Assembly (NCBI GenBank): GCA_001899145.1
Contig: MKVF01000030.1
Coordinates: 186,001-250,000, forward strand
Source: Flavobacteriia bacterium 40-80
GTDB taxonomy: Bacteria > Bacteroidota > Bacteroidia > Flavobacteriales_D > Crocinitomicaceae
DNA length: 64,000 bases
Direction of reading: 5' to 3'
How positions within the stretch are numbered: position 1 is the first letter of the stretch; the number at the start of each line of letters is the position of its first letter. Shown one piece after another: positions 1 to 64,000 of the stretch. Below the pieces are notes generated by a model. That model did no database searches. It had not been told where the DNA came from and was given only the letters and a program-made list of their open reading frames with translations. The position numbers and the translations under genes were made by a program.

Positions 1-67
1 AAAATCCCCGCTGACCGGAAACCATCGTAAATATCCCCAGAAAAAAGATAAGGAGAAGTGCTTTCAT
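1..67 (-). CDS. Partial exported protein (N-terminal signal peptide only)
   Basis: An ATG at 65-67 on the minus strand opens a frame that stays open to the window edge (22 codons visible). The residues are MKALLLIFFLGIFTMVSG followed by Gln, a typical signal peptide with a probable cleavage site. It begins 9 nt after the stop codon of the tail-collar protein gene, so it is very probably the fourth gene of the same operon. The mature protein lies outside the window, so no function can be given. Only this N-terminus is seen. Confidence 0.6.
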   Translation of the reverse strand, partial: MKALLLIFFLGIFTMVSGQRGF

Positions 68-76
68 AAACAGATG

Positions 77-1009
77 TTAAGGTAGTTTGATGATATAGGC
101 TAACACATAGTAAACCGGACGGTTATCAAATGGCTGTGCATTCAGGCCGTCTGATGTTCCGTCGCCGGTAGTTCCGGTATGACGGTGGGCACCTGCTCCA
201 GATGTTGAGACGTTTCCTGTATTTCCGGGATATCCTCTTACTACATCAGTACCTGTATTTCCCCCTGATTTTTGTTGTGAATCATAACCTATCAGGTGTG
301 AATGATTTCCGTCCTGAGAAAACGTACCTCCATCAGATCCTTCTCCGATAGTATGCTGATGTCTGGGTAAATTAGCTTTCTCCAGTGTTACTTGATTTGT
401 CCCGCTTGAGTTTCCGATTGTTGAATAATCAGTATTTGACGGATCATAACCGGCAATGAATTTTCCCCTTAGGTCTGGTTTGGGAAAGAATGTCATATTT
501 CCGTTTAGATTATAGATATAGAAGCTACCATCGCATAAAGCCCAACCTGACGGAATACTGGCAATGCTTCCGGACCACATAATAATTGCTCCGGTAGGTA
601 CAAGTGCATTACTACTGAATCCGGTTACATTAAGATTGGGGGTTTGTACTCTTCCGCTGTCTATGATAAGGTCGCCTTTTACTTTTGGAGAGACATCAGG
701 AGTATTATTGTTAGGATAGGAACTATTGGGATTTTCTTTAGGTAACAAGCCTACCCAGCGATTCCCGTCAAAATAATAAAAGATTTTTTCATCAGTATCA
801 AATACGAGGAGAGATGATGCCGGATTTGTAATGGATAATCTTTCCAGCCTGGATACCCGGGGAAGCAAAGCCCCTCTGACTTCGTTGGCGGGTGATTGAA
901 TATCTATAGCAGCGGTTTCATCCGGTGTCGCTGTATTGATTCCGATTTGAGCATTAAACACATTCAAGCAAAGAATGTTTCCTAAGATTCCTAAAACTAT
1001 CTTTTTCAT
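77..1009 (-). CDS. Exported protein with phage tail collar domain
   Basis: 310 residues with a signal peptide (about 1-20). Residues about 21-90 form the module common at the start of Bacteroidota tail-fibre-like surface proteins (GINTATPDETAAIDIQSP, then RGALLPR, then YYFDGNRWVG). Residues about 135-310 resemble the phage tail collar / short tail fibre fold: the PTGAIIMWSG start, SGWALCDG, PDLRGKFIAGYD, a His-rich LPRHQH...GNHSH...AHRHTG section and the terminal NRPVYYVLAYIIKLP. Such domains usually form trimeric receptor-binding tips; a cell-surface adhesin role is inference. The gene starts 2 nt after the stop of the FnIII gene, so they are cotranscribed. I see no T9SS sorting domain. Confidence 0.85.
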   Translation of the reverse strand: MKKIVLGILGNILCLNVFNAQIGINTATPDETAAIDIQSPANEVRGALLPRVSRLERLSITNPASSLLVFDTDEKIFYYFDGNRWVGLLPKENPNSSYPNNNTPDVSPKVKGDLIIDSGRVQTPNLNVTGFSSNALVPTGAIIMWSGSIASIPSGWALCDGSFYIYNLNGNMTFFPKPDLRGKFIAGYDPSNTDYSTIGNSSGTNQVTLEKANLPRHQHTIGEGSDGGTFSQDGNHSHLIGYDSQQKSGGNTGTDVVRGYPGNTGNVSTSGAGAHRHTGTTGDGTSDGLNAQPFDNRPVYYVLAYIIKLP

Positions 1010-1011
1010 AA

Positions 1012-3009
1012 TTATTTTTTTAGAGAGACTTTATGTTTATAAATTTCGCTTCTGTAAATATTTCCTTCCTTATCATAAATTCTGATTTGATATTCCATGT
1101 CTTTATCGGATAACAGATCAGAATCAGAAAATTTTCGTTCATGGCTGATATATTTGAGCACTTTAAATTCCCCGCCGCTCACTCTTCTGAAGAGTACTTT
1201 TTGGGCGATTTCCTGTTCTTCGAAATCCTGCTCATATTTCCACGCTAAGTGAAGCGTATTGATTTTTCTTGCATATTTTACTTTTGAAAAATGGACAGAA
1301 ATAGTACTTTCTTTCTTTTCCCGGGGAACTGATAATTTAAACTCATTGGAAGGCCGGGAACGGTTTCCTGCTTTGTCTGTAGCTATAAGCCGGTAAACAT
1401 ATTCGGTTCCTAGTTCATAATTTCTGTCAAAATACATATTAATATCCGGTGGAACCAACGTATGGTTTACCTGCTCAAAGATAGCTGCAGTATCTTTTAA
1501 CTTTTTTCTGAAGATGTTATAACCCAGCAAATCCAGCTCAGTATTTTTCACCCATTCAATCCTGATTTTCTGATTTTCCAGAATTATGTTTTTCAGGAAA
1601 GGTTCTCTCGGTGCAGTAATGTCTATCATAGAATTTGAGGCCAGAGCTGATAGCTTACTTTCGTTGAGATTAGTATCCAGGGATATGACAGCATAGCTGA
1701 ACTTGTTCATCGCATTTTTCGGCAGAGAGTCTATAAAGAAATTATCTTTAAACGGAGCAGCTGTTAATAAGCTCAGATTATTGATGTCATTTTCGATCGA
1801 TCTGTATATTTTATAACCTAACAGATCTTTCTCCTGGTTCGCCTTCCATTTGACAATCAGGCGGGCAGAGTCGCTTACAACAATAACATTTTCAGGAATT
1901 CCAGGAGGAATGAGGTCCAGTATTTCCACTACGACTTCATTGGAAAAAGCTTTGTTACCTTCTTCATCTACAGCTGCAACTGTTATAAAATAAAGCCCTT
2001 CATCAAAATTTTCCGCTTTGAAGGAAGAATCCTGGAAAAACAAGGTGGAATTTGTATTTAATGATTTTAACAGGGTATCATCCGGTGTTTTGTAATACAG
2101 CTTATATTCCCTGAAATCCTCTTCTTTTTCCTCTTTATACCATTTTAGGTCAACAGTCTTGCCATAGATCACCTTTCTCAGATGTACGGGAGCTGCGGGT
2201 AATGTTTCGTCTTTAATTCTGATTTTTATAGGTTCGGATGGTACTGTAGGCTGATTAAAAAAATCCAGTCCTACAAGCGTATAATAGTATGTGTGCTTTT
2301 CTTTCAGGAATTCATCGCTATAGAAAAAACGGGGATATTCACTTTTACCCTCTTGATTTTTCACTTTTGAAACTAAAATGGGATCCTTTGTGATTAATGC
2401 TCCTATCGAATCTTTTGAATCAGATCGGTATATATTTACACCGTAATAACTCAGGGGATCAGGTTTCCATCCAAAAGTAACACCCCGTCTTTTCTGATCG
2501 TAGTAAATGCTGTCTATTTTTGCAGAAGCTGTTTCTGCTCCAAAACGGATGGGTTTACTTACACCAAATATTTTTCCCGATTGATTTTCCAGCCTGTAGT
2601 AAAAAGTTTGCGGTTTCAGTTCAAGGTCATTGTCTGAATAATATATTCCCAAGTATTTTGATAACGGAAGACTTTTAAACGATTTTAGCGTTAATATAAG
2701 TTTGCTCAAATCTTCTAATTCCGTATTATTTTTAAGTATCTCTTTTAAATCGGACAGTTCATTATCTTCGTTCAGATCGGTGGAAGAGAAAGAATAGTCA
2801 AATCTTTTAATCGGGGCATTATTTAATTTTACCCAGTTGGAGGAATCAGTAGAACGATAAATATTTACACCTTCTTTTAAAATTAATTCAGGTGCGTACC
2901 ACTTCAGTTCAATACTGCTTTTATTGATTTTTGCAACAATCTGAACAGATTGGGAATAAACCACAGTAGTGCCTATAAAAAGTATTATTGCCAGTAGTTT
3001 ATTTATCAT
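1012..3009 (-). CDS. Exported multi-domain fibronectin type III protein
   Basis: 665 residues with a signal peptide (about 1-19, ending VVYSQ). The rest is a chain of FnIII-like beta-sandwich units, recognised by recurring patterns such as LKWYAPE, VNIYRS, YYYTLVGLD, LKWYKEE, KWKANQEKDLLGYKIYRS and EWVKNTELDLLGYNIFRK, about six units, each ending in a Tyr-rich strand. These modules normally mediate protein-protein or protein-glycan contacts outside the cell. The start codon overlaps the end of the upstream barrel gene by 11 nt and the stop is 2 nt from the tail-collar gene, so the three are one translational unit. There is no obvious enzyme domain and no C-terminal T9SS signal. Confidence 0.85.
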   Translation of the reverse strand: MINKLLAIILFIGTTVVYSQSVQIVAKINKSSIELKWYAPELILKEGVNIYRSTDSSNWVKLNNAPIKRFDYSFSSTDLNEDNELSDLKEILKNNTELEDLSKLILTLKSFKSLPLSKYLGIYYSDNDLELKPQTFYYRLENQSGKIFGVSKPIRFGAETASAKIDSIYYDQKRRGVTFGWKPDPLSYYGVNIYRSDSKDSIGALITKDPILVSKVKNQEGKSEYPRFFYSDEFLKEKHTYYYTLVGLDFFNQPTVPSEPIKIRIKDETLPAAPVHLRKVIYGKTVDLKWYKEEKEEDFREYKLYYKTPDDTLLKSLNTNSTLFFQDSSFKAENFDEGLYFITVAAVDEEGNKAFSNEVVVEILDLIPPGIPENVIVVSDSARLIVKWKANQEKDLLGYKIYRSIENDINNLSLLTAAPFKDNFFIDSLPKNAMNKFSYAVISLDTNLNESKLSALASNSMIDITAPREPFLKNIILENQKIRIEWVKNTELDLLGYNIFRKKLKDTAAIFEQVNHTLVPPDINMYFDRNYELGTEYVYRLIATDKAGNRSRPSNEFKLSVPREKKESTISVHFSKVKYARKINTLHLAWKYEQDFEEQEIAQKVLFRRVSGGEFKVLKYISHERKFSDSDLLSDKDMEYQIRIYDKEGNIYRSEIYKHKVSLKK

Positions 3010-4744
3010 TTTTCCGATTATTAATGTATGTTTTTATTTGTTTGTAACCCGTATTAAAATTGTAACTGTAGGTCAGAGTCATTCTGTTTTCAATAAAATC
3101 CTGCGCTCCTGAGGTGACTGCTTTTCTTTGAATAAATGCATAATTTATCCTGAAGCTTTGAGATTTTGTGATAGAGTAATTAATTCCTGCTACAATGGAA
3201 AAATTCTGATTTGTCAGCACTTTGTTTTGTTTAGCCTGCTGAAACGAAAAACTGGAATTCAGTTTTATTTTTTTATTCAGAAGAGAGCTGTTTATTCCAA
3301 AAGTCGGCCCCATGTTAAACAGCATTATTCCGGCAGTTTCATTTTGACTTATGTTCAGACCAAGAACAAAACCGATGTTCTGAGGCTGAAGCTGAATATT
3401 GTATCCGGGATTTATTAATACTAAAGTGTTTGTTTCCTGCTTGTTTCCTGAAGATTTTTGTAAAGTGGACTGAACGGAAAAAGTATGTCTGATATCTTTT
3501 CCCAAAGAATAATTCAACATTATGTTTCCGGTTTCATTCAGCTGAGCAAACCGGATAGAGTCATAGTAAATGTCATACAGGGCAACAACGTTACTGCTGA
3601 AATTAGAATAGGAGAGATTAATATTAAGATTTTTCACAACATTGATACCTACCATTAAACTTCCTGCAATTTTTCGTTGTGTTGCGATTTGTTTTTTGTC
3701 CAGGTTATTTTCCTGAAGACCTATGCTTCCGTTTAGCACTAATAAATTATTCTTAAAATTCTTTCCTAATGAAAGTGCGTATTCCTGAATATCATTTGCA
3801 ATGAATGGAGAGCCTAAACTGGCATAATCAGGATCTATCCGCTTAAATTTTGCACCGATTGTATATCCTTTCAGCTCATAATCTATTTGAAAATTATAGG
3901 CTGAATTGATTTGTGTATTAGCTCTGGGAGTAAAAATTTTATTCAGATATGTGAATTTTTCAAATTTTTGTTCCGGTAGAAAAGTGTTGGGATTTAGGAT
4001 ACTCAGATGGTAGCTCCCCTGAATTTTTAACTTCTCAAAAAAAGTATTACCAAACTGGACTCCGAAGATCTGATTTTCAGATGGTGAAATTCGATTTGCC
4101 GTATCAAAAGCAATTGAATTTTTATTGTCAAATCCATTGAAATAAATAAGCTCTATATGATGTTTTTCCTTTCCGATTCTTAATTTTGCAGCGCCTCCCC
4201 ATCTTTCATAGGCAGGGTAAGAAACCATCACGCCTTCCACTCCTCCCTTGGGGACTGCTTTCATTAATCTGCCGAATCCAACACTAGCCGATACAATTCC
4301 TTTTTCAGGTTTAATTTCTATTCCTCCTCCCAGGAATAATGTTCCATTCATGGTATAGTCGCTAAAATTCATGCTTCGATATCCCATATGCACCGTGAGC
4401 CACTTGTAATTGGGACTAAGGCCGAATTGGTTAAAAGGCTGACTGAATTTATCTAATCCATGAGTGAATTTTTTATCCTGCTGGGTAATTGTAAATGTTA
4501 AAGGACAACTTATTTTTCCTAATAATGTTATATTGAGATTAGAGTTTATACTCCAATAAAAAGGATCTCTTCGGGGGTCTATTCCTTTTACATTGTAAAA
4601 AACCGCACTGGCATTTATCCCTCCTTGCAGGGAAATAGGATCTTGCTTCAATAAACCTTTTGCGTCTTGTACAAGGCGTTCCACGTTTTGTGCAATAGCG
4701 GACTGGATCATGAAGCAGAGAAGTATAAGGGCGGTTTTAGACAA
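2999..4744 (-). CDS. Predicted outer-membrane beta-barrel protein
   Basis: 581 residues with a signal peptide (MSKTALILLCFMIQSAIA, cleavage before QN). From about residue 40 the sequence alternates hydrophobic and polar residues with frequent aromatic ends (INSNLNITLLG, VSASVGFGRLM, MLNYSLGKDI, RMTLTYSYNFN), as in large outer-membrane barrels. No known family name is certain. The only reasonable start is a TTG at 4742-4744, lying about 10 nt after a predicted transcription start (see promoter 4758-4790). As first gene of the operon with the FnIII and tail-collar proteins it could anchor or export them, which is inference from context. Confidence 0.75.
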   Translation of the reverse strand: MSKTALILLCFMIQSAIAQNVERLVQDAKGLLKQDPISLQGGINASAVFYNVKGIDPRRDPFYWSINSNLNITLLGKISCPLTFTITQQDKKFTHGLDKFSQPFNQFGLSPNYKWLTVHMGYRSMNFSDYTMNGTLFLGGGIEIKPEKGIVSASVGFGRLMKAVPKGGVEGVMVSYPAYERWGGAAKLRIGKEKHHIELIYFNGFDNKNSIAFDTANRISPSENQIFGVQFGNTFFEKLKIQGSYHLSILNPNTFLPEQKFEKFTYLNKIFTPRANTQINSAYNFQIDYELKGYTIGAKFKRIDPDYASLGSPFIANDIQEYALSLGKNFKNNLLVLNGSIGLQENNLDKKQIATQRKIAGSLMVGINVVKNLNINLSYSNFSSNVVALYDIYYDSIRFAQLNETGNIMLNYSLGKDIRHTFSVQSTLQKSSGNKQETNTLVLINPGYNIQLQPQNIGFVLGLNISQNETAGIMLFNMGPTFGINSSLLNKKIKLNSSFSFQQAKQNKVLTNQNFSIVAGINYSITKSQSFRINYAFIQRKAVTSGAQDFIENRMTLTYSYNFNTGYKQIKTYINNRKNDK

Positions 4745-4757
4745 TTATTTTTTTTGA

Positions 4758-4790
4758 CAAATTTAACATTAAAATTGATATTTATTCAAA
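4758..4790 (-). promoter_or_regulatory. Bacteroidota-type promoter of the barrel/FnIII/tail-collar operon
   Basis: On the minus strand the -7 box TAAATTTG (4758-4765) is preceded by TTTG (4787-4790) with a 21-nt spacer, matching the Bacteroidota TTTG / TAnnTTTG consensus. The inferred start of transcription near 4754 gives a leader of about 10 nt before the TTG start codon at 4744. Confidence 0.65.
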
Positions 4791-4945
4791 CTTTTTGAGA
4801 TTGGGCCTTATTCTGAATGTCAAGAGTATTGAATTATAATATTTTAAATGGTTTAGACATATGTTTTATTTCGAATAAAAAGAGAGACAATAAATCTCTC
4901 CATTTATAAAAATCCCCTTAGTTTTTTCACTCAGGATTATTTCGG

Positions 4946-4953
4946 TAACTTTG
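4946..4953 (+). promoter_or_regulatory. Candidate -7 box upstream of the DEAD-box helicase
   Basis: TAACTTTG fits TAnnTTTG. It lies 82 nt before the helicase ATG, implying a long AT-rich leader. No good -33 TTG is seen at the right distance, so support is moderate. Confidence 0.4.
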
Positions 4954-5035
4954 CCGGGTATAATTGAAGATTACAACCGGAAAATAATTATACTGCAATT
5001 TAACTGTATGACGATTCCGGAATTAAAAGTAAGTA

Positions 5036-6340
5036 ATGAAATTCGAAGAATTAAATCTGACAAAACCGCTTTTGAACGCGATCGAAGGCATGGGATATGA
5101 TACCCCGACATTGATTCAGGAAAAAGCATTCCCTGTGATCATGTCCGGAAAAGACATTCTGGGAATTGCCCAGACAGGAACAGGGAAAACCCTTGCGTAC
5201 CTGTTGCCATCCCTGCGTTTGTGGCAATTCGCTAAAAATCCCTATCCCCAGATTCTGATCATTGTTCCTACAAGAGAGCTTGTACAGCAGGTTTGTGATG
5301 AGCTGGCACGTCTTTCCATGTATATGAATGTAGTGACTGTAGGTGTTTACGGAGGCGCAAATATTCGTACACAGGCGGCTGAGATCTTGCAGGGAGTCGA
5401 TGTGGTGGTAGGCACGCCGGGGCGCGTTATGGATTTGATTCTTCACGGAGATTTAATTGTCAAAAATATTAAGAGACTGATCATTGATGAGGTCGATGAA
5501 ACGCTGAATCTGGGATTCAGGAAGCAGCTGACAACTATTTTAGACCTGCTCCCGGAGCGAAAGCAATCCCTGCTTTTCAGTGCGACAATGGATGAAGAAA
5601 TTGAAGCGATCATTGATGAATACTTCGTTTCCCCGACTTATGTGGAAGCAGCACCGTCAGGAACCCCGATTGAAAAAATTCAACAGCTGGTTTACGAAGT
5701 CCCTAATTATAATACGAAGCTAAATCTGCTTCACAAATTGTTGGATGATGAGGATTTAAAGAAAGTGCTGATTTTTACAGAGAGCAAAAAATATGCAGAT
5801 GCTCTTTTTGAAAAGCTCAAACTGAAATATGAAGAACGGGTGGATGTAATTCATTCGAACAAAGCTCAGAATTACCGTTTTAATGCGGTTAATAAGTTTA
5901 AAAGCGGTGAGCTGAAGATTCTTGTAGCGACAGATTTGGTTTCCAGAGGTATGGATATCAGCGAAGTAACGCATGTGATCAATCTGAATGTCCCGGTGAA
6001 GGAAGAAAATTATATCCATCGTATCGGTCGTACTGGTCGCCAGGAGAAAAAAGGAGTGGCGATTACGTTGGTTTCCGCTCTGGAAAAAGACAACTGGGAT
6101 GCCATTGAAAAATTTATCAATATGGAAGTCGAACGTTTGCCAATTCCTTCTGATGTGATTATTTCTGAAGAGCTGACGCTGGATGAGCAACCGGAAGTGA
6201 AAATGAAAAATGTTCTGGTAAAGCTTCCAAAGAGGGAAAATGTCGGTCCGTCATTCCATGAAAAAAAGCTCAAAAACCAAAAAGATAAAAAGAAGAACGT
6301 AAAGCCGAAGGATAAGAAAAAAATCAAAAAAAGAAGATAA
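5036..6340 (+). CDS. DEAD-box-family RNA helicase (RhlE/CshA-like), motif II DEVD
   Basis: 434 residues. ATP-dependent RNA unwinding is expected, in ribosome assembly or RNA turnover. The motifs are in order: Q motif near residues 3-30 (FEELNLTK...TLIQ), motif I AQTGTGKT (45-52), Ia PTREL (78-82), Ib TPGR (127-130), motif II DEVD (151-154), III SAT (182-184), and VI HRIGRTGR near 330. The tail from about residue 405 is Lys-rich, as in RNA-binding extensions of RhlE-type helicases. Motif II is DEVD instead of DEAD; the catalytic Asp and Glu remain, so activity is likely retained. A DUF4256 gene follows 16 nt downstream. Confidence 0.93.
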   Translation: MKFEELNLTKPLLNAIEGMGYDTPTLIQEKAFPVIMSGKDILGIAQTGTGKTLAYLLPSLRLWQFAKNPYPQILIIVPTRELVQQVCDELARLSMYMNVVTVGVYGGANIRTQAAEILQGVDVVVGTPGRVMDLILHGDLIVKNIKRLIIDEVDETLNLGFRKQLTTILDLLPERKQSLLFSATMDEEIEAIIDEYFVSPTYVEAAPSGTPIEKIQQLVYEVPNYNTKLNLLHKLLDDEDLKKVLIFTESKKYADALFEKLKLKYEERVDVIHSNKAQNYRFNAVNKFKSGELKILVATDLVSRGMDISEVTHVINLNVPVKEENYIHRIGRTGRQEKKGVAITLVSALEKDNWDAIEKFINMEVERLPIPSDVIISEELTLDEQPEVKMKNVLVKLPKRENVGPSFHEKKLKNQKDKKKNVKPKDKKKIKKRR

Positions 6341-6356
6341 TTTTTTGAAAGTTAAT

Positions 6357-6917
6357 ATGGCACAGAGAACAATATCTGAAAAAGACGGGGCAGAGCTGCT
6401 TAAGATTCTGAGAAAAAGATTCGAAGCGAATATGCCACGGCATAATAATCTTATATGGGACCTGATTGAGCCGAAGCTCAAAGCTCAGCCGGAGAAACTA
6501 TGGTCTCTGAATCAAATGGAGCTGACAGGCGGAGAGCCGGATGTGATTGGCTATAATGCTGAAAAAGACAGCTATATTTTTTATGATTGCTCTCCTGAAA
6601 GCCCGAAAGAGAGAAGAAGCTACTGTTACGACCGTCCGGCGCTTGAATCCAGAAAAAAATACCCACCGGAGAATAATGCGCTGGATGTTGCGGCTGCAAT
6701 GGGAATTTCTCTTTTAACCGAAGAGGAATACCGAAATTTACAGCAAACAGGCGCTTTTGATTTAAAAACTTCCAGCTGGATACAAACGCCCGAATCTGTC
6801 AGGAAGCTGGGTGGTGCGCTTTTTTGCGACAGACGTTACGATACCGTTTTCGTATATCATAACGGAGCGGATTCTTATTACAGCTCGCGAGGTTTCAGAG
6901 GGAAGCTTGAAATATGA
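6357..6917 (+). CDS. DUF4256 family protein
   Basis: 186 residues from the ATG at 6357; an in-frame TTG at 6345 would add four residues and is less likely. The sequence fits the DUF4256 family throughout: LLKILRKRFEANMPRH near the start, GGEPDVIGY, YDCSPESPKERRS, CYDRPALESRKK, LDVAAAMGI and the LGGALFCDRRYD-TVFVYHNGADSYY end. No signal peptide or membrane segment is present, so it is cytoplasmic. The family has no established function that I know of. It closely follows the helicase and probably shares its transcript. Confidence 0.85.
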   Translation: MAQRTISEKDGAELLKILRKRFEANMPRHNNLIWDLIEPKLKAQPEKLWSLNQMELTGGEPDVIGYNAEKDSYIFYDCSPESPKERRSYCYDRPALESRKKYPPENNALDVAAAMGISLLTEEEYRNLQQTGAFDLKTSSWIQTPESVRKLGGALFCDRRYDTVFVYHNGADSYYSSRGFRGKLEI

Positions 6918-7046
6918 TTTTTTCTGCAGCCGTTTTGATAGAATGACATCTTTATTCTCAGGATGCAACAGGCTGTTTTTGTAATGTAAAATCTTATTTC
7001 CGGATATCTGATCGTATTTTCCCATTTTCAATTGCGCATTTTTCAC

Positions 7047-7054
7047 TATATTTG
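7047..7054 (+). promoter_or_regulatory. Candidate -7 box for the fused E1 gene
   Basis: TATATTTG matches TAnnTTTG exactly and lies 19 nt before the ATG at 7074, giving a leader of roughly 15 nt. No matching -33 TTG is seen. Confidence 0.5.
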
Positions 7055-7073
7055 TGTACCTTAATCCAAAGTT

Positions 7074-9515
7074 ATGGCGAAAGAAGCAAGTGAATTAAAA
7101 TCCCCTCAAATAGACTTTGAAACATTTAAAGAAAGTGTTTTAAATGATTACAAACTGGTAAACCTTTCTCGTGAAACTTCCCTGCTCGGAAGACGCGAAG
7201 TGCTTACCGGAAAAGCCAAATTCGGTATTTTCGGTGACGGAAAAGAATTAGCGCAAATCGCGTTGGCAAAACAATTCAGAAACGGAGATTTCCGTTCCGG
7301 GTATTACCGTGATCAAACGTTGATGATGGCAATAGACCAGCTTACGGTAAAAGAATATTTCGCCGGCTTGTACGGACATACGGATGTTGAGCTGGAGCCG
7401 CAATCTGCGGGTCGTCAGATGGGCGGACATTTCTCTACCCGGAATCTGGATGAAAACGGAGAATGGAAAAACCTGATGGAGCAAAAAAACAGTTCCTCCG
7501 ATATTTCTCCGACAGCGGGGCAGATGCCGCGTTTGTTAGGATTGGCCCAAGCTTCAAAAGTATATCGTAATAATCCTGCACTTCAGAATGAAAAATTCAG
7601 CAAATTCTCTGACAGCGGAAATGAAGTCGCTTTTGGAACAATCGGAGATGCCAGCACATCGGAAGGCCCTTTCTGGGAAACGATGAATGCAGCAGGAGTC
7701 TTACAGGTGCCAATGGTAATGTCTGTATGGGATGATGGTTACGGAATTTCTGTTCCTCGTGAAAAACAAACGACAAAAGGAAGTATTTCCGAAGCACTGG
7801 CAGGTTTTCAGAGAACAGAAGACAAGCCGGGATTTGAGATCTTTGTGACAAAAGGATGGGACTACGTTGATTTGGTTCAGACGTATGAAAAAGCGGTTGC
7901 AATTGCCAGAGAACAGCACGTTCCCGTTCTTGTTCACGTCAAAGAGGTGAACCAGCCACAGGGGCATTCGACTTCCGGTTCTCATGAACGTTACAAATCG
8001 GAGGACCGACTGAAATGGGAAGGAGAATTTGACTGTATCGCGAAATTTAAGAAATGGATCCTTTCTTATGAAGCAGAAGGTCAGGTGATCGCTACTGCAG
8101 AAGAATTGGAAGCGATTGAAAAAGAAGCAAAAGTCACTGTCCGGAATGCTAAAAACGAAGCATGGAAAGATTTAACAGATAGCATCAAAGCGGACTTCAA
8201 TGAATGCGTCGATATTCTGAAAGCAGTTTCTGCTGAAACGAAACATAGTGAATTTGTTTCCGCTCAGGTGGAAGAATTGAAAAAAGCGCTGGAGCCTATC
8301 CGTAAAGACATTTTAAGTACGGCACGTCTGGTGCTTCGTACGATCGCCGGAGAAAATATTCAGAGTAAATCAATGCTGGCGGCATGGATTCAGTCCAAAA
8401 TTGAAGACAACAAAGAACGTTACAGTTCCTATTTATATTCAGAATCGGTTCAAAATATCCATAACATTTCATCTGTAGAACCGATTTACGATGAAAATGC
8501 AAAGATGGAGGACGGCCGTATCATTTTACGTGAAAACTTCCGTTCCATTTTTGAAAAATACCCGGAAACTTTGATTTTTGGAGAAGATGCCGGAAAAATC
8601 GGAGGCGTTAACCAGAGTTTGGAAGGCTTACAGGAAATTTTCGGCGAATTGCGTGTAAGCGATGTCGGTATCCGTGAATGTACAATTGTCGGACAAGGGA
8701 TCGGAATGGCGATGAGAGGACTCCGGCCGATCGCAGAAATTCAATACCTGGATTACCTGCTGTACTGTCTGCAGGTGATGTCGGATGATCTGGCGACCGT
8801 TCAGTACAGAACGAAAGGTGGTCAGAAAGCACCTTTAATTATTTCTACAAGAGGACACCGCCTTGAAGGAATCTGGCATTCAGGTTCTCCGATGGGAGCA
8901 ATTATAAATGCAGTACGTGGTATTCATGTCTGCGTTCCCCGGAATATGACAAAAGCAGCAGGCTTTTACAATACATTGATTGAAGGCGATGAGCCGGCAT
9001 TAGTGATCGAACCGCTGAACGGCTACAGAACAAAAGAAAAAATGCCGTCAAATATCGGTGAGTTTAAAATTCCGCTGGGAATTCCGGAAATTGTAAATCA
9101 AGGCTCCGATCTGACATTGGTTTCGTACGGATCGACATTCAATTTATGCAGCAAAGCTGTGGAACAGCTGAATGAGCTTGGAATCAATGTGGAATTGATA
9201 GACGTTCAGACACTGATACCTTTTGATATCAACCATACGATTTCAAAATCGTTAGCGAAAACGAACCGTTTACTGATTGTTGATGAAGATGTAAGCTCCG
9301 GAGCGACAGGCTATATTTTAGATAAGATCTTAGTAGAGCAGAACGGATATTACCATCTGGATTCAGCCCCTAAGACACTTTCGGCGAAAGATCACCGGCC
9401 TGCTTACGGAACAGACGGAGATTATTTCTCTAAACCAAGTATTGATGATATTGTTGAAAAAGTATATGAGATAATGCACGAAGCCGATCCGCAAAGATTT
9501 CCGGCTTTGTACTAA
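7074..9515 (+). CDS. Fused alpha/beta E1 component of a 2-oxoacid dehydrogenase complex (paralogue 1)
   Basis: 813 residues. Thiamine-diphosphate-dependent decarboxylation of a 2-oxo acid, most like branched-chain 2-oxoacid or pyruvate dehydrogenase E1. The alpha half (about 1-350) holds the ThDP motif from GDASTSEG to WDDGYG. A Lys/Glu-rich linker of about 120 residues follows. The beta half (about 475-813) has the GEDAGKIGG, RECTIVGQGIGMA and YLDYLL segments of the beta subunit. At the end of the ThDP motif Asp-Asp stands where many E1 proteins have Asn-Asn, which may affect metal binding. A second fused E1 of 697 residues is encoded at 47914-50007. No E2 or E3 gene is in the window. Confidence 0.9.
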   Translation: MAKEASELKSPQIDFETFKESVLNDYKLVNLSRETSLLGRREVLTGKAKFGIFGDGKELAQIALAKQFRNGDFRSGYYRDQTLMMAIDQLTVKEYFAGLYGHTDVELEPQSAGRQMGGHFSTRNLDENGEWKNLMEQKNSSSDISPTAGQMPRLLGLAQASKVYRNNPALQNEKFSKFSDSGNEVAFGTIGDASTSEGPFWETMNAAGVLQVPMVMSVWDDGYGISVPREKQTTKGSISEALAGFQRTEDKPGFEIFVTKGWDYVDLVQTYEKAVAIAREQHVPVLVHVKEVNQPQGHSTSGSHERYKSEDRLKWEGEFDCIAKFKKWILSYEAEGQVIATAEELEAIEKEAKVTVRNAKNEAWKDLTDSIKADFNECVDILKAVSAETKHSEFVSAQVEELKKALEPIRKDILSTARLVLRTIAGENIQSKSMLAAWIQSKIEDNKERYSSYLYSESVQNIHNISSVEPIYDENAKMEDGRIILRENFRSIFEKYPETLIFGEDAGKIGGVNQSLEGLQEIFGELRVSDVGIRECTIVGQGIGMAMRGLRPIAEIQYLDYLLYCLQVMSDDLATVQYRTKGGQKAPLIISTRGHRLEGIWHSGSPMGAIINAVRGIHVCVPRNMTKAAGFYNTLIEGDEPALVIEPLNGYRTKEKMPSNIGEFKIPLGIPEIVNQGSDLTLVSYGSTFNLCSKAVEQLNELGINVELIDVQTLIPFDINHTISKSLAKTNRLLIVDEDVSSGATGYILDKILVEQNGYYHLDSAPKTLSAKDHRPAYGTDGDYFSKPSIDDIVEKVYEIMHEADPQRFPALY

Positions 9516-9538
9516 AAAGAAAATTTCAGAAAGAGGAG

Positions 9539-9565
9539 GAGAGGTTTGAAAGACCTCTCTTTTTA
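9539..9565 (+). terminator. Rho-independent terminator after the fused E1 gene
   Basis: GAGAGGT (9539-9545) pairs with ACCTCTC (9553-9559), followed by a T-rich run. It starts 24 nt after the E1 stop codon. Confidence 0.75.
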
Positions 9566-9614
9566 TTTTGGAAGAAATAGTTCTATATTCATTACTAAAA
9601 TGGAAAAAAGGGTA

Positions 9615-9649
9615 TTGTTGTAAATTTTAATTAACTATCTCTATATTTG
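9615..9649 (+). promoter_or_regulatory. Promoter of the small exported protein gene
   Basis: TATATTTG (9642-9649) with TTG at 9618-9620, spacer 21 nt (a second TTG lies at 9615-9617). The inferred leader is about 25 nt to the ATG at 9679. Confidence 0.6.
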
Positions 9650-9678
9650 TATCTGGTAATTGATTTAAAATAAACGAA

Positions 9679-10089
9679 ATGAAAAAAACACTTTTTCTTT
9701 TTTTAATGCTGTTAGGAGTAGTATTCACTGATTCGGCTATGGCACAAAATACTTGTACTATTCACTTGTTCAGTAAAGGTTCACCATCAAAAATATATGT
9801 GAACGATCAGTTAGTAACAGGTTTGAATAAGGATGAAGCATTGGAATACACGCTTCCGGCTAATGGTCGTGCAGTGGTAAGTGTACGTTTTAATAATGAT
9901 GCTTCTGCTGAGGTTACTGTTGATACAGAAAAAGACAGCGATGCCTACATCATTGCGTATGTAAGAGCAATCTCCAATGGTAGTACTATTAGTAGTAGTT
10001 TAATAGGGCTGACGAAAATCGTTGATATTGAAAAGTGGAATAAAAAGTCCAAGAACTTTAAAGACCTTGTCAAATTGACTGCAAAATAA
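9679..10089 (+). CDS. Small exported protein of unknown function
   Basis: 136 residues with a clear signal peptide (about 1-23, ending SAMAQ). The mature part looks like a small beta-rich domain: IHLFSKGSPSKIYVNDQLV, then TLPANGRAVVSVRF, then AEVTVDTEKDSDAYIIAYVRA. It resembles short secreted beta-sandwich proteins of Bacteroidota, but I recognise no family. It is monocistronic, flanked by its own promoter (9615-9649) and a strong terminator (10111-10139), so it is probably independently regulated. Two cysteines are absent, so no disulfide is expected. Confidence 0.75.
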   Translation: MKKTLFLFLMLLGVVFTDSAMAQNTCTIHLFSKGSPSKIYVNDQLVTGLNKDEALEYTLPANGRAVVSVRFNNDASAEVTVDTEKDSDAYIIAYVRAISNGSTISSSLIGLTKIVDIEKWNKKSKNFKDLVKLTAK

Positions 10090-10110
10090 TAGCAGTACTC
10101 AAATTAATAA

Positions 10111-10139
10111 AAAAGATGTAAGCAATTACATCTTTTTTT
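10111..10139 (+). terminator. Rho-independent terminator
   Basis: AAAAGATGTAA-type left arm (10111-10121) pairs with TTACATCTTTT (10126-10136) around a GCAA tetraloop, followed by more T. It ends the small exported protein transcript, 22 nt after the stop codon. Confidence 0.8.
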
Positions 10140-10335
10140 GTTTTTAATATTCTCAGTTTTGCCGGTGTCTGGTTCCGGAATCCATTCTGCTTTTTAGCTG
10201 TTTATAATAGGGGGAGTAGTAAACACAAACAAATGTTATTTTACGGATTATCGTAAAATTTTAACGTGTAAAGAAATTTCCCGTATCTACTTTTTCACAG
10301 AGAATCCGTAATTTTACCCGTTCAAAATATTCCGG

Positions 10336-13113
10336 ATGAGTCAGCAGTATATTCATATAAAAGGCGCAAGAGTTAACAACCTTAAAAATATCGATGTAAA
10401 AATTCCACACGGAAAAATGGTGGTTATTACGGGATTGTCAGGTTCAGGGAAATCGTCTCTAGCTTTTGATACCCTTTATGCTGAAGGTCAGAGACGTTAC
10501 GTGGAAAGTTTGTCTTCCTATGCAAGACAGTTTTTAGGCCGTCTGGATAAGCCGGAAGTAGATTTTATAAAAGGGATTTCTCCTGCAATAGCGATTGAGC
10601 AAAAGGTGATTTCCACGAATCCCCGTTCGACAGTAGGAACAACCACTGAAATTTACGACTATCTGAAATTGCTTTTTTCCCGTGCCGGAAAAACAATCTC
10701 ACCGGTTTCCGGAAATGAAGTAAAAAAACACACAGTAACAGACGTTGTCAACTTTATTGCTTCACAGCAGGAAGACAGCCGGCTTTATATTTTAGCACCT
10801 ATTGCCAATATTCAGAAATATGGAGCGGAACGCCAACTGCAACTATTGAAAGAACAGGGATATCTCCGGATTTTCATTGAAGGAGATGTTTTTGAGCTGG
10901 ATGAAGTTTCGCCAAAACAAAAGAATTTTGAGAAAGCAATGCTGTTGATTGACCGTATTCGCGTGCAGCATTTTGATGAAGATGAAAAGCACCGGATTGC
11001 TGATTCCGTCGGAATGGCGTTCGGAGAAGGTCATGGAACATGCTGCATTTATCTGCTGGAAGATGAACAATTTTTCGAATTCAATAACCGTTTTGAGCTG
11101 GACGGGATCGAATTTGTCGAACCGAATGAACACTTTTTTACGTTCAATAATCCTTTTGGGGCATGTAAAACCTGTGAAGGCTTTGGTAATGTGATTGGAA
11201 TTGATGAGAAGCTGGTGATTCCGGATCCGGGTCTGAGTGTATATCAGAATGCGATTGTCTGCTGGAAAGGAGAAATGATGAAAGAATTTCAGGATGAGCT
11301 GATCCTGAATGCGAAAAAATTTAACTTTCCTATCCATAAGCCAATCGAAGAGCTCACACCGGAACAGTATCAGCTGTTGTGGGACGGGAATCAGTATTTT
11401 CAGGGTCTGAACACGTTTTTTAAATATCTGGAGTCCAATACTTATAAAATTCAATACCGGGTAATGCTTTCGCGCTACAGAGGTAAAACGCTGTGTCCCG
11501 ATTGTCGTGGAACACGGTTAAGAAAAGATGCTAATTACGTTAAAATAAAAGATAAATCAATTACAGATATTATTTTGATGCCGATTGATGAAAGTCTGAA
11601 ATTTTTTCAAAACCTGAAATTGGAAGATCACCAGCAGATGATTACGAAGCGTTTGCTGCCAGAGATAACTAACCGCCTGCAGTTTATTTCAGATGTCGGG
11701 TTGGGATATCTGACACTTAACCGGAATTCAAATTCCCTTTCGGGAGGAGAATCACAACGGATCAATCTGGCAACCTCTTTAGGAAGCAGCCTCGTCGGTT
11801 CGATGTATATTCTGGATGAACCAAGCATCGGGCTCCATCCGAGAGATACCGACAGATTGATTTCAGTTCTGCATCGTCTCAGAAATTTAGGAAATACAGT
11901 GATAATTGTAGAGCACGAAGACGCTATTATGCGTGCTGCGGATGAAATTATCGATATCGGCCCGAAAGCCGGGATTTATGGAGGTGAAGTGGTCTTTCAG
12001 GGAGATCATACGCAATTATTGAAAGCAAAGAATAGTTTAACTGCTGAATACCTGACAGGAAAACGTAAAATCGAAATTCCGAAGCTAAAGCGAAAATCAC
12101 CGAACTATATAGAAATTGTCGGAGCAAAACAAAACAATCTGAAAAATCTGAACGTTAAGTTTCCACTTTATTCTTTTGTCTGTGTAACAGGAGTTTCAGG
12201 TTCCGGAAAAAGTACGCTGGTGCGGGAAATTTTATATCCTGCTGTCCGGCAGAAATTGGGGCAATTTGGTGATGCGGTCGGAAATTTCAGAGAGATCAGA
12301 GGAGATGTAAAACGCGTCAGTCATGTGGAGTTTATCGACCAGAATCCGATAGGAAAATCATCACGAAGTAATCCGGTGACCTATGTGAAAGCATTTGATG
12401 ATATTCGTGATATTTTCGCTAAAACTCCTAAAGCAAAAGCATTGGGATTGAAGCCGGGTTATTTCAGTTTTAATGTGGAAGGCGGTCGTTGCGAAATGTG
12501 TGAAGGAGAAGGAGAAGTAACCGTAAGTATGCAGTTCATGGCGGATGTCCATTTGACTTGCGAGGCTTGCCAGGGAAAACGTTATAAGTCGGAAGCACTG
12601 GATATTTTATTTGAAGGAAAAAACATTTCTGATATTCTGGAAATGGACATTCAGGAAGGCATAGAATTCTTTGGTGGTATAAAAGACCGTTCCGCTGAAA
12701 AAGTGGTAGATAAGATCAAACCTTTGGCAGATGTGGGATTGGGCTATCTGAAGATGGGGCAGGCATCCAGCACACTGTCCGGAGGAGAGGCACAGCGTGT
12801 TAAGCTGGCTTCTTTCCTGATAAAATCTAACGAGCAGAAAAATACTTTGTTCATTTTTGATGAACCGACCACCGGACTACATTTCTACGATATAGAAAAG
12901 CTGCTTATTGCTTTCCAGCGCCTGGTGGATCATGGAAATTCACTGATAGTGATCGAACACAACTTAGATGTTATAAAATGTGCGGATTGGGTCATTGATA
13001 TCGGTCCGGAAGGTGGTGAAAAGGGTGGAGAAGTGGTGTTTGAAGGTAAACCGGAAGAGTTGGCAAAACACCCAATGAGCTATACCGGAAAGTTTTTGAA
13101 AGAAATTTTGTGA
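10336..13113 (+). CDS. uvrA: Excinuclease ABC subunit A
   Basis: 925 residues, within the usual length for UvrA. DNA damage recognition in nucleotide excision repair, acting with UvrB. Two ABC ATPase modules are present: Walker A GLSGSGKS (about 33-40) with signature LSGGESQR and Walker [11 protein letters not shown], and a second set with [17 protein letters not shown] and [10 protein letters not shown]. Zinc modules are visible at CKTCEGFG with CPDCRGTR, and at CEMCEGEG with CEACQGKR. A possible weak promoter TAATTTTA lies at 10309-10316. An M1 peptidase gene follows after 19 nt. Confidence 0.97.
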
Positions 13114-13132
13114 TAATATACTCCTCACAGCC

Positions 13133-14776
13133 ATGCTTAAAGTAGTTTGTTTATTTTGCATATTGATCTTTGGCTTTTTTCAGCTTCTGTTTTCACAGGT
13201 AGTTTCTGAAAGAGATAAATTATTTGCAGGTATCCGGCCGGAACGAACATGCTTTGATGTAACGCATTATCTCCTGAAAGTGAAGATTGATCCGGAAGAA
13301 AAGACGATTCAGGGCAGCAATACGATCAGTTTCAATATTACGGAACCATGCAGCCGTATCCAGCTGGATTTATACGAACAGCTACAGATAGACGCGGTGA
13401 CTTTTGAAGGAACTGATTGTATAATAGAACGAAAGTATGACGCTTTTTTTGTCAGTTTGCCCAGAAAGCTTTCAGAAGGAGAACAGGCAAAGATCATTGT
13501 CACTTATCATGGTGCGCTGATTGCAGCAAAGAATCCGCCTTGGGATGGAGGGTTTGTCTTTACGAAGAGCGAGAACGGAAAGCCTTTTATCGGTGTAGCC
13601 TGTGAAGAGATAGGAGCAAGCTCCTGGTGGCCGACAAAAGAGCTTTTCGCTGATAAATGTGATAGTGCAGACCTATATTTTGAAGTGCCTTCAGATTTAC
13701 AAGCGATTTCCAACGGACAGTTTAAAGGAGTTGAAAAGAACGGAGCTGCTTCTGTTTATCACTGGAAAGTAACCTTTCCCATTAATAATTATAATATTTC
13801 AGTAACTATTGGTGATTTCAGCCATTTTGGAAAAAAATACCGCTCAAAAAAAGTGAGCTATAATCTGGACTATTATATACTTCCCGAAAATCTGAAAAAA
13901 GCGAAACAACAATTTAAGCAGGTTGTACCAATGCTGAAATCGTATCAGCGCTTATTTGGCCCTTATCCGTTTTCAAGGGATGGATACAAGCTGGTGGAAG
14001 CTCCCTATTTGGGAATGGAGCACCAAAGTGCTGTTGCTTATGGAAATGGATATCAAAATGGCTATTCCGGTAAGTTTTTTGCTCCGGTAAGCCAAAAGTT
14101 CGATTTTATCATCATTCATGAAACCGGGCATGAATACTGGGGAAATAATGTCTGCATGTCCGACCGTTCGGATATGTGGATCCATGAGGCATTCTGTACA
14201 TATTCGGAATTATTATATGTGGAAGATGTTTTTGGGAAAAAGTATGCAGATGATTATGCTTTTTACTGGACACAGGTAGTCCGGAATATGGAACCTATGG
14301 TGAATGAACGGTTCAGCAATCAGGAACCTTCAACCGATATTTACTATAAAGGAGCTTTGCTCCTGCATACAATCCGGAATTTGGTTGCGGATGATGCAAA
14401 ATTTATTGCTTGTCTGAAAGCAATCCAGGAACATTTCGCATTAAAGACGGTGAGTACAAAAGATATAACGGATTTTATGATTAACTATTTTAATAGGGAT
14501 CTGTCAGCTATTTTTGATCAGTATTTATATAATGCTAATCCACCAATCTTAAATTTTACACTGACACCGAATAAACAGGGAGAAGGATATGTTTTTCGCT
14601 ATAAATGGGACGGAACAGTAGAAAAATTTAACCTTCCCGTTACTGTTGATGTTGATGGAGCAAAGCGAACTTTCAATGTATCTGACGATTGGCAGGAAAC
14701 AGTAATAAATAAACCGGTTGTCCGGAATCTGGAATTTGATCATTCTAAATCATATTATATCGTGAAATATGAATAA
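13133..14776 (+). CDS. Exported M1-family zinc metallopeptidase (aminopeptidase N-like)
   Basis: 547 residues with a hydrophobic N-terminal signal segment (about 1-22). The zinc motif is HETGH (H329, H333) with the third ligand E352 in HEAFCTY, giving the M1 spacing. The exopeptidase-type motif is LGMEHQSAV (about 292-300), a variant of GAMEN. Residues about 35-220 correspond to the N-terminal saddle domain. The chain is shorter than full aminopeptidase N and lacks the large C-terminal helical domain, as in other short secreted Bacteroidota M1 enzymes. It sits 19 nt behind uvrA, probably by cotranscription rather than shared function. Substrate is unknown. Confidence 0.92.
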   Translation: MLKVVCLFCILIFGFFQLLFSQVVSERDKLFAGIRPERTCFDVTHYLLKVKIDPEEKTIQGSNTISFNITEPCSRIQLDLYEQLQIDAVTFEGTDCIIERKYDAFFVSLPRKLSEGEQAKIIVTYHGALIAAKNPPWDGGFVFTKSENGKPFIGVACEEIGASSWWPTKELFADKCDSADLYFEVPSDLQAISNGQFKGVEKNGAASVYHWKVTFPINNYNISVTIGDFSHFGKKYRSKKVSYNLDYYILPENLKKAKQQFKQVVPMLKSYQRLFGPYPFSRDGYKLVEAPYLGMEHQSAVAYGNGYQNGYSGKFFAPVSQKFDFIIIHETGHEYWGNNVCMSDRSDMWIHEAFCTYSELLYVEDVFGKKYADDYAFYWTQVVRNMEPMVNERFSNQEPSTDIYYKGALLLHTIRNLVADDAKFIACLKAIQEHFALKTVSTKDITDFMINYFNRDLSAIFDQYLYNANPPILNFTLTPNKQGEGYVFRYKWDGTVEKFNLPVTVDVDGAKRTFNVSDDWQETVINKPVVRNLEFDHSKSYYIVKYE

Positions 14777-14849
14777 TAATGACTTTTGGATAAACTCTTG
14801 TTGTTTTATATGTTTTCTATAAACCATATCGCACTATAACAAGTCTTTT

Positions 14850-15713
14850 ATGAAATTACAACTATTTTCAATTCTATTGTTTATCATATTATGTGCTCAG
14901 AATTCCTATCTTTTTTCTCAAAACAACGATCAGAGCTTATTATCCAAGTGTTATGATCTATATAATAAGAAAATATCCTCTGGGAAAATTATCAGCTATA
15001 TAGAAAAGAGCTCAAAATCAATCGATCAGCACAAATTAGAACCTATATATGATTCATTAATTCTATGTGCATGCAAAGATGCTAATTATGACTATTGTTT
15101 AGATCTGACATTAGCAAAAGTAAGAAATGGTTACCTCCATATCATGGTTTTGGAAGACTCTATTGCCAATGTAATTAAATCATGGTCTCCTGAGAAATAT
15201 AAGATGCTGGAACGAGTAGTCAATGAAGAGTTTATAAGAAATTCCCAAAAGTACAATCCTGACATAAATTTAGAACTTGCCTTTACTATCAGGCATTTGT
15301 ATAGACTCGATCAAAGAACTAAACTAAGAATATTTTATAAGGCAAATGAGCCTATACTGGACTCGCTCAGAAAAATAGCGATAAAACAGGACTCTATCAC
15401 AGAAGCAATGCTTGGGCAGATCTTCGATGAATATGGTTATCCGGGCATTTCTTTAGTTGGCGGAATAGATGCTGGCTCATGCTACATCATGATGCTCCAT
15501 GTAAGTGCAGATTTTGCAATCAAATACATGCGTCTTGTGCAGGAAGCGATTAATTCGAAGGAACTTTATGCAGATCTTGATTTTCTGGTTGATAAGACAC
15601 TGCATAAATGTTGTCAAAGGACAATTTATGGTACATTATGGTCTAAATATTCACCATTGGTAACCGACCCCGAAGAGATAAAAAAAATAAAAGCGTTATT
15701 AAATATTCAATGA
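14850..15713 (+). CDS. Exported DUF6624-like protein
   Basis: 287 residues with a signal peptide (about 1-24, ending YLFSQ). The C-terminal half matches the DUF6624 pattern as I know it: an IFDEYGYPGISLVGG segment, then a helix with LHVSADFAIKYMRLVQEA, then FLVDKTLHKCCQRTIYGTLW in place of the usual DRVL...QRYGTQ ending. The N-terminal half (about 30-150) is helical and unassigned. Codon use looks more AT-rich than in its neighbours. Function is unknown. It stands alone between the M1 peptidase and a bidirectional terminator at 15811-15843. Confidence 0.7.
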   Translation: MKLQLFSILLFIILCAQNSYLFSQNNDQSLLSKCYDLYNKKISSGKIISYIEKSSKSIDQHKLEPIYDSLILCACKDANYDYCLDLTLAKVRNGYLHIMVLEDSIANVIKSWSPEKYKMLERVVNEEFIRNSQKYNPDINLELAFTIRHLYRLDQRTKLRIFYKANEPILDSLRKIAIKQDSITEAMLGQIFDEYGYPGISLVGGIDAGSCYIMMLHVSADFAIKYMRLVQEAINSKELYADLDFLVDKTLHKCCQRTIYGTLWSKYSPLVTDPEEIKKIKALLNIQ

Positions 15714-15810
15714 TCTTAATTTTTAGCGAAACAAACATCTTTCTCTACTTTTAAAAGTACGTGAATGAGTTAGGTTATTTGAGGATTTGAGGCAACCTAA
15801 ACAAAATAAA

Positions 15811-15843
15811 AAGCCCCTGAAAACATTTTCAGGGGCTTTTTTA
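15811..15843. terminator. Bidirectional rho-independent terminator
   Basis: A perfect 13-bp inverted repeat, AAGCCCCTGAAAA (15811-15823) with its complement at 15826-15838, flanked by A-rich sequence on the left and T-rich on the right. It can end both the plus-strand DUF6624-like gene and the minus-strand OmpA gene. Confidence 0.9.
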
Positions 15844-15861
15844 TATTTTAAGTTGCCTTTG

Positions 15862-17040
15862 TTATTTAACAACGAACGTTACACGTCTGGTTTTAGCGGA
15901 TTTTAATTCGTCATTATCTGACTCAATAACTTCCGTACTGCGAACGCTGTTTGATTTTTTAACAATGGTGATGCGATTGGCCGCGATACCTGCTTCAACA
16001 AGATATTCTTTTACAACATCAGCACGAACTTCGTCTAAGTCCTGGAACATAGGATTTTCTCCTGCTTTTTCAACTTCAATATCTTCCATGTGTCCCTGAA
16101 TTTCCAGCTTCAGGTTCGCATCAGCTTTCATTTGAGAGACGATCTCATCCAAAGAAGCTTTTCCTGCTGCCGGAACCTGTGCCTTTCCGAATGCAAAGAA
16201 AACACTTTGAGCTTCGATCTTATCTTTTGGCTTCATTTTGTCTGTTACGACAATTGATTTCTGATACACCAGCTTGGAATAAGAATCTTCTTCACTTTGA
16301 AGCGAACAGTCGCATTGGGTGATGTCATCAATTAATTTTACAGAAACATTATCAAGGTAATAATATGCTGCTACGATCTGTGCTCCCTTATAATAGTTAG
16401 GCTTTCTCATTTTTTCATAACCAACCTGGTTATTATTTGTGAAATTACCGATCGTGATGTATTTTTCGCCACCTTCAGCAGTATAAACATTACAAACTTT
16501 ATCCCATCCGTAGAATCCGGAAAGAATTTTATTGTCGCTGCGCTGAATATGTGTTTTTTCGATGATGCTTGTCTTAGCTTCTGAAGCATACGGCTTTTTT
16601 GAGAAGTTCGCTCCGATAGCATTTGTGGAATATTTGGATGCTTCTGCTAATGAAACATGGAATGTAACGCAATATCTCGCACCCTTTTTCAAAGGTTGTA
16701 ACAATTTTGCCATGGCGTAAGAACGCGGCATTTTGTCGTTATAGGAATAAGCGACAATACCGGCATAATTTCTTCCGTCCTGTGCTTCTTCTGTTCCGTA
16801 AAAATTATCAGGAGTACCTATTTCCGGTACTTTTACTGCAGGGATGAAAAAATCTGCCGGCTGGCCTGTCGGTTTTATCCAGCCATTTGATAATGACAGC
16901 GCGCCTAGTTTTTTAGGCTTTCCGGTAGAAGCTTCGAAACTCCCGTTTTCAACTAAATTTTCGTCTTGTGCAAAACCTACTGCTGCTAACATAAGTGTCG
17001 CTGCCAGTATAGAAGGTTTAAAAAAGTTAATCTTTCTCAT
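15862..17040 (-). CDS. OmpA-family peptidoglycan-associated outer-membrane protein
   Basis: 392 residues with a signal peptide (about 1-24, AAVGFAQ). The N-terminal domain (about 25-235) resembles a beta-sandwich, carbohydrate-binding-like fold (NLVENGSFEAS, YYLDNVSVKLIDD) that ends in a CDC pair. The C-terminal OmpA-like domain (about 275-392) contains VFFAFGKAQVPAAGKASLDEI, LKLEIQGHMED, RADVVKEYLVEAGI and KTRRVTFVV. It probably anchors the outer membrane to peptidoglycan. The gene is monocistronic, ending at the bidirectional terminator 15811-15843. Confidence 0.88.
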   Translation of the reverse strand: MRKINFFKPSILAATLMLAAVGFAQDENLVENGSFEASTGKPKKLGALSLSNGWIKPTGQPADFFIPAVKVPEIGTPDNFYGTEEAQDGRNYAGIVAYSYNDKMPRSYAMAKLLQPLKKGARYCVTFHVSLAEASKYSTNAIGANFSKKPYASEAKTSIIEKTHIQRSDNKILSGFYGWDKVCNVYTAEGGEKYITIGNFTNNNQVGYEKMRKPNYYKGAQIVAAYYYLDNVSVKLIDDITQCDCSLQSEEDSYSKLVYQKSIVVTDKMKPKDKIEAQSVFFAFGKAQVPAAGKASLDEIVSQMKADANLKLEIQGHMEDIEVEKAGENPMFQDLDEVRADVVKEYLVEAGIAANRITIVKKSNSVRSTEVIESDNDELKSAKTRRVTFVVK

Positions 17041-17198
17041 AGTTTCTTATAATTAGAATCGTCTTAGACCAATCGTCAACGAATTTAACAAAATTCTTTC
17101 AATTGATTCACTGAAATTAAAATGAATTGCAGATTATTTCAAAAGACGATAAAATTCAATTAATTTTACCGCTCTCAAGATATATGCCAAAACAATAA

Positions 17199-19010
17199 AT
17201 GGGACGCTTCAAAAGGTTTGTAATAAGATTGTTTCATACAGTGGAAAAATTCTTTTTTTGGGTTAAGACAAAGACGAACAGCAGGCAGTTTATCATTTTT
17301 TCGAGCTTTTTAATCGGGATTACGGGAGGATTGGCAGCTGTGCTTCTGAAACAGTTTGTTCACTTCACACATTGGATCGCTTCTTATGATTACAAGCTGC
17401 CTTTTAAGCTGAACGCTTATCTGTATTTGATTTTTCCGATACTGGGGATTGTTCTTACGGTATTTATTATCCGGAGGATCTTTAATAACAAGCTGGGAAG
17501 AGGAACATCCAATATCATTCGTTCCATTGTCAAAAAATCTGCCTTTTTGCCGAAAGACCAGATGTATTCACACATACTTACCAGCGGTATAACCGTTGGT
17601 TTCGGAGGATCTGCAGGTTTGGAATCACCGATTGTAACAACAGGTGCGGCGATCGGTTCCAATTATGCTAAGACTTATCACCTGGTATTTAAAGAGCGGC
17701 TGCTACTCCTTGCCTGTGGTGCGGCAGCGGGAATCGGAGCAGCTTTTAATGCACCGATTGCCGGAGTTCTGTTTGCTTTGGAAGTGCTGTTAAGCTCAAC
17801 CTCTATTTCGGCATTTACCCCGCTGATTATTTCCGCAAGTGTGGGAGCATTGATCTCCAAAATACTTTTAAGAGAAGATGTACTGATGAGCTTTTTAGTG
17901 ACAGAAAGCTTTAATTATTACAATGTTCCCTATTATCTCATCTTTGGTGCTGCTTGTGGATTGATGGCCGTCTATTATTCCAGGATCTTTGCAAGAATTG
18001 AACAGGCGTTATCCTATTTTCCAAGAAATTCGTACAGAAGGGCATTTACCGGTGGTTTGATCCTGTCGGTTATGATCTTTCTGATGCCACCGCTGTTCGG
18101 AGAAGGATACGAATCAATAAAATCCCTTGCCAATAATAAGCCTCATGAGCTCCTTAATGTCAGCTTATTTTCCAATCAGTTGAGCAATGAATTTTTCGTC
18201 ATGTTGTTTGTCTTTGTAATCATGATCTTGAAAGCAGCGGCGACTTCTCTGACAATTAATTCCGGAGGAAACGGAGGAAGTTTCGCACCGTCCTTATTTG
18301 TCGGAGCTTACCTGGGTTATTTATTTTCCAGAATATTGACTTTTTTAGGATTTGAGCAGATCAGCACCAATAATTTCACGCTGGTAGGGATGGCAGGAGT
18401 ACTTTCCGGGATTTTTCACGCACCGCTTACCGGAATTTTCCTTATTGCGGAGATCAGTGGAGGATATGCTTTGATGATCCCTCTGATGCTAGTTTCAGCA
18501 ACCAGCTATGCAGTAGTGAAAAGTATTGATCCGATGTCTATGGACGAACGGAAATTGGCAAAAAAAGGCGGTATTGACAGGACTTCTACGGACACGACCA
18601 TTCTTTCTTCGATAAAGACTAAAAAGCTGGTGGATGAAGATTATCCGGTTTTAAGAGAGGATGATACGTTGAGAAAGCTTATTTCCCTTATACCATCCAC
18701 ATCTAAAACGACTTTTGCAATAGTGGATACGGATGATAAATACCTCGGGATTATTTCACTTGAAAATATCCGAGAAGTGCTGTTCGATGCTGAAAAATAC
18801 GATTCCATCCTGTTGAACGAATTGGTGTACAAACCGAAATATGTTATTGAAGTTACAGATAGTGTACAGGATATCATTAAAAAGTTTGAACTGCAGGAAT
18901 TGGAATTACTTCCTGTTCTTGAAGATCAGAAGGTGATCGGCTTTATCAAAAAATCAAAGCTTCTGGAGCATTATCGTTCGATGCTGATCAGCACCACTTC
19001 TTTTGATTGA
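17199..19010 (+). CDS. CLC-family chloride channel/antiporter with CBS domain pair
   Basis: 603 residues. About 10-11 membrane helices span residues 30-440, followed by two CBS domains (about 470-600) that may sense nucleotides. CLC selectivity regions are visible: GSAGLESP (gating Glu E142), GGSFAPSLFVG, and FNAPIAGVLFALEVL. At the internal proton-glutamate position of E. coli ClC (second Glu of FIIEEM) my alignment gives Val196 after E195, and the GSGIP region reads GRGTSN. This could mean altered transport coupling. A box-like TAATTTTA lies at 17161-17168. The next gene, thioredoxin, starts 72 nt downstream. Confidence 0.92.
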   Translation: MGRFKRFVIRLFHTVEKFFFWVKTKTNSRQFIIFSSFLIGITGGLAAVLLKQFVHFTHWIASYDYKLPFKLNAYLYLIFPILGIVLTVFIIRRIFNNKLGRGTSNIIRSIVKKSAFLPKDQMYSHILTSGITVGFGGSAGLESPIVTTGAAIGSNYAKTYHLVFKERLLLLACGAAAGIGAAFNAPIAGVLFALEVLLSSTSISAFTPLIISASVGALISKILLREDVLMSFLVTESFNYYNVPYYLIFGAACGLMAVYYSRIFARIEQALSYFPRNSYRRAFTGGLILSVMIFLMPPLFGEGYESIKSLANNKPHELLNVSLFSNQLSNEFFVMLFVFVIMILKAAATSLTINSGGNGGSFAPSLFVGAYLGYLFSRILTFLGFEQISTNNFTLVGMAGVLSGIFHAPLTGIFLIAEISGGYALMIPLMLVSATSYAVVKSIDPMSMDERKLAKKGGIDRTSTDTTILSSIKTKKLVDEDYPVLREDDTLRKLISLIPSTSKTTFAIVDTDDKYLGIISLENIREVLFDAEKYDSILLNELVYKPKYVIEVTDSVQDIIKKFELQELELLPVLEDQKVIGFIKKSKLLEHYRSMLISTTSFD

Positions 19011-19082
19011 TTTCGCTTTGTAACAAAAGTGACGGTAAAATCCGGTCTAAAGAACGAACTTTGTATAATTAATTTTTGGAAT

Positions 19083-19376
19083 ATGACATTTAATGAAATA
19101 ATTAATCAGGATAAATCTGTTTTAGTAGATTTTTTCGCAGAATGGTGCGGGCCGTGTAAAATGATGGCTCCTGCGCTGGAGGAGCTGAAAGAAAGGGTCG
19201 GAGATAAGGCAGTTGTGATCAAAATTGATGTAGATAAAAATCCTCAGGCAGCGGCAATGTACCAGATCAGGAGTGTCCCGACATTAATGATCTTTAAAAA
19301 AGGAGAGGTGAAATGGAGACAATCCGGAGTTTTCCCTGCGAATGAGCTGGAACGATTGATCAATGAAAATTTATAA
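19083..19376 (+). CDS. trxA: Thioredoxin
   Basis: 97 residues from the ATG at 19083. A longer frame from 19029 would add 18 residues that do not match thioredoxins, so the inner ATG is preferred. The active site is WCGPC (W21-C25), and the cis-Pro is in [10 protein letters not shown]. There is no signal peptide, so it is cytoplasmic: a general disulfide reductase. It is followed by a rhodanese lipoprotein and a YeiH-type permease, which suggests a small redox/sulfur operon. Symbol assigned by family; other thioredoxin genes may exist elsewhere. Confidence 0.92.
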
Positions 19377-19380
19377 AATT

Positions 19381-19767
19381 ATGATGAAATATTTTTTCGC
19401 GGTTTTTACCATGTTATTGATAGTTGGCTGCGGTAATTCGCAACAACAGGATGGGATTGAAAAGGTTACGCCTGAAGCTTTTTCTAAAAAATTGGAGATG
19501 GCGGAAAAACCTCAGTTGATAGATGTAAGAACTTTAGCTGAATTTTCTGAAGGACATTTACAGAATGCCCTGAATTTAGATATAAATGAGGATGATTTTG
19601 AAAAACAGCTTCAGACCTTAGATAAGGCTGCTCCTGTGTATGTCTATTGCCGTAGTGGCGGCAGAAGCGCAAAAGCTGTTGAACAGATGAAAAAAATGGG
19701 ATTCCGGGAAATCTATGAGCTGGAAGGAGGTATTTTATCCTGGAAAGGTGAAGTAGTTACCGAATAA
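19381..19767 (+). CDS. Rhodanese-domain lipoprotein
   Basis: 128 residues from the ATG at 19381; an upstream in-frame ATG at 19363 overlaps the thioredoxin gene and is less likely. Lipobox LIVGC with lipid-accepting Cys17, so it is membrane-anchored on the periplasmic side. The rhodanese fold follows with LIDVRTLAEFSEGHLQNALN and the active loop YCRSGGRS (Cys90), ending in LEGGILSWKG. It probably carries or transfers sulfane sulfur; the acceptor is unknown. It lies between thioredoxin and a putative sulfate/sulfonate-type exporter. Confidence 0.88.
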   Translation: MMKYFFAVFTMLLIVGCGNSQQQDGIEKVTPEAFSKKLEMAEKPQLIDVRTLAEFSEGHLQNALNLDINEDDFEKQLQTLDKAAPVYVYCRSGGRSAKAVEQMKKMGFREIYELEGGILSWKGEVVTE

Positions 19768-19790
19768 TCATTGCTTTAAATAATAATAAC

Positions 19791-20750
19791 GTGCTAAAAA
19801 TCAGAGTGCCGGGAGTTTTGCTGGTAATAGCTGTAATGATTATCGCTAATCTTTTGGCAGCAATCATTCCTTACCTCGGAACAGCACTGCTATCTCTTTT
19901 GCTGGGGCTGATCATCCGGCAGCTTTCATTTAATTTTGAGAAATTCATTCCCGGCATTTCCTGGTCAGAGAAATATGCGCTTGAAGCAGCGGTTGTACTG
20001 ATGGGATTAGGATTTAATTTTTCTACTTTAATAACCGCCGGAGCTTCAACTGTTGGGATCATATTTATCAGTATCATAATAATAATTCTTATTGTTTTGC
20101 TTTTGCAGAAAGTGGTCAAAGGAAAGGATAAGCTGTTGTGGCTGCTTGGAGCCGGGAGTGCTATTTGCGGATCTTCTGCAATCGGAGCGACAGCGCCATT
20201 GATCAGAGCAAAAGAAGAGGAAACAGGCGCTGCGATGGCTGTTATCAATTTTCTCGGACTTTTAGGAATGCTGATTTTACCGGTGATTGCCGTTTTTGCA
20301 GGATATAATTCTTTGGACACCGGAATTTTATTGGGAGGAATATTACAATCGGTAGGGCACGTTGCGGGAGCTTCATTTTCAGTAAGCGCAGAGATCGGAC
20401 AGCTGGCGATGATTGTTAAAATGGGAAGAATAATATTCCTGATTCCTTTTCTGATATTTATCTATCTTTTATTCCGGAAAAATATAGATGGAACGGTTTT
20501 AAAATTTCCTCTTTTTATAATCTTCTTTTTGGCAGCGGTTTTAATTTCTCAGACAGGAATTATTTCAGGCAATATTTTAAAAATCTTTACAAAAACAGGA
20601 GATGTTTTGCTGAATGGTGCAATGGCAGCGATCGGCCTGAAAATTAATATCCGTTCGTTATGGAAAATCAGCGGCCAGGCTTTGACAGCCGGATTGGTTA
20701 TTTTTATTATTCAGATAGTGATCTTCATTGTCTTTTTAGCTTTGAACTGA
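19791..20750 (+). CDS. YeiH-family putative sulfate exporter
   Basis: 319 residues, about ten membrane helices. The family signature is clear: LLGAGSAICGSSAIGATAPLI followed by KEEETGAAMAVINFLGLLGM, then a GHVAGASFSVS segment. The start codon is GTG at 19791. Homologues are annotated as YeiH-type putative sulfate exporters, but direct transport evidence is limited. It follows the rhodanese gene by 23 nt and precedes the DUF2490 gene by 1 nt. Together with thioredoxin and rhodanese this fits export of a sulfur compound, which is inference. Confidence 0.88.
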   Translation: MLKIRVPGVLLVIAVMIIANLLAAIIPYLGTALLSLLLGLIIRQLSFNFEKFIPGISWSEKYALEAAVVLMGLGFNFSTLITAGASTVGIIFISIIIIILIVLLLQKVVKGKDKLLWLLGAGSAICGSSAIGATAPLIRAKEEETGAAMAVINFLGLLGMLILPVIAVFAGYNSLDTGILLGGILQSVGHVAGASFSVSAEIGQLAMIVKMGRIIFLIPFLIFIYLLFRKNIDGTVLKFPLFIIFFLAAVLISQTGIISGNILKIFTKTGDVLLNGAMAAIGLKINIRSLWKISGQALTAGLVIFIIQIVIFIVFLALN

Positions 20751-20751
20751 T

Positions 20752-21513
20752 TTGAAAAATTTCCGGGGTATATTGCTCTCAGTGATAACTCTCAGCGTAT
20801 TATTATCTGCAAATTTCTCCGTGCAGGCGCAACAACACTTTAATCTTTGGTTAAGAGGAACGGTGACCTGTCCGGTACATGACAGATTAAAAATAGCTGC
20901 TGAAATTCAGCATAGAAGACAGAACGGTTCCGGTAATAAGAATATGTTTGATAAAGACCTGATGTACACTTTTCGTACTTGGATTCACTATAAATATACA
21001 GACGATATCACTTTTTCACTCTCTCCATTTGCTTATTTTTCAAACTATAAGATCATTCAGAAACAGGCAGATGAGTACGAGCCGCCTTCGCATGAAATCC
21101 GTTTTTCACTTGCAGCAACTTTGAAACGGGCGCTGGTTGAAAAGATTAATATATTTAACCGGACAGCAGTTGAATATAGGCTTTTCGAAAATAACAGAGA
21201 TATTATGCGATTGAGAACCCGTCTTGGGTTGAGCTATGATTTTCCGAAAAATGTCCGGATGTCGATATTTAATGAGCTGTTTGTAAATATTGCGAATGCC
21301 GGCAAAGCACATTTTTTTGATCATAACAGAACAGGACTGAATCTGGAATGTAAGTTGTTTTCAGCGTTCAGAATAGATACCGGTTATATGTACATTATAC
21401 GGCTGCCACTTTTTTCCGCAACGAAAATACAGGAGAATGCACTTTTTCTGAACCTGACGTATGAGTCGAAAAGGATCCGTACGGTTAAAAAGCACTCGTT
21501 GCAGAAATTGTAA
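20752..21513 (+). CDS. DUF2490 family predicted outer-membrane beta-barrel protein
   Basis: 253 residues starting with TTG at 20752, 1 nt after the YeiH stop. Signal peptide about 1-27 (NFSVQAQ). The mature part shows DUF2490 features: LWLRGTVTCPVHDRLKIAAEIQHR, a repeated strand-turn-strand pattern, RLRTRLGLSYDF, and a final FLNLTYES strand. These proteins are usually predicted barrels of unknown role. Its placement suggests it could be the outer-membrane exit of the same transport unit as YeiH, which is inference. It converges with the phosphodiesterase gene, with 3 nt between stops. Confidence 0.82.
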   Translation: MKNFRGILLSVITLSVLLSANFSVQAQQHFNLWLRGTVTCPVHDRLKIAAEIQHRRQNGSGNKNMFDKDLMYTFRTWIHYKYTDDITFSLSPFAYFSNYKIIQKQADEYEPPSHEIRFSLAATLKRALVEKINIFNRTAVEYRLFENNRDIMRLRTRLGLSYDFPKNVRMSIFNELFVNIANAGKAHFFDHNRTGLNLECKLFSAFRIDTGYMYIIRLPLFSATKIQENALFLNLTYESKRIRTVKKHSLQKL

Positions 21514-21516
21514 AAT

Positions 21517-22014
21517 TTAACTCCTTGCGCCTGTTTCAATGGCTTCCAGATTCTGGATCTTATCACCATCTATTTCAAAACGAAGCAGGGTTTTTACCTT
21601 GTGAAATCCTTTGTTTCCGCAAGCTCCGGGATTCATCCAGAGCATATTGAAGCGCGGATCTTTTTGTACCAGTAAAATATGAGAATGCCCACAGACAAAA
21701 AGCTGAGGACGATGTTCCTGGATCAGCGGATAGGCGTTGGGAGTATATTTTCCCGGTCGCCCGGCGATATGTGTAATCAGCACCTTCACGTCCTCACAGT
21801 TAAAAACGTCGAATAAAGGCAGTTCCGCCCGGACTTTCTGATCGTCAATATTACCATAAACACCCCGTAACGGTTTAAATGCGCGCAACTTGTCAATGAC
21901 TTCCACTGAACCGACATCTCCCGCATGCCATATTTCATCAACGTCCCTGAAATAATGAAAAATTTTCGGATCTAAATCTCCATGCGTATCCGAAAGCAAA
22001 CCGATTTTTTTCAT
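21517..22014 (-). CDS. YfcE/MJ0936-type metallophosphoesterase
   Basis: 165 residues from the ATG at 22012-22014. A longer frame to 22128 is open but would overlap meaB and adds unrelated residues. The metal-binding motifs of small calcineurin-like phosphodiesterases are present: LLSDTHGD, WHAGDVGS, VYGNIDDQ, LITHIAGRPG, FVCGHSH and MNPGACG. The expected activity is hydrolysis of phosphodiesters; the physiological substrate is unknown. The -7 box at 22019-22026 lies 4 nt from the ATG, so the mRNA may be leaderless. Confidence 0.9.
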   Translation of the reverse strand: MKKIGLLSDTHGDLDPKIFHYFRDVDEIWHAGDVGSVEVIDKLRAFKPLRGVYGNIDDQKVRAELPLFDVFNCEDVKVLITHIAGRPGKYTPNAYPLIQEHRPQLFVCGHSHILLVQKDPRFNMLWMNPGACGNKGFHKVKTLLRFEIDGDKIQNLEAIETGARS

Positions 22015-22018
22015 ACAC

Positions 22019-22026
22019 CAAAAATA
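22019..22026 (-). promoter_or_regulatory. Candidate -7 box, leaderless arrangement, phosphodiesterase gene
   Basis: TATTTTTG on the minus strand ends 4 nt before the ATG at 22014, so transcription would start at or beside the start codon. No clear -33 TTG. Confidence 0.45.
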
Positions 22027-22113
22027 CAATCTTTTATTTACCATGCGAATCAGGAATCCAATTTGGAACGGAAACACGCAAAATTTGTATCTTAGCTTCC
22101 GTAAGTCCGGTAA

Positions 22114-23145
22114 ATGAACGATCAGCATCTTAATAAATGGTTTGAAAACAGGAAAAAACGCCTTGACAGTTTTTCTTCCGGGGAATTACTGGAAGGGATT
22201 CTGAATAAAGATATCAACCGTTTGTCTCAGGCGATTACGCTTGTAGAGAGCAGTCGGCCGGACCACCAGAAAGCAGCCAGGGAACTGGTAGAAAAATGCC
22301 TTCCTTATACCGGGAAATCAATTCGTGTGGGAATCACAGGTGTTCCGGGAGTGGGTAAAAGTACTTTTATAGAATCGTTCGGTAAAGTGCTGACAGATAC
22401 AGGTCATCGCGTGGCAGTGCTGGCGGTTGATCCGTCCAGCAATGTAACCGGCGGAAGTATTCTGGGAGATAAAACCCGGATGAACGACCTGGCAACGAAT
22501 CCGAATGTATTTATTCGCCCTTCGCCTTCAGGCGATTCTCTGGGCGGAGTGGCAAAGAAAACCCGTGAAACGATTTTCTTGTGTGAAGCGGCTGGTTACG
22601 ATATAATATTAGTGGAGACCGTTGGTGTCGGACAATCCGAAGTGGCTGTTCACTCCATGGTGGATTTTTTTCTTTTGCTCATGCTGGCGGGTGCCGGTGA
22701 CGAATTGCAGGGAATTAAAAGAGGAATTATGGAAATGGCAGATGCGCTGGTGATTACCAAAGCAGATGGAGACAATCGTAGAATGGCAAATGTTGCCCGG
22801 CAGCAATATGAAGCTGCTCTGCATTTATTTCCGCCAACGGAAAGTACCTGGATCCCGAAAGTACTGACATGCAGTGCTTATGAAAATCTGAATCTGGACA
22901 AAGTCTGGAAAGTGATTGAAGAATACGTCACTAAAACCCGGGAAAATAATTATTTCTTCAACAGAAGAAAAAAGCAGGACAAATACTGGCTGAAAGAACG
23001 GATAAATGAATTGCTGCTGAATGACTTTTATGGAAATGAACTGCTCATGAAATCCATGAAACAAACCGAACAGCAGGTCGAGGAAGGAAAGAAATCTTCT
23101 TTTTCAGGAGCAGATGAACTGTATCAACTTTATAAAAATCAGTAA
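22114..23145 (+). CDS. meaB: Methylmalonyl-CoA mutase-associated GTPase MeaB
   Basis: 343 residues. A G3E-class P-loop GTPase that protects and reloads B12-dependent methylmalonyl-CoA mutase. Motifs: Walker [10 protein letters not shown] (76-84), [34 protein letters not shown], the switch segment [13 protein letters not shown], and a TKAD base-recognition motif. C-terminal helical extension as usual. The mutase genes are not in this window. An S4-domain gene starts 1 nt after its stop, so the two are coupled. Confidence 0.95.
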
Positions 23146-23146
23146 G

Positions 23147-23359
23147 ATGAAAGAAATTGAATTTAAAATTGAAGGAGAATATATTGAGCTGGTCCAGCTG
23201 CTGAAAGCAATCGGTTTAGCACAAACAGGCGGCCATGCGAAGATGATTGTCAATGAAGAGATGGTTAGTCGCAATGGAGAGCTGGAAACGAGAAAACGGG
23301 CTAAATTACGACCGGAAGAAATTATTGAGGTAGATAAATACAAGATTTTTCTGAGATGA
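23147..23359 (+). CDS. Small S4-domain RNA-binding protein (YbcJ-like)
   Basis: 70 residues from the ATG at 23147, 1 nt after meaB; the longer frame from 23114 lies within meaB. The S4 fold is recognisable: FKIEGEYIELVQLLKAIGLAQ, GGHAKMIVNE, VSRNGELETRKRAKL, VDKYKI. Such stand-alone S4 proteins bind structured RNA, possibly rRNA. There is no other domain. A weak hairpin at 23392-23411 follows the gene. Confidence 0.88.
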   Translation: MKEIEFKIEGEYIELVQLLKAIGLAQTGGHAKMIVNEEMVSRNGELETRKRAKLRPEEIIEVDKYKIFLR

Positions 23360-23391
23360 ATTCCAAGAAATGAATCCTATTTAAATGAAAA

Positions 23392-23411
23392 AACCGGTAT
23401 TTAAACCGGTT
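23392..23411. terminator. Short hairpin between convergent genes, possible terminator
   Basis: AACCGGT (23392-23398) pairs with ACCGGTT (23405-23411). It lies between the convergent S4 and LolA-like genes, with A-rich sequence on the left and T-rich sequence on the right. The stem is short, so moderate support. Confidence 0.5.
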
Positions 23412-23442
23412 CCTGATTTTATTTTCCTATGTGATAAATTTT

Positions 23443-24072
23443 TTAATCTCTTACCAGATCATATCCCGGGTATTTCTTCGGATCGTAAACAAATTTCGCA
23501 TCTTCCACAGCTGGGTTTTCGGTGAATTTAGTTAGCGTATAAGTCATTACCGTTCCGTTTTTCATTTTTACTACCGCTTTTCTCAGCTCATTTGCAGCTT
23601 TTGAAATAGATATATAAATGGAATGGAATTCTGCTTTTCCCGGATTGTTAGGAACCAGGCGAATAACAACAACTGTTTCTCCGTTCAGCGTTTCTTCTTT
23701 TTCGAAGTTATTTTTGAAATCTTTTTCCCAGATGGTCATTAACTTTTTCGGATTCAGCAAATCATCCGCTTTGGAAGCGTCCGCTTCATAAACAGATTTA
23801 TCTTCCTTGACAATTGTCCATTGCTTTAAGCCATTTGAAAGAATCGTATTGTCGCCGTATGCTGCTGAGAATTTATTGCCTTTTACCCAGCCTTTGCCAA
23901 TCTCACTTTCTGTTTTACCATTCGGAGATTTAACGGTTGCATTGAATTCTATGTAAAAAGAACTCAGACCTTTGATTTTTGAAGATAACTTATCTAAAAC
24001 TGCCTGCGATTTAGTATCCTGTCCAAAGCTGATAAAAGATACAAATGTTAGAATGGCAACTAAATATTTCAT
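23443..24072 (-). CDS. LolA-like outer-membrane lipoprotein carrier family protein
   Basis: 209 residues from the ATG at 24070-24072; an upstream TTG at 24087 is less likely. Signal peptide about 1-17 (ISFGQD). The fold pattern of LolA proteins is present: LSSKIKGLSSFYIEFNATV, GWVKGNKFSAAYG, QWTIVKEDKSVYEAD, LNPKKLMTIWEKDFKN, and IRLVPNNPGKAEFHSIYISI. It should carry lipoproteins or related lipids across the periplasm. Bacteroidota often have several LolA paralogues, so the cargo is uncertain. Confidence 0.88.
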   Translation of the reverse strand: MKYLVAILTFVSFISFGQDTKSQAVLDKLSSKIKGLSSFYIEFNATVKSPNGKTESEIGKGWVKGNKFSAAYGDNTILSNGLKQWTIVKEDKSVYEADASKADDLLNPKKLMTIWEKDFKNNFEKEETLNGETVVVIRLVPNNPGKAEFHSIYISISKAANELRKAVVKMKNGTVMTYTLTKFTENPAVEDAKFVYDPKKYPGYDLVRD

Positions 24073-24157
24073 AATTTTAATTTTCAATGCAAATATCAGA
24101 AATTATGCCAAAATAATATCTATATTTCTGAAAAATCATTCTTTTATGAATATTCTT

Positions 24158-24165
24158 TATTTTTG
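24158..24165 (+). promoter_or_regulatory. Candidate -7 box, leaderless arrangement, holA
   Basis: TATTTTTG ends 5 nt before the holA ATG at 24171, which implies a leader of zero to two nucleotides. No clear -33 element. Confidence 0.45.
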
Positions 24166-24170
24166 AAGCT

Positions 24171-25169
24171 ATGAATGTAGAGTCAATAATCGGGGAAGTC
24201 AGTAAAAAGCTGTTCAAACCTGTGTATTTATTACACGGTGAAGAAGCTTATTATATTGATGTGATCGGGAAGGCTATTTACGAAAATGCGCTGGAAGAGC
24301 AGGAGCGCGATTTCAATCAGACCATTGTGTATGGTAAAGATACCGATGTGCTGACTGTTATCAGTGAAGCAAAAGGATATCCGATGATGTCGGAAAGACG
24401 CCTTGTGATTGTACGGGAAGCGCAGGATTTAAAAGATATTGATAGGCTGGAAGCATATTGTTCCCAGCCAAATCCCACGACGGTGCTAGTTCTGGAATAC
24501 AAATACAAAAAATTCGATTCCAGGAAGAAAATCGTTAAAGAAATTGCTAAAAACGGGATCGTTTTTCAGTCAGATAAGATCAAAGATTACCAGCTGACAG
24601 ATTGGATCAATAAATACCTGGCAAAAAGAAACTATTCCATTACGCCGAAAGCCAGTCAGCTGCTGGCTGACTCGCTGGGGAATGACCTGAGTAAAGTTAC
24701 CAACGAATTAAACAAGCTGGAGCTGCTACTGCAGGCAGGAACAACGATCAATGAAATTCACATTGAAGAAAATATCGGAATTTCCAAAGATTTCAATGTT
24801 TTTGAATTAGTAAACGCATTGGCTGTCCGGGATATCCCGAAAGCATTTCAGATTGTGGATTATTTCGCACATAACCCGAAAGCCGGGCCATTGGTGATGA
24901 TCGTTTCCAGTCTGTTTACGTTCTACTCGCGTTTGATGCGTATCCAGTTTGCGGCATCTAAAATGCCCGAAGATCTGGCAAGACAGCTGGGAGTACACCC
25001 GTTTGCAGTGAAAGAGCTGATTCAGGCGAGTAAAATTTATCCACCTAAAAAAGCGGCTGCAAATATTTCCGTTTTGTATGATTATGATTTAAAATCGAAA
25101 GGTGTCAATAATAGCTCCATGACGGAAGGAGAATTAATGAAAGAAATGATTTACAAACTGATGCACTGA
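24171..25169 (+). CDS. holA: DNA polymerase III subunit delta
   Basis: 332 residues. Clamp-loader subunit that opens the beta sliding clamp. N-terminal segment KPVYLLHGEEAYYID, then ERRLVIVREAQDLKD and TTVLVLEYKYKKFDSRKK (domain I), the LADSLGNDLSKVTNELNKL region (domain II) and the C-terminal collar with FELVNALAVRD and the PKAGPLVMIVSSLFTFYSRL helix. Its stop overlaps the rsmE start (TGATG), so the two are coupled. Confidence 0.92.
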   Translation: MNVESIIGEVSKKLFKPVYLLHGEEAYYIDVIGKAIYENALEEQERDFNQTIVYGKDTDVLTVISEAKGYPMMSERRLVIVREAQDLKDIDRLEAYCSQPNPTTVLVLEYKYKKFDSRKKIVKEIAKNGIVFQSDKIKDYQLTDWINKYLAKRNYSITPKASQLLADSLGNDLSKVTNELNKLELLLQAGTTINEIHIEENIGISKDFNVFELVNALAVRDIPKAFQIVDYFAHNPKAGPLVMIVSSLFTFYSRLMRIQFAASKMPEDLARQLGVHPFAVKELIQASKIYPPKKAAANISVLYDYDLKSKGVNNSSMTEGELMKEMIYKLMH

Positions 25170-25861
25170 TGAATCTGTTTTACGATCCGGAAATTGAAGC
25201 AGGAACAGAAGAATTTCAGCTCAACGAAGAAGAGTCGCGCCATGCGTGCAAGGTGCTCCGGATGAAAAACGGAGATCACCTGCATTTGCTGAATGGAAGA
25301 GGAACATTGTTTACTGCGGAAATTCTGGATGCCGCTACGAAAAAATGCCGGTTGAAAATATGCGCTTCGGAACAGCAGAAATCACCGGAAAAAGAAATTC
25401 ATATTGCTGTTGCTCCGACTAAAAATATGGACAGAATAGAATGGTTTGTGGAAAAGGCGACCGAGATCGGCGTTACTGAAATCAGCTGGATCCTGTGCAG
25501 GAATTCAGAAAGGAAAGTGGTGAAAAATGAACGTATAGAGAAAATTGCGATTTCAGCCATGAAACAGTCAAAACGTTTGTATTTACCGAAAATCAACGAA
25601 TTGATAACATTAAAAGATTTTTTGAAAATACATCCGAAAGGTGCAATCGCTCATTGTTTTGACGGAAGAGAACAAACAGTCCTGAAAGAAATTTTTCAGG
25701 CTACAAATTTTCCGATTTTAATTGGTCCTGAAGGTGATTTTAGTTTGGAAGAAGTACAACTCATTGAAAATTTGGATTACAAAGGAATAACTCTGGGTGA
25801 AAATCGTTTAAGAACAGAAACAGCTGCGTTGGTAGCTTGTATGCAATGTGTATTTTTATGA
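25169..25861 (+). CDS. rsmE: 16S rRNA (uracil(1498)-N(3))-methyltransferase RsmE
   Basis: 230 residues. SPOUT-class methyltransferase that modifies U1498 of 16S rRNA. PUA-like N-terminal domain (about 1-70) with EESRHACKVLRMKNGD, then the SPOUT core with IAVAPTKNMDRIEWFVEKATEIG, AMKQSKRLYLP, and the knot motif LIGPEGDFSLEEV followed by LGENRLRTETAAL. It overlaps holA upstream and the DUF4159 gene downstream (ATGA), giving a three-gene coupled operon. Confidence 0.95.
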   Translation: MNLFYDPEIEAGTEEFQLNEEESRHACKVLRMKNGDHLHLLNGRGTLFTAEILDAATKKCRLKICASEQQKSPEKEIHIAVAPTKNMDRIEWFVEKATEIGVTEISWILCRNSERKVVKNERIEKIAISAMKQSKRLYLPKINELITLKDFLKIHPKGAIAHCFDGREQTVLKEIFQATNFPILIGPEGDFSLEEVQLIENLDYKGITLGENRLRTETAALVACMQCVFL

Positions 25862-26502
25862 GGACATGGATAATATTGTTGATGCTGTTTCCCTGCGGGA
25901 TTTTTGCACAGGGAGCATATCAGATTGCTGTATTGAAATACAACGGTGGCGGTGATTATTATGCAAATCCTACCGCTGTTCCTAATTTAGTTAAGTTTTG
26001 TAATCAGAATCTGGGAACAAAAATTTCCGGCGATGTTCCTTTCGTTGAAGTGGGAAGTAAAGACTTGTTCAACTATCCGTTTGTTCACATGACAGGTCAC
26101 GGGAATGTTGTCTTTTCTTCACAGGAAGCGCAGAACCTTCGTAACTACCTGATGGCAGGAGGCTTTTTACACATTGATGATAACTACGGAATGGACGTAT
26201 TTATCCGTACGGAACTGAAAAAAGTCTTTCCAAATGCGGAGCTGGTGGAGCTGCCTTGTAATCATGAATTGTTTACAATCAAATATAAGTTCAGCTGCTT
26301 GCCGAAAATCCATGAGCACGACGATAAACGTCCGCAGGCATTCGGAATTTTCCAGGAAGGAAGGCTCATGCTTTTATATACTTATGAAACTGACCTTGGT
26401 GACGGCTGGGAAGATCCGGAGGTTCATAATGATTCACCCGAAAAGCATAAGCAGGCGCTTCAGATGGGAGCGAATATTCTGAGCTATGTGTTTTTAAGAT
26501 AA
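25858..26502 (+). CDS. DUF4159 family exported protein
   Basis: 214 residues from the ATG at 25858, which overlaps the rsmE stop. Signal peptide about 1-17 (CGIFAQG). The DUF4159 pattern is clear: YQIAVLKYNGGGDYYANPTA, HMTGHGNVVFSSQEAQNLRNYL, GGFLHIDDNYGMD, LPCNHELFTIKYKF, RLMLLYTYETDLGDGWEDPEV. The fold resembles a glutamine-amidotransferase-like alpha/beta domain; no function is established. Its place behind rsmE is common cotranscription with no obvious shared role. Confidence 0.88.
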   Translation: MRTWIILLMLFPCGIFAQGAYQIAVLKYNGGGDYYANPTAVPNLVKFCNQNLGTKISGDVPFVEVGSKDLFNYPFVHMTGHGNVVFSSQEAQNLRNYLMAGGFLHIDDNYGMDVFIRTELKKVFPNAELVELPCNHELFTIKYKFSCLPKIHEHDDKRPQAFGIFQEGRLMLLYTYETDLGDGWEDPEVHNDSPEKHKQALQMGANILSYVFLR

Positions 26503-26515
26503 TTTTTTTAAAGTC

Positions 26516-27214
26516 CTATTCTACTACATTCAATGTATTCATATATTCATCGCAGACGTGAATTGTAACCGGAGCTTCATTAAATACACTTATTGACATT
26601 AATTTTCCGAAGACTTTTAATACAGAGAAATAATCTTCATTATTTTGAAAATCCGGCTTAACGACCATTTTAAAGATATAGCCTTTTTCAATCTTTTCCA
26701 ACTGAACGGTTTTAGGCGTGTCTTCTTCGCTAAATTGTGAATCAGCCAGAAAGTCAGCCAGCTTTTGAGCTAACCCGTTTGAAACAGATTTATCGTAAAT
26801 TATTTCTGTCTGACCAACTGTAACAGAACGGGGAACATCTTTGGCTTCGATTGTTCTGATTGTGTTGAACAGCTCATCACACAGCTGGAAATTAACAGGC
26901 ATTCCAAATTCTTTCGATATATTCCGGGAGAAGCTTTCGAAGATCATATTGTACTGTTCATCCTTTGCGGTTTCTTTGCTGGTTACCATTCTGAAAGTCA
27001 GCTTTCCGCTTTTTTTATCCACGACTAGCTGGACAGATTTTTTTGTCCCGTCTGTAAAACCTTCTTTCTGAAGGTAATTTCCTAATTTTTCAGCTTGTTC
27101 CTTTGTCGCTCCGTCGGTATAAAAAATTTCTGTTCCGTCAAATTCCAGCTTATCGCCATAATTTGAACAAGATACAAGCATCGCAACAGCTAATAAACAG
27201 AGTAATTTTTTCAT
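26516..27214 (-). CDS. Lipoprotein with an internally duplicated domain
   Basis: 232 residues from the ATG at 27212-27214; a longer frame to 27241 is less likely. Lipobox MLVSC (Cys16). The mature part is two related halves: one beginning FDGTEIFYTDGATKEQAEKL and one beginning VGQTEIIYDKSVSNGLAQKL, each followed by LG/ADFL, a KKSVQL/PKTVQL strand, and FRMV/FKMV. Each half ends with a Cys-containing strand (FQLCDELFNTI and IHVCDEYMNTL). I recognise no named family. The gene converges with DUF4159, 13 nt between stops. Confidence 0.75.
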   Translation of the reverse strand: MKKLLCLLAVAMLVSCSNYGDKLEFDGTEIFYTDGATKEQAEKLGNYLQKEGFTDGTKKSVQLVVDKKSGKLTFRMVTSKETAKDEQYNMIFESFSRNISKEFGMPVNFQLCDELFNTIRTIEAKDVPRSVTVGQTEIIYDKSVSNGLAQKLADFLADSQFSEEDTPKTVQLEKIEKGYIFKMVVKPDFQNNEDYFSVLKVFGKLMSISVFNEAPVTIHVCDEYMNTLNVVE

Positions 27215-27371
27215 GAGATTTTTAGTAATGTCCTGCTGCAATATTAAAAGCTTTATTTAGAGAAAACCATACGGATTTTGCCGTATAAAGTACCAGAACT
27301 TAATTTTAAAGTCGTTTTTTTCGGGGCGATTCTATACAAAGAGGCATGTAAAGATTTTCCGTTAAAAACAA

Positions 27372-27400
27372 AAAGCTGTCTGCAAAATACAGACAGCTTT
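27372..27400 (-). terminator. Rho-independent terminator of the hydroxyacyl-CoA dehydrogenase gene
   Basis: AAAGCTGTCTG (27372-27382) pairs with CAGACAGCTTT (27390-27400), loop 7 nt. On the minus strand it is followed by a T-rich run (complement of 27361-27371). It starts 21 nt after the stop codon. Confidence 0.85.
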
Positions 27401-27421
27401 CCAAAATGATTGAATACTTAT

Positions 27422-28312
27422 TTATTTCCTGAAATTCGGAGCAACGATCAGGTCTTTTGTTCCATGTCCCCAAGAGTAGAAACCTTCGCCGGATTTTACA
27501 CCTTTCTTGCCTGCAGTTACCATATTTACCAGAAGCGGGCACGGAGCATATTTTGGATTTCCGAAACCTTCGTGTAATACCTCCAGAATAGCAAGGCAAA
27601 CATCCAGTCCGATGAAATCAGCTAACTGTAACGGTCCCATCGGATGCGCCATTCCTAATTTCATTACTGTATCAATTTCCTCAACACCCGCAACACTTTC
27701 ATACAACGTGTAAATTGCTTCGTTGATCATCGGCATTAAAATCCTGTTAGCGACAAATCCCGGATAATCATTTACTTCTACCGGAACTTTGCTTAATTTT
27801 CTGGATGTTTCCATAATTAGATTCGTTACTTCATCAGAAGTAGAATAACCACGGATGATCTCCACTAATTTCATGATCGGAACGGGATTCATAAAGTGCA
27901 TTCCGATTACTTTATCCGCACGTTTTGTAACAGATGCGATCTTAGTGATAGAAATGGATGAGGTGTTTGTTGCCAGGATAACGTTTTCTGCTGTCAGTTC
28001 ATCCAGCTGCTGGAATATTTTCAGCTTCAGATCTATATTCTCAGTTGCCGCTTCAACGACCAGTTCTACATTTTTTACACCTTCCGCAACGGATGTAAAC
28101 GTAGTAAGATTAGCTAAAGTAGCCGCTTTTTCTTCTTCTGATAAAGAGCCTTTTGAAACCTGGCGGTCAAGATTTTTTGTAATAGTGGATAAACCTTTTT
28201 GCAAAGCTTCTTCAGAAATGTCAATTAAAGAAACTTTATATCCAAACTGAGCAAACGTGTGAGCGATTCCGTTCCCCATTGTTCCTGCCCCGATAACAGC
28301 TATATTTTTCAT
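27422..28312 (-). CDS. 3-hydroxybutyryl-CoA dehydrogenase
   Basis: 296 residues, the normal length for single-domain-pair family members. Oxidises 3-hydroxyacyl-CoA with NAD(P). Rossmann motif GAGTMGNGIA (8-17). Active-site segment VIGMHFMNPVPIMKLVEII with the catalytic His, then VEVNDYPGFVANRILMPMINEA and LGMAHPMGPLQLADFIGLD of the C-terminal dimerisation domain. It could serve butyrate/polyhydroxybutyrate metabolism or beta-oxidation; the neighbours do not decide. A promoter at 28349-28356 and terminator at 27372-27400 make it monocistronic. Confidence 0.93.
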   Translation of the reverse strand: MKNIAVIGAGTMGNGIAHTFAQFGYKVSLIDISEEALQKGLSTITKNLDRQVSKGSLSEEEKAATLANLTTFTSVAEGVKNVELVVEAATENIDLKLKIFQQLDELTAENVILATNTSSISITKIASVTKRADKVIGMHFMNPVPIMKLVEIIRGYSTSDEVTNLIMETSRKLSKVPVEVNDYPGFVANRILMPMINEAIYTLYESVAGVEEIDTVMKLGMAHPMGPLQLADFIGLDVCLAILEVLHEGFGNPKYAPCPLLVNMVTAGKKGVKSGEGFYSWGHGTKDLIVAPNFRK

Positions 28313-28348
28313 TCGTATAATTTTTTACAGTCTTAAATTTTTGTCGCT

Positions 28349-28383
28349 CAAATATACTCAGAAACTGTTTAAGTACACGACAA
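28349..28383 (-). promoter_or_regulatory. Promoter of the hydroxyacyl-CoA dehydrogenase gene
   Basis: TATATTTG on the minus strand (28349-28356) with TTG at 28381-28383, spacer 24 nt. Leader about 30 nt to the ATG at 28312. Confidence 0.55.
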
Positions 28384-28600
28384 AAATTATAACATATTTA
28401 ATTACAAAGTATTATTGTTTTGTTGCAAATATTCATATAATGAATCTTAACTTTTTGTAATGGAATTTTTTTATGTATCTTATATTCAGTTGTTTATATA
28501 TTTCTAATTATACAGAAATCAGTCGGAATTCCATGTAGATTATTATGGGTTTGAAAATCAGTCCTTTAAGATGAAAAATAAAGCTATTTAGAAAAAAAGC

Positions 28601-28608
28601 TATATTTG
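28601..28608 (+). promoter_or_regulatory. -7 box of the T9SS surface protein gene
   Basis: TATATTTG, exact TAnnTTTG, 34 nt before the ATG at 28643. No clear -33 element. Confidence 0.5.
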
Positions 28609-28642
28609 TCAACGTTAACAGTTTCAACCTAAATAATTTATA

Positions 28643-31042
28643 ATGAAAAGAATTATACTTTTTACACTATTTACCGTACTTTTTTCTACAAAAATTTCTG
28701 CTGCTGTCTGGTATGTCAATATAAACGCAACCGGTGCAAACAACGGCACTTCATGGGCTGACGCCTATACAGATCTTCAGGATGGAATTGCAGCATCAGC
28801 TTTCGGAGATGAAATCTGGGTGGCTGCCGGAACATATAAGCCAACATCGACTACAGATCGGAATATTTCTTTTGCTGTTAAAAACGGTACAAAAGTCTAT
28901 GGTGGGTTTAACGGCACAGAAACTGTTTTAAGTGATAGAAATATAACTTTAAACGTAACTGTTTTAAGTGGGGAAATAGGTACGGGTGCAGCAAATGACA
29001 ATAGCTATCGTGTGGTACGTTTTAATAACGTTGCTAACCAAACAAGGTTGGATGGCTTTACTATTACAGGAGGATATAATAGCGTATCTATGAGTTATGG
29101 TGGTGGAATAGTTAGTGTTAATTCAAGTCCTGTTATTGCTAACTGCATTGTTATGGGGAATTTCGCAGCTGAAGGAGGAGGAGGATTAAATCACTCAGGT
29201 TCCGGAGCATTAACAATAGAAGGCTGTATTTTTGATGGTAATGTAGGTAATACTTATGGAGGAGGTGCTTTGCGTCTATATGCAGGACCTGTTAACATAT
29301 CTAATTGTTATTTTAAGTCTAATCAGAGCAATACTTATGGAGGAGCTATATTTGTGTATGGTGCATTAGTAAATATTACAAACAGTGTATTTGCCGGAAA
29401 TATAGCTCAGTCAACAGGAAGTGCTATTCGTATCGGAGATGTGGGTATATTTCATTTGAGTAACAGCCTTGTAGTAGGAAATTATACTAACGGAAATGAA
29501 GTGATATACGCTTCCACATTTTCTAACAGTGGTGAGCATACAATAAAAAACACCACCATAGCCCACAATAAGCAGGCAAACAGTAGCGGTGGCAGTAATC
29601 CAAGTGCAGTGGCATTAAATAAGCAGGCAAGCATTACTAATTCCATTATTTATGGCAACAGTAATTCTATTCAGGTTCTCGGGACGGGTTTAACTTTTTC
29701 TCATAATATCACGCAGAGTGCATCTAGCAGTGCTTCAGGAACAAATATACTTTATAAAGACCCGTTGTTTACTTTGTCTGGGGATGTAAATAACGCTCCG
29801 TTTGATACGACCGGCCTGAATTATCACGTATCCGTTCTTTCTCCGGGTATAGATTTCGGTCTGAATGCGAATGTACAGGGAACATCAGACTTAGCCGGAA
29901 ATCCGAGAATTCAGAATACGACAGTAGATTTGGGGGCTTATGAAGCCGGTTTCTGCGTTTCTCCTTTAACTTTGTCTCCCAGTGCACCGTATGTTATTTG
30001 TGGAGGCTCTCCCATTACATTAACTGTAAATAATGCCACTGATTATTTGTGGTCAACAGGAAGTACGAATAGTTCAATAACAGTATCGTCCGCCGGATCA
30101 TATTCTGTTATTTTTGAAGATGAGAATGGCTGCCGGGGAACGGCGCAGGCAACTGTTGCAAGCAGCTCGCTTCCCAACCCGGTGATTACTTTTTCAGGAG
30201 GTACCCTGAATGCCGGAAATTTTGCATCCTATCAATGGTATTTTAATGGAGTACCGATTTCGGGATCAACAAGTAATACACACGTCCCTCTGGAAGGTTA
30301 CGGTACTTATTCTGTAGATGTAACCAATAATGCAGGATGTTCCTCAACAGGGACTTTTTGTCTTTCACCAGCAAACCTTACAGCATCGGGCCCTGTTAGC
30401 TTTTGTCAGGGAGAATCTGTGACTTTAACTGTAAATAACGGAACAAACCAGGTGTGGTCAACAGGCTCCCTTGATTCCGAAATTACAGTATCGACATCAG
30501 GAACTTATTCTGTAACGGTATCAAATGTCGCGGCAGGATGTTCCGTAAATCTTCAGCAGGCTGTAACTGTCAATAACAATCCTGCTCCGGTAATTAACCT
30601 TTCCGGAGGGAATCTTACAACACAATCTTATGCGTCTTACCAATGGAATTATAATGGTACTCCCATTTCGGGAGCAACTTCTCAAACGCTAATTCCGACA
30701 GAAAACGGTGAATATACTGTCACTGTTACAAATGCTTCAGGATGTACAGGGACCTCACAGGTGTACAATCTTGATAATGTTGGTTTAGAAAACATAACAG
30801 AAGATGCGTTTTTGTTTTATCCTAATCCTGTAAAGAGTAATGGAACTTTGAATTTCTCCTGGGGAAAACAATATACGGGAAAAGCATATTTCCGGATATA
30901 TGACCTGACAGGAGCTGTGGTTTTTGATCTTCGATCTGAAGAATTTCCTGAATCTATTGTTCTTCCGGATTTAAAATCGGGAGTCTATTTTATAGATATT
31001 GAATCTCTTCAGAATAGAAGATTAAAGTTGATTATCCTTTAA
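28643..31042 (+). CDS. T9SS-exported beta-helix and Ig-like repeat surface protein
   Basis: 799 residues. Signal peptide about 1-20 (TKISAA). Residues about 22-430 form a parallel beta-helix of the pectate-lyase/choice-of-anchor type: WYVNINATGANNGTSWADAY, IWVAAGTYKP, LDGFTITGG, repeated GGGG and NSS turns, ending NPRIQNTTVDLGAYE. Residues about 435-710 hold two Ig-like/PKD-type repeats of about 130 residues with matching LTVNN...WSTGS and SYQW...NG motifs. The last about 75 residues are a type A T9SS sorting domain (FYPNPVKSNGTL...DLKSGVYFIDIE). It is secreted across the outer membrane by T9SS. The ligand is unknown. Own promoter at 28601. Confidence 0.9.
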   Translation: MKRIILFTLFTVLFSTKISAAVWYVNINATGANNGTSWADAYTDLQDGIAASAFGDEIWVAAGTYKPTSTTDRNISFAVKNGTKVYGGFNGTETVLSDRNITLNVTVLSGEIGTGAANDNSYRVVRFNNVANQTRLDGFTITGGYNSVSMSYGGGIVSVNSSPVIANCIVMGNFAAEGGGGLNHSGSGALTIEGCIFDGNVGNTYGGGALRLYAGPVNISNCYFKSNQSNTYGGAIFVYGALVNITNSVFAGNIAQSTGSAIRIGDVGIFHLSNSLVVGNYTNGNEVIYASTFSNSGEHTIKNTTIAHNKQANSSGGSNPSAVALNKQASITNSIIYGNSNSIQVLGTGLTFSHNITQSASSSASGTNILYKDPLFTLSGDVNNAPFDTTGLNYHVSVLSPGIDFGLNANVQGTSDLAGNPRIQNTTVDLGAYEAGFCVSPLTLSPSAPYVICGGSPITLTVNNATDYLWSTGSTNSSITVSSAGSYSVIFEDENGCRGTAQATVASSSLPNPVITFSGGTLNAGNFASYQWYFNGVPISGSTSNTHVPLEGYGTYSVDVTNNAGCSSTGTFCLSPANLTASGPVSFCQGESVTLTVNNGTNQVWSTGSLDSEITVSTSGTYSVTVSNVAAGCSVNLQQAVTVNNNPAPVINLSGGNLTTQSYASYQWNYNGTPISGATSQTLIPTENGEYTVTVTNASGCTGTSQVYNLDNVGLENITEDAFLFYPNPVKSNGTLNFSWGKQYTGKAYFRIYDLTGAVVFDLRSEEFPESIVLPDLKSGVYFIDIESLQNRRLKLIIL

Positions 31043-31088
31043 AATTTAATGACAGGATTTAGAATTTTTTGAGAAAAATAAACAGCGC

Positions 31089-31763
31089 ATGAAACTTTTC
31101 CTGATTCTTATTTTTCTTGTGAATTCTGTGTTTGCCTTTTCTCAAAAGGGCAGATTTTATTTTTCTGATTCATTGTGTGCATACGAAGGATTTTTCAGGG
31201 AAAAGAAAATTACGGGAGATCAGCTCTACAATACTTTTTTCAACCTGCTGACTTTTCCGGATTTTGAATATACAGTAGTGCCTGGAACATTCGACGAGCT
31301 TCTGTTTCTGTCGGAAGAAACACTGAATGATGATGTGGATTTTAAATTGCTTGCATTGAATCAGATACTTATTCCGAATAATACGTATTGGGAGAAGATC
31401 AGAGAAAAGCGGATTTATTACCAGCTGGAACGGGCAAAGCTCCGCAAAGCGGTCTTAAGGGCGTATCAGTCACCGGAAGCGTTGTTAACGATTTCTGTTC
31501 CGGTCGGCTCGGCAGCTTATTCTTACCGGGAATTGCTGATCGGTAAAGATTCAACCGGAATCATGGTTGCATTGCAGAGCATCAAGGCAAAAAATCAGGA
31601 GCTTATCTTCTGTGAAGAACAGGATCTCCGCCATTTGAAGTTTGATCTAATCCGCTATGGATGGTGGCCGGAAGCACAGAAATATCTTCCCGGATTACCT
31701 TCATATGAAGAGTTGTTTGATGCTTTCTTAAAATTATTTAAAAAAGTAAAGAAATCCTGTTAA
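31089..31763 (+). CDS. Exported protein of unknown function
   Basis: 224 residues with a signal peptide (about 1-19, VFAFSQ). The remainder is mainly helical with many Leu, Arg and Lys residues (ERAKLRKAVLRAYQSPEAL) and two short Cys-containing strands. I recognise no family. It begins 46 nt after the T9SS surface protein and could be cotranscribed. Good codon use and intact frame support a real gene. Confidence 0.65.
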   Translation: MKLFLILIFLVNSVFAFSQKGRFYFSDSLCAYEGFFREKKITGDQLYNTFFNLLTFPDFEYTVVPGTFDELLFLSEETLNDDVDFKLLALNQILIPNNTYWEKIREKRIYYQLERAKLRKAVLRAYQSPEALLTISVPVGSAAYSYRELLIGKDSTGIMVALQSIKAKNQELIFCEEQDLRHLKFDLIRYGWWPEAQKYLPGLPSYEELFDAFLKLFKKVKKSC

Positions 31764-31817
31764 TGCGTTTTTCTTTCGTTTAAAAACTTATTTTAGTTCT
31801 GAATTACACCTGCCCTT

Positions 31818-34073
31818 ATGGAAGAAAATAAGCTCAACGAATTGAATGAACAACTGGCAAAAGTGCTGGATTTACAGCAGAAGTTGTCCCTTGAAATCAT
31901 GTCTCTGAAAAATCGGCTGGATGTGGAACAAAGGAAAACAACCATCGTTCCGTCTCAGGAAATTGTTCAGGAAGAAATAAACTTAGCATCAACAGATGCA
32001 GAGGAAAAAGCTTCCTTTCAAACTGCCATTAAAGAAAAAGAAACAACTTCCTCAGAAGAACATCTGAAAGCCACTACTGTTAAATCTAAGGCTTCAGGAA
32101 ACCTGGAAGCTTTTGTAGCAGGCGATCTGTTCAGTAAAATAGGAATCGGGATATTGATCCTGGGAGCGTCCATCGGAATTAAATATGCCTATGATCATTT
32201 CTTGATTTCAAACTGGGCTAAAATCATCTTTGCATACCTGGGCAGTATGGCTGTCGGAGTGGTAGGGTTATATCTGAAGAAAAAATATCATCAGCTGAGT
32301 GCTGTGATTGTAGGAGGAAGCCTGAGCTTGCTGTTTCTGACCACTTATTTTGCTGCTGATTATTACCAGCTGATCTCGTTTCCCGTAGCTTTTATCATGA
32401 TGCTGGTATGGATGGTGCTGACTATTTTTGTCGCATTCCATTATGACATTGAGTATGTCGCTGTTATTGGTCTGGTAGGAAGCTATGCCACACCTATTTT
32501 ACTGAATCAGAACAACGGAAAGTTAGGACTGTTTTTCTCATTCTTATCACTGCTGAATGCCGGGATCCTGTTTGTCTCTTACAGGAAAAACTGGAAATCG
32601 TTGTATTATGTCGCTTTCTTAGCAACCAGCCTGATCTTTTTTACGATTTTATCTGAAAGTCCGGCACGTAATGCTTTGCCACTGGGGATCTGGCTGCTGT
32701 TCGCGGTTATTTACTACTTTACCTTTGCGGGGATTTCCTGGAGCTTTATACAACGGAATAAAGAAATAAGACGATGGGATGAATTAACTATCCTGCTGAC
32801 ATCCAATATGTTTTTTATCGGTATTTCATATAACCTTTTAAATCATTTTTTAGCCGAAAACGCGGATTACTATGCGGCAGGAATTTGCATAGGAATAGCA
32901 GCCTTAAATGCGGTGCTGGTGATCGTTTCATTCAGACAATCGGCACATCTTTCAACTATTTCTTTGTTGCTGGGAATCACTTTTATCTCTTTAACATCCG
33001 GATTGGTATTTGCATTAAACCTGAATGCGCTGATTATAGCTTTGGCGCTGGAGATTTTATTGGTTTGCCGGGTGGCAGCCCGCTTTCATTTGAAGAGCTT
33101 TTCCGTATTTGCAGTTTTTGGTGGTATTGTTTTGGTGGTCCTGACGCTTTTTTATCTGTTTTTCGGGGACAGTCTCCTATACGCAATCAATGAAGACCAG
33201 GAGAACCGTTATGTGGAAGTAGCTATTGTTGGTTTATTGTTTTTTGTAAATCATTTGTCTTTCAGAGTGAAAGAAGGAGAGACTTTAGGTAAAGAATTCA
33301 CACTTTTAAAGGTACAGAGTCTTGTCTCGTCTTATATAATTATTTATTTCTGTGTTTTGAAAGGAATGTTTGAGTTCCGTTTTACAGAGAACGGAAATGC
33401 GTTTATAGGGATTGTTGTGGTGTGGACTAATTTATTCAGCTATCTCATTTACAGATTTATCCAGCCGAAATTTAAAATTACTGAACTGGAAAATTTTTTC
33501 GTGTTTATATTTCATGTCTTATTGTTTTTTAACCTGATACTTTTTTCCCTTCACAATTCAGATATAGTGTATCGGGGAAGTGGTTATGATACTTCTTACA
33601 CCAACTATTTATTCTGGAGAATATTAATGTATATTTCATTTGCGTTGATCGTAGCTGAAATTTTCAAAGGCTATAAAAAGAAAAGCAGCTTTGGAATGCC
33701 TAAATTCATGATGACCATTTTTCTGGTTATCCTGTTTTGGATCACCAGCCTTGATATTTACAAATTTCAGGATTTTCTCGGGCTGGAAAGATTTAATCGT
33801 TTCGGAATCAGCATTTACATGATGATCTACAGTGTGGCCGTAGTTTATCTTGGATTCAGGAATGCACTAGTTTATTTCCGGAAGCTGGGACTGATTTTCA
33901 TGCTGCTGACACTTTGCAAATTATTCCTGATTGATCTTATTTTGTTGGGAACCGGCGGAAAAGCCATTGTGCTGATTGTCTTTGGTGTAATAATGCTGTT
34001 GACCTCTTATTTGTACAGCAGATACAAAGAAATATTAATTGGTAGTGAAGAAATTAGAGGAGAATATAAGTAG
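31818..34073 (+). CDS. DUF2339 family multi-pass membrane protein
   Basis: 751 residues. A soluble N-terminal coiled-coil-like part (about 1-95, heptad-rich LNEQLAKVLDLQQKL) is followed by the DUF2339 signature GDLFSKIGIGILILGASIGIKYAYDH and about 20 membrane helices to the end. The family occurs widely in Bacteroidota and others, with no assigned function that I know of. No enzyme motif is seen. The spacing to neighbours (54 and 47 nt) allows a shared transcript with the small exported protein before it and the lipoprotein after it. Confidence 0.87.
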   Translation: MEENKLNELNEQLAKVLDLQQKLSLEIMSLKNRLDVEQRKTTIVPSQEIVQEEINLASTDAEEKASFQTAIKEKETTSSEEHLKATTVKSKASGNLEAFVAGDLFSKIGIGILILGASIGIKYAYDHFLISNWAKIIFAYLGSMAVGVVGLYLKKKYHQLSAVIVGGSLSLLFLTTYFAADYYQLISFPVAFIMMLVWMVLTIFVAFHYDIEYVAVIGLVGSYATPILLNQNNGKLGLFFSFLSLLNAGILFVSYRKNWKSLYYVAFLATSLIFFTILSESPARNALPLGIWLLFAVIYYFTFAGISWSFIQRNKEIRRWDELTILLTSNMFFIGISYNLLNHFLAENADYYAAGICIGIAALNAVLVIVSFRQSAHLSTISLLLGITFISLTSGLVFALNLNALIIALALEILLVCRVAARFHLKSFSVFAVFGGIVLVVLTLFYLFFGDSLLYAINEDQENRYVEVAIVGLLFFVNHLSFRVKEGETLGKEFTLLKVQSLVSSYIIIYFCVLKGMFEFRFTENGNAFIGIVVVWTNLFSYLIYRFIQPKFKITELENFFVFIFHVLLFFNLILFSLHNSDIVYRGSGYDTSYTNYLFWRILMYISFALIVAEIFKGYKKKSSFGMPKFMMTIFLVILFWITSLDIYKFQDFLGLERFNRFGISIYMMIYSVAVVYLGFRNALVYFRKLGLIFMLLTLCKLFLIDLILLGTGGKAIVLIVFGVIMLLTSYLYSRYKEILIGSEEIRGEYK

Positions 34074-34120
34074 TTACCGAATATTCTGTATATTGCTGAA
34101 ATATAACCGGATTTTAATTG

Positions 34121-34462
34121 ATGAAATTTAATACAATACTGTTCTTATTGATCCTGATTCTCTTTTCCTGCCGGAAAATTGAGTTGCTGCGGCCTGCACC
34201 AAAATGTATCCAGGGGAAAATCCGACACTCCTTAAATGGAAAAGGGATCGTGTTGAAAGAGGTGTGGGCAGAAGAATACGCCAACGGAAAAAAATATTAC
34301 TTTCTTATTCCTGAATCGGAAAATGATTTCAGTGAAATCTACGATGAAGATTGTAATCTGATGTGTGTAAAAGCAAGCGGAACTTCCGGTGTGGGAACAG
34401 GCAGCGATTGTAACTTTAATTCAAGCATTTTTCTACGAAAAGTCAAAGTCTGGGAGAAGTGA
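34121..34462 (+). CDS. Small lipoprotein, DUF6970-like
   Basis: 113 residues from the ATG at 34121; the TTG at 34118 gives one more residue. Lipobox LFSC (about Cys17). The mature part resembles the small DUF6970-type proteins: a CIQGKIRH start, KEVWAEEYANGKKYYFLIP, then EIYDEDCNLMCVKASGTSGVG and DCNF. That assignment is by eye and uncertain. It converges with the GNAT gene. Confidence 0.7.
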   Translation: MKFNTILFLLILILFSCRKIELLRPAPKCIQGKIRHSLNGKGIVLKEVWAEEYANGKKYYFLIPESENDFSEIYDEDCNLMCVKASGTSGVGTGSDCNFNSSIFLRKVKVWEK

Positions 34463-34492
34463 TCTGCCATTCAGTTAAAATCATCTTTAGGT

Positions 34493-35020
34493 TTAACGAT
34501 CTGTTTCCAACAACGCGTAAATAACATCGTCCACCCATTCTCCTTTCCAGAAAAGGCTTTTCCGAAAATGAGCTTCTTTGCGAAACTTCAGACGTTCAAG
34601 CAGACGGATAGAGCTTATATTTTCAGGATCCACAGAAGCAATAATACGGTGTTTTTTCAGATCACGGAACAGGAATCCGATCACTTTTTCCACGGCTTCT
34701 GTTGCGTACCCTCTCTGTTGAAAATCTTTATGTAAAGTAAAGCCGATTTCTACCTGCTGATGCTCTGTTCCGAAAAAATGCAGACCGATATCACCGATTA
34801 CCTTATTCAGCTTTTTCTCTTCCATAACCAGCTGGAACCAGCTTTCAGGCTCGTTTATAGCTATTGCTGATTTTCGGATGAACACTTCGACATCTTCTGT
34901 TGTTTCAGGAATCCATCCCTGGTACTTATTGGTTATTGCATCCGAACGGTATTCAAAGACATCTGATGTATGATTCATTCCGATCGGACAGATAATTAAT
35001 CTTTCTGTTTCTAATCTCAT
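34493..35020 (-). CDS. GNAT-family N-acetyltransferase (RimJ/RimL-like)
   Basis: 175 residues from the ATG at 35018-35020, which overlaps the stop of the upstream small gene (ATGA); the longer frame to 35047 is less likely. Pattern of RimJ/RimL-type acetyltransferases: MRLETERLIICP start, IGDIGLHFFG, VEIGFTLHKDFQQRGYATEAVEKVIGFLF (acetyl-CoA binding loop QRGYAT), and IIASVDPENISSIRLLERLKFRKEAH. The acceptor is unknown. Confidence 0.9.
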   Translation of the reverse strand: MRLETERLIICPIGMNHTSDVFEYRSDAITNKYQGWIPETTEDVEVFIRKSAIAINEPESWFQLVMEEKKLNKVIGDIGLHFFGTEHQQVEIGFTLHKDFQQRGYATEAVEKVIGFLFRDLKKHRIIASVDPENISSIRLLERLKFRKEAHFRKSLFWKGEWVDDVIYALLETDR

Positions 35021-35262
35021 ACCAGGTCTGCTGCTTGTGATTCCCATTCTTGTTCGCTGATAACCGGAAACAGATCTATTTGTTCCAGCATGTCCTTTAT
35101 GCGTAGTAGTTCCGGGTATTGCTGCACCTCAAAAACGTGATATTTTTTTGTTATTCCGATGATCCGGATTTCTTCAAATTCTCTTTCACTGAGAATTTTA
35201 TAGAAATGCTTTTCATTGGAAAGTTTCCTAAATTGAGGAAACTCTGTAATTTTGTCATTCAT
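35017..35262 (-). CDS. Small protein of unknown function
   Basis: 81 residues with no signal peptide or membrane segment, slightly acidic, predicted mixed alpha/beta (FYKILSEREFEEIRIIGITKKYHVFEVQQYPELLRIKDML). It overlaps the GNAT gene by 4 nt, so the two are coupled. It starts 11 nt from the divergent gene at 35274. A -7 box for it lies at 35293-35300. I recognise no family; the coupling and promoter support a real gene. Confidence 0.65.
   Translation of the reverse strand: MNDKITEFPQFRKLSNEKHFYKILSEREFEEIRIIGITKKYHVFEVQQYPELLRIKDMLEQIDLFPVISEQEWESQAADLV
35247..35254 (+). promoter_or_regulatory. -7 box for the gene at 35274, inside the opposing gene
   Basis: TAATTTTG fits TAnnTTTG and lies 19 nt before the plus ATG at 35274. 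It is inside the coding sequence of the minus-strand gene 35017-35262. Confidence 0.5.
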
Positions 35263-35273
35263 TCAGATACCGT

Positions 35274-35834
35274 ATGTTGGATTTATCATTTGCAAATATA
35301 ATTGAATCACTTGTTAAAAAGGAGCCGGAAGCTGCACGTAAAGATTTCGGGTTGCTGAGCCCGGCGTTGGAAGGATACGAACTGATCCATTTTTTTATTG
35401 AGCTGGACATTGACAGGAACGCCGCCTTTAAAATTTGGAATGCTATTGATAAATCAACTTTGGATCCGCTATTTGCAGAAGTGATAAACGTTTATCTCTT
35501 GTATTTAAAATCGGAAAAAGAACAGTTAAAAGCGTTTGTTGAATCAAAAGATCAGGAGAAAATTTTCAATGTCATTGAAGCGAATAACCTTGCATTTTAT
35601 GCACATGAGCTGAATTTGAAAGAACAGGAATCCCTTCTGAAAAAGGCAGACTCGCTCAGCATCTCTTCTCAATTGCTGCAACCGGAAAAACAGGCAGAAA
35701 AATTTCAATTATTTCACCCGGTTACTTTGTTGAATATCCATTTTCAGGTGATCCGGTTTTTAAACCAGCATTTTGAGAAAGAGGAAGATCTGGATGAAAT
35801 GATCCGGAGAATTAATCAAGAAAAACCACTTTGA
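35274..35834 (+). CDS. Helical protein of unknown function upstream of nth
   Basis: 186 residues, no signal peptide, predicted almost all alpha-helical and rich in Glu, Lys and Leu (EPEAARKDFGLLSPALEGYELIHFFIE; LNLKEQESLLKKADSLS). Cytoplasmic. The nth gene begins 2 nt after its stop, so the two are coupled. I recognise no family. It is divergent from a small gene with an 11-nt gap. Confidence 0.65.
   Translation: MLDLSFANIIESLVKKEPEAARKDFGLLSPALEGYELIHFFIELDIDRNAAFKIWNAIDKSTLDPLFAEVINVYLLYLKSEKEQLKAFVESKDQEKIFNVIEANNLAFYAHELNLKEQESLLKKADSLSISSQLLQPEKQAEKFQLFHPVTLLNIHFQVIRFLNQHFEKEEDLDEMIRRINQEKPL
35293..35300 (-). promoter_or_regulatory. -7 box for the gene at 35017-35262, inside the opposing gene
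   Basis: TATATTTG on the minus strand, exact TAnnTTTG, about 30 nt before the ATG at 35262. It is inside the coding sequence of the plus-strand gene 35274-35834. Confidence 0.5.
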
Positions 35835-35836
35835 AC

Positions 35837-36481
35837 ATGACAAAAAAAGAAAAAGCAAAATACATCATTGATGAATTGGAGAAATTGTATCCCGAAACAC
35901 CTGTGCCGCTGGATCATAAAGATGCCTACACTTTGCTGATTGCTGTATTGCTTTCGGCACAATGCACGGACGTACGGGTAAACCAGATCACCCCGTCTTT
36001 GTTCAGGCGCGCGGATAATCCGTTTGATATGGTGAAGCTTTCTGTGGATGAGATCAGAGAGATCATTCGTCCTTGCGGCTTATCACCCAGGAAATCAGCT
36101 GCTATTTTTGAGCTTTCACAGATTTTGATAACAAAATATAATGGCGAAGTCCCTCAAAATATGCACCTGTTGGAAGAATTGCCGGGAGTAGGGCATAAAA
36201 CCGCATCCGTGGTCATGTCTCAGGCATTTGGAGAACCTGCCTTTCCGGTAGATACACATATTCATCGGCTGCTGACCCGCTGGGGAATTACTTCCGGTAA
36301 AAACGTCGTTCAGACGGAACAGGATGCAAAAAAGATTTTCCCGAAAAGTTACTGGAACAAGCTGCATCTGCAGATCATTTTTTACGGAAGAGAGTACTCG
36401 CCGGCACGTTCACCAAAGTACGATAAAGATTTCATAACGCGTACCATAGGAACGAAAAAGGCATTGGAGGAATTGGTGTAA
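35837..36481 (+). CDS. nth: Endonuclease III without the [4Fe-4S] cysteines
   Basis: 214 residues from the ATG at 35837; the TTG at 35831 is less likely. Base-excision repair DNA glycosylase/AP lyase. The helix-hairpin-helix segment LPGVGHKTA holds the catalytic Lys121, and Asp139 is in PVDTHIHR. In the C-terminal part, where E. coli Nth has the C-X6-C-X2-C-X5-C cluster, the sequence is GREYSPARSPKYDKDFITR with no cysteines; only Cys43 and Cys80 exist in the whole protein. The fold should remain, but without an iron-sulfur cluster. I recall the same loss in other Bacteroidota homologues. Confidence 0.92.
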   Translation: MTKKEKAKYIIDELEKLYPETPVPLDHKDAYTLLIAVLLSAQCTDVRVNQITPSLFRRADNPFDMVKLSVDEIREIIRPCGLSPRKSAAIFELSQILITKYNGEVPQNMHLLEELPGVGHKTASVVMSQAFGEPAFPVDTHIHRLLTRWGITSGKNVVQTEQDAKKIFPKSYWNKLHLQIIFYGREYSPARSPKYDKDFITRTIGTKKALEELV

Positions 36482-36529
36482 TTTAGCCTTTTACTTTTGC
36501 ATGGACCAAATTCGTTATAAATTTGTGCT

Positions 36530-36565
36530 TTGGTCAGTGAATTAAAAAAGCAAACAGTATATTTG
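36530..36565 (+). promoter_or_regulatory. Promoter of the glycosyltransferase operon
   Basis: TATATTTG (36558-36565) with TTG at 36530-36532 (spacer 25 nt). About 17-20 nt leader to the TTG start at 36586. Confidence 0.5.
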
Positions 36566-36585
36566 TTTAAATAAAATTAAAAAGA

Positions 36586-37536
36586 TTGTCCTACGCCAAG
36601 CAAATCTCAATAGTTGTTCCTCTTTTTAATGAAGAGGAATCTTTACCGGAGCTACACGGGTGGATTGTTCGTGTAATGACTGAACATCAGTTGTCCTATG
36701 AAGTTATTTTTGTAGACGACGGAAGCAAAGATAAATCCTGGAAAGTGGTGGAGGATTTAAAAGCGAAAGATGCCAATGTCAGGGGAATAAAATTTCAGCG
36801 TAACTATGGTAAATCCGCTGCTTTGCAAAAAGGTTTTGAAGCTGCTGAAGGAGAAGTGGTGATTACGATGGATGCCGATTTACAGGACTCTCCGGATGAA
36901 ATTCCTGAATTGTATCGTATGATTGTACAGGATGATTTTGATGTGGTCTCCGGCTGGAAGCAGAAGCGTTATGATCCTGTTTCAAAAACAATCCCGACAA
37001 AAGTATATAACTGGGCAGCCCGGAAAATGACCGGAATTTATCTTCATGATTTCAATTGCGGCTTGAAAGCATATAAAAATGCAGTAGTGAAAAGCATTGA
37101 GGTGTACGGAGATATGCACCGTTATATTCCACCTCTGGCTAAATATTCGGGATTCAACAAGATCGGTGAGAAAGTAGTGGTTCATCAGGCAAGGAAATAC
37201 GGGACATCCAAATTCGGGCTGAACCGCTTCATTAATGGCCCGCTTGATCTTATGACAGTTGTTTTCATGGGGAAATTCGGTAAAAAACCAATGCACTTTT
37301 TTGGAGTTTTGGGAATGATCATGTTTATAATTGGTTTCGGAATCGTCTTTTACATGATTATAGATAAAGTCTTTTTTGATACGACTGCCCGTTTGATTGC
37401 CGGCAGGACAGAATTTTATATATGCCTTGTAGCGATGCTGATGGGCGTTCAGTTTTTTCTGACAGGTTTTTTGGCGGAGCTTGTCGGAAGAAATTCTTCA
37501 ACAAGGAATGTTTATCTGGTTGAAAAAGAAGTATGA
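36586..37536 (+). CDS. GT2-family membrane glycosyltransferase (GtrB/DPM1-like)
   Basis: 316 residues, starting with TTG at 36586; the first in-frame ATG would remove the nucleotide-sugar motif VVPLFNEEESLPEL. Motifs: VDDGSKDKSW, NYGKSAALQKGFE, the metal-binding MDADLQDSPDE, and FNCGLKAYK with RYIPPLA. Two C-terminal membrane helices (about 235-260 and 280-305) are typical of polyprenyl-phosphate sugar transferases. It forms an operon with a HAD phosphatase, a MORN-like protein and a lipoprotein. Sugar and acceptor are unknown. Confidence 0.92.
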   Translation: MSYAKQISIVVPLFNEEESLPELHGWIVRVMTEHQLSYEVIFVDDGSKDKSWKVVEDLKAKDANVRGIKFQRNYGKSAALQKGFEAAEGEVVITMDADLQDSPDEIPELYRMIVQDDFDVVSGWKQKRYDPVSKTIPTKVYNWAARKMTGIYLHDFNCGLKAYKNAVVKSIEVYGDMHRYIPPLAKYSGFNKIGEKVVVHQARKYGTSKFGLNRFINGPLDLMTVVFMGKFGKKPMHFFGVLGMIMFIIGFGIVFYMIIDKVFFDTTARLIAGRTEFYICLVAMLMGVQFFLTGFLAELVGRNSSTRNVYLVEKEV

Positions 37537-38081
37537 TGCAGTTCCCGGAGATCGATAAGACCTGGACCTTGTTTCTGGACAGAGACGGTGTGATTAACGT
37601 CCGTAATTTCGGAGGGTATATCACCAGAAAGGAAGAATTTCAGTTCTTGCCGGGTGTTCCGGAAGCCATAACAGCGCTCTCCGTTATTTTTGGAAGAATA
37701 ATTGTATGTACCAATCAGCAGGGAATCGCAAAAGGATTATTCTCAAAAAGTAACCTTGATGAGATTCATCGTTACATGGAGCATGAACTAGCAGAAAGAG
37801 GAGGGAAGATCGATGGAATTTTCGCGGCGTGTGAGCTGAAATCGGACGAGAAAAATACCCGGAAGCCGCAGCCGTTCATGGCATTAGAAGCGAAAAAACA
37901 GTTTCCTGAAATTGATTTTAATAAATCAATTATGGTGGGAGATACAGATTCTGATATTATCTTTGGCAGGAATTTAGGCATGAAGACCATATTGATTGAG
38001 TCGGAAGAAAAAGTGAAAGAACAGGCAGATTTTAAGATAAATGGATTATGGGAACTTTTAAAACTGGTTCGGCAAAAATGA
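37533..38081 (+). CDS. HAD-IIIA phosphatase (GmhB/histidinol-phosphatase-like)
   Basis: 182 residues; ATGA overlap with the glycosyltransferase. HAD motif I FLDRDGVINV with nucleophile Asp and acid Asp, GYITRKEEFQFLPGV, motif II VCTNQQGI, Lys in KPQPFMALEAKKQF, and motif III MVGDTDSDIIFG. It lacks the Cys-His zinc loop typical of E. coli GmhB: I see only scattered Cys (AACELKSDEKN). Likely a sugar-phosphate or D,D-heptose bisphosphate phosphatase; its place next to a glycosyltransferase supports envelope sugar metabolism. Confidence 0.88.
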   Translation: MMQFPEIDKTWTLFLDRDGVINVRNFGGYITRKEEFQFLPGVPEAITALSVIFGRIIVCTNQQGIAKGLFSKSNLDEIHRYMEHELAERGGKIDGIFAACELKSDEKNTRKPQPFMALEAKKQFPEIDFNKSIMVGDTDSDIIFGRNLGMKTILIESEEKVKEQADFKINGLWELLKLVRQK

Positions 38082-38836
38082 AAAAGATAACAGGGATATT
38101 ATTATTGATTTTAGGAACTGTATTTTCTTACGCCCAGCAAAATCAGGTGGACAGTAAAGGCCGTAAGCAGGGAGACTGGGTAAAGTATTACCCGAATTCG
38201 AAACACATAGAATATAAAGGAACATTTAAAGACGACAAGCCGACAGGTGTATTCTATTACTATGAATATGACGGGACAGTAAAAATGGTCGCAAATCACA
38301 ATCCGGTGACAGGACGTTCCGAGGTATATTTTTATCACGATAATAAAGCCGTGAAAGCATCTGGAATTTTCAGAAATATGAAAAAAGACAGTGTCTGGAC
38401 GTATTACAGCAATACCGGCATTATCAGTAAAAGAGAGACCTATAAAAATGGTTTCCTGGAAGGAATGGTTTATTCTTACTATGTAAATAATATGAAGAAA
38501 ACTTCTCCGCAAAAGGTGTGTGAAGAAATACCTTATAAAGGCGGAAAGAAAAACGGTGTTGCTAAAGAATATTATATTGACGGAACCTTAAAAAAGGAGT
38601 GCATCTACAAGGATGATAAGCTGACAGGAACTTATAAAACATATCTTCCCGGAGGTGTGCTGGAATCAGAATCTTATTTTTACAACAATAACAGGCACGG
38701 TGTCGGCGTTTTCCATACGGCATCCGGCAAACAATATTCTTATTTCATATACGGAGAAAAAGTTCCTCAGGACGACTATAAGAAATGGCTGGAAAAATGT
38801 GCTCAGAATAAAGTGAACACTAATTTACCGAAGTGA
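38078..38836 (+). CDS. Exported MORN-repeat/YwqK-like protein
   Basis: 252 residues from the ATG at 38078, overlapping the HAD gene stop (ATGA). Signal peptide about 1-19 (VFSYAQQ). The rest is a run of MORN-like antiparallel units: GDWVKYYPNSKHIEYKGTF, GVFYYYEYDGTVKMVANHN, KDSVWTYYSNTGIISKRETY, NGVAKEYYIDGTLKKECIY, TGTYKTYLPGGVLESESYF. Such proteins are often annotated as YwqK-family antitoxin-like, but here it is exported, so a toxin-neutralising role is unlikely. Function unknown. Confidence 0.87.
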   Translation: MKKITGILLLILGTVFSYAQQNQVDSKGRKQGDWVKYYPNSKHIEYKGTFKDDKPTGVFYYYEYDGTVKMVANHNPVTGRSEVYFYHDNKAVKASGIFRNMKKDSVWTYYSNTGIISKRETYKNGFLEGMVYSYYVNNMKKTSPQKVCEEIPYKGGKKNGVAKEYYIDGTLKKECIYKDDKLTGTYKTYLPGGVLESESYFYNNNRHGVGVFHTASGKQYSYFIYGEKVPQDDYKKWLEKCAQNKVNTNLPK

Positions 38837-38838
38837 AA

Positions 38839-39516
38839 ATGAAGAAAAACCTGTTTTTGCTCTTGTTGCTGGCTGTTGGAATCATTTCTTCCTGTAAGAA
38901 GAATAATTATCAGCCGGTCGATTATGGCTATAATTATTATGGATTGGAAAAGGGCAGATTCATTGAATATGAGATCCGGTATATGGACCATGATTCCTTA
39001 CTGAATAAGCACGATACCAGTGTTTTCTATCTGAAAACTGTTATTGGAAGTGAATATACGGATAATGAAGGTAGAAAAGGGTTTGAATATTTAAGATACA
39101 GAAAAGATTCTTTATCAGGAAAATACGTTTTTCTGAATAAATGGGTAACCCTGATCGCTGATCGTAAAGCACAGCTGGTGGAAGAAAACCAGCGAAAAGT
39201 AAAATTAGTGTTCCCTATAGGAAAGGAGCAGGAATGGGATGCCAATATGTATAATAACTTAGGGGAGCAGACAGCGCATTATGAAGGAATTAATGTACCT
39301 TATGCAAACAGTTTTTTCAGTACTGACTCATCCGTAACAGCAGAGTTTTACAAGTATAAAACGCTCATTGATGACCGTTTAGAGCAGGAAGTATATGCCA
39401 AAGGGATAGGGATGGTCTATAAAGTTTCTAAGAATTTATATTATCAGTTCGGCTGGACTTCTCCTTATAAAGGTACAGAGCTTTACTATTCAGCTATAGC
39501 AACCGGAATAGAATAA
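38839..39516 (+). CDS. Lipoprotein of unknown function
   Basis: 225 residues from the ATG at 38839 (a GTG at 38833 overlaps the previous stop and is less likely). Lipobox IISSC (about Cys19), followed by KKNNYQPVDYGYNYYGLEKGRFIEYEI. Beta-rich, Tyr-rich mature domain with EGRKGFEYLRYRKD and KLVFPIGKEQEWDANMYNN. The YGLEKGRFIEYE pattern recurs in Bacteroidota lipoproteins of unknown function. Last gene of the glycosyltransferase operon. Confidence 0.8.
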   Translation: MKKNLFLLLLLAVGIISSCKKNNYQPVDYGYNYYGLEKGRFIEYEIRYMDHDSLLNKHDTSVFYLKTVIGSEYTDNEGRKGFEYLRYRKDSLSGKYVFLNKWVTLIADRKAQLVEENQRKVKLVFPIGKEQEWDANMYNNLGEQTAHYEGINVPYANSFFSTDSSVTAEFYKYKTLIDDRLEQEVYAKGIGMVYKVSKNLYYQFGWTSPYKGTELYYSAIATGIE

Positions 39517-39742
39517 CTTATTGAGAATCTCATCTGGCGCTTCTTTTCTGTTGATTTCAACCTTTTTAATTTGTAATCATTTGATTTGTAGTAATATAAT
39601 ATTTTTTTGTCTTTCTGAAAAAAGAGCAGGAAAGTGTGATTATGAATTATTTGTAAACCAATGTTTTAAATTCCGGAGAAAGTTACAGTTGCCGAACTTT
39701 AGGACAACTGCTGACCGCTTGCGAATAAAAATTGAATAATCA

Positions 39743-39773
39743 TTGAATATAATAATTCTAAATTCTATATTTG
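39743..39773 (+). promoter_or_regulatory. Promoter of secDF
   Basis: TATATTTG (39766-39773) with TTG at 39743-39745, spacer 20 nt, about 30 nt leader to the ATG at 39807. The 39517-39742 stretch before it is AT-rich with nothing else visible. Confidence 0.65.
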
Positions 39774-39806
39774 CAGGCTTGAAATAAATAAAATTTATAA
39801 AAACAG

Positions 39807-42782
39807 ATGCGTAACAAAGGTTTTTTCTGGTTGTTAACGACGGTGCTGATAGCGGTAAGTATTTACCAGCTGTCATTTACATTCGTTACATTTAACGTTG
39901 AAGGTAAGGCTGATAAAGAAGCTGAGAGAAAAGTCGCTGCTTTGATGGAAACTGCAAAACAAAATAACGGAGTAGCAGTATTGCCAAATGGAGAAGAAGT
40001 GAATTTTAATGAGCCTGAAGCTTTTGAAATAGCAAAGTCAACTTTTGTCAACCAGATTTTGACGGAAAAAGCGACTAAGAAAGTTTATCCGATAATCGGT
40101 TCGAATTTCCAGGATGTAAAAAACAGGTCATTAGCCTTCGGTCTGGATCTTGTCGGAGGGATGAGTGTGACACTTGAAGTTTCTGTCCCGGAGCTGGTTT
40201 ATAGCTATGCCCGTAATCCGAGAGATTTGAAATTCAAAAAGCCATACGATGCAGCGCTGGATGAATATCATACAAAAGGAACAGATTTCCTTACGGCATT
40301 TGTAAATAACTTTAAAAAAGAAAACGGCCAGGACGCTTTAATCGTAAGAGAACTGAATATTGAGGACCTGGACGGTCTGGACAGAAACTCTTCTAACGAG
40401 CAGGTAGTCTTAACATTAAAAAATACGATTAAAAAATCCATGAATGGCGTTGAGCAGATCATGGAGCGTCGTATTAACCAATTTGGTGTAGCGCAGCCTA
40501 ACATTCAGAAAGATGAGTCCTCTAACAGGATTTATATTGAATTACCGGGTGTTCAGGATGAGGCGACTGTTGTAAGCCGTCTGAAATCAACCGCGAACCT
40601 TCAGTTATTTGAAATTTACAATTTTGAAGAGATTCAGGCTTTATTACCGGAAGCAAGCCGTCTTTCTATGACAGACGAGCTGAAATATAAAGAAATAGAT
40701 GATTCTATTGTAGTAGATTCTTCTGCTGTTTTAACCAAAGGTTCTCTTAAAGGTTTATCTGAATACTTGTTTAACGGTGGATATAACATCGTTGGAAATG
40801 TGGAAGTGGCGAACAAGCCGATCGTTGAAAATATGCTGAAACGTCAGGATATCAAACGCTTATTTCCTTCTGATTTAGTATTCATGTGGTCTGATAAGGC
40901 TTCTTCCAGCCAGTACACCAATAATAAGCTTTCTTACCAGCTATATGCTGTACGCGTTCCTGAATCAGGAAAAGCAAAAGTAGGAGGAAACCACGTTAAA
41001 AAAGCATATTTCCAGAGAAACCAGCAATCCAATGAAATTACGGTAAACGTTGAAATGACAACCGAAGGTTCTGAAAAATGGGCGGAAATGACCCGTGAGA
41101 ACATCGGACGTTCCGTAGCGATCACAATGGATGATATCGTTTACTCCGCTCCGCGTGTAAATTCAATTATTTCCGGTGGAAATACGGAAATTTCAGGAAA
41201 CTTCACAATTGAAGAAGCGGAAAGCTTAAGCGGATTGTTGAACGGAGGTTCACTTCCTGCTCCGTGTGTGATTAAAAACCAGTCTAAAGTAGGTCCTACG
41301 ATCGGAGCTGAGAATTCCAGAGCAGGTTTGGTATCTTTCGGGATTTCTTTCTTGTTCATTTTTGCTTACATGTACTTCTACTATGGAAAAGCAGGATTGT
41401 TCGCAAACGTTGCTTTGGTTGCAAACGTTGTTCTGCTTATTGGTACACTGGCATCATTCGGAGCTGTTCTGACACTTGCAGGTATCGCAGGTATCGTGTT
41501 AACGCTGGGTACGGCGGTCGATGCCAATATCCTTATCTTTGAAAGGATCCGTGAGGAGAAACGCAAAGGCTTATCTGATGCGGCAGCTGCTCCGATCGGT
41601 TTCAAAAAAGCGATGCCGGCGATTATTGACGCGAATATGACCCACTTGCTGACAGCTGTAGTATTGAAAATTTTCGGAACAGGTGAGATCAACTCTTTTG
41701 CGACGACATTGATCATCGGGGTATTCACTTCTGTTTTCTCAGCTATTGTTATTACTAAATTGCTGACCTTTGCTCAGATTGAGAAAGGAAGAAAAGTTTC
41801 TTTCTATACAAATGGTTCTAAGAACCTGTTCCAGAACTTCCATTTCGACTGGGTTCACTACCGTAAATTCTTCTACATTATTTCCATTGTAGTAACAATT
41901 GCGGGTGTGGCTTCACTTTTTACAAGAGGATTGAGCAAGTCAGTTGAATTTACGGGAGGTAGAACGATTTCTGTGAAATTAGACAAAGAAGCGGACGTTG
42001 AATTATTGAGAGCTAACCTTGAATCCGTGTTGAAAGACGAAAAAGGAAATGCGGCTTCTGTTGAGGTGAAAACAAAATCAAACAATTACAACGTTGAGAT
42101 CCTGACAAACTATAAATTATCTGATGACGGAGCGTCCAATGAGGTTGAAAGCAAGATCAAAGAAGCGCTTGACAAAGGTAAAGCGAAGATGGGTAACTAT
42201 AAGATCGAAGAAACAAGAACTATTTCGAACTCTGTTTCTCAGGAAATGCTGAATTCATCGAAGATTTCTATTTCCATTGCAATCGCCCTGATCTTTATCT
42301 ATATTCTTATCCGTTTCGGACAATGGCAGTATTCACTTGCTTCGATCCTTGGTTTGGTTCACGACGTTATTTTTACGTTGTCGATATTCTCATTACTGCA
42401 CGGAATTTTACCGTTCAATATGGATGTCAATCAGGCATTTGTAGCAGCTATTCTGACGGTGATAGGTTACTCGATGAACGATAAGGTGATCGTGTTTGAC
42501 CGTATCCGGGAGAATTTGGCGGGATTACCGGTTGAAGCGAACCATAAAGATATTATCAATAAATCCCTGAATACGACATTAAGCAGAACCTTCAATACAT
42601 CGATGACATTATTCGGAGTATGTTTGGTCATGTTCCTGTTCGGTGGAACAGCGATCAAAGGATTCTTGTTTGCGCTATTGATCGGTGTATTTATCGGTAC
42701 TTATTCTTCACTATGTGTATCAACTCCGATCTTGATTGATTTCTCAAGTAAAATCCACGTTGAAGAAGAAAAAAAGAAATAA
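39807..42782 (+). CDS. secDF: Protein translocase fusion SecDF
   Basis: 991 residues, the usual length of the Bacteroidota SecD-SecF fusion. Uses the proton gradient to pull exported proteins across the inner membrane with SecYEG. SecD half: N-terminal helix, VYPIIGSNFQDVKNRSLAFGLDLVGG, long periplasmic region (about 120-490), then six helices with GTAVDANILIFERIREE. SecF half: FTGGRTISVKLD, and the second GYSMNDKVIVFDRIRENL motif near residue 900. Both D-X-N/D proton-pathway segments are present. Own promoter (39743-39773) and strong terminator (42810-42838). Confidence 0.96.
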   Translation: MRNKGFFWLLTTVLIAVSIYQLSFTFVTFNVEGKADKEAERKVAALMETAKQNNGVAVLPNGEEVNFNEPEAFEIAKSTFVNQILTEKATKKVYPIIGSNFQDVKNRSLAFGLDLVGGMSVTLEVSVPELVYSYARNPRDLKFKKPYDAALDEYHTKGTDFLTAFVNNFKKENGQDALIVRELNIEDLDGLDRNSSNEQVVLTLKNTIKKSMNGVEQIMERRINQFGVAQPNIQKDESSNRIYIELPGVQDEATVVSRLKSTANLQLFEIYNFEEIQALLPEASRLSMTDELKYKEIDDSIVVDSSAVLTKGSLKGLSEYLFNGGYNIVGNVEVANKPIVENMLKRQDIKRLFPSDLVFMWSDKASSSQYTNNKLSYQLYAVRVPESGKAKVGGNHVKKAYFQRNQQSNEITVNVEMTTEGSEKWAEMTRENIGRSVAITMDDIVYSAPRVNSIISGGNTEISGNFTIEEAESLSGLLNGGSLPAPCVIKNQSKVGPTIGAENSRAGLVSFGISFLFIFAYMYFYYGKAGLFANVALVANVVLLIGTLASFGAVLTLAGIAGIVLTLGTAVDANILIFERIREEKRKGLSDAAAAPIGFKKAMPAIIDANMTHLLTAVVLKIFGTGEINSFATTLIIGVFTSVFSAIVITKLLTFAQIEKGRKVSFYTNGSKNLFQNFHFDWVHYRKFFYIISIVVTIAGVASLFTRGLSKSVEFTGGRTISVKLDKEADVELLRANLESVLKDEKGNAASVEVKTKSNNYNVEILTNYKLSDDGASNEVESKIKEALDKGKAKMGNYKIEETRTISNSVSQEMLNSSKISISIAIALIFIYILIRFGQWQYSLASILGLVHDVIFTLSIFSLLHGILPFNMDVNQAFVAAILTVIGYSMNDKVIVFDRIRENLAGLPVEANHKDIINKSLNTTLSRTFNTSMTLFGVCLVMFLFGGTAIKGFLFALLIGVFIGTYSSLCVSTPILIDFSSKIHVEEEKKK

Positions 42783-42809
42783 TTTTTTGAATCAAAACAT
42801 AACGAAAGG

Positions 42810-42838
42810 AGGACGTTCATTTTGAACGTCCTTTTTTT
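42810..42838 (+). terminator. Strong rho-independent terminator of secDF
   Basis: AGGACGTTCA (42810-42819) pairs with TGAACGTCCT (42823-42832), then a run of T to 42838. Confidence 0.9.
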
Positions 42839-42953
42839 ATTGATGAATGCTGTTCTGCTCCATCCCGGAACTGTTGCCCGGGATAATTCGGGATTCTAAT
42901 TATTTTTTCTGTCAAGGTGTTGTTAATCCTCTGTGGAGATGTTGTTTCTTTTT

Positions 42954-42961
42954 TATTTTTG
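42954..42961 (+). promoter_or_regulatory. Candidate -7 box, leaderless arrangement, rhodanese gene
   Basis: TATTTTTG ends 6 nt before the ATG at 42968. The nearest TTG (42920-42922) is 31 nt upstream, too far for the usual spacing. Confidence 0.45.
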
Positions 42962-42967
42962 CAGGGT

Positions 42968-43285
42968 ATGAAGACGATAAACGTAAGCGAGTTAAAGCGA
43001 AAGATGGACAATGGCGATGATTTTCAGTTGATCGATGTCAGAGAGCCATCCGAATATGATATCTGCAATTTGAAGGGAGAATTGATTCCTGTTAATACAA
43101 TCCCTGAAAATGTTGAATTAATTTCAAGAGACAAAGACGTGATCATTCATTGTCGTTCCGGTGTAAGAAGCGCAAATGCTATTTCTTACCTGGAACAACA
43201 TTTCGGGTTGGATAATCTGTATAACCTGGAAGGAGGAATCCTTGCCTGGATCACCTACATTGATCCTGCCATGGAATCCTATTGA
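42968..43285 (+). CDS. Cytoplasmic rhodanese-domain protein (GlpE/PspE-like)
   Basis: 105 residues from the ATG at 42968; the longer frame from 42917 runs over the promoter. Single rhodanese domain: INVSELKRKM, FQLIDVREPSEYDICNL, and active loop HCRSGVRSANA (Cys62), ending LYNLEGGILAWITYIDP. No signal peptide. Moves sulfane sulfur; acceptor unknown. A histidine kinase starts 14 nt downstream, which probably means a shared transcript. Confidence 0.92.
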   Translation: MKTINVSELKRKMDNGDDFQLIDVREPSEYDICNLKGELIPVNTIPENVELISRDKDVIIHCRSGVRSANAISYLEQHFGLDNLYNLEGGILAWITYIDPAMESY

Positions 43286-43299
43286 TAAGGAATGTTGAT

Positions 43300-44652
43300 A
43301 TGAACAAAAGATCTGTTTTTACTGCTGTTTTCCTGGGATTGATATGTTTGATCTCTATTTTGATGATCCAGTATATCTGGATTAATAAAACCATTCATGC
43401 GCAGAAAACAGAGATCATGATTCAGATGAAAGAAGATTCTCTGAATATTTCCAGGTTCACACAAAAAGTGCATGAAGCTCTTTCTGCAGTGTTAAATGAG
43501 ATATCTTATACTACGAAGGACAGCTCTGATCGTTACGGCGCGATAAGACAGATAGCTCCAAATATGTATTATGTGGAATATCAGGGAGATATTGAGCCGC
43601 TGTATCTTGAAAATATTTTAAAGCGGGAATTTTACAGTACACATATCACCAATGATTTTCAGTATGCACTATATAATTGTTTTCATGATTCCGTGAAATA
43701 CAGCAATCTGATACGATTTAATGTTGATTCATTGTATGAGACAACGAATATTGTGATCAAACATCCGCTGATCTCTTTTTCAAGTAACAGCCATTATTTT
43801 GCCGTATTTTTTCCGGGGATGATCACGCATCGGGTAGACGATGTCGAAGATATCGGTTCTCCCTGGGTATTCTTATTTCTTGTCAGTATTTTGATCATCA
43901 CTTACCTGACGTATTCGGTTTATGTGATTATCCGGCAGAAAAAGCTGTCCGACATCAAAACGGATTTTATCAATAACATGACGCATGAGCTGAAAACTCC
44001 GATTGCAACGATCGGATTGTCCAGTAATACATTGCTAAACGATGATTTTTCACATGATTCTGATCGTTTAAGGCGTTATGCAAGTATTATTTACCGGGAG
44101 AATAAACGACTGGAAAGCCAGGTAGAGCGTGTCCTGAATATCGCGAAGATGAATAAGAATTCGACACCTCTTAAAAAATCGTTGTTTGATGTGCATGAGT
44201 TTATTCTTGAAGCGAAAGAAACATTCGATTTTAATTTAGAGGAGCTGGGAGGAGAATTGAATATTGAATTAGGAGCGGATAAATATTGTGTATTTGTTGA
44301 CCCGGTGCACATTAAAAATGTTATTTACAATCTGCTGGATAATGCTGTAAAATACCGAAAAGACGATTATCTGAAAATTACTATCCGCACCCGGAATGAT
44401 AAAAGACACCTGATCATTGATATCTGTGATAATGGTGTAGGCATCAAAAAGGAAAATATAGGCCTTATTTTCGATAAATTTTACCGTGTTCCTACCGGAA
44501 ATATCCATGATGTAAAAGGGTTCGGCTTAGGGCTTTATTATGTAAAAACTATCGTAGAGCAGCACGGCGGAATGATTCAGGTGAAAAGCATTCCGGATAA
44601 GGGCACGACTTTCTCTGTCTTCCTGCCGTTGCGGGTAAAAGATTTAGAATAA
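43300..44652 (+). CDS. Sensor histidine kinase without adjacent response regulator
   Basis: 450 residues from the ATG at 43300; a TTG at 43282 overlaps the rhodanese stop. Membrane helices at about 7-26 and 188-208 enclose a periplasmic sensor region of about 160 residues with no recognised fold. Then the H-box NNMTHELKTPIAT (His229), N-box NVIYNLLDNAVKY, G1 DNGVGIKK, F-box FDKFYR and G2 GFGLGLYYVK. No HAMP domain is clear. No response regulator gene is next to it. Its tail overlaps the convergent lipoprotein gene by 9 nt. Confidence 0.93.
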   Translation: MNKRSVFTAVFLGLICLISILMIQYIWINKTIHAQKTEIMIQMKEDSLNISRFTQKVHEALSAVLNEISYTTKDSSDRYGAIRQIAPNMYYVEYQGDIEPLYLENILKREFYSTHITNDFQYALYNCFHDSVKYSNLIRFNVDSLYETTNIVIKHPLISFSSNSHYFAVFFPGMITHRVDDVEDIGSPWVFLFLVSILIITYLTYSVYVIIRQKKLSDIKTDFINNMTHELKTPIATIGLSSNTLLNDDFSHDSDRLRRYASIIYRENKRLESQVERVLNIAKMNKNSTPLKKSLFDVHEFILEAKETFDFNLEELGGELNIELGADKYCVFVDPVHIKNVIYNLLDNAVKYRKDDYLKITIRTRNDKRHLIIDICDNGVGIKKENIGLIFDKFYRVPTGNIHDVKGFGLGLYYVKTIVEQHGGMIQVKSIPDKGTTFSVFLPLRVKDLE

Positions 44653-45159
44653 TTCCTCTCTGAGCTGAAGCAGGGAATGATCAGCATTCAGATGATGGCG
44701 ATTGATGAATTTGAAATAATATTCCACAAAGAGCTCTTCTTTTGACCGGTAGTATCTGGTAGTATCCCGGTAAAACCGGTTAAGCTTTGAAGTATCCTCA
44801 AGGTCTTTGGATTCTTTCTTTTTAATGATGATCACTTCCCTGTGATTATGACTGTTAGAATACTCTATATGGGTAATGATATCTTCATAAATTGTATGCA
44901 ATTCATCATCGAGTCCCGAGGCCTTCATGGTTTTCAGCAGCTTTAAATCCGATTTTTTTCTGCTTTCGAAATCGGTATTCCACTTTTCGAGCTCTTCAGA
45001 TGTAGAAGAGGAAGCTGAAAACGCTTCGAAGTAATTTTTGTAAAACGTATGGAGCTCTAACAAATGCTGATGATATTGTTCTGCTGTCATTTTTTTAGAG
45101 CAGGATAATTGAACGAACAGAATAGCTGTTCCTAAAAAGAATAATAAGATCTGTTTCAT
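44644..45159 (-). CDS. Small lipoprotein of unknown function
   Basis: 171 residues. Lipobox FVQLSC (about Cys20) followed by SKKMTAEQYHQHLLELHTFYKNYFEAFS. The mature part is predicted alpha-helical, with charged helices such as KWNTDFESRKKSDLKLLKTM. It might be a periplasmic helical bundle; no family is recognised. Its 3' end overlaps the histidine kinase gene by 9 nt. Real-gene support: intact frame, good lipobox. Confidence 0.7.
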   Translation of the reverse strand: MKQILLFFLGTAILFVQLSCSKKMTAEQYHQHLLELHTFYKNYFEAFSASSSTSEELEKWNTDFESRKKSDLKLLKTMKASGLDDELHTIYEDIITHIEYSNSHNHREVIIIKKKESKDLEDTSKLNRFYRDTTRYYRSKEELFVEYYFKFINRHHLNADHSLLQLREELF

Positions 45160-45219
45160 TTTCTATCTGCGTTAAATTGTTTTTCAGCATGGTGAAAGAA
45201 AAGATTGGCTGCCAAAGCA

Positions 45220-46839
45220 TCAATCTCTGCTGAAAAGCGTTTTTATTAGTACAATTCCCGCTAAAATTACGGAAAAAACAAAGAAAAAGGTGATAAATCC
45301 GGATTTGATTTCACTGACAATTAGCAGGGTGGAGCAGAACAACATTAATGCAATAAGAATAATCGGTGTGTAATTCACAGATTTTCTGCCGGATCCGTTT
45401 TGATGGTGCGCCTGTATATGGTCTGTTTTTTCTTTTTTAATGGCTGTCACGATATCTCTGACATCTTTCGGGAATTCTTTAAAGTAATAAGCGTAATCAT
45501 TCAACAGATCCCAGATGCTCATTTTGATTTTACTGAAATTGTAATTCTCCATGATACGCTCGCGGGCGTAAGGGCGTATGAGCGCAGGAAGAGAAATCTT
45601 TGCTCCCAGCTGTTCCGCGAAATTCTGAATTGTGCCGATCGTTTTGATGATCATGTACAGATTCGCCGGGATTAAAATGCCGTATTTACTTAAAACCTTG
45701 AATACATCATTAAACACGTTTGCAATGTCTATTTCTTTAAAAGACATAATGCTGTACGTTTTGATGATTTCATTGATCTCGAACTCGATGTCATCTATGT
45801 TTTTTACCTCTTTTGTTTCGGTTAAAACTAAAAGAGAACGGGTGATCTTCTTGGAGTTCTTCTCGGAAAATCCGAGTAAAAAGCTGATCAATCCGTCAAT
45901 TTGCTTCGGCTTTAACGTCCCGCACATTCCGTGGTCGATCAGTACGATCTGGTTATTTCCCCTGATAAAGAGATTGCCCGGATGCGGGTCTGCATGAAAA
46001 AAGCCGTGTTTCAAGATCATTGTCAGGATGATATGCACCCCGTTCTCAGCAATTTTTTGAGTTGAGAAACCTTTCGCTTTCAGCAGGCTGACGCTGTTAG
46101 GAGTATAGCCGTTGATAAATTCCATTATCAGCACTTTGCTCGTAGAGTATTGTGTGTACACTTTCGGAATATAGCAACGGTCATCTTCTCTGAAAATAGT
46201 AGTGAAACGAAGCATATTGGACATTTCGTGCTGAAAATCCAGCTCTTTAAGCATTATTTCGCTGAACGTCTCAATAAATTTTTCGAGATTAAAGCTGCTC
46301 ATCTTCGGATTGATCCGGTGGATTTTTTTTGCAAGGATGGCCATCAGCGTCAGGTCCATCTCAATAACCTTTTTTATTCCCGGGCGCTGCACTTTAATAA
46401 CCACATCTTCACCGTTAAGAAGAGTGGCGCGGTAAACCTGCGCGATAGAGGCGGAAGCTATGTGGTGGCGGTTAATTTCTTTGAATACATTATTGATGTT
46501 ATTTCCAAGCTCTCTTTCCACTATTTCAATGGCTTCATCGTCATCGAACGGACGCGCTGAGTTCTGAAGCTTTTTCAGCTCCTCACAAAGCCTCTCGTCA
46601 ACGATATCCGGACGGTCCGCAAGAATCTGTCCGAACTTAATAAATGTCGGCCCTAGATCTTCAATAAGTAAGCGGTAACGCTGATGTCTCGAAATTCGTG
46701 AGCGCCCTTTAGGATCGAAAATTTTGCGAATAGTGCTGCCATGAAACCAGTTTTTGATTCCATGCCCGATTACAATGAAAAGGATATGAATGAACCGAAA
46801 GGTGATTTGTACATTCCGGTTAATTTTCAGCAACCACAT
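45220..46839 (-). CDS. ABC1/AarF/UbiB-family atypical kinase
   Basis: 539 residues from the ATG at 46837-46839; the frame continues to a TTG at 46884, but a -7 box at 46858-46865 lies inside that extension, which favours the ATG. Family motifs: FIKFGQILADRPDI (KxGQ), ASIAQVYRATL (Ala-rich nucleotide loop), DVVIKVQRPG, ELDFQHEMSN, and HADPHPGNLF with IDHGMCG (metal site). Two membrane helices at the C-terminus (about 480-535). UbiB-type proteins help quinone biosynthesis or lipid metabolism; which is uncertain in this organism. Confidence 0.92.
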   Translation of the reverse strand: MWLLKINRNVQITFRFIHILFIVIGHGIKNWFHGSTIRKIFDPKGRSRISRHQRYRLLIEDLGPTFIKFGQILADRPDIVDERLCEELKKLQNSARPFDDDEAIEIVERELGNNINNVFKEINRHHIASASIAQVYRATLLNGEDVVIKVQRPGIKKVIEMDLTLMAILAKKIHRINPKMSSFNLEKFIETFSEIMLKELDFQHEMSNMLRFTTIFREDDRCYIPKVYTQYSTSKVLIMEFINGYTPNSVSLLKAKGFSTQKIAENGVHIILTMILKHGFFHADPHPGNLFIRGNNQIVLIDHGMCGTLKPKQIDGLISFLLGFSEKNSKKITRSLLVLTETKEVKNIDDIEFEINEIIKTYSIMSFKEIDIANVFNDVFKVLSKYGILIPANLYMIIKTIGTIQNFAEQLGAKISLPALIRPYARERIMENYNFSKIKMSIWDLLNDYAYYFKEFPKDVRDIVTAIKKEKTDHIQAHHQNGSGRKSVNYTPIILIALMLFCSTLLIVSEIKSGFITFFFVFSVILAGIVLIKTLFSRD

Positions 46840-46857
46840 TCTGTTTTGAACTTTTGT

Positions 46858-46865
46858 CAAAAATA
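46858..46865 (-). promoter_or_regulatory. -7 box of the ABC1 kinase gene
   Basis: TATTTTTG on the minus strand, 18 nt before the ATG at 46839. It supports that ATG over the upstream TTG. Confidence 0.45.
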
Positions 46866-46990
46866 GTTGCAATTTTTTGTACAAAGAAGCACAGGAGGTC
46901 GAAAATGGTTATAGTTTGTTAAAAAGAATTGTTATTGAATGTTAATATGATTAATCTTGTTGACTTTAAGTGACGTTCCTAAATCAGTGA

Positions 46991-47845
46991 TTATTTGTGT
47001 TTATTCTTTTTTTTGTTTTGTTTTTCCTGATCTTTTTTAATCTTGTCAAACGTGCCTATCGGGACTACTGTCAATTGGTCTGTTTCACAGTCCCAGATGT
47101 TTAGGTATTTTTGAGAAACTACATTGTGGGATTTCCATTTTGCAAATTTTTCATACAGCATCAGTGTACAAATATCTGTTGCTGTTATAAAGTCGCCTGT
47201 TTCAGGTAAATGATTGTGCATTGAACCTTCAACTTGCTCTCCTTTTTCATTTCCGTAATAAATTGGGATTATGTTTTTATGAAGCTGTTTTTTTGTCAAT
47301 AATTTATTGTCTTTATCAAATGTCAGCAGATAATCATTTCCAAAAATCACAACACCACTTTCTTGTGGTCCGGTCAATATGTAAACTTTCTTTTCTTGTT
47401 CGTTAATTAGTGGAATTATATTTGGATTTGTGTTTTTGTAAAACTTGAAAAGCGTGTCAGATCTTAATTCTTCTAATACAATTTTTCTGATTTGATAGAG
47501 ATCATATTCTTTATCTGTGAAATCCCTTTCGGATAAATCTGTTTTAGCTTTTTTTAAATCATATGAGCTGTTGAAAGAAATCGTACCGATTACCTTCGGT
47601 GTGTCTGACTTTGAGAAGAAAATACATTTTGCAAGGTCATTTTCAGTATAAGAAAAATAACCCCCGATATTTGCTCTGTCCTCATACTTTTCTAAGAATA
47701 GATCTGTCCCGTACCAGGAAGCCATTTCAGACTTATAAAGTAATTTTCCCTCTGCAACAATTGATTGTGCTTCTTCAGTTGGATTGGTTTGTCCAAATAC
47801 AGTTATAGTTAACAGTATCGGAATAATTGACAGTATTTTATTCAT
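46991..47845 (-). CDS. Exported protein of unknown function
   Basis: 284 residues with a signal peptide (about 1-18, TVFGQ). The mature part has a mixed alpha/beta look: SWYGTDLFLEKYEDRANIGGYFSYTEND, FSKSDTPKVIGTISFNSSYD, VYILTGPQESGVVIFGNDYLLTFDKDN, and FITATDICTLMLYEKFAKW. The C-terminus is Lys/Asn/Gln-rich (KKDQEKQNKKKNKHK). Codons are more AT-rich than in most neighbours. A -7 box at 47883-47890 precedes it. I recognise no family. Confidence 0.7.
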   Translation of the reverse strand: MNKILSIIPILLTITVFGQTNPTEEAQSIVAEGKLLYKSEMASWYGTDLFLEKYEDRANIGGYFSYTENDLAKCIFFSKSDTPKVIGTISFNSSYDLKKAKTDLSERDFTDKEYDLYQIRKIVLEELRSDTLFKFYKNTNPNIIPLINEQEKKVYILTGPQESGVVIFGNDYLLTFDKDNKLLTKKQLHKNIIPIYYGNEKGEQVEGSMHNHLPETGDFITATDICTLMLYEKFAKWKSHNVVSQKYLNIWDCETDQLTVVPIGTFDKIKKDQEKQNKKKNKHK

Positions 47846-47882
47846 TTCGTTGCAGTTATTGATAGCTCATTCATGTGTTGAT

Positions 47883-47890
47883 CAAAAATA
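47883..47890 (-). promoter_or_regulatory. -7 box of the gene at 46991-47845
   Basis: TATTTTTG on the minus strand, about 37 nt before the ATG at 47845. No clear -33 element. Confidence 0.45.
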
Positions 47891-47913
47891 TAAACTAGAT
47901 ATATTATATTAAG

Positions 47914-50007
47914 TCAAAACCTCAGTGTATTCTCAATCGCAGTCTTTACCTTCTCCGCATTTGGCAACAATGCAGCTTCCAGAATAGAATTTAATGGAAT
48001 TGCAGGCGTGTCAACCGATCCCACAATTTCTACCGGAGCATCCAGGTATTTGAAATTGTCTCTCTGGATTCTTCCTGCCAGACCAAGCGCAAAGTTATTT
48101 TCGATGGATTCTTCTGTTACTACGATACATTTTCCGTGCTTTTGAACAGAATTATTGATTGCTTCAAAATCAATCGGATTTAAAGAACGCAGATCGACAA
48201 TCTCTACTTTCCCTTCAAATGATTTAGCCGCTTCCAATGTCCAGTAAACGCCACGCCCGTAAGTGATTACAGTAATGGAATCTCCTTTTTGGATGTTTTC
48301 GGCAGCAGCTTCCTGAACGATTCTTGCTTTTCCAATCGGAATGACGTAGTCTTCAGACGGTTCGATAGACATCGCTCCTTCTGTTCCCGGAATTTTCGAC
48401 CAGTAAAGTCCTTTATGTTCCAGTACAACAACCGGATTAGGATCATAAAATGCAGCTTTTAACAGACCTTTCAAATCGGCCCCTGTGCTTGGATAGACTA
48501 CTTTTATACCTCTGATATTTGTCAGCACGGATTCAACAGATGATGAATGGTAAGGGCCTCCGGAACCGTAAGCGCCGATCGGCACACGGATCACACAGCT
48601 CACCGGCCATTTTCCATCCGATAAATAGTTAGAACGGCTCACCTCTGTAAACAGCTGGTTCAATCCCGGCCAGATATAATCAGCAAATTGTACTTCAACT
48701 ATTGGTTTTAAGCCCACAGCAGACATTCCTACTGTAGATCCGATAATATACGCTTCCTGGATCGGCGTGTTGAAAACACGGTCATCTCCGAAAGACTGCG
48801 CTAAAGTTGCCGCTTCACGGAAAACACCTCCTAATCTGCCGCCGACATCCTGGCCATAAAGCAATGCTTCCGGATGGTGCGACAGGATTTCTCTCATGGC
48901 AAACAGCGCGCTGTCCACCATAATTGTCTTTTTCTTTCCTTTGGGCTCGCGCTCTCCTGTTTCTTCTGTAATCGGAGTAGGAGCGAAGATATAATTCTGA
49001 ACACTTTCCGGAGAAGGATCTTCAGCATTTAGTGCTTTTTCATATTCTGCATCGACAAAAGCTTTTATTTCTTTTTCGATTGCAGTGATCTCTTCATCTG
49101 AAATGCCTGCCTCCATTAATTTCGCAACTAATTTCGGATACGGATCATTTGTTGCCGCTTCTTCCAGATCGTCCCGGTACCATTCTTTCCGTACTCCGGA
49201 AGTATGGTGTCCTAAAAGCGGAACTTTGGCGTGAATGAGGAACGGACGGCGTTCTTTTCGTACTGTATCAATGACATGATTCATAGCAGTATAGGAAGCC
49301 GGAAAATCACTTCCGTCAACAGAAACACATTCGATTCCATGGAATCCTTTGATGTATTCGCTCATATCCTGAGCACGTGTTTCTTTGGCATTGGCAGAAA
49401 TGTCCCAGCCATTATCCTGTACCAGGTAAATGATCGGATATTGTTTTAAAGCAGCCATTTGCAGTGCTTCGGAAACTTCTCCTTCTGTGCAGCTGGCGTC
49501 GCCGAGTGAACAGATCACTACAGGATTTAATCCGTTGAAATCCGGAGCTAATCCTGTCTTTTCTTTGTATTGGATTCCCATCGCAACTCCTGTTGTCGGA
49601 ATAGCCTGCATTCCTGTTGCAGAAGATTGATGCGGGATTTTTGGCATATCATCGCGATCCAGAGAAGGGTGGGAATAATAAGTCCTTCCTCCTGAGAACG
49701 GATCGTCTTTTTTTGCGAATACCTGTAACATTAATTCATAAGGAGTCATTCCGATTCCCAGAAGAATACTGTCATCCCGGTAGTACGGAGCAACCCAGTC
49801 CTGAGGTAATAGCTGCATTCCGGCAGCCAACTGAATCGCTTCGTGGCCTCTGGAGGTTGCATGTACGTATTTCGCTGTTATTTCTTTATTTGCCTCGTAC
49901 TTTTCCGCCAATGTTTTGGCAGTGCACATCAGGCGAAATGCTTTTAGTAGGGTACTTTTGTCAATTTGCTGACCTTTTTTGCTTTCTGAAGTTTTTTCTT
50001 GGAGCAT
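47914..50007 (-). CDS. Fused alpha/beta E1 component of a 2-oxoacid dehydrogenase complex (paralogue 2)
   Basis: 697 residues, about 115 shorter than the other fused E1. Alpha half (about 1-340): KYVHATSRGHEAIQLAAG, the ThDP motif from GDASCTEG to QDNGWDIS (ending Asn-Gly). Beta half (about 360-697): MREILSHHPEALLYGQDVGGRLGGVF, IQEAYIIGSTVGMSAVG, VEVQFADYIWPGLNQL, GAYGSGGPYHSSS, ENNFALGLAGRIQ. Fits branched-chain 2-oxoacid E1 proteins. It is 32 nt downstream of the PafA-like phosphatase gene; a functional link is not implied. The substrate cannot be decided from sequence alone. Confidence 0.92.
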   Translation of the reverse strand: MLQEKTSESKKGQQIDKSTLLKAFRLMCTAKTLAEKYEANKEITAKYVHATSRGHEAIQLAAGMQLLPQDWVAPYYRDDSILLGIGMTPYELMLQVFAKKDDPFSGGRTYYSHPSLDRDDMPKIPHQSSATGMQAIPTTGVAMGIQYKEKTGLAPDFNGLNPVVICSLGDASCTEGEVSEALQMAALKQYPIIYLVQDNGWDISANAKETRAQDMSEYIKGFHGIECVSVDGSDFPASYTAMNHVIDTVRKERRPFLIHAKVPLLGHHTSGVRKEWYRDDLEEAATNDPYPKLVAKLMEAGISDEEITAIEKEIKAFVDAEYEKALNAEDPSPESVQNYIFAPTPITEETGEREPKGKKKTIMVDSALFAMREILSHHPEALLYGQDVGGRLGGVFREAATLAQSFGDDRVFNTPIQEAYIIGSTVGMSAVGLKPIVEVQFADYIWPGLNQLFTEVSRSNYLSDGKWPVSCVIRVPIGAYGSGGPYHSSSVESVLTNIRGIKVVYPSTGADLKGLLKAAFYDPNPVVVLEHKGLYWSKIPGTEGAMSIEPSEDYVIPIGKARIVQEAAAENIQKGDSITVITYGRGVYWTLEAAKSFEGKVEIVDLRSLNPIDFEAINNSVQKHGKCIVVTEESIENNFALGLAGRIQRDNFKYLDAPVEIVGSVDTPAIPLNSILEAALLPNAEKVKTAIENTLRF

Positions 50008-50039
50008 TTTGATTACTTAATTTTGAGCTAAGTTAAGGA

Positions 50040-51668
50040 TTATTTTTGAAATAATATTTCCGTTATCGGCTTCCCTGTCGTACCGCTTGGCTGTGTGATA
50101 TTGAGTATCTGCGCAATAGTCGGTGCAATATCAACAATTTCAATTGCCCGGGTGATCCGTTTTGCCGGAATGTTTTTTCCGAAGAACAGTAAGGGAACCT
50201 GCGTGTCATACGTGTAGGCTGAGCCGTGAGAAGTGCCTTTTGTTTCGGCTTCATCACTGATCGTTAAATATCCGGATTCGAGCATAAAAACAAGATCTCC
50301 CGAGCGTTGGGGCTTAAATCCTTTTTCGGCCAGTTTTTTCCATTTGTTCTGAGCAGATAATTCTGTCAGCTCTTCACTTGTGAAAATATATTTGATATTC
50401 GGATAATTTTGACATGCTTTTTTAATAAAGTTTAAGACTTCATTTTTATCAATAGCTGATTCTTCGATTCGTTTATCGTCCAGGTAGATATTATTATTGG
50501 TGATTTTGGTGATGAAGTTCTGGTGGTATTTACGATCAAGCTCTCCGGCCAAAAACGATTTGAATTTTCCTTTACGGAAATAGCCACCTGGAAGCTGTTT
50601 ATCGGAAAGCTGTTGAGGAACAGGAACCACTGCATGATCGGCCGTTAAAAACAAAACGTAATTTCCCTTTCCAACCTGCTTGTCCAGTTCTTTCAATAAA
50701 CGGGCAATTTCCAGATCAAGACGAATGTAGGTGTCCTCGATCTCTTTGGAATAAGGGCCAAATTCGTGGCCGATGATGTCCGGAGAAGAATAGCTGATAC
50801 ACAGAAAATCAGGAATATTATCCTGACCTAAAAGCTCGGAAGAAAGAGCGGTCAGCGCAAAATCGGTCAGATAGGTGTTGGCAAAAGGTGTATGAATAAA
50901 TAATTCAGGAAGAGAAGTGTGTTTGGAAAGCTCTTGTAATGAGTAAGGAAACGTAGGAGTTTCTTTTCCTTTGAATACCACTTCATACGGACTGTTGTCT
51001 TCCATGCTTTCGTAATAGGAAGCAATATCGTAATAAGTGTTCCAGGTTGAATTTCTGTGACCTTCAACAATTTTTTTATTATTGAAATCTGTTACCCATG
51101 GAGGAAGAAAAGATCTGTAAAACGAGCTGGAGATCATATTACCGTTCTCGTTGTCATACCAATAGCTGCCATCGGAAAGATGTCCTCCGGGAAGAATGGC
51201 GCTCCGGTCTTTTATGGAAACAGAAATCACTTTTGAAAATGGGTATGCTAATTTTAATTGATCTGTAACTGTATTGACCAGTAGGTTTTTAGGTGATCTC
51301 AGCCCTTTTGAATTAGAAGTTCCTATACTGGTTATGTTGTTATCTTCCACACAGTAAACTTCTTTGTTATTGTAGCGGTCGTACCAGTCGTTGGCAATGA
51401 TTCCATGATCGGCTGGTGTTGTTCCGGTGTAAATGGAAGCATGCCCTGGTGCAGTAAATGTTGGGATGTAGTTGTAATGCGTGTTGGAGCAAAATGCTCC
51501 TTTTTCTTTTAGTTTATTAAATCCGTCTTTGGAAAATTTATTCTCAAAGCGGTGCAGATATTCGTAACACATCTGATCCACAACAATCCCGACAACTAAT
51601 TTGGGGGCCTGAGCGAAATAGATATTGCAAAAAAGGATAAAATTCCCAAGGATTAAAAGCTTTTTCAT
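50040..51668 (-). CDS. Exported PafA-like alkaline phosphatase
   Basis: 542 residues with a signal peptide (about 1-20, NIYFAQ). Alkaline phosphatase superfamily: metal ligand Asp31 in VVDQMCYEYL, nucleophile Thr72 in FTAPGHASIYTG, Asn93 in IANDWYD, and Lys153/Arg155 in SIKDRSAILPGGH, the phosphate-contacting pair of PafA-type phosphate-irrepressible enzymes. Other metal ligands are in YSSPDIIGHEFG and TADHAVVPVP. It is probably a broad phosphomonoesterase. The ATG directly follows the C25 peptidase stop with no gap, so translation is coupled. Confidence 0.9.
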   Translation of the reverse strand: MKKLLILGNFILFCNIYFAQAPKLVVGIVVDQMCYEYLHRFENKFSKDGFNKLKEKGAFCSNTHYNYIPTFTAPGHASIYTGTTPADHGIIANDWYDRYNNKEVYCVEDNNITSIGTSNSKGLRSPKNLLVNTVTDQLKLAYPFSKVISVSIKDRSAILPGGHLSDGSYWYDNENGNMISSSFYRSFLPPWVTDFNNKKIVEGHRNSTWNTYYDIASYYESMEDNSPYEVVFKGKETPTFPYSLQELSKHTSLPELFIHTPFANTYLTDFALTALSSELLGQDNIPDFLCISYSSPDIIGHEFGPYSKEIEDTYIRLDLEIARLLKELDKQVGKGNYVLFLTADHAVVPVPQQLSDKQLPGGYFRKGKFKSFLAGELDRKYHQNFITKITNNNIYLDDKRIEESAIDKNEVLNFIKKACQNYPNIKYIFTSEELTELSAQNKWKKLAEKGFKPQRSGDLVFMLESGYLTISDEAETKGTSHGSAYTYDTQVPLLFFGKNIPAKRITRAIEIVDIAPTIAQILNITQPSGTTGKPITEILFQK

Positions 51669-54600
51669 TTAGCGAATTAAATACATTTTTCCGAATTCCT
51701 TCTTGAAATATTTGTCAGCTCCGCTTTCACGATGCTTTATTTCTTCTCCGTTAATACGGCTCAATACCCGGTAAAGATATACACCATTTGCAAGCTGATC
51801 ACCAAATTCATCTTTTCCGTCCCAGGCATATTCGGTGATATTTTTACCGATTCTTATTGCTCCAAGCTCATTTTCAGTGATCTCTCTTACCACTTTTCCT
51901 GTTACGGTCATGATTTGAATAATAATGTCGTCCGGAACTTCGCTTCCTGTTAAAGTAAATACAAACCGCGTGCTTGTGGAGAAGGGATTCGGATAATTCA
52001 TCAGATGAGTGATGGTGGATTCATTGATGACCTCAAACTGGATCCGGTATTCCGTCTTCCCGGATAAGTTATTGCTTTTATCCGTTCCCTGGACTAATAA
52101 TGTATAGATACCGTCCGTTGTGAAATTACTGTTGTAGATAATTTTAAACCGTTTGTTCTGGCTGTTAGCAGGAATGACCTGCATGATTTGATTTCCCTGC
52201 GCGTCGATAAATGGAATGCGCTTTTGAACACCATTCGGATCAATGATGTAAATTCCGAACTTTACGGTATCCGAGAGATCGTTCATTATCAAATAAGGAT
52301 TTTCATCTTTTAAAGTGATGATGATCTCACTTTTCGGACTGATAATATCTTTGTTAAGAATATGGGCGCCGTTAAATGTAACATCCAGAATGGGATTTAT
52401 CTTATCTCCGCCTATCTGAAACGGAATTGAAATAATGTTATTGAAATGGTATTGTTCAGGTTGATCCAATACACTATTCAGGTATGGATTGACTTCCATC
52501 CAGAGAATGTTTGTTCCACTCAGCTGCGTTGTTTCAATTTCCAACGTATCCCGAAGTGTTTGTAATACTCTCAGAGAATCCTGGCGAGGGTAAGAAACAG
52601 GTATTTTATTTCTGTTGACATCTTCAATCCAATAGTGTACTAATAATGAATCCATAGGATAGTCACTGATGTTTTTCACGTCAATGGCAAACTGAATTTT
52701 TTCTCCCTGCGCAATTGTATCTTTATTCGGAAGCCAGGTATAAAGATCAGATCCGTCAATAGCGGCTTCCGGCACTGGCTGATAAAGTACATGCCAGCGA
52801 TCCAGCTGAGCAGGTGTGAGATGGCTGGTGTCAATATAGGTCACGGATAGCTTTAAATAAGGATAAAGTGAGGCATTCACAATGGAATTAAGATTCAGGA
52901 TAGAATCCTTAGGAGGCATCTGATACGTTAAAGTTCCCGCCAAATTATTGTTGGGGTAATAATACCGGATATTCAGCACACAGGAATCCGTGGAAGGATT
53001 TTCCTTAGAATCATGTTTCCAGTAAACGGTTTCCCATTTTTGGGCTGGCCCGATTAGCGTGGATTCTTCTATCCCGGTAGTTCGTACACTTGTTATAGGA
53101 ACCGCAAAAACGAGCTGTTCCCGAGCTGTTTCAGTTGATAGAGCTTCATGTACAAAACCAGGATCTCCCTTTCTGAATACTAATACAAACGATTTATTAT
53201 TGCTGCTTTGAACCTGCGTTGCTCCGATGTCTGTAAATGTCTGAAAAATGGAAGGAGTAACATTATTCCATGCTGTCGTGTCAGATCGGTACCCCGTATG
53301 GATAATTACATAATACCCGTTCGGAATCTGGGCAAGCATATTCTGAAAGTTCTCCAGTTGCTGAGTAGTTGTCTGCCGGAAAATAAAAAAACTCTCTATT
53401 CTTGTTCTGCATCCGTTGCCGTCATTGACGTTTCCGAACTGATGTTCCGGGTTTTGCCCATTGAAATAAGTTTGCCATGGTTTCAGGGTAATAGGATCCA
53501 ATACCGTAACATGGAAGGAAGGCGTTGTGGTACAAATCCCATATTCAATAGACTGGCCGTTTAAAGCCGAAAAGCTGCCATTGTATTCTTCGTTGGTTGC
53601 CGGTTTATTTATGATCTTAGCTCCGATAGTTTGTGGTACGGTGTCAAAAATTCTCTGGCGGCTGTTTCGGTCGTATTCAAGACTGTAAAAGTTGTTGTTT
53701 TTGAACTGAAAAAAATGGTCTTGTCCCCAACCGTTTTTATTTGGAATATATTGAAAAGAGAATTCTTTCCAGTCCAGTACGGAGCTGTCAACGGATACTC
53801 TCCAGAAATATACCGTGCTGTCGGTACAGGTAAGCGGCTTGGAGGCTCCGTTTGCAGAAAGCCATTGATTATATTTTACTTCTTTTACGCCACCATAGCC
53901 GGAAATGATTGCATATCTTTTTTCCGGGCTGTTGTACAGATCTGTAGTATCGAGCTCAAACCGGTAAGACCGCCAGGAAGCCAGCGGATTAATCGTACTT
54001 GCTTTAACTGTAACTGTATCTTTCGGTACAACGGCATAATTATAGGGATAGACAGGCAGGATGCCTTCTACGTTTATGAACAGGTTCTTTTTTAATTGAT
54101 TATTGGTAATATTCTCATATTCATCAATCATTGAAGGTAAATCAACATCTGCGCTGATGTAGTTCATTCCGGCAGCATTGCTTCCGTCCAAAGGAATTTT
54201 AAAGGTCAGAGTATCTTTATAATGTAATTTGGGAACCGTAAAATGATAGACAGAATCCACACCGTTGGGATAGGAGCGGGTAAAATCCACCGTAAAAGTA
54301 TCTGTTACGGATTTACCAATATTTGTAAGGATTAAATTAACGGAAATGCTATCCAGAGATAAGTCAAATGACTGTGGCTCAAAATAAAGTGATTGTTCAG
54401 TGATCTCAATTTCACTTTTTTCATGTGAGTTAATGACTAACAGCGGATCACCGTGTAACGCCATTTGCTGGCAGGTAGTTTCGTTATAGATGTTCGGTGT
54501 AAAGTTGGAACGGATGGTTCTGATTGTTTCTTTCATCAGGTATCCGAGTGATTTCCGGTAGTTTTTATAGCCTAATTGCCGGTATAATTCTGACGTGAAG

Positions 54601-56810
54601 TAATTCAGGGAAAAACCGAATCCTGTTTTAACGGTGGAAAGAAAAGCAATGGCTCCTTCCTGTGGTGTTAATACAAACTTCTCACTTACAGAGGTAGATA
54701 AATGATAAATGTCACCGGAATAGCAGGCATTTCCTATAACGAGCGGGTATTTTCCCTGGTTGTTCCAGTTAGAAGGCTCATCTACATTGATCTCAAAACC
54801 GTCAGCAGATGCGTGTCCGAAGAAATTTAAAATCGAAGCTCCTTCCGAAATCCGGTCAGTAACTTCTGAAATAACTACGGGATCCAGAGGAAGGCTGTTC
54901 ATCTTCCGGATAGTTGTCACTTCCCCGCCGTAAAGCGAATCCTCAATGGTTTTTTCCATTCCGCTCAGATAGTAATAGAATTCATTCTGCTCTGATGTCG
55001 TTCCGCCACCGGAAAAGTGAATGATATGCTTTTGCCAGTCTCTGTTTTCAGAAGTATATTCTTCCAGGTTCGGATTGTTAAAAGCATCATGCTGCTTTAC
55101 TTTATCAAGGTACAAATCAAGCTCACTGTCATTTTTTGCCGCGATCCTTCCTGTCGGAACCAGCGGTTCCCAGATGGTAGTTCCCAACCCTGCAGTAATT
55201 AAGGCATCGCTTGAAGGATATCCGAAGCTGGGTATGAAATTCAAGTCCGCATAAGCGCTGCTTTTTCTGGCACCGGCCGTATTTCCATTTAAGTCATTTG
55301 CTTCGCGGATTCCTTTGCCCAGCAGGTACAAGGCCTGAGGGATGTAGTTGGAATTGCTTGTTATTTCCTGTACAAAACGTCTGACGCTCAGAATGTGGCG
55401 GTCAATTCCTCCTCCGTACTGATAGCTGAGCTGATTGATATCCGCGAGAATTACCGTGAAATTTCCTCCGTCGCTGCTTCTTCTGTAATCGGCATAACGC
55501 TGGGAGGATGACTCCATTGACGGATGGTAAATCATCAGGATGGTTTTGTCATCGTTTGCATCGACTGTGTAACGAATGAATTTATTATTGGAAGAAACAG
55601 GGCTGATTTCATTTACGTTGATATAGCTGGCTGCGTTTGCAATGATGATTTCCTGTTCCGGCCCTGAGGTATTGTTTGGCAGCAGAAACCGGTAATTATC
55701 CGCAGATACATACGTTGCCGGAATAACTTTCGGCTGTGCTCCCTGAACAAAGATCCATCCCTGGTTTCCCAGCGGAGCTTGGGCTAATTCAATCTTACTG
55801 CTTGTTGCTGAAGTATTATTTTTTACCCAGTAACGTCCGTAATTTTGATTGTTGAGCGTAGGAATTTTCGGATAGCGCAAGGAAATGTAGGAAACAGCCT
55901 GGTAATCGGTCGCATAACTTGAGGAAGCCAGTATCTTGTAACGGACAGGTGTATTGCCGTTTACGAGCAGGCTTGTCGGAATGTCCAAAGAAATTCTTTT
56001 CTGCTCATATCCCTGAAACTCTTCGTAATATAATTGCAGCTGGGATGTTCCGAACAACCAGGCGAAGTTGTGATTCGGACCGGTTATGGAAGTGGTATTA
56101 GTGGCGTTGGAATTGGAAACGGATAATCCTATGAAATGTGTCACAGGTGCATCGCTGCCGGTATAAGGAGATGGAGTTGCAATATTGTAAGTTTGTGTAG
56201 TTCCGTTTACTCCGTTGAATTGATTGCTTCCCCAGCCTTCCCCATTTAGAAAGTACGAGCTGGAGCTGTAACCGTTCGCATCTTTCATGTCATAGTAATT
56301 GCCGGAATTGGACAAGACAGCTTTACTGATCAGATACGTGGTGGTATTGCTTACATTTCCGAAATTCTGATCATCGTACCATTGGTAACGGAGATTATTT
56401 CCCGATGAGTTCCAGGTAAAGAAGTAATGGATCGTATCGTTGTAAAGACTGTATCCGGGATTTCCGATCCCGACAGGATCAACATACAATAAGGAGTCGA
56501 GCCACCCGTCGTTCTTTTCTCCGAAAAACAGTATGTAATCGCCTGCATCAAAAGAGTTGTCATTTCCTCCGACGATGTAAATAGGCAGCTCTTTCTGCTT
56601 TCCGAAAATTTGAAATTGCTGCGGAGAAACTGAAGAAAGATTAACTCCGGCAGCGTTCAGAGTTTCGTATGTCAGCTTGTGTATTCCTGTGGAAAATACC
56701 TTGAATTTGTAGTATTCCTGATTATAGTTAATCCATTCATTCCCGTTCGCCTGGGAAAAAGATAAGAAGTGAAAAAGCAGAACAGTGGTGAAGGTTAAAA
56801 ATCTCGTCAT
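51669..56810 (-). CDS. C25-family cysteine peptidase with T9SS-type C-terminus (PorU-like)
   Basis: 1713 residues with a signal peptide (about 1-19). The gingipain-like C25 domain (about 430-780) contains the catalytic pair His666 (FFGHASADGF) and Cys696 (GNACYSGD). Long beta-rich stretches follow (CARDB-like, LILTNIGKSVTDTF). The C-terminal segment has NYPNPFSTSTRFVF and WDGKDEFGDQLANGVYLYRV, a FlgD/T9SS type A-like ending. It is longer than classical PorU sortases (about 1150-1300 residues). The 4-nt overlap with a PorV-family gene suggests a PorV-peptidase pair. Whether it is the main sortase or a paralogue is unresolved. Confidence 0.88.
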   Translation of the reverse strand: MTRFLTFTTVLLFHFLSFSQANGNEWINYNQEYYKFKVFSTGIHKLTYETLNAAGVNLSSVSPQQFQIFGKQKELPIYIVGGNDNSFDAGDYILFFGEKNDGWLDSLLYVDPVGIGNPGYSLYNDTIHYFFTWNSSGNNLRYQWYDDQNFGNVSNTTTYLISKAVLSNSGNYYDMKDANGYSSSSYFLNGEGWGSNQFNGVNGTTQTYNIATPSPYTGSDAPVTHFIGLSVSNSNATNTTSITGPNHNFAWLFGTSQLQLYYEEFQGYEQKRISLDIPTSLLVNGNTPVRYKILASSSYATDYQAVSYISLRYPKIPTLNNQNYGRYWVKNNTSATSSKIELAQAPLGNQGWIFVQGAQPKVIPATYVSADNYRFLLPNNTSGPEQEIIIANAASYINVNEISPVSSNNKFIRYTVDANDDKTILMIYHPSMESSSQRYADYRRSSDGGNFTVILADINQLSYQYGGGIDRHILSVRRFVQEITSNSNYIPQALYLLGKGIREANDLNGNTAGARKSSAYADLNFIPSFGYPSSDALITAGLGTTIWEPLVPTGRIAAKNDSELDLYLDKVKQHDAFNNPNLEEYTSENRDWQKHIIHFSGGGTTSEQNEFYYYLSGMEKTIEDSLYGGEVTTIRKMNSLPLDPVVISEVTDRISEGASILNFFGHASADGFEINVDEPSNWNNQGKYPLVIGNACYSGDIYHLSTSVSEKFVLTPQEGAIAFLSTVKTGFGFSLNYFTSELYRQLGYKNYRKSLGYLMKETIRTIRSNFTPNIYNETTCQQMALHGDPLLVINSHEKSEIEITEQSLYFEPQSFDLSLDSISVNLILTNIGKSVTDTFTVDFTRSYPNGVDSVYHFTVPKLHYKDTLTFKIPLDGSNAAGMNYISADVDLPSMIDEYENITNNQLKKNLFINVEGILPVYPYNYAVVPKDTVTVKASTINPLASWRSYRFELDTTDLYNSPEKRYAIISGYGGVKEVKYNQWLSANGASKPLTCTDSTVYFWRVSVDSSVLDWKEFSFQYIPNKNGWGQDHFFQFKNNNFYSLEYDRNSRQRIFDTVPQTIGAKIINKPATNEEYNGSFSALNGQSIEYGICTTTPSFHVTVLDPITLKPWQTYFNGQNPEHQFGNVNDGNGCRTRIESFFIFRQTTTQQLENFQNMLAQIPNGYYVIIHTGYRSDTTAWNNVTPSIFQTFTDIGATQVQSSNNKSFVLVFRKGDPGFVHEALSTETAREQLVFAVPITSVRTTGIEESTLIGPAQKWETVYWKHDSKENPSTDSCVLNIRYYYPNNNLAGTLTYQMPPKDSILNLNSIVNASLYPYLKLSVTYIDTSHLTPAQLDRWHVLYQPVPEAAIDGSDLYTWLPNKDTIAQGEKIQFAIDVKNISDYPMDSLLVHYWIEDVNRNKIPVSYPRQDSLRVLQTLRDTLEIETTQLSGTNILWMEVNPYLNSVLDQPEQYHFNNIISIPFQIGGDKINPILDVTFNGAHILNKDIISPKSEIIITLKDENPYLIMNDLSDTVKFGIYIIDPNGVQKRIPFIDAQGNQIMQVIPANSQNKRFKIIYNSNFTTDGIYTLLVQGTDKSNNLSGKTEYRIQFEVINESTITHLMNYPNPFSTSTRFVFTLTGSEVPDDIIIQIMTVTGKVVREITENELGAIRIGKNITEYAWDGKDEFGDQLANGVYLYRVLSRINGEEIKHRESGADKYFKKEFGKMYLIR

Positions 56811-57931
56811 AGTTTAGAACTCTTTTCTTTGTTTAACTTAACAATTCTGGCCCTTAAAGAAATAACGTGTGAATATAAAGCGGTGGATACATCTCCGATG
56901 TCCGTGAAAGCATAATCCAGTGTAACATATTTAATTCCTACGCTGACACCGATATTTGGCTGCAGTGTGAAGCTTTTACTGTCGTCAAAATTTTTGATAT
57001 ACTGCATATTTCCGACTCCTGCTCTGATGGTTACATATTCTTTAAAACCAATTTCAACTCCGGCATAAGGATCGAAACTGAAAGGCTTTGACTTAAGTAA
57101 CGTATTACGTTTACCATCGGTTGTCACGGCAACGTCAATTTCTCCGCCTGCAAAAAATCCTTTTTTACCCAACGGGTAACGGGTATGTGCGCCAAAAATC
57201 AAACGTGGAAGCGTGAGCTCCAATCCATTTTCCGGGAGCTCATTACCGGTATTTATGAACACCTGTTGCATTTGAGGATTCAAGTTAAAAATCCATGCAT
57301 TAAAGGTGGAAGTAACGTCCCGCATCATTAAACCGAATTTCCAGTGATCGTTCTTCTTATATTGAATTCCTCCGTCAATTCCGAATCCCCATGCTTTTGC
57401 AAAGTCACCGATCTGACGGTAAATAACCTTAAAGTTTCCTCCGACGCTTAACCCTTCAATTCCTAATTTTCTTGCATAAGAGAACAGGAAAGCATAATCA
57501 CCGGCAGTAAATACACTAATCCGGTCATAATCAATATTTCCCTGATTGTCGATTAATTGGGTTGTATTTGGGATGTCATCCACCGCGAAGCGGATAAAAG
57601 AGAAGCCAAAAGCACTTTTTTCATCGATCTTTTTTCCGATAGATAAATAATCATATTTAGCGATTCCTGCAAAGTATTCCGAGTGCATTGCGCCGATATG
57701 AAAACCTTTTTCTAATTCTGTCAGCCCTGCCGGATTCCAGTAACCGGAATGGACATTATTGGATTTCGCCACAACAGCATTGGACATCCCTAAGGCATCC
57801 GCGCCCACACCGATTTGTAAAAATTCATTGGAATACTTGGGAGCGATAGAGCTTTGAGAGTAAATAATGTTTTGCAGATTGAAAATCAGTACAGTGAATA
57901 TACTTAGTAAAAATCTCATTTTGTGCTTCAT
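56807..57931 (-). CDS. PorV/PorQ-family T9SS outer-membrane protein
   Basis: 374 residues with a signal peptide (about 1-26, IIYSQSS). PorV-family features: EFLQIGVGADALGMSNAVVA, SGYWNPAGL, LSIGKKIDEKSAFGFSFIRFAVDDIPNT, GDYAFLFSYARKL, MMRDVTSTFNAW, and GVGNMQYI near the end. These 14-strand-type barrels shuttle or hold T9SS cargo at the outer membrane. The partner directly downstream is a C25 peptidase (ATGA overlap). It could be PorV itself or a PorV2-type paralogue; position next to a peptidase of unusual size favours the latter. An ATG four codons later is also possible. Confidence 0.88.
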   Translation of the reverse strand: MKHKMRFLLSIFTVLIFNLQNIIYSQSSIAPKYSNEFLQIGVGADALGMSNAVVAKSNNVHSGYWNPAGLTELEKGFHIGAMHSEYFAGIAKYDYLSIGKKIDEKSAFGFSFIRFAVDDIPNTTQLIDNQGNIDYDRISVFTAGDYAFLFSYARKLGIEGLSVGGNFKVIYRQIGDFAKAWGFGIDGGIQYKKNDHWKFGLMMRDVTSTFNAWIFNLNPQMQQVFINTGNELPENGLELTLPRLIFGAHTRYPLGKKGFFAGGEIDVAVTTDGKRNTLLKSKPFSFDPYAGVEIGFKEYVTIRAGVGNMQYIKNFDDSKSFTLQPNIGVSVGIKYVTLDYAFTDIGDVSTALYSHVISLRARIVKLNKEKSSKL

Positions 57932-58046
57932 TAAAGTTTATTCTTTAAAACGTCGAAGCTAAAAAATATTGTATTTAGTCTTCATCTCAAAAAACGTGTA
58001 AATTTACAAATTGAAATTGAGACATATTTAATTTTTGATCAGATTG

Positions 58047-58835
58047 ATGTATTTATTTAACATTCCTAACATATTGACTGCATTTAATTTAATATGCGGT
58101 ATTTTTTCAATCATCTTATCCTTGTCCGGAAGAGTGGACCTGGCTGTTTACCCGGTTTTCGGATCGCTGTTTTTTGACTATCTGGACGGATTTACGGCCC
58201 GTTTATTAAAACAGCAGGGTGAGATAGGAAAACAGCTGGATTCACTGGCAGATGTGATTTCATTTGGCTTGGTTCCGGGAATCTGGATGCTGGTGATTTT
58301 ACCTTCAGTTTTAGCAACAGATATGATTTCATTCAATTCGTATGAAGTATATTATTATTTTACGATGTGGCTTGCGGCAGTAATGAATGGTGAAACGTTA
58401 AATTATCTTCCGTTTGTTGCGTTGCTGATCCCTGTCTTCTCCATGTTCCGCCTTGCAAAATTTAATATTGATGAGCGTCAGACAACTTCGTTTATCGGTT
58501 TGCCTACTCCGGCGAATACGTTGTTCTTCTCGCTGTTCCCGTTGCTGTTGTTTACAGTGGAGAAGAATGCTGTTGCCTTATCTTTTATTCAGTTCTTTTT
58601 TCAACCTGTAGTAATCGTAGCTTGTATTTTAATTTTCAGCTTTTTGTTAATTGCTGAGCTGTCTTTATTTTCATTAAAGTTCAAACAATTCTCATTCAAA
58701 GGGAATGAAGTAAGGTATTTATTTTTGTTAATGGTCCTTATCGCTGTTGTTTTATTGAAATTCCTGGCGATTCCAATTATTATTGTCTTATATCTTGTTT
58801 TTTCGGTAATAGACAATAAATTTGTAAAAAATTAA
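58047..58835 (+). CDS. pssA: CDP-diacylglycerol--serine O-phosphatidyltransferase
   Basis: 262 residues from the ATG at 58047; an upstream TTG at 58035 adds four residues. Makes phosphatidylserine, the precursor of phosphatidylethanolamine. The CDP-alcohol transferase motif is complete: DGFTAR, eight residues, G, three residues, D, three residues, D (DYLDGFTARLL...GKQLDSLAD). About eight membrane helices. The purS gene follows after 4 nt. Confidence 0.94.
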   Translation: MYLFNIPNILTAFNLICGIFSIILSLSGRVDLAVYPVFGSLFFDYLDGFTARLLKQQGEIGKQLDSLADVISFGLVPGIWMLVILPSVLATDMISFNSYEVYYYFTMWLAAVMNGETLNYLPFVALLIPVFSMFRLAKFNIDERQTTSFIGLPTPANTLFFSLFPLLLFTVEKNAVALSFIQFFFQPVVIVACILIFSFLLIAELSLFSLKFKQFSFKGNEVRYLFLLMVLIAVVLLKFLAIPIIIVLYLVFSVIDNKFVKN

Positions 58836-58839
58836 AATC

Positions 58840-59094
58840 ATGAAGTTTAAAGCAGAAATCGACGTAATGCCTCTTGAAGCTTTGCTTGATCCCCAGGGAA
58901 AAGCAGTCAGCAACAGTATGATCAATATTGGTTTATCGGAAATTACAAATGTTCGTGTCGGACGGCACATTCGTTTGTTTGTTGAAGCAGCATCCGAGGA
59001 AGAAGCGAAAGAGCGTGTTGAAACTGCCTGCAAAAAATTGTTAGCCAATCAGATTATGGAAAGTTATTCCTACAACATAGAAAAAATTCAGTAA
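58840..59094 (+). CDS. purS: Phosphoribosylformylglycinamidine synthase subunit PurS
   Basis: 84 residues. Small subunit that joins PurL and PurQ in purine synthesis. Sequence matches PurS: KFKAEIDVMPLEALLDPQGKAV, GLSEITNVRVGRHIRL, VETACKKLLANQIMESYSY. It is 4 nt behind pssA, so cotranscribed. purL and purQ are not in the window; some Bacteroidota use a large PurL, so having purS is informative. A terminator at 59099-59128 follows. Confidence 0.9.
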   Translation: MKFKAEIDVMPLEALLDPQGKAVSNSMINIGLSEITNVRVGRHIRLFVEAASEEEAKERVETACKKLLANQIMESYSYNIEKIQ

Positions 59095-59098
59095 CTTA

Positions 59099-59128
59099 AT
59101 AGCCAATCAAACGATTGGCTATTTTTTT
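59099..59128 (+). terminator. Rho-independent terminator of pssA-purS
   Basis: ATAGCCAATC (59099-59108) pairs with GATTGGCTAT (59113-59122), loop AAAC, then T to 59128. The T run ends directly at the ATG of the aldehyde dehydrogenase gene. Confidence 0.85.
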
Positions 59129-60592
59129 ATGGATTTATCAATAAAAGGAACAAATTTTTTAGGTTACTTACCTTCTCAAAAAGGCACACAGACATTTTCT
59201 ACATTTTCGTGCCGTTACCAAAAAAGCAACGAGGAAGTATTTCATCAGATTACAGAAAGCGAATTAGAAATTGCGCTGGAGAAAGCAAGTGCTGCTTCAG
59301 AAAAATACGCTCTGGCTCCCATTGAAAAGCGCAGGAATTTTTTAAGAGAGATCATTGCTCTTCTGGAAGAGCATCGGACACTGCTTGTTCAGCAGTTCAG
59401 TAAAGAGTCTTCCTTGTCCGAAGACCGGGGAAATGTTGAATTAGCAAGAACACAAGCACAAATTCAAACCTATCTGGATTTCATTTCCCGGAAAGACTGG
59501 AATTTGCTTCATTCGCAGGAGCTGAACGGTGTTTCCTTTGAAAAACGGCTGTGTCCTATCGGGCCTGTTGTGGTGTTCGGAGCAAGTAATTTCCCTTTTG
59601 CCTATTCAACTGTTGGTGGAGATGTTGCTTCTGCTTTGGCTGCCGGAAATCCGGTAATTTATAAAGCGAATCCTTTTCACGCGGGACTGTCTGAAATGGT
59701 AGCTGGAATTGTATTGCAGGCAGCAGAGAACAATGATCTCCCAGATGGTGTTTTTTCTTTGGTTCAGGGAAATGATTACTGGATTGGTGAAACGCTGCTG
59801 AAAGATGAACGTGTGAAAGCAGTGGGTTTTACAGGAAGTGTAAGAGGAGGAGAGGCATTATTGAATTATGCGAAAGAGCGTAAAACTCCTATTCCTGTTT
59901 TTTGTGAGATGGGAAGCCTTAATCCTGTCTTTATCTTTAAAGATGCTTTTGAAGGCAGGACGAAAGAAATGGTGGAAAAGCTTTCGTCTGCCATAAAGAA
60001 TGACGGCGGGCAGTTTTGTACAAAGCCCGGATTGCTGTTTATAGAAGAAAGAGGATCGGAAATGTTCATAAATGCGATGCGTGATGAATTTACTTCAGCA
60101 GCGGCTGTTCCCTTGCTGCATCCGTCGATTTACAATTCATTTTTGAAATTAAGCAGTGTTTTTGATCGTTTTCCTGTTTACCGGGTAGAAGCGACAGCAC
60201 CGGAATATAGTGTATATCCGCAGCTGACAGAGATGACGGCTAAAGAATTTTCAGCTTTCCCTGCTGCAAAAGAAGAGGTATTCGGGCCCTTTTCAATTAT
60301 TGTGAAATGTGCGGATGAATCAGAAATGAAAGCTTGTTTTGAAACGATCGGAGGCCATCTGGCAGCCAGTGTTTGGACAGATCAATCACTTTCGGAAGAA
60401 TGGATGTATCTGTTATCGTCGCGAGTGGGAAGAATTATAAAGAACGGAGTTTCCACCGGTGTGGCGGTTATTGATTCCATGCACCATGGCGGAAATTTTC
60501 CTTCTACGTCAGACAGCCGTTTTACAGCTGTCGGTAAAGATGCGATTTATCGTTTTTTACAGCCGGTAACTTTACAAAATTTTAAATCTTGA
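59129..60592 (+). CDS. Aldehyde dehydrogenase (NADP+; 2,5-dioxovalerate/ketoglutarate-semialdehyde type)
   Basis: 487 residues. Oxidises an aldehyde to the acid. Catalytic Cys in GGQFCTKPG, Glu in FCEMGSLNP, Asn in GASNFPFAYS, and the nucleotide loop VGFTGSVRGG. Start chosen because MDLSIKGTNFLGYLPSQKGT matches the N-terminus of this subfamily. The ATG directly follows the T-tract of the purS terminator, so the 5' untranslated part is either very short or overlaps the hairpin. Substrate not decidable here. Confidence 0.92.
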   Translation: MDLSIKGTNFLGYLPSQKGTQTFSTFSCRYQKSNEEVFHQITESELEIALEKASAASEKYALAPIEKRRNFLREIIALLEEHRTLLVQQFSKESSLSEDRGNVELARTQAQIQTYLDFISRKDWNLLHSQELNGVSFEKRLCPIGPVVVFGASNFPFAYSTVGGDVASALAAGNPVIYKANPFHAGLSEMVAGIVLQAAENNDLPDGVFSLVQGNDYWIGETLLKDERVKAVGFTGSVRGGEALLNYAKERKTPIPVFCEMGSLNPVFIFKDAFEGRTKEMVEKLSSAIKNDGGQFCTKPGLLFIEERGSEMFINAMRDEFTSAAAVPLLHPSIYNSFLKLSSVFDRFPVYRVEATAPEYSVYPQLTEMTAKEFSAFPAAKEEVFGPFSIIVKCADESEMKACFETIGGHLAASVWTDQSLSEEWMYLLSSRVGRIIKNGVSTGVAVIDSMHHGGNFPSTSDSRFTAVGKDAIYRFLQPVTLQNFKS

Positions 60593-60665
60593 GAGAAGAA
60601 TTGATAAAACGCGCGATGTAATCGTATCATTTTAAGATTTTTTCTCGTTTGAAATTAATGAGGAA

Positions 60666-60697
60666 TTGTTAAAATCTCAATTCTAAATGTAAATTTG
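60666..60697 (+). promoter_or_regulatory. Promoter of the coiled-coil protein gene
   Basis: TAAATTTG (60690-60697) with TTG at 60666-60668, spacer 21 nt, leader about 20 nt to the ATG at 60721. Confidence 0.6.
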
Positions 60698-60720
60698 TAT
60701 AATAAATAAAATAAACACCT

Positions 60721-61680
60721 ATGTCAAGTTATCAGGAAAATACCCAGAAAAGTAATACGGGATTATATGTGATCCTTGTGTTGCTGGCTTTAGTCGCGGC
60801 TACTATGGCGTTTTTGTGGTCAAAACAAAAAAGTGCTTTAAAAGATTGCGCTACGGCAAATGAATCGCTGCAGAAAGAAATGAATGATTATGCAAGCATG
60901 CTTGCCGGTTATTCAGATGAAATCACACGTGATTTGAAAACGGATTTCAGAAACATGCTGGAAACGTATGACAAATTAAAGGCGAAAGATGCTTCCAAAG
61001 CAGATTCAATCGAGGCTCAGAAAGCTAAAATCCAGGAATTGCTGGATGAAATCGGAAAAAACAAACGTTTATCCGCTGCTCAGCTTCAGAAATTAAGAAC
61101 AGAGAACGAAACACTTCGTAACATCATGAAAGGTTATGTGAAGCAGATCGACTCTTTGAATACGCTGAACCTGAAATTGAATTCCGAGCTGGAAACCAAA
61201 ACGCTTCAGCTGACAGAAACATCAGCAGAGCGTGATGACTACAGAAATAAAGCAGAAGAAGCCGGCCAGCAGGTGAAAAAAGGTTCAAAACTTTCAGCCT
61301 ATGCGTTTTCTTCAGGTGGTTTGAGAATGAAACTGAATAATACGACAGAAGAAACCAATAAAGCTAAAAACGCGGTAATGGTGAAATCTGCTTTCACAAT
61401 TGGTGAGAACCCGATTGCTAAAGCCGGAAGACGTTACGTATATCTGCAGGTTGTTGACCCAAGCGGAAAAGTACTTCAGAGCAGAGCTTCCAATACGTTC
61501 CAAGGTGATGAAGGAACAATCGCTTACTCCGATAAAAAAGAGATTGATTATAATAATTCAGCGATTGACGTAGCGATTTACTATAATAATGATGGTAAAG
61601 ATTTTGACAAAGGAACATATAAAGTACGTGTTTACTGTGACGGACAGTTGATAGGTACGGATAGTTTCAGCTTGAAATAG
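60721..61680 (+). CDS. Membrane-anchored coiled-coil protein of unknown function
   Basis: 319 residues. One N-terminal membrane helix (about 14-33, YVILVLLALVAATMAF), then a long coiled coil (about 40-190, heptad-rich with LQKLRTENETLR), then a beta domain (about 200-319) with LSAYAFSSGGLRMKLNN, RRYVYLQVVDPSGKVLQ and YKVRVYCDGQLIGTDSF. The coiled coil would lie in the periplasm with the C-terminal beta domain near the cell wall or outer membrane. Common in Bacteroidota; role not established that I know of. Own promoter and strong terminator. Confidence 0.82.
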   Translation: MSSYQENTQKSNTGLYVILVLLALVAATMAFLWSKQKSALKDCATANESLQKEMNDYASMLAGYSDEITRDLKTDFRNMLETYDKLKAKDASKADSIEAQKAKIQELLDEIGKNKRLSAAQLQKLRTENETLRNIMKGYVKQIDSLNTLNLKLNSELETKTLQLTETSAERDDYRNKAEEAGQQVKKGSKLSAYAFSSGGLRMKLNNTTEETNKAKNAVMVKSAFTIGENPIAKAGRRYVYLQVVDPSGKVLQSRASNTFQGDEGTIAYSDKKEIDYNNSAIDVAIYYNNDGKDFDKGTYKVRVYCDGQLIGTDSFSLK

Positions 61681-61702
61681 TGAATTATTAAAATGAAAAT
61701 GT

Positions 61703-61734
61703 CAAAGCCCCGGAATTCCGGGGCTTTGTTTTTT
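61703..61734. terminator. Bidirectional terminator, perfect 26-nt palindrome
   Basis: 61703-61728 is a perfect inverted repeat (CAAAGCCCCGGAA with its complement, GAATTC at the centre), followed by a T run to 61734. It lies between the convergent coiled-coil and DUF4349 genes. Confidence 0.92.
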
Positions 61735-61743
61735 AAGCGAATA

Positions 61744-62622
61744 TTATTTCGCTTTTTTTCTTTTTCTAAACCATCGAATTGAAAAGAATAAACCTGTTGA
61801 AATAATAAGGAGCTGAGGCCATTTTGTTACTGACCAGAAGAAAAAATCGTTTATTTTCTTCCAGCCTTCTTTCGTGCTTTTCCAGAGGCGATTCTCTGAA
61901 TCAGCATCTTTCTGATGTGCCTTCTCTTTTTCACCGAACTGAATTTCAATAGTTGCTTCCTCAATGCGCTCGTCCATTTGGTTCAAAGTGCTTGTCTGCC
62001 CGTTAATTTCTTCTACCAGCGGTCGGATCCGCTCTTCGATTTCCAGAATTTCCTTAATGGAATTGGCGCGTTTCAGTAATTCCTGGTAACGTTGCAAATA
62101 TGCCTTTTTAGTTGATAGCAAGCTTACAGCTTCATAATACCGTTTGGTGACATTTTGTGTTTTGCTCGTAAATTGACGGACTTCAACACCTTCTGACTTT
62201 TCAACGGAACTCATGAATGCATCCGCTTTGTCTGTCGGAATTTTAATTTCCAGTGAGTGCTCGTGAGTGCTGTAATTTGAATAACGATGATAAATGATTC
62301 GTGCATTGAATTGCTTAACACGTTCCCGTAACAGCTGCAAAAAGACTTTGTGATCCGGAACAATATAACTTACGTCGATATCGCGGATAAGTTTTTCGGA
62401 AGAGGAGCTTTCCTGCTCAAAAGAATTGGAAACGACCGGAGGTAAGAATGCCGTTTGATCTTCCATAGGAATAGCTTCTTCCTCTATGGATTCCTCATAG
62501 TAATCAATCACCACTTGATTTAGTGGTTCTGAATTTTCATCAGTTACTGTTTTGTTTTGGGAGCAGCTTGTCAATACTATCAGTATAAACGCCACATGTA
62601 GAAGTTTGCCTGTTGTTTTCAT
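61744..62622 (-). CDS. DUF4349 family lipoprotein
   Basis: 292 residues. Lipobox VLTSC (about Cys20). The DUF4349 domain (about 75-285) has EKLIRDIDVSYIVPDHKVFLQLL, EHSLEIKIPTDKADAFMSSVEK, VTKRYYEAVSLLSTKKAYLQRYQELLKRANSIKEILEIEERI, ending in a C-terminal membrane helix (about 263-283) with a basic tail. The long helical hairpin (about 160-230) is typical. Function unknown. Confidence 0.88.
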   Translation of the reverse strand: MKTTGKLLHVAFILIVLTSCSQNKTVTDENSEPLNQVVIDYYEESIEEEAIPMEDQTAFLPPVVSNSFEQESSSSEKLIRDIDVSYIVPDHKVFLQLLRERVKQFNARIIYHRYSNYSTHEHSLEIKIPTDKADAFMSSVEKSEGVEVRQFTSKTQNVTKRYYEAVSLLSTKKAYLQRYQELLKRANSIKEILEIEERIRPLVEEINGQTSTLNQMDERIEEATIEIQFGEKEKAHQKDADSENRLWKSTKEGWKKINDFFFWSVTKWPQLLIISTGLFFSIRWFRKRKKAK

Positions 62623-62720
62623 AAGCCTGCGTTTTTCTGATGTAACGCTTTGGCCGTTGCTGATCGTATTTTGAAAGTCAGGACATTGATGGAACGGCTT
62701 GTTTCAATGCCTGAAAGATA

Positions 62721-62749
62721 CAAAAGATTGATTCTGAATCAATCTTTTG
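62721..62749 (-). terminator. Inverted repeat downstream of rlmD, possible terminator
   Basis: CAAAAGATTGATTC (62721-62734) and its exact complement (62736-62749) around a single T. It lies 41 nt after the rlmD stop. It has no long T run beyond the stem on the minus strand, so its role as terminator is only probable. Confidence 0.5.
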
Positions 62750-62789
62750 CAACTTCAGTGTATTTAATTTTAGTCAATCCGTTGATAGA

Positions 62790-64000
62790 CTATTCAAAAT
62801 CCGTATTGTAATTTTCTGTTTTTATGAATTTGGCAATGGCTTCAATGTGGCTGGTGTGTGGAAACTGATCGACAAATGACAGCTTTTCCAGCTGATAACC
62901 TGCTTTTATCAGTGTTTCCGTATCTCTTGCCTGTGTTGCCGGATTACAGGAGATATATACAATTCTGTCAGCTCCCAGTCGTATTACCTTTCGCAATGTT
63001 TTTGGAGCGATTCCGGCTCGTGGAGGATCCAGTACGATTGTTCCTATTTTACCTTCAAATTCCGGATACTGCAATAAAAATTTCCCAACGTCTGCCGCAT
63101 AAAATTCAACATCTTTGATTCCGTTTCGTTCTGCATTGAGTTTTGCGTCTTCGATGGCTTCTTCCACAATATCCACACCGATAATACGCACATCTTTTGC
63201 TCGCTGTGCCAATATCTGACCGATTGTTCCCGTACCGCAGAATAAGTCCATCACGACTTTCCTGGTGAGATCGTTGCCTTCAAAAACATAGTCCAGCGCT
63301 TTTGAATAGAGCTTTTCAGCACTTTTTGGATTGGTTTGGAAGAAGCTTTCCATGCTGATCTCGAATTTCAGGCCGAGCAATTCCTCTATAACCTTAGGCT
63401 CACCGAAAATGAGCGTATTTTCACCGTTCTCAATTTTTGCCCTGTCTGCAACATTGTCGTTGATGGTATGCTGAAAGCCGGCGATCTTCCCGGGAAGAAG
63501 ATCCTGCAGAAATTTTCCGAAAGCGGTTGCGTCAAACTTTTTTAAGTCGTTCGAAGAGGTAACCAGATTAATAAGAAGCTGGTTTTGATAAAACGATTTT
63601 CTTACGACAATATGCCTGAAAAAGCCTTCTTTTTTTGGGGGATGCCATGCCGGAAGGCTGGTTGATTTTAAATAATCCCTGATCTGGATCAGCTTTGTTT
63701 CAAACTCTTCGTCAAACAACCCCGAAGGTTTATTGAGGTTTTCTACCTTCCACCACGTTCCGCGTCGTTTAAAGCCGAGGGCGAAAGCGTCATCTTTTTC
63801 TTCTCCGGTATAAACATCGTGCTCAATGCAGGAAAAGCTGTATTCCATCTTATTGCGGTAATGGTAGTGTAAAGGAGAAGAAATAAATTCATCAAAAATC
63901 TCCGGAACATTCCGGATATTTCCAAGCTTGCGGTAAATGTCCTTTGTAGAAGAAGTTTTATACTCTTCCTGAATTTCAACGGGAACATACAAATACGGCG
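62790..64000 (-). CDS. rlmD: 23S rRNA (uracil(1939)-C(5))-methyltransferase RlmD (5' end beyond window)
   Basis: The reading frame is open to the window edge (403 codons seen), and the preceding N-terminal TRAM/Cys region is missing, so the gene is truncated only by the window. A TTG at 63992 is not the real start. Class I RNA m5U methyltransferase of the TrmA/RlmD group: YRNKMEYSFS, VVMDLFCGTGTIGQ (S-adenosylmethionine loop), GVDIVEEAIEDAKLNAERNG, IVLDPPRAGI, and YISCNPATQARD with catalytic Cys. It could also be the RlmCD type. Confidence 0.92.
   Translation of the reverse strand, partial: PYLYVPVEIQEEYKTSSTKDIYRKLGNIRNVPEIFDEFISSPLHYHYRNKMEYSFSCIEHDVYTGEEKDDAFALGFKRRGTWWKVENLNKPSGLFDEEFETKLIQIRDYLKSTSLPAWHPPKKEGFFRHIVVRKSFYQNQLLINLVTSSNDLKKFDATAFGKFLQDLLPGKIAGFQHTINDNVADRAKIENGENTLIFGEPKVIEELLGLKFEISMESFFQTNPKSAEKLYSKALDYVFEGNDLTRKVVMDLFCGTGTIGQILAQRAKDVRIIGVDIVEEAIEDAKLNAERNGIKDVEFYAADVGKFLLQYPEFEGKIGTIVLDPPRAGIAPKTLRKVIRLGADRIVYISCNPATQARDTETLIKAGYQLEKLSFVDQFPHTSHIEAIAKFIKTENYNTDFE

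What the first reader, a model, noticed from the sequence alone, without database searches (positions are those of the whole stretch)
1..4744. Exported phage-tail-collar protein in a tight operon with an outer-membrane barrel and a FnIII protein
Seen: the barrel, FnIII and tail-collar genes overlap or are separated by 2 nt, a fourth exported gene starts 9 nt later, and one good promoter precedes the set. All four have signal peptides. Known: tail-collar folds usually tip phage fibres and contact receptors. Inference: the operon builds a cell-surface adhesive or display structure in which the barrel is the outer-membrane anchor, the FnIII protein a stalk and the collar protein a tip. No phage structural gene is nearby, so it does not look like a prophage. 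This is the best candidate for an undescribed surface system here.
Basis: partly seen in the sequence, partly recalled or inferred. Interest (0 to 1): 0.6.

Follow-up and report, generated by a model that had tools for sequence, protein, structure and literature searches.

The report
Front end of surface toxin-apparatus operon
The three exported genes at the window's edge are the first part of a ten-gene operon that probably builds a cell-surface apparatus with a large outer-membrane barrel, which in this bacterium appears to carry a toxin, and whose core recurs in many Bacteroidota.

Summary
The genes are real and correctly placed, but the window cuts their operon. It has ten near-abutting genes over about 23 kb: barrel (BAR), FnIII, collar, a T9SS-tailed PKD protein, a PorP/SprF carrier, a second T9SS-tailed PKD protein, a 1,722-aa TANFOR-type giant (TANF), a 305-aa protein, a 1,030-aa protein with a zinc-peptidase motif and an unrecognised tip, and a small possible immunity gene. 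TANFOR proteins are a published class of polymorphic toxins with Fn3, PKD and T9SS-tail neighbours. New here: BAR, which has no Pfam or NCBIfam family, is a near-constant partner. In one barrel scan (best 80 of 232 loci kept) TANF directly follows it in 72 of 79, and FnIII follows in 52 of 56 testable ones. BAR models as a barrel of about 25 strands, nearest in fold to MtrB and pilus ushers. The surface-structure idea is partly right; anchor, stalk and tip roles are untested. Likeliest: a T9SS-linked surface apparatus that here carries a toxin. Most loci show no such toxin protein in the stretch held, so toxin delivery may be an add-on. Export through BAR is inference.

The parts
2999..4744 (-). 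Gene 1, BAR: 581-aa predicted outer-membrane beta-barrel of about 25 strands
   Evidence: ORF; no Pfam/NCBIfam family for it, only isolated weak ones among 65 homologues; AlphaFold2 pLDDT 85.6, pTM 0.75, 25 strands of 8 or more residues; VIA best MtrB 6r2q_B Z 18.3, 447 residues, rmsd 5.4
1012..3009 (-). Gene 2, FN3: 665-aa exported fibronectin type III protein, no T9SS tail found
   Evidence: Pfam fn3 36.8 bits; homologue within three genes after TANF in 52 of 56 testable loci
77..1009 (-). Gene 3, COL: 310-aa exported protein with a phage tail-collar C-terminal half
   Evidence: Pfam Collar 27.6 bits; PHROG 1800 E 1.3e-22 over residues 117-309
1..67 (-). Start of gene 4, PKDa: 1,433-aa PKD protein with T9SS type-A tail; the rest lies outside the window (L003:5766-10067 = window -4234..67). 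Following genes, all minus strand: gene 5 PorP/SprF carrier L003:4263-5762; gene 6 PKDb with type-B tail L003:943-4287; gene 7 TANF 1,722 aa L002:5777-10945; gene 8, 305 aa, L002:4847-5764; gene 9, peptidase-motif protein 1,030 aa, L002:1742-4834; gene 10, 108 aa, L002:1414-1740 (window position = L003 position - 10000 = L002 position - 19999)
   Evidence: gaps between successive genes 1 to 10 are -25 to +12 nt

Best explanation
[quoted passage not shown] SHOWN by sequence: gene content and order, T9SS tails on two PKD proteins, a PorP/SprF carrier beside the type-B one, a TANFOR-type giant, a protein with a zinc-peptidase motif in a domain shared with TANFOR toxin-like proteins and followed by a tip unrelated to theirs, and recurrence of the BAR-TANF-FN3 core. 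INFERRED mechanism: Sec exports the parts to the periplasm; BAR, a wide outer-membrane barrel, and the TANFOR giant form an outer-membrane platform, with BAR as anchor or conduit; FN3 bridges; PKDb is exported by T9SS and held by PorP/SprF, whose SPOR-like domain would tie it to peptidoglycan; PKDa is exported by T9SS with the collar protein beside it as binding tip; the gene 9 protein docks on the platform, its peptidase domain frees the tip on contact with a rival cell, and gene 10 protects the producer. Membership in the TANFOR toxin neighbourhood: about 0.8. Platform/toxin-carrier role: about 0.55. BAR as actual conduit: about 0.3.
For: Operon continuity. Gene 4 Por_Secre_tail 36 bits, gene 5 PorP_SprF 109 bits, gene 6 CHU_C 83 bits, all over cut-off. 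Gene 7: TIGR02542 E 4.6e-8; BLAST-related over about residues 1-300 to TANFOR toxin-like proteins and over about 1-940 to tip-less TANFs. Gene 9 residues 320-508 belong to a domain found in 16 proteins of these loci; 16 of 16 have HExxHG, 15 of 16 also the following LxH (G072_004 has WEH). The domain is related in 120 of 120 pairs (partly by construction, as the set was gathered by it), the last 150 residues in 2 of 120: the polymorphic-toxin pattern. A same-strand gene of 108-362 aa within 25 nt follows 11 of the 15 that have a following gene. TANF directly after BAR in 72 of 79 loci, FN3 in 52 of 56 testable; median gaps 3 and 4 nt. The closest relative, L158, holds homologues of genes 1-7 and 9 in another order, with collar and PKDa on the opposite strand. 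SprA, the T9SS translocon gene, is present in the genome, 507 bits, with 89 Por_Secre_tail matches. Of 8 carriers, 4 have an OmpA domain over cut-off and 3 a SPOR match below cut-off.
Against: The peptidase-toxin domain was found in 16 of 142 neighbourhoods (21+41+80, a few duplicated), and in only 3 of the 80 named ones; the stretches held are limited (10 kb on each side at most for the named loci) and tips without this domain would be missed, but toxins are not shown to be a constant part. TIGR02542 score of gene 7 is 33 bits against a cut-off of 67. The tip of gene 9 and gene 10 match no Pfam family; in 395 class genomes (own included) each has only itself plus 1 and 2 weak hits, and the two opened look like chance. 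BAR lacks TANF directly after it in 7 of 79 loci and in 8 of the first 21 places, against 8 with it. No complex was modelled; no activity is known.
Confidence: 0.58

Rival explanations
1. A surface adhesion or display structure without toxin function at its core: BAR-TANF-FN3 is an outer-membrane platform for T9SS-exported adhesive fibres with collar or SprB-like tips, and toxins are occasional passengers.
For: 126 of 142 neighbourhoods show no peptidase-toxin domain in the stretch held; G060, G066a, G067 and G234a carry BAR-TANF-FN3-collar with tip-less TANF and no such domain nearby; the slot between FN3 and PKDa holds collar genes in some genomes and SprB-like genes in others.
Against: This operon itself ends in a toxin-like protein and a possible immunity gene 1 nt apart, and the closest relative L158 has the same kind of peptidase protein followed closely by a 231-aa gene.
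Confidence: 0.27
2. A gliding or SprB-type motility adhesin operon: PKDb with PorP/SprF is a mobile adhesin pair and the other genes are accessory.
For: PorP/SprF next to a type-B tail protein, as for SprF-SprB (PMC12635249, section 6 read).
Against: The Cys-X-Cys tail that links SprF to the gliding track in that paper is absent in 8 of 8 carriers looked at; 4 of these have an OmpA domain and 3 a weak SPOR match instead, which predicts fixed anchoring.
Confidence: 0.07
3. BAR is a nutrient or polysaccharide channel (AlgE- or OprD-like) unrelated in function to its neighbours.
For: AlgE Z 15.8 over 297 residues and OprD-family channels score high in the fold comparison.
Against: Those align about half the model, MtrB 447 and the ushers PapC/FimD 372 of 581; the tight linkage to TANF (72 of 79) is hard to explain.
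Confidence: 0.05
4. Relics of a prophage or a contractile injection system.
For: Collar domain truly related to phage tail fibres; the FnIII protein also has PHROG matches (virion structural protein, central tail fiber J) through its fn3 region.
Against: No sheath, tube, baseplate or head family in genes 1-9 or gene 10; genes 1-9 start with signal-like stretches by eye; neighbours at 5036-9515 are a DEAD-box helicase-like and a dehydrogenase-like gene (my reading).
Confidence: 0.02

Closest known systems
TANFOR polymorphic toxins of Bacteroidetes (Jana, Salomon, Bosis 2020, PMC7073777)
   Same: Exported TANFOR-type N-terminus, variable C-terminal tips, possible downstream immunity genes, toxin sometimes encoded in a separate gene, neighbourhood rich in Fn3, PKD and T9SS-tail proteins
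   Different: Here the TANFOR-type protein has no tip; the toxin candidate is two genes on and has no detectable TANFOR region. The barrel, the collar proteins, the PorP/SprF carriers and the zinc-peptidase domain are not mentioned in that paper's main text (word searches; its supplements were not open to me)
SprB-SprF of Flavobacterium gliding motility
   Same: T9SS type-B tail protein encoded beside a PorP/SprF carrier
   Different: Carriers here lack the Cys-X-Cys track link (8 of 8) and mostly have peptidoglycan-binding-type domains; extra barrel, TANFOR and toxin-like genes
Chaperone-usher pili (PapC, FimD)
   Same: Barrel of similar size; 372 residues aligned, Z 14.5 and 14.1
   Different: No chaperone or pilin family in the operon; no sequence relation to any solved structure found
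MtrB of the MtrCAB electron conduit
   Same: Best overall fold match, Z 18.3, 447 of 581 residues: a barrel wide enough to hold another protein (that last point recalled)
   Different: No cytochrome family in the operon, no MtrB-type Pfam match
Phage tail collar fibres (PF07484, PHROG 1800)
   Same: C-terminal half of COL
   Different: Carries a signal-like start and a Bacteroidota-type N-terminus; sits among T9SS substrates

Membership tests
TANFOR polymorphic toxin system | TANFOR (TIGR02542) domain at the N-terminus of an exported protein | tested here: inconclusive
   Gene 7: E 4.6e-8 but 33 bits against a cut-off of 67; 0 of 296 phylum genomes reach that cut-off and 9 match at E <= 0.001, own included; gene 7 is BLAST-related over residues 5-293 to G278_001, the protein at a TIGR02542 match
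TANFOR polymorphic toxin system | Conserved body with unrelated C-terminal tips | tested here: met
   For the peptidase-bearing family that includes gene 9: 120 of 120 pairs related in the body domain used to gather them, 2 of 120 in the last 150 residues
TANFOR polymorphic toxin system | Recognisable toxin domain and cognate immunity gene | tested here: inconclusive
   No Pfam family for the gene 9 tip or gene 10; in 395 genomes, own included, only chance-like hits besides themselves, one of three not opened; gene 10 starts 1 nt after gene 9
TANFOR polymorphic toxin system | T9SS-tail, Fn3 and PKD proteins in the neighbourhood | tested here: met
   Genes 2, 4 and 6
TANFOR polymorphic toxin system | Toxic activity neutralised by the next gene | not testable with these tools
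   Needs expression
T9SS type-B substrate with PorP/SprF carrier | CHU_C/type-B tail beside PorP_SprF | tested here: met
   CHU_C 83.3 bits, TIGR04131 47.4 bits, PorP_SprF 109.3 bits, all over cut-off; genes overlap by 25 nt
Gliding-motility SprF | Cys-X-Cys motif in the C-terminal tail | tested here: not met
   0 of 8 carriers
Phage tail collar domain | PF07484 over its cut-off | tested here: met
   27.6 bits against 24
Phage tail or contractile injection system | Sheath, tube or baseplate genes in the unit | tested here: not met
   None among genes 1-9 and gene 10; the one below-cut-off baseplate match (Gp10_C, 21.4 bits against 27) is the collar protein itself
Chaperone-usher system | Periplasmic chaperone and pilin genes | tested here: not met
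   No such Pfam match among genes 1-9 and gene 10, apart from a below-cut-off TcfC match in a PKD protein (12.7 bits against 29.4)
MtrB/PioB | Multihaem cytochrome partner and MtrB family match | tested here: not met
   No such match in genes 1-9, gene 10, or 65 BAR homologues

The most novel reading that the evidence does not exclude
BAR, the TANFOR giant and FN3 form a dedicated outer-membrane export and presentation machine of the Bacteroidota: a roughly 25-strand barrel passes or sheathes the giant protein, which itself lacks a recognised T9SS tail (gene 7; four homologues), and so puts toxins or adhesive tips on the surface by a route partly separate from the T9SS translocon.
Probability: 0.27. 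Interest if true: 0.85.

Novelty: new variant of a known kind. Interest (0 to 1): 0.58.

Why it matters
How TANFOR toxins leave the cell was left open in 2020, with T9SS as the authors' guess. A barrel that Pfam and NCBIfam do not name, and that a domain-enrichment analysis would therefore probably not see, is the usual neighbour of TANFOR-type proteins. That gives a concrete gene to delete and a concrete complex to isolate, and suggests that a multi-part surface platform, shared by toxin and non-toxin versions, lies behind these loci.

Tried and rejected
Searched for the barrel as a known family: Pfam, NCBIfam and PHROGs for the window protein, Pfam and NCBIfam for 65 homologues (only isolated weak hits in 1-2 members each), PDB sequences with a profile (none at E <= 0.1). 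Rejected as PorP/SprF: a separate gene in the same operon is that family.

Toxin tip and gene 10: looked for relatives in 395 class genomes, own included. Besides themselves: one weak hit for the tip, two for gene 10. The tip's hit and one of gene 10's turned out, by my reading of the ORFs, to be a BNR-like protein and an RlmH-like protein; I call them chance. L246, gene 10's other hit, was not opened.

TANF model (L204 residues 262-1461, 16 sequences): mean pLDDT 70, pTM 0.45, too weak to lean on. Its last 450 or so residues resemble outer-membrane barrels (MtrB Z 13.2 over 321 residues at 7.8 A, PapC 11.9; Foldseek's best E 9e-6 with TM about 0.1). Not used as evidence; it could mean that tip-less TANFs end in a membrane sheet, or nothing.

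T9SS-tail test by a crude motif: 28 of 87 large same-strand genes in the barrel's run against 10 of 104 large genes outside it. It missed gene 6 of this very operon, whose type-B tail Pfam finds, so it is only a rough sign.

Selection and rows dropped. One search kept the best 80 of 232 loci that encode a relative; its query A3 was made of five barrels, three of them (G067, G066a, G234a; also G325) from loci with TANF next, so the scan favours that branch. The 62 G-handle neighbourhoods are 21 places and 41 of the stronger places, not all. In one search, L201 gave no BAR ORF and is not in the 79; FN3 was tested only where TANF directly follows BAR and ends more than 600 bases before the locus end (56), the collar only where 300 bases remained after FN3 (28). 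The 107 and 58 gaps include the duplicate loci L171 (= G066a) and L179 (= G060), which drops. In one search the body region of three proteins was taken from a weaker sub-match (80 of 120 pairs); one search repeats it with the best match (120 of 120). A4 uses 65 of 78 possible sequences (77 listed plus the window).

Paper searches: 30 of 1,070 listed, nearly all on the name Tanford; 0; 0; 10 of 24 listed. None of the listed titles or abstract beginnings describes a barrel-TANFOR-FnIII module. The library lacks most subscription journals and all preprints, and supplements could not be opened, so this is no proof that it is unpublished. Passages only were seen of PMC11205867, PMC12419801 and PMC9870892. 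The genus of the window was not determined.
Full report
OBSERVATION. The minus-strand genes are as described: barrel 2999-4744, FnIII 1012-3009 (11-nt overlap), collar 77-1009 (2-nt gap), and a fourth start at 67 (9-nt gap). The promoter is not above chance. The window lies at G000:C30:186001-250000 in a 3.52-Mb, 99.7% complete assembly, so the sequence past position 1 could be read.

WHAT LIES BEYOND. The run continues without a break: gene 4, 1,433 aa, PKD repeats and a T9SS type-A tail; gene 5, 499 aa, PorP/SprF with a below-cut-off SPOR match; gene 6, 1,114 aa, PKD repeats and a type-B tail; gene 7, 1,722 aa, TANFOR match below cut-off; gene 8, 305 aa, called HEAT-like only on a very weak match (E 0.14); gene 9, 1,030 aa, reprolysin-like match just below cut-off; gene 10, 108 aa. 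Gaps between neighbours in genes 1-10 are -25 to +12 nt. Small ORFs follow. The genome has the T9SS translocon gene SprA and 89 Por_Secre_tail matches.

RECURRENCE. A barrel search hit 20 of 79 relatives at E <= 0.001, own genome included. A barrel profile hit 122 of 296 genomes across the phylum, own included, many of them weakly; by my count of the listed rows 56 have a match over 150 bits. TIGR02542 matched 9 of those 296 (own included), all also barrel-positive; in 7 of the 9 a match lies within about 12.5 kb of a barrel match (my reading; not in G284 and G323). One scan of named genomes gave 232 loci, of which the best 80 were kept, from Spirosoma, Dyadobacter, Runella, Larkinella, Marivirga, Pedobacter, Olivibacter, Flavobacteriales and Ignavibacteria among others. 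The query held only barrels, but barrels mostly from TANF-bearing loci. With at least 300 bases after the barrel, a TANF-family gene follows directly in 72 of 79; where testable, FN3 is within the next three genes in 52 of 56; a collar gene comes directly after FN3 in 6 of 28. Median gaps are 3 nt (BAR-TANF, n=107, G-handle and named loci together) and 4 nt (TANF-FN3, n=58).

Against it: 7 of 79 lack TANF next. Of the first 21 places, 8 have TANF directly after the barrel (G067, G066a, G060, G004, G073, G037, G053, G072), 8 have something else (G022, G019, G011, G046, G050, G057, G062, G075), 4 stop at a contig end (G066b, G003, G051, G041), and G000 has FN3 next. The 41 places show the same pattern with exceptions (for example G284, G355 and G244) and were not counted.

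Order varies while the set stays. L158, the closest named relative (44% barrel identity), holds homologues of genes 1-7 and 9: carrier, PKDb, BAR, FN3, peptidase protein, a 231-aa gene and TANF on one strand, collar plus PKDa divergently. G060 and G066a have BAR-TANF-FN3-collar (3 and 2 copies)-PKDa-PKDb-carrier; G234a has BAR-TANF-FN3-collar-PKDa. In G000, G060, G066a, G234a and L158 a collar gene is followed directly by PKDa (in L158 PKDa is cut by the locus end). In L159, L180, L198 and L204 the gene after the collar gene is cut and unidentified; in L176 and L177 a collar gene sits just before BAR; L174 has a separate group of four. In G298, G103, G099 and G321 the slot between FN3 and PKDa holds 391-571-aa proteins; the three of G298 that were tested have SprB-repeat matches below cut-off. 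This looks like an exchangeable tip slot (inference).

TOXIN PART. Gene 9 residues 320-508 belong to a domain found in 16 proteins of these loci; 16 of 16 have HExxHG and 15 of 16 a following LxH. In 14 of the 16 the protein also matches the TANF profile; gene 9 and L158's homologue do not, so these two look like toxin halves split from the TANFOR part. The domain is related in 120 of 120 pairs, partly because the set was gathered by it; the last 150 residues are related in 2 of 120. Eleven of 15 with a following gene have a same-strand gene of 108-362 aa within 25 nt. This is the pattern of polymorphic toxins. The published analysis already reports toxins encoded apart from TANFOR. The tip of gene 9 and gene 10 are unrecognised, so 'toxin' and 'immunity' are assigned by architecture. 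The domain was found in 16 of 142 neighbourhoods and only 3 of the 80 named ones (L158, L170, L190), so the barrel-TANF-FN3 core is not a toxin system by definition. Two homologues of gene 8 lie just beyond the toxin-like TANF and its following small gene in Marivirga L170.

BARREL. AlphaFold2 on 65 sequences gives pLDDT 85.6 and pTM 0.75 with 25 strands of 8 or more residues, so about 24-26 in the wall. VIA ranks MtrB first (Z 18.3, 447 residues, rmsd 5.4), AlgE 15.8 over 297, PapC 14.5 and FimD 14.1 over 372. Foldseek's list mixes S-layer barrels, ushers, TonB receptors and T9SS translocon chains with low TM-scores. A shared fold shows no function; the size would fit a barrel that can hold a polypeptide (inference).

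CARRIER. Type-B-tail proteins bind PorP/SprF (review PMC11205867, passage seen). In F. johnsoniae SprF a Cys-X-Cys tail is needed for normal contact with the gliding track (PMC12635249, section 6 read). That motif is absent in 8 of 8 carriers here; 4 have an OmpA domain over cut-off, 3 a SPOR match below cut-off, 1 neither. Fixed anchoring to peptidoglycan is predicted.

LITERATURE. Jana, Salomon and Bosis 2020 (PMC7073777; sections 6 and 9 read, word searches of the main text, supplements not open) describe TANFOR toxins and report Fn3, PKD, SprB and Por_Secre_tail enriched nearby, proposing T9SS export. The main text has no word beginning with 'collar', 'SprF', 'barrel', 'peptidase', 'protease' or 'reprolysin'. 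Another predicted toxin family tied to T9SS components is mentioned in PMC12419801 (passages seen). No listed result of my searches describes the module.

VERDICT. A new variant of a known kind: the front end of a TANFOR-associated operon, with an unnamed and highly constant barrel partner. Which of 'toxin-carrying apparatus' and 'adhesive platform with optional toxin' is primary stays open.

Noticed in passing
L002:319-1413 (about window -19680 to -18586): Several small ORFs (41-158 aa, same strand) follow gene 10 and could be orphan toxin tips or immunity genes, as is common at polymorphic-toxin loci.
   Followed up: no
L101:3559-6015, L107:13998-16442: Barrel homologues of one family (G258, G298) carry a C-terminal extension of about 250 residues after the barrel, probably periplasmic and helical by eye.
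   Followed up: no
L170:17298-18538: Two neighbouring ORFs in Marivirga arenosa are related to gene 8 and sit just beyond a TANFOR toxin-like gene, so gene 8 may be a recurrent partner.
   Followed up: partly
L098-L100 (G274:C1:803789-863788): A block of about 8.5 kb with ORFs of matching lengths and starts (137, 132, 864, 293, 100, 398 aa) occurs twice in tandem between a short and a longer barrel ORF.
   Followed up: no
window 30818-31036: A Por_Secre_tail match (41.8 bits, 801-aa frame, plus strand) marks another T9SS substrate inside the window.
   Followed up: no
L204:14623-15984: The C-terminal 450 or so residues of a tip-less TANF model weakly as an outer-membrane-barrel-like sheet (low confidence).
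   Followed up: partly
L174:1-6062: A group of four collar genes on the opposite strand lies a few kb upstream of a barrel-TANF-FN3 set.
   Followed up: no
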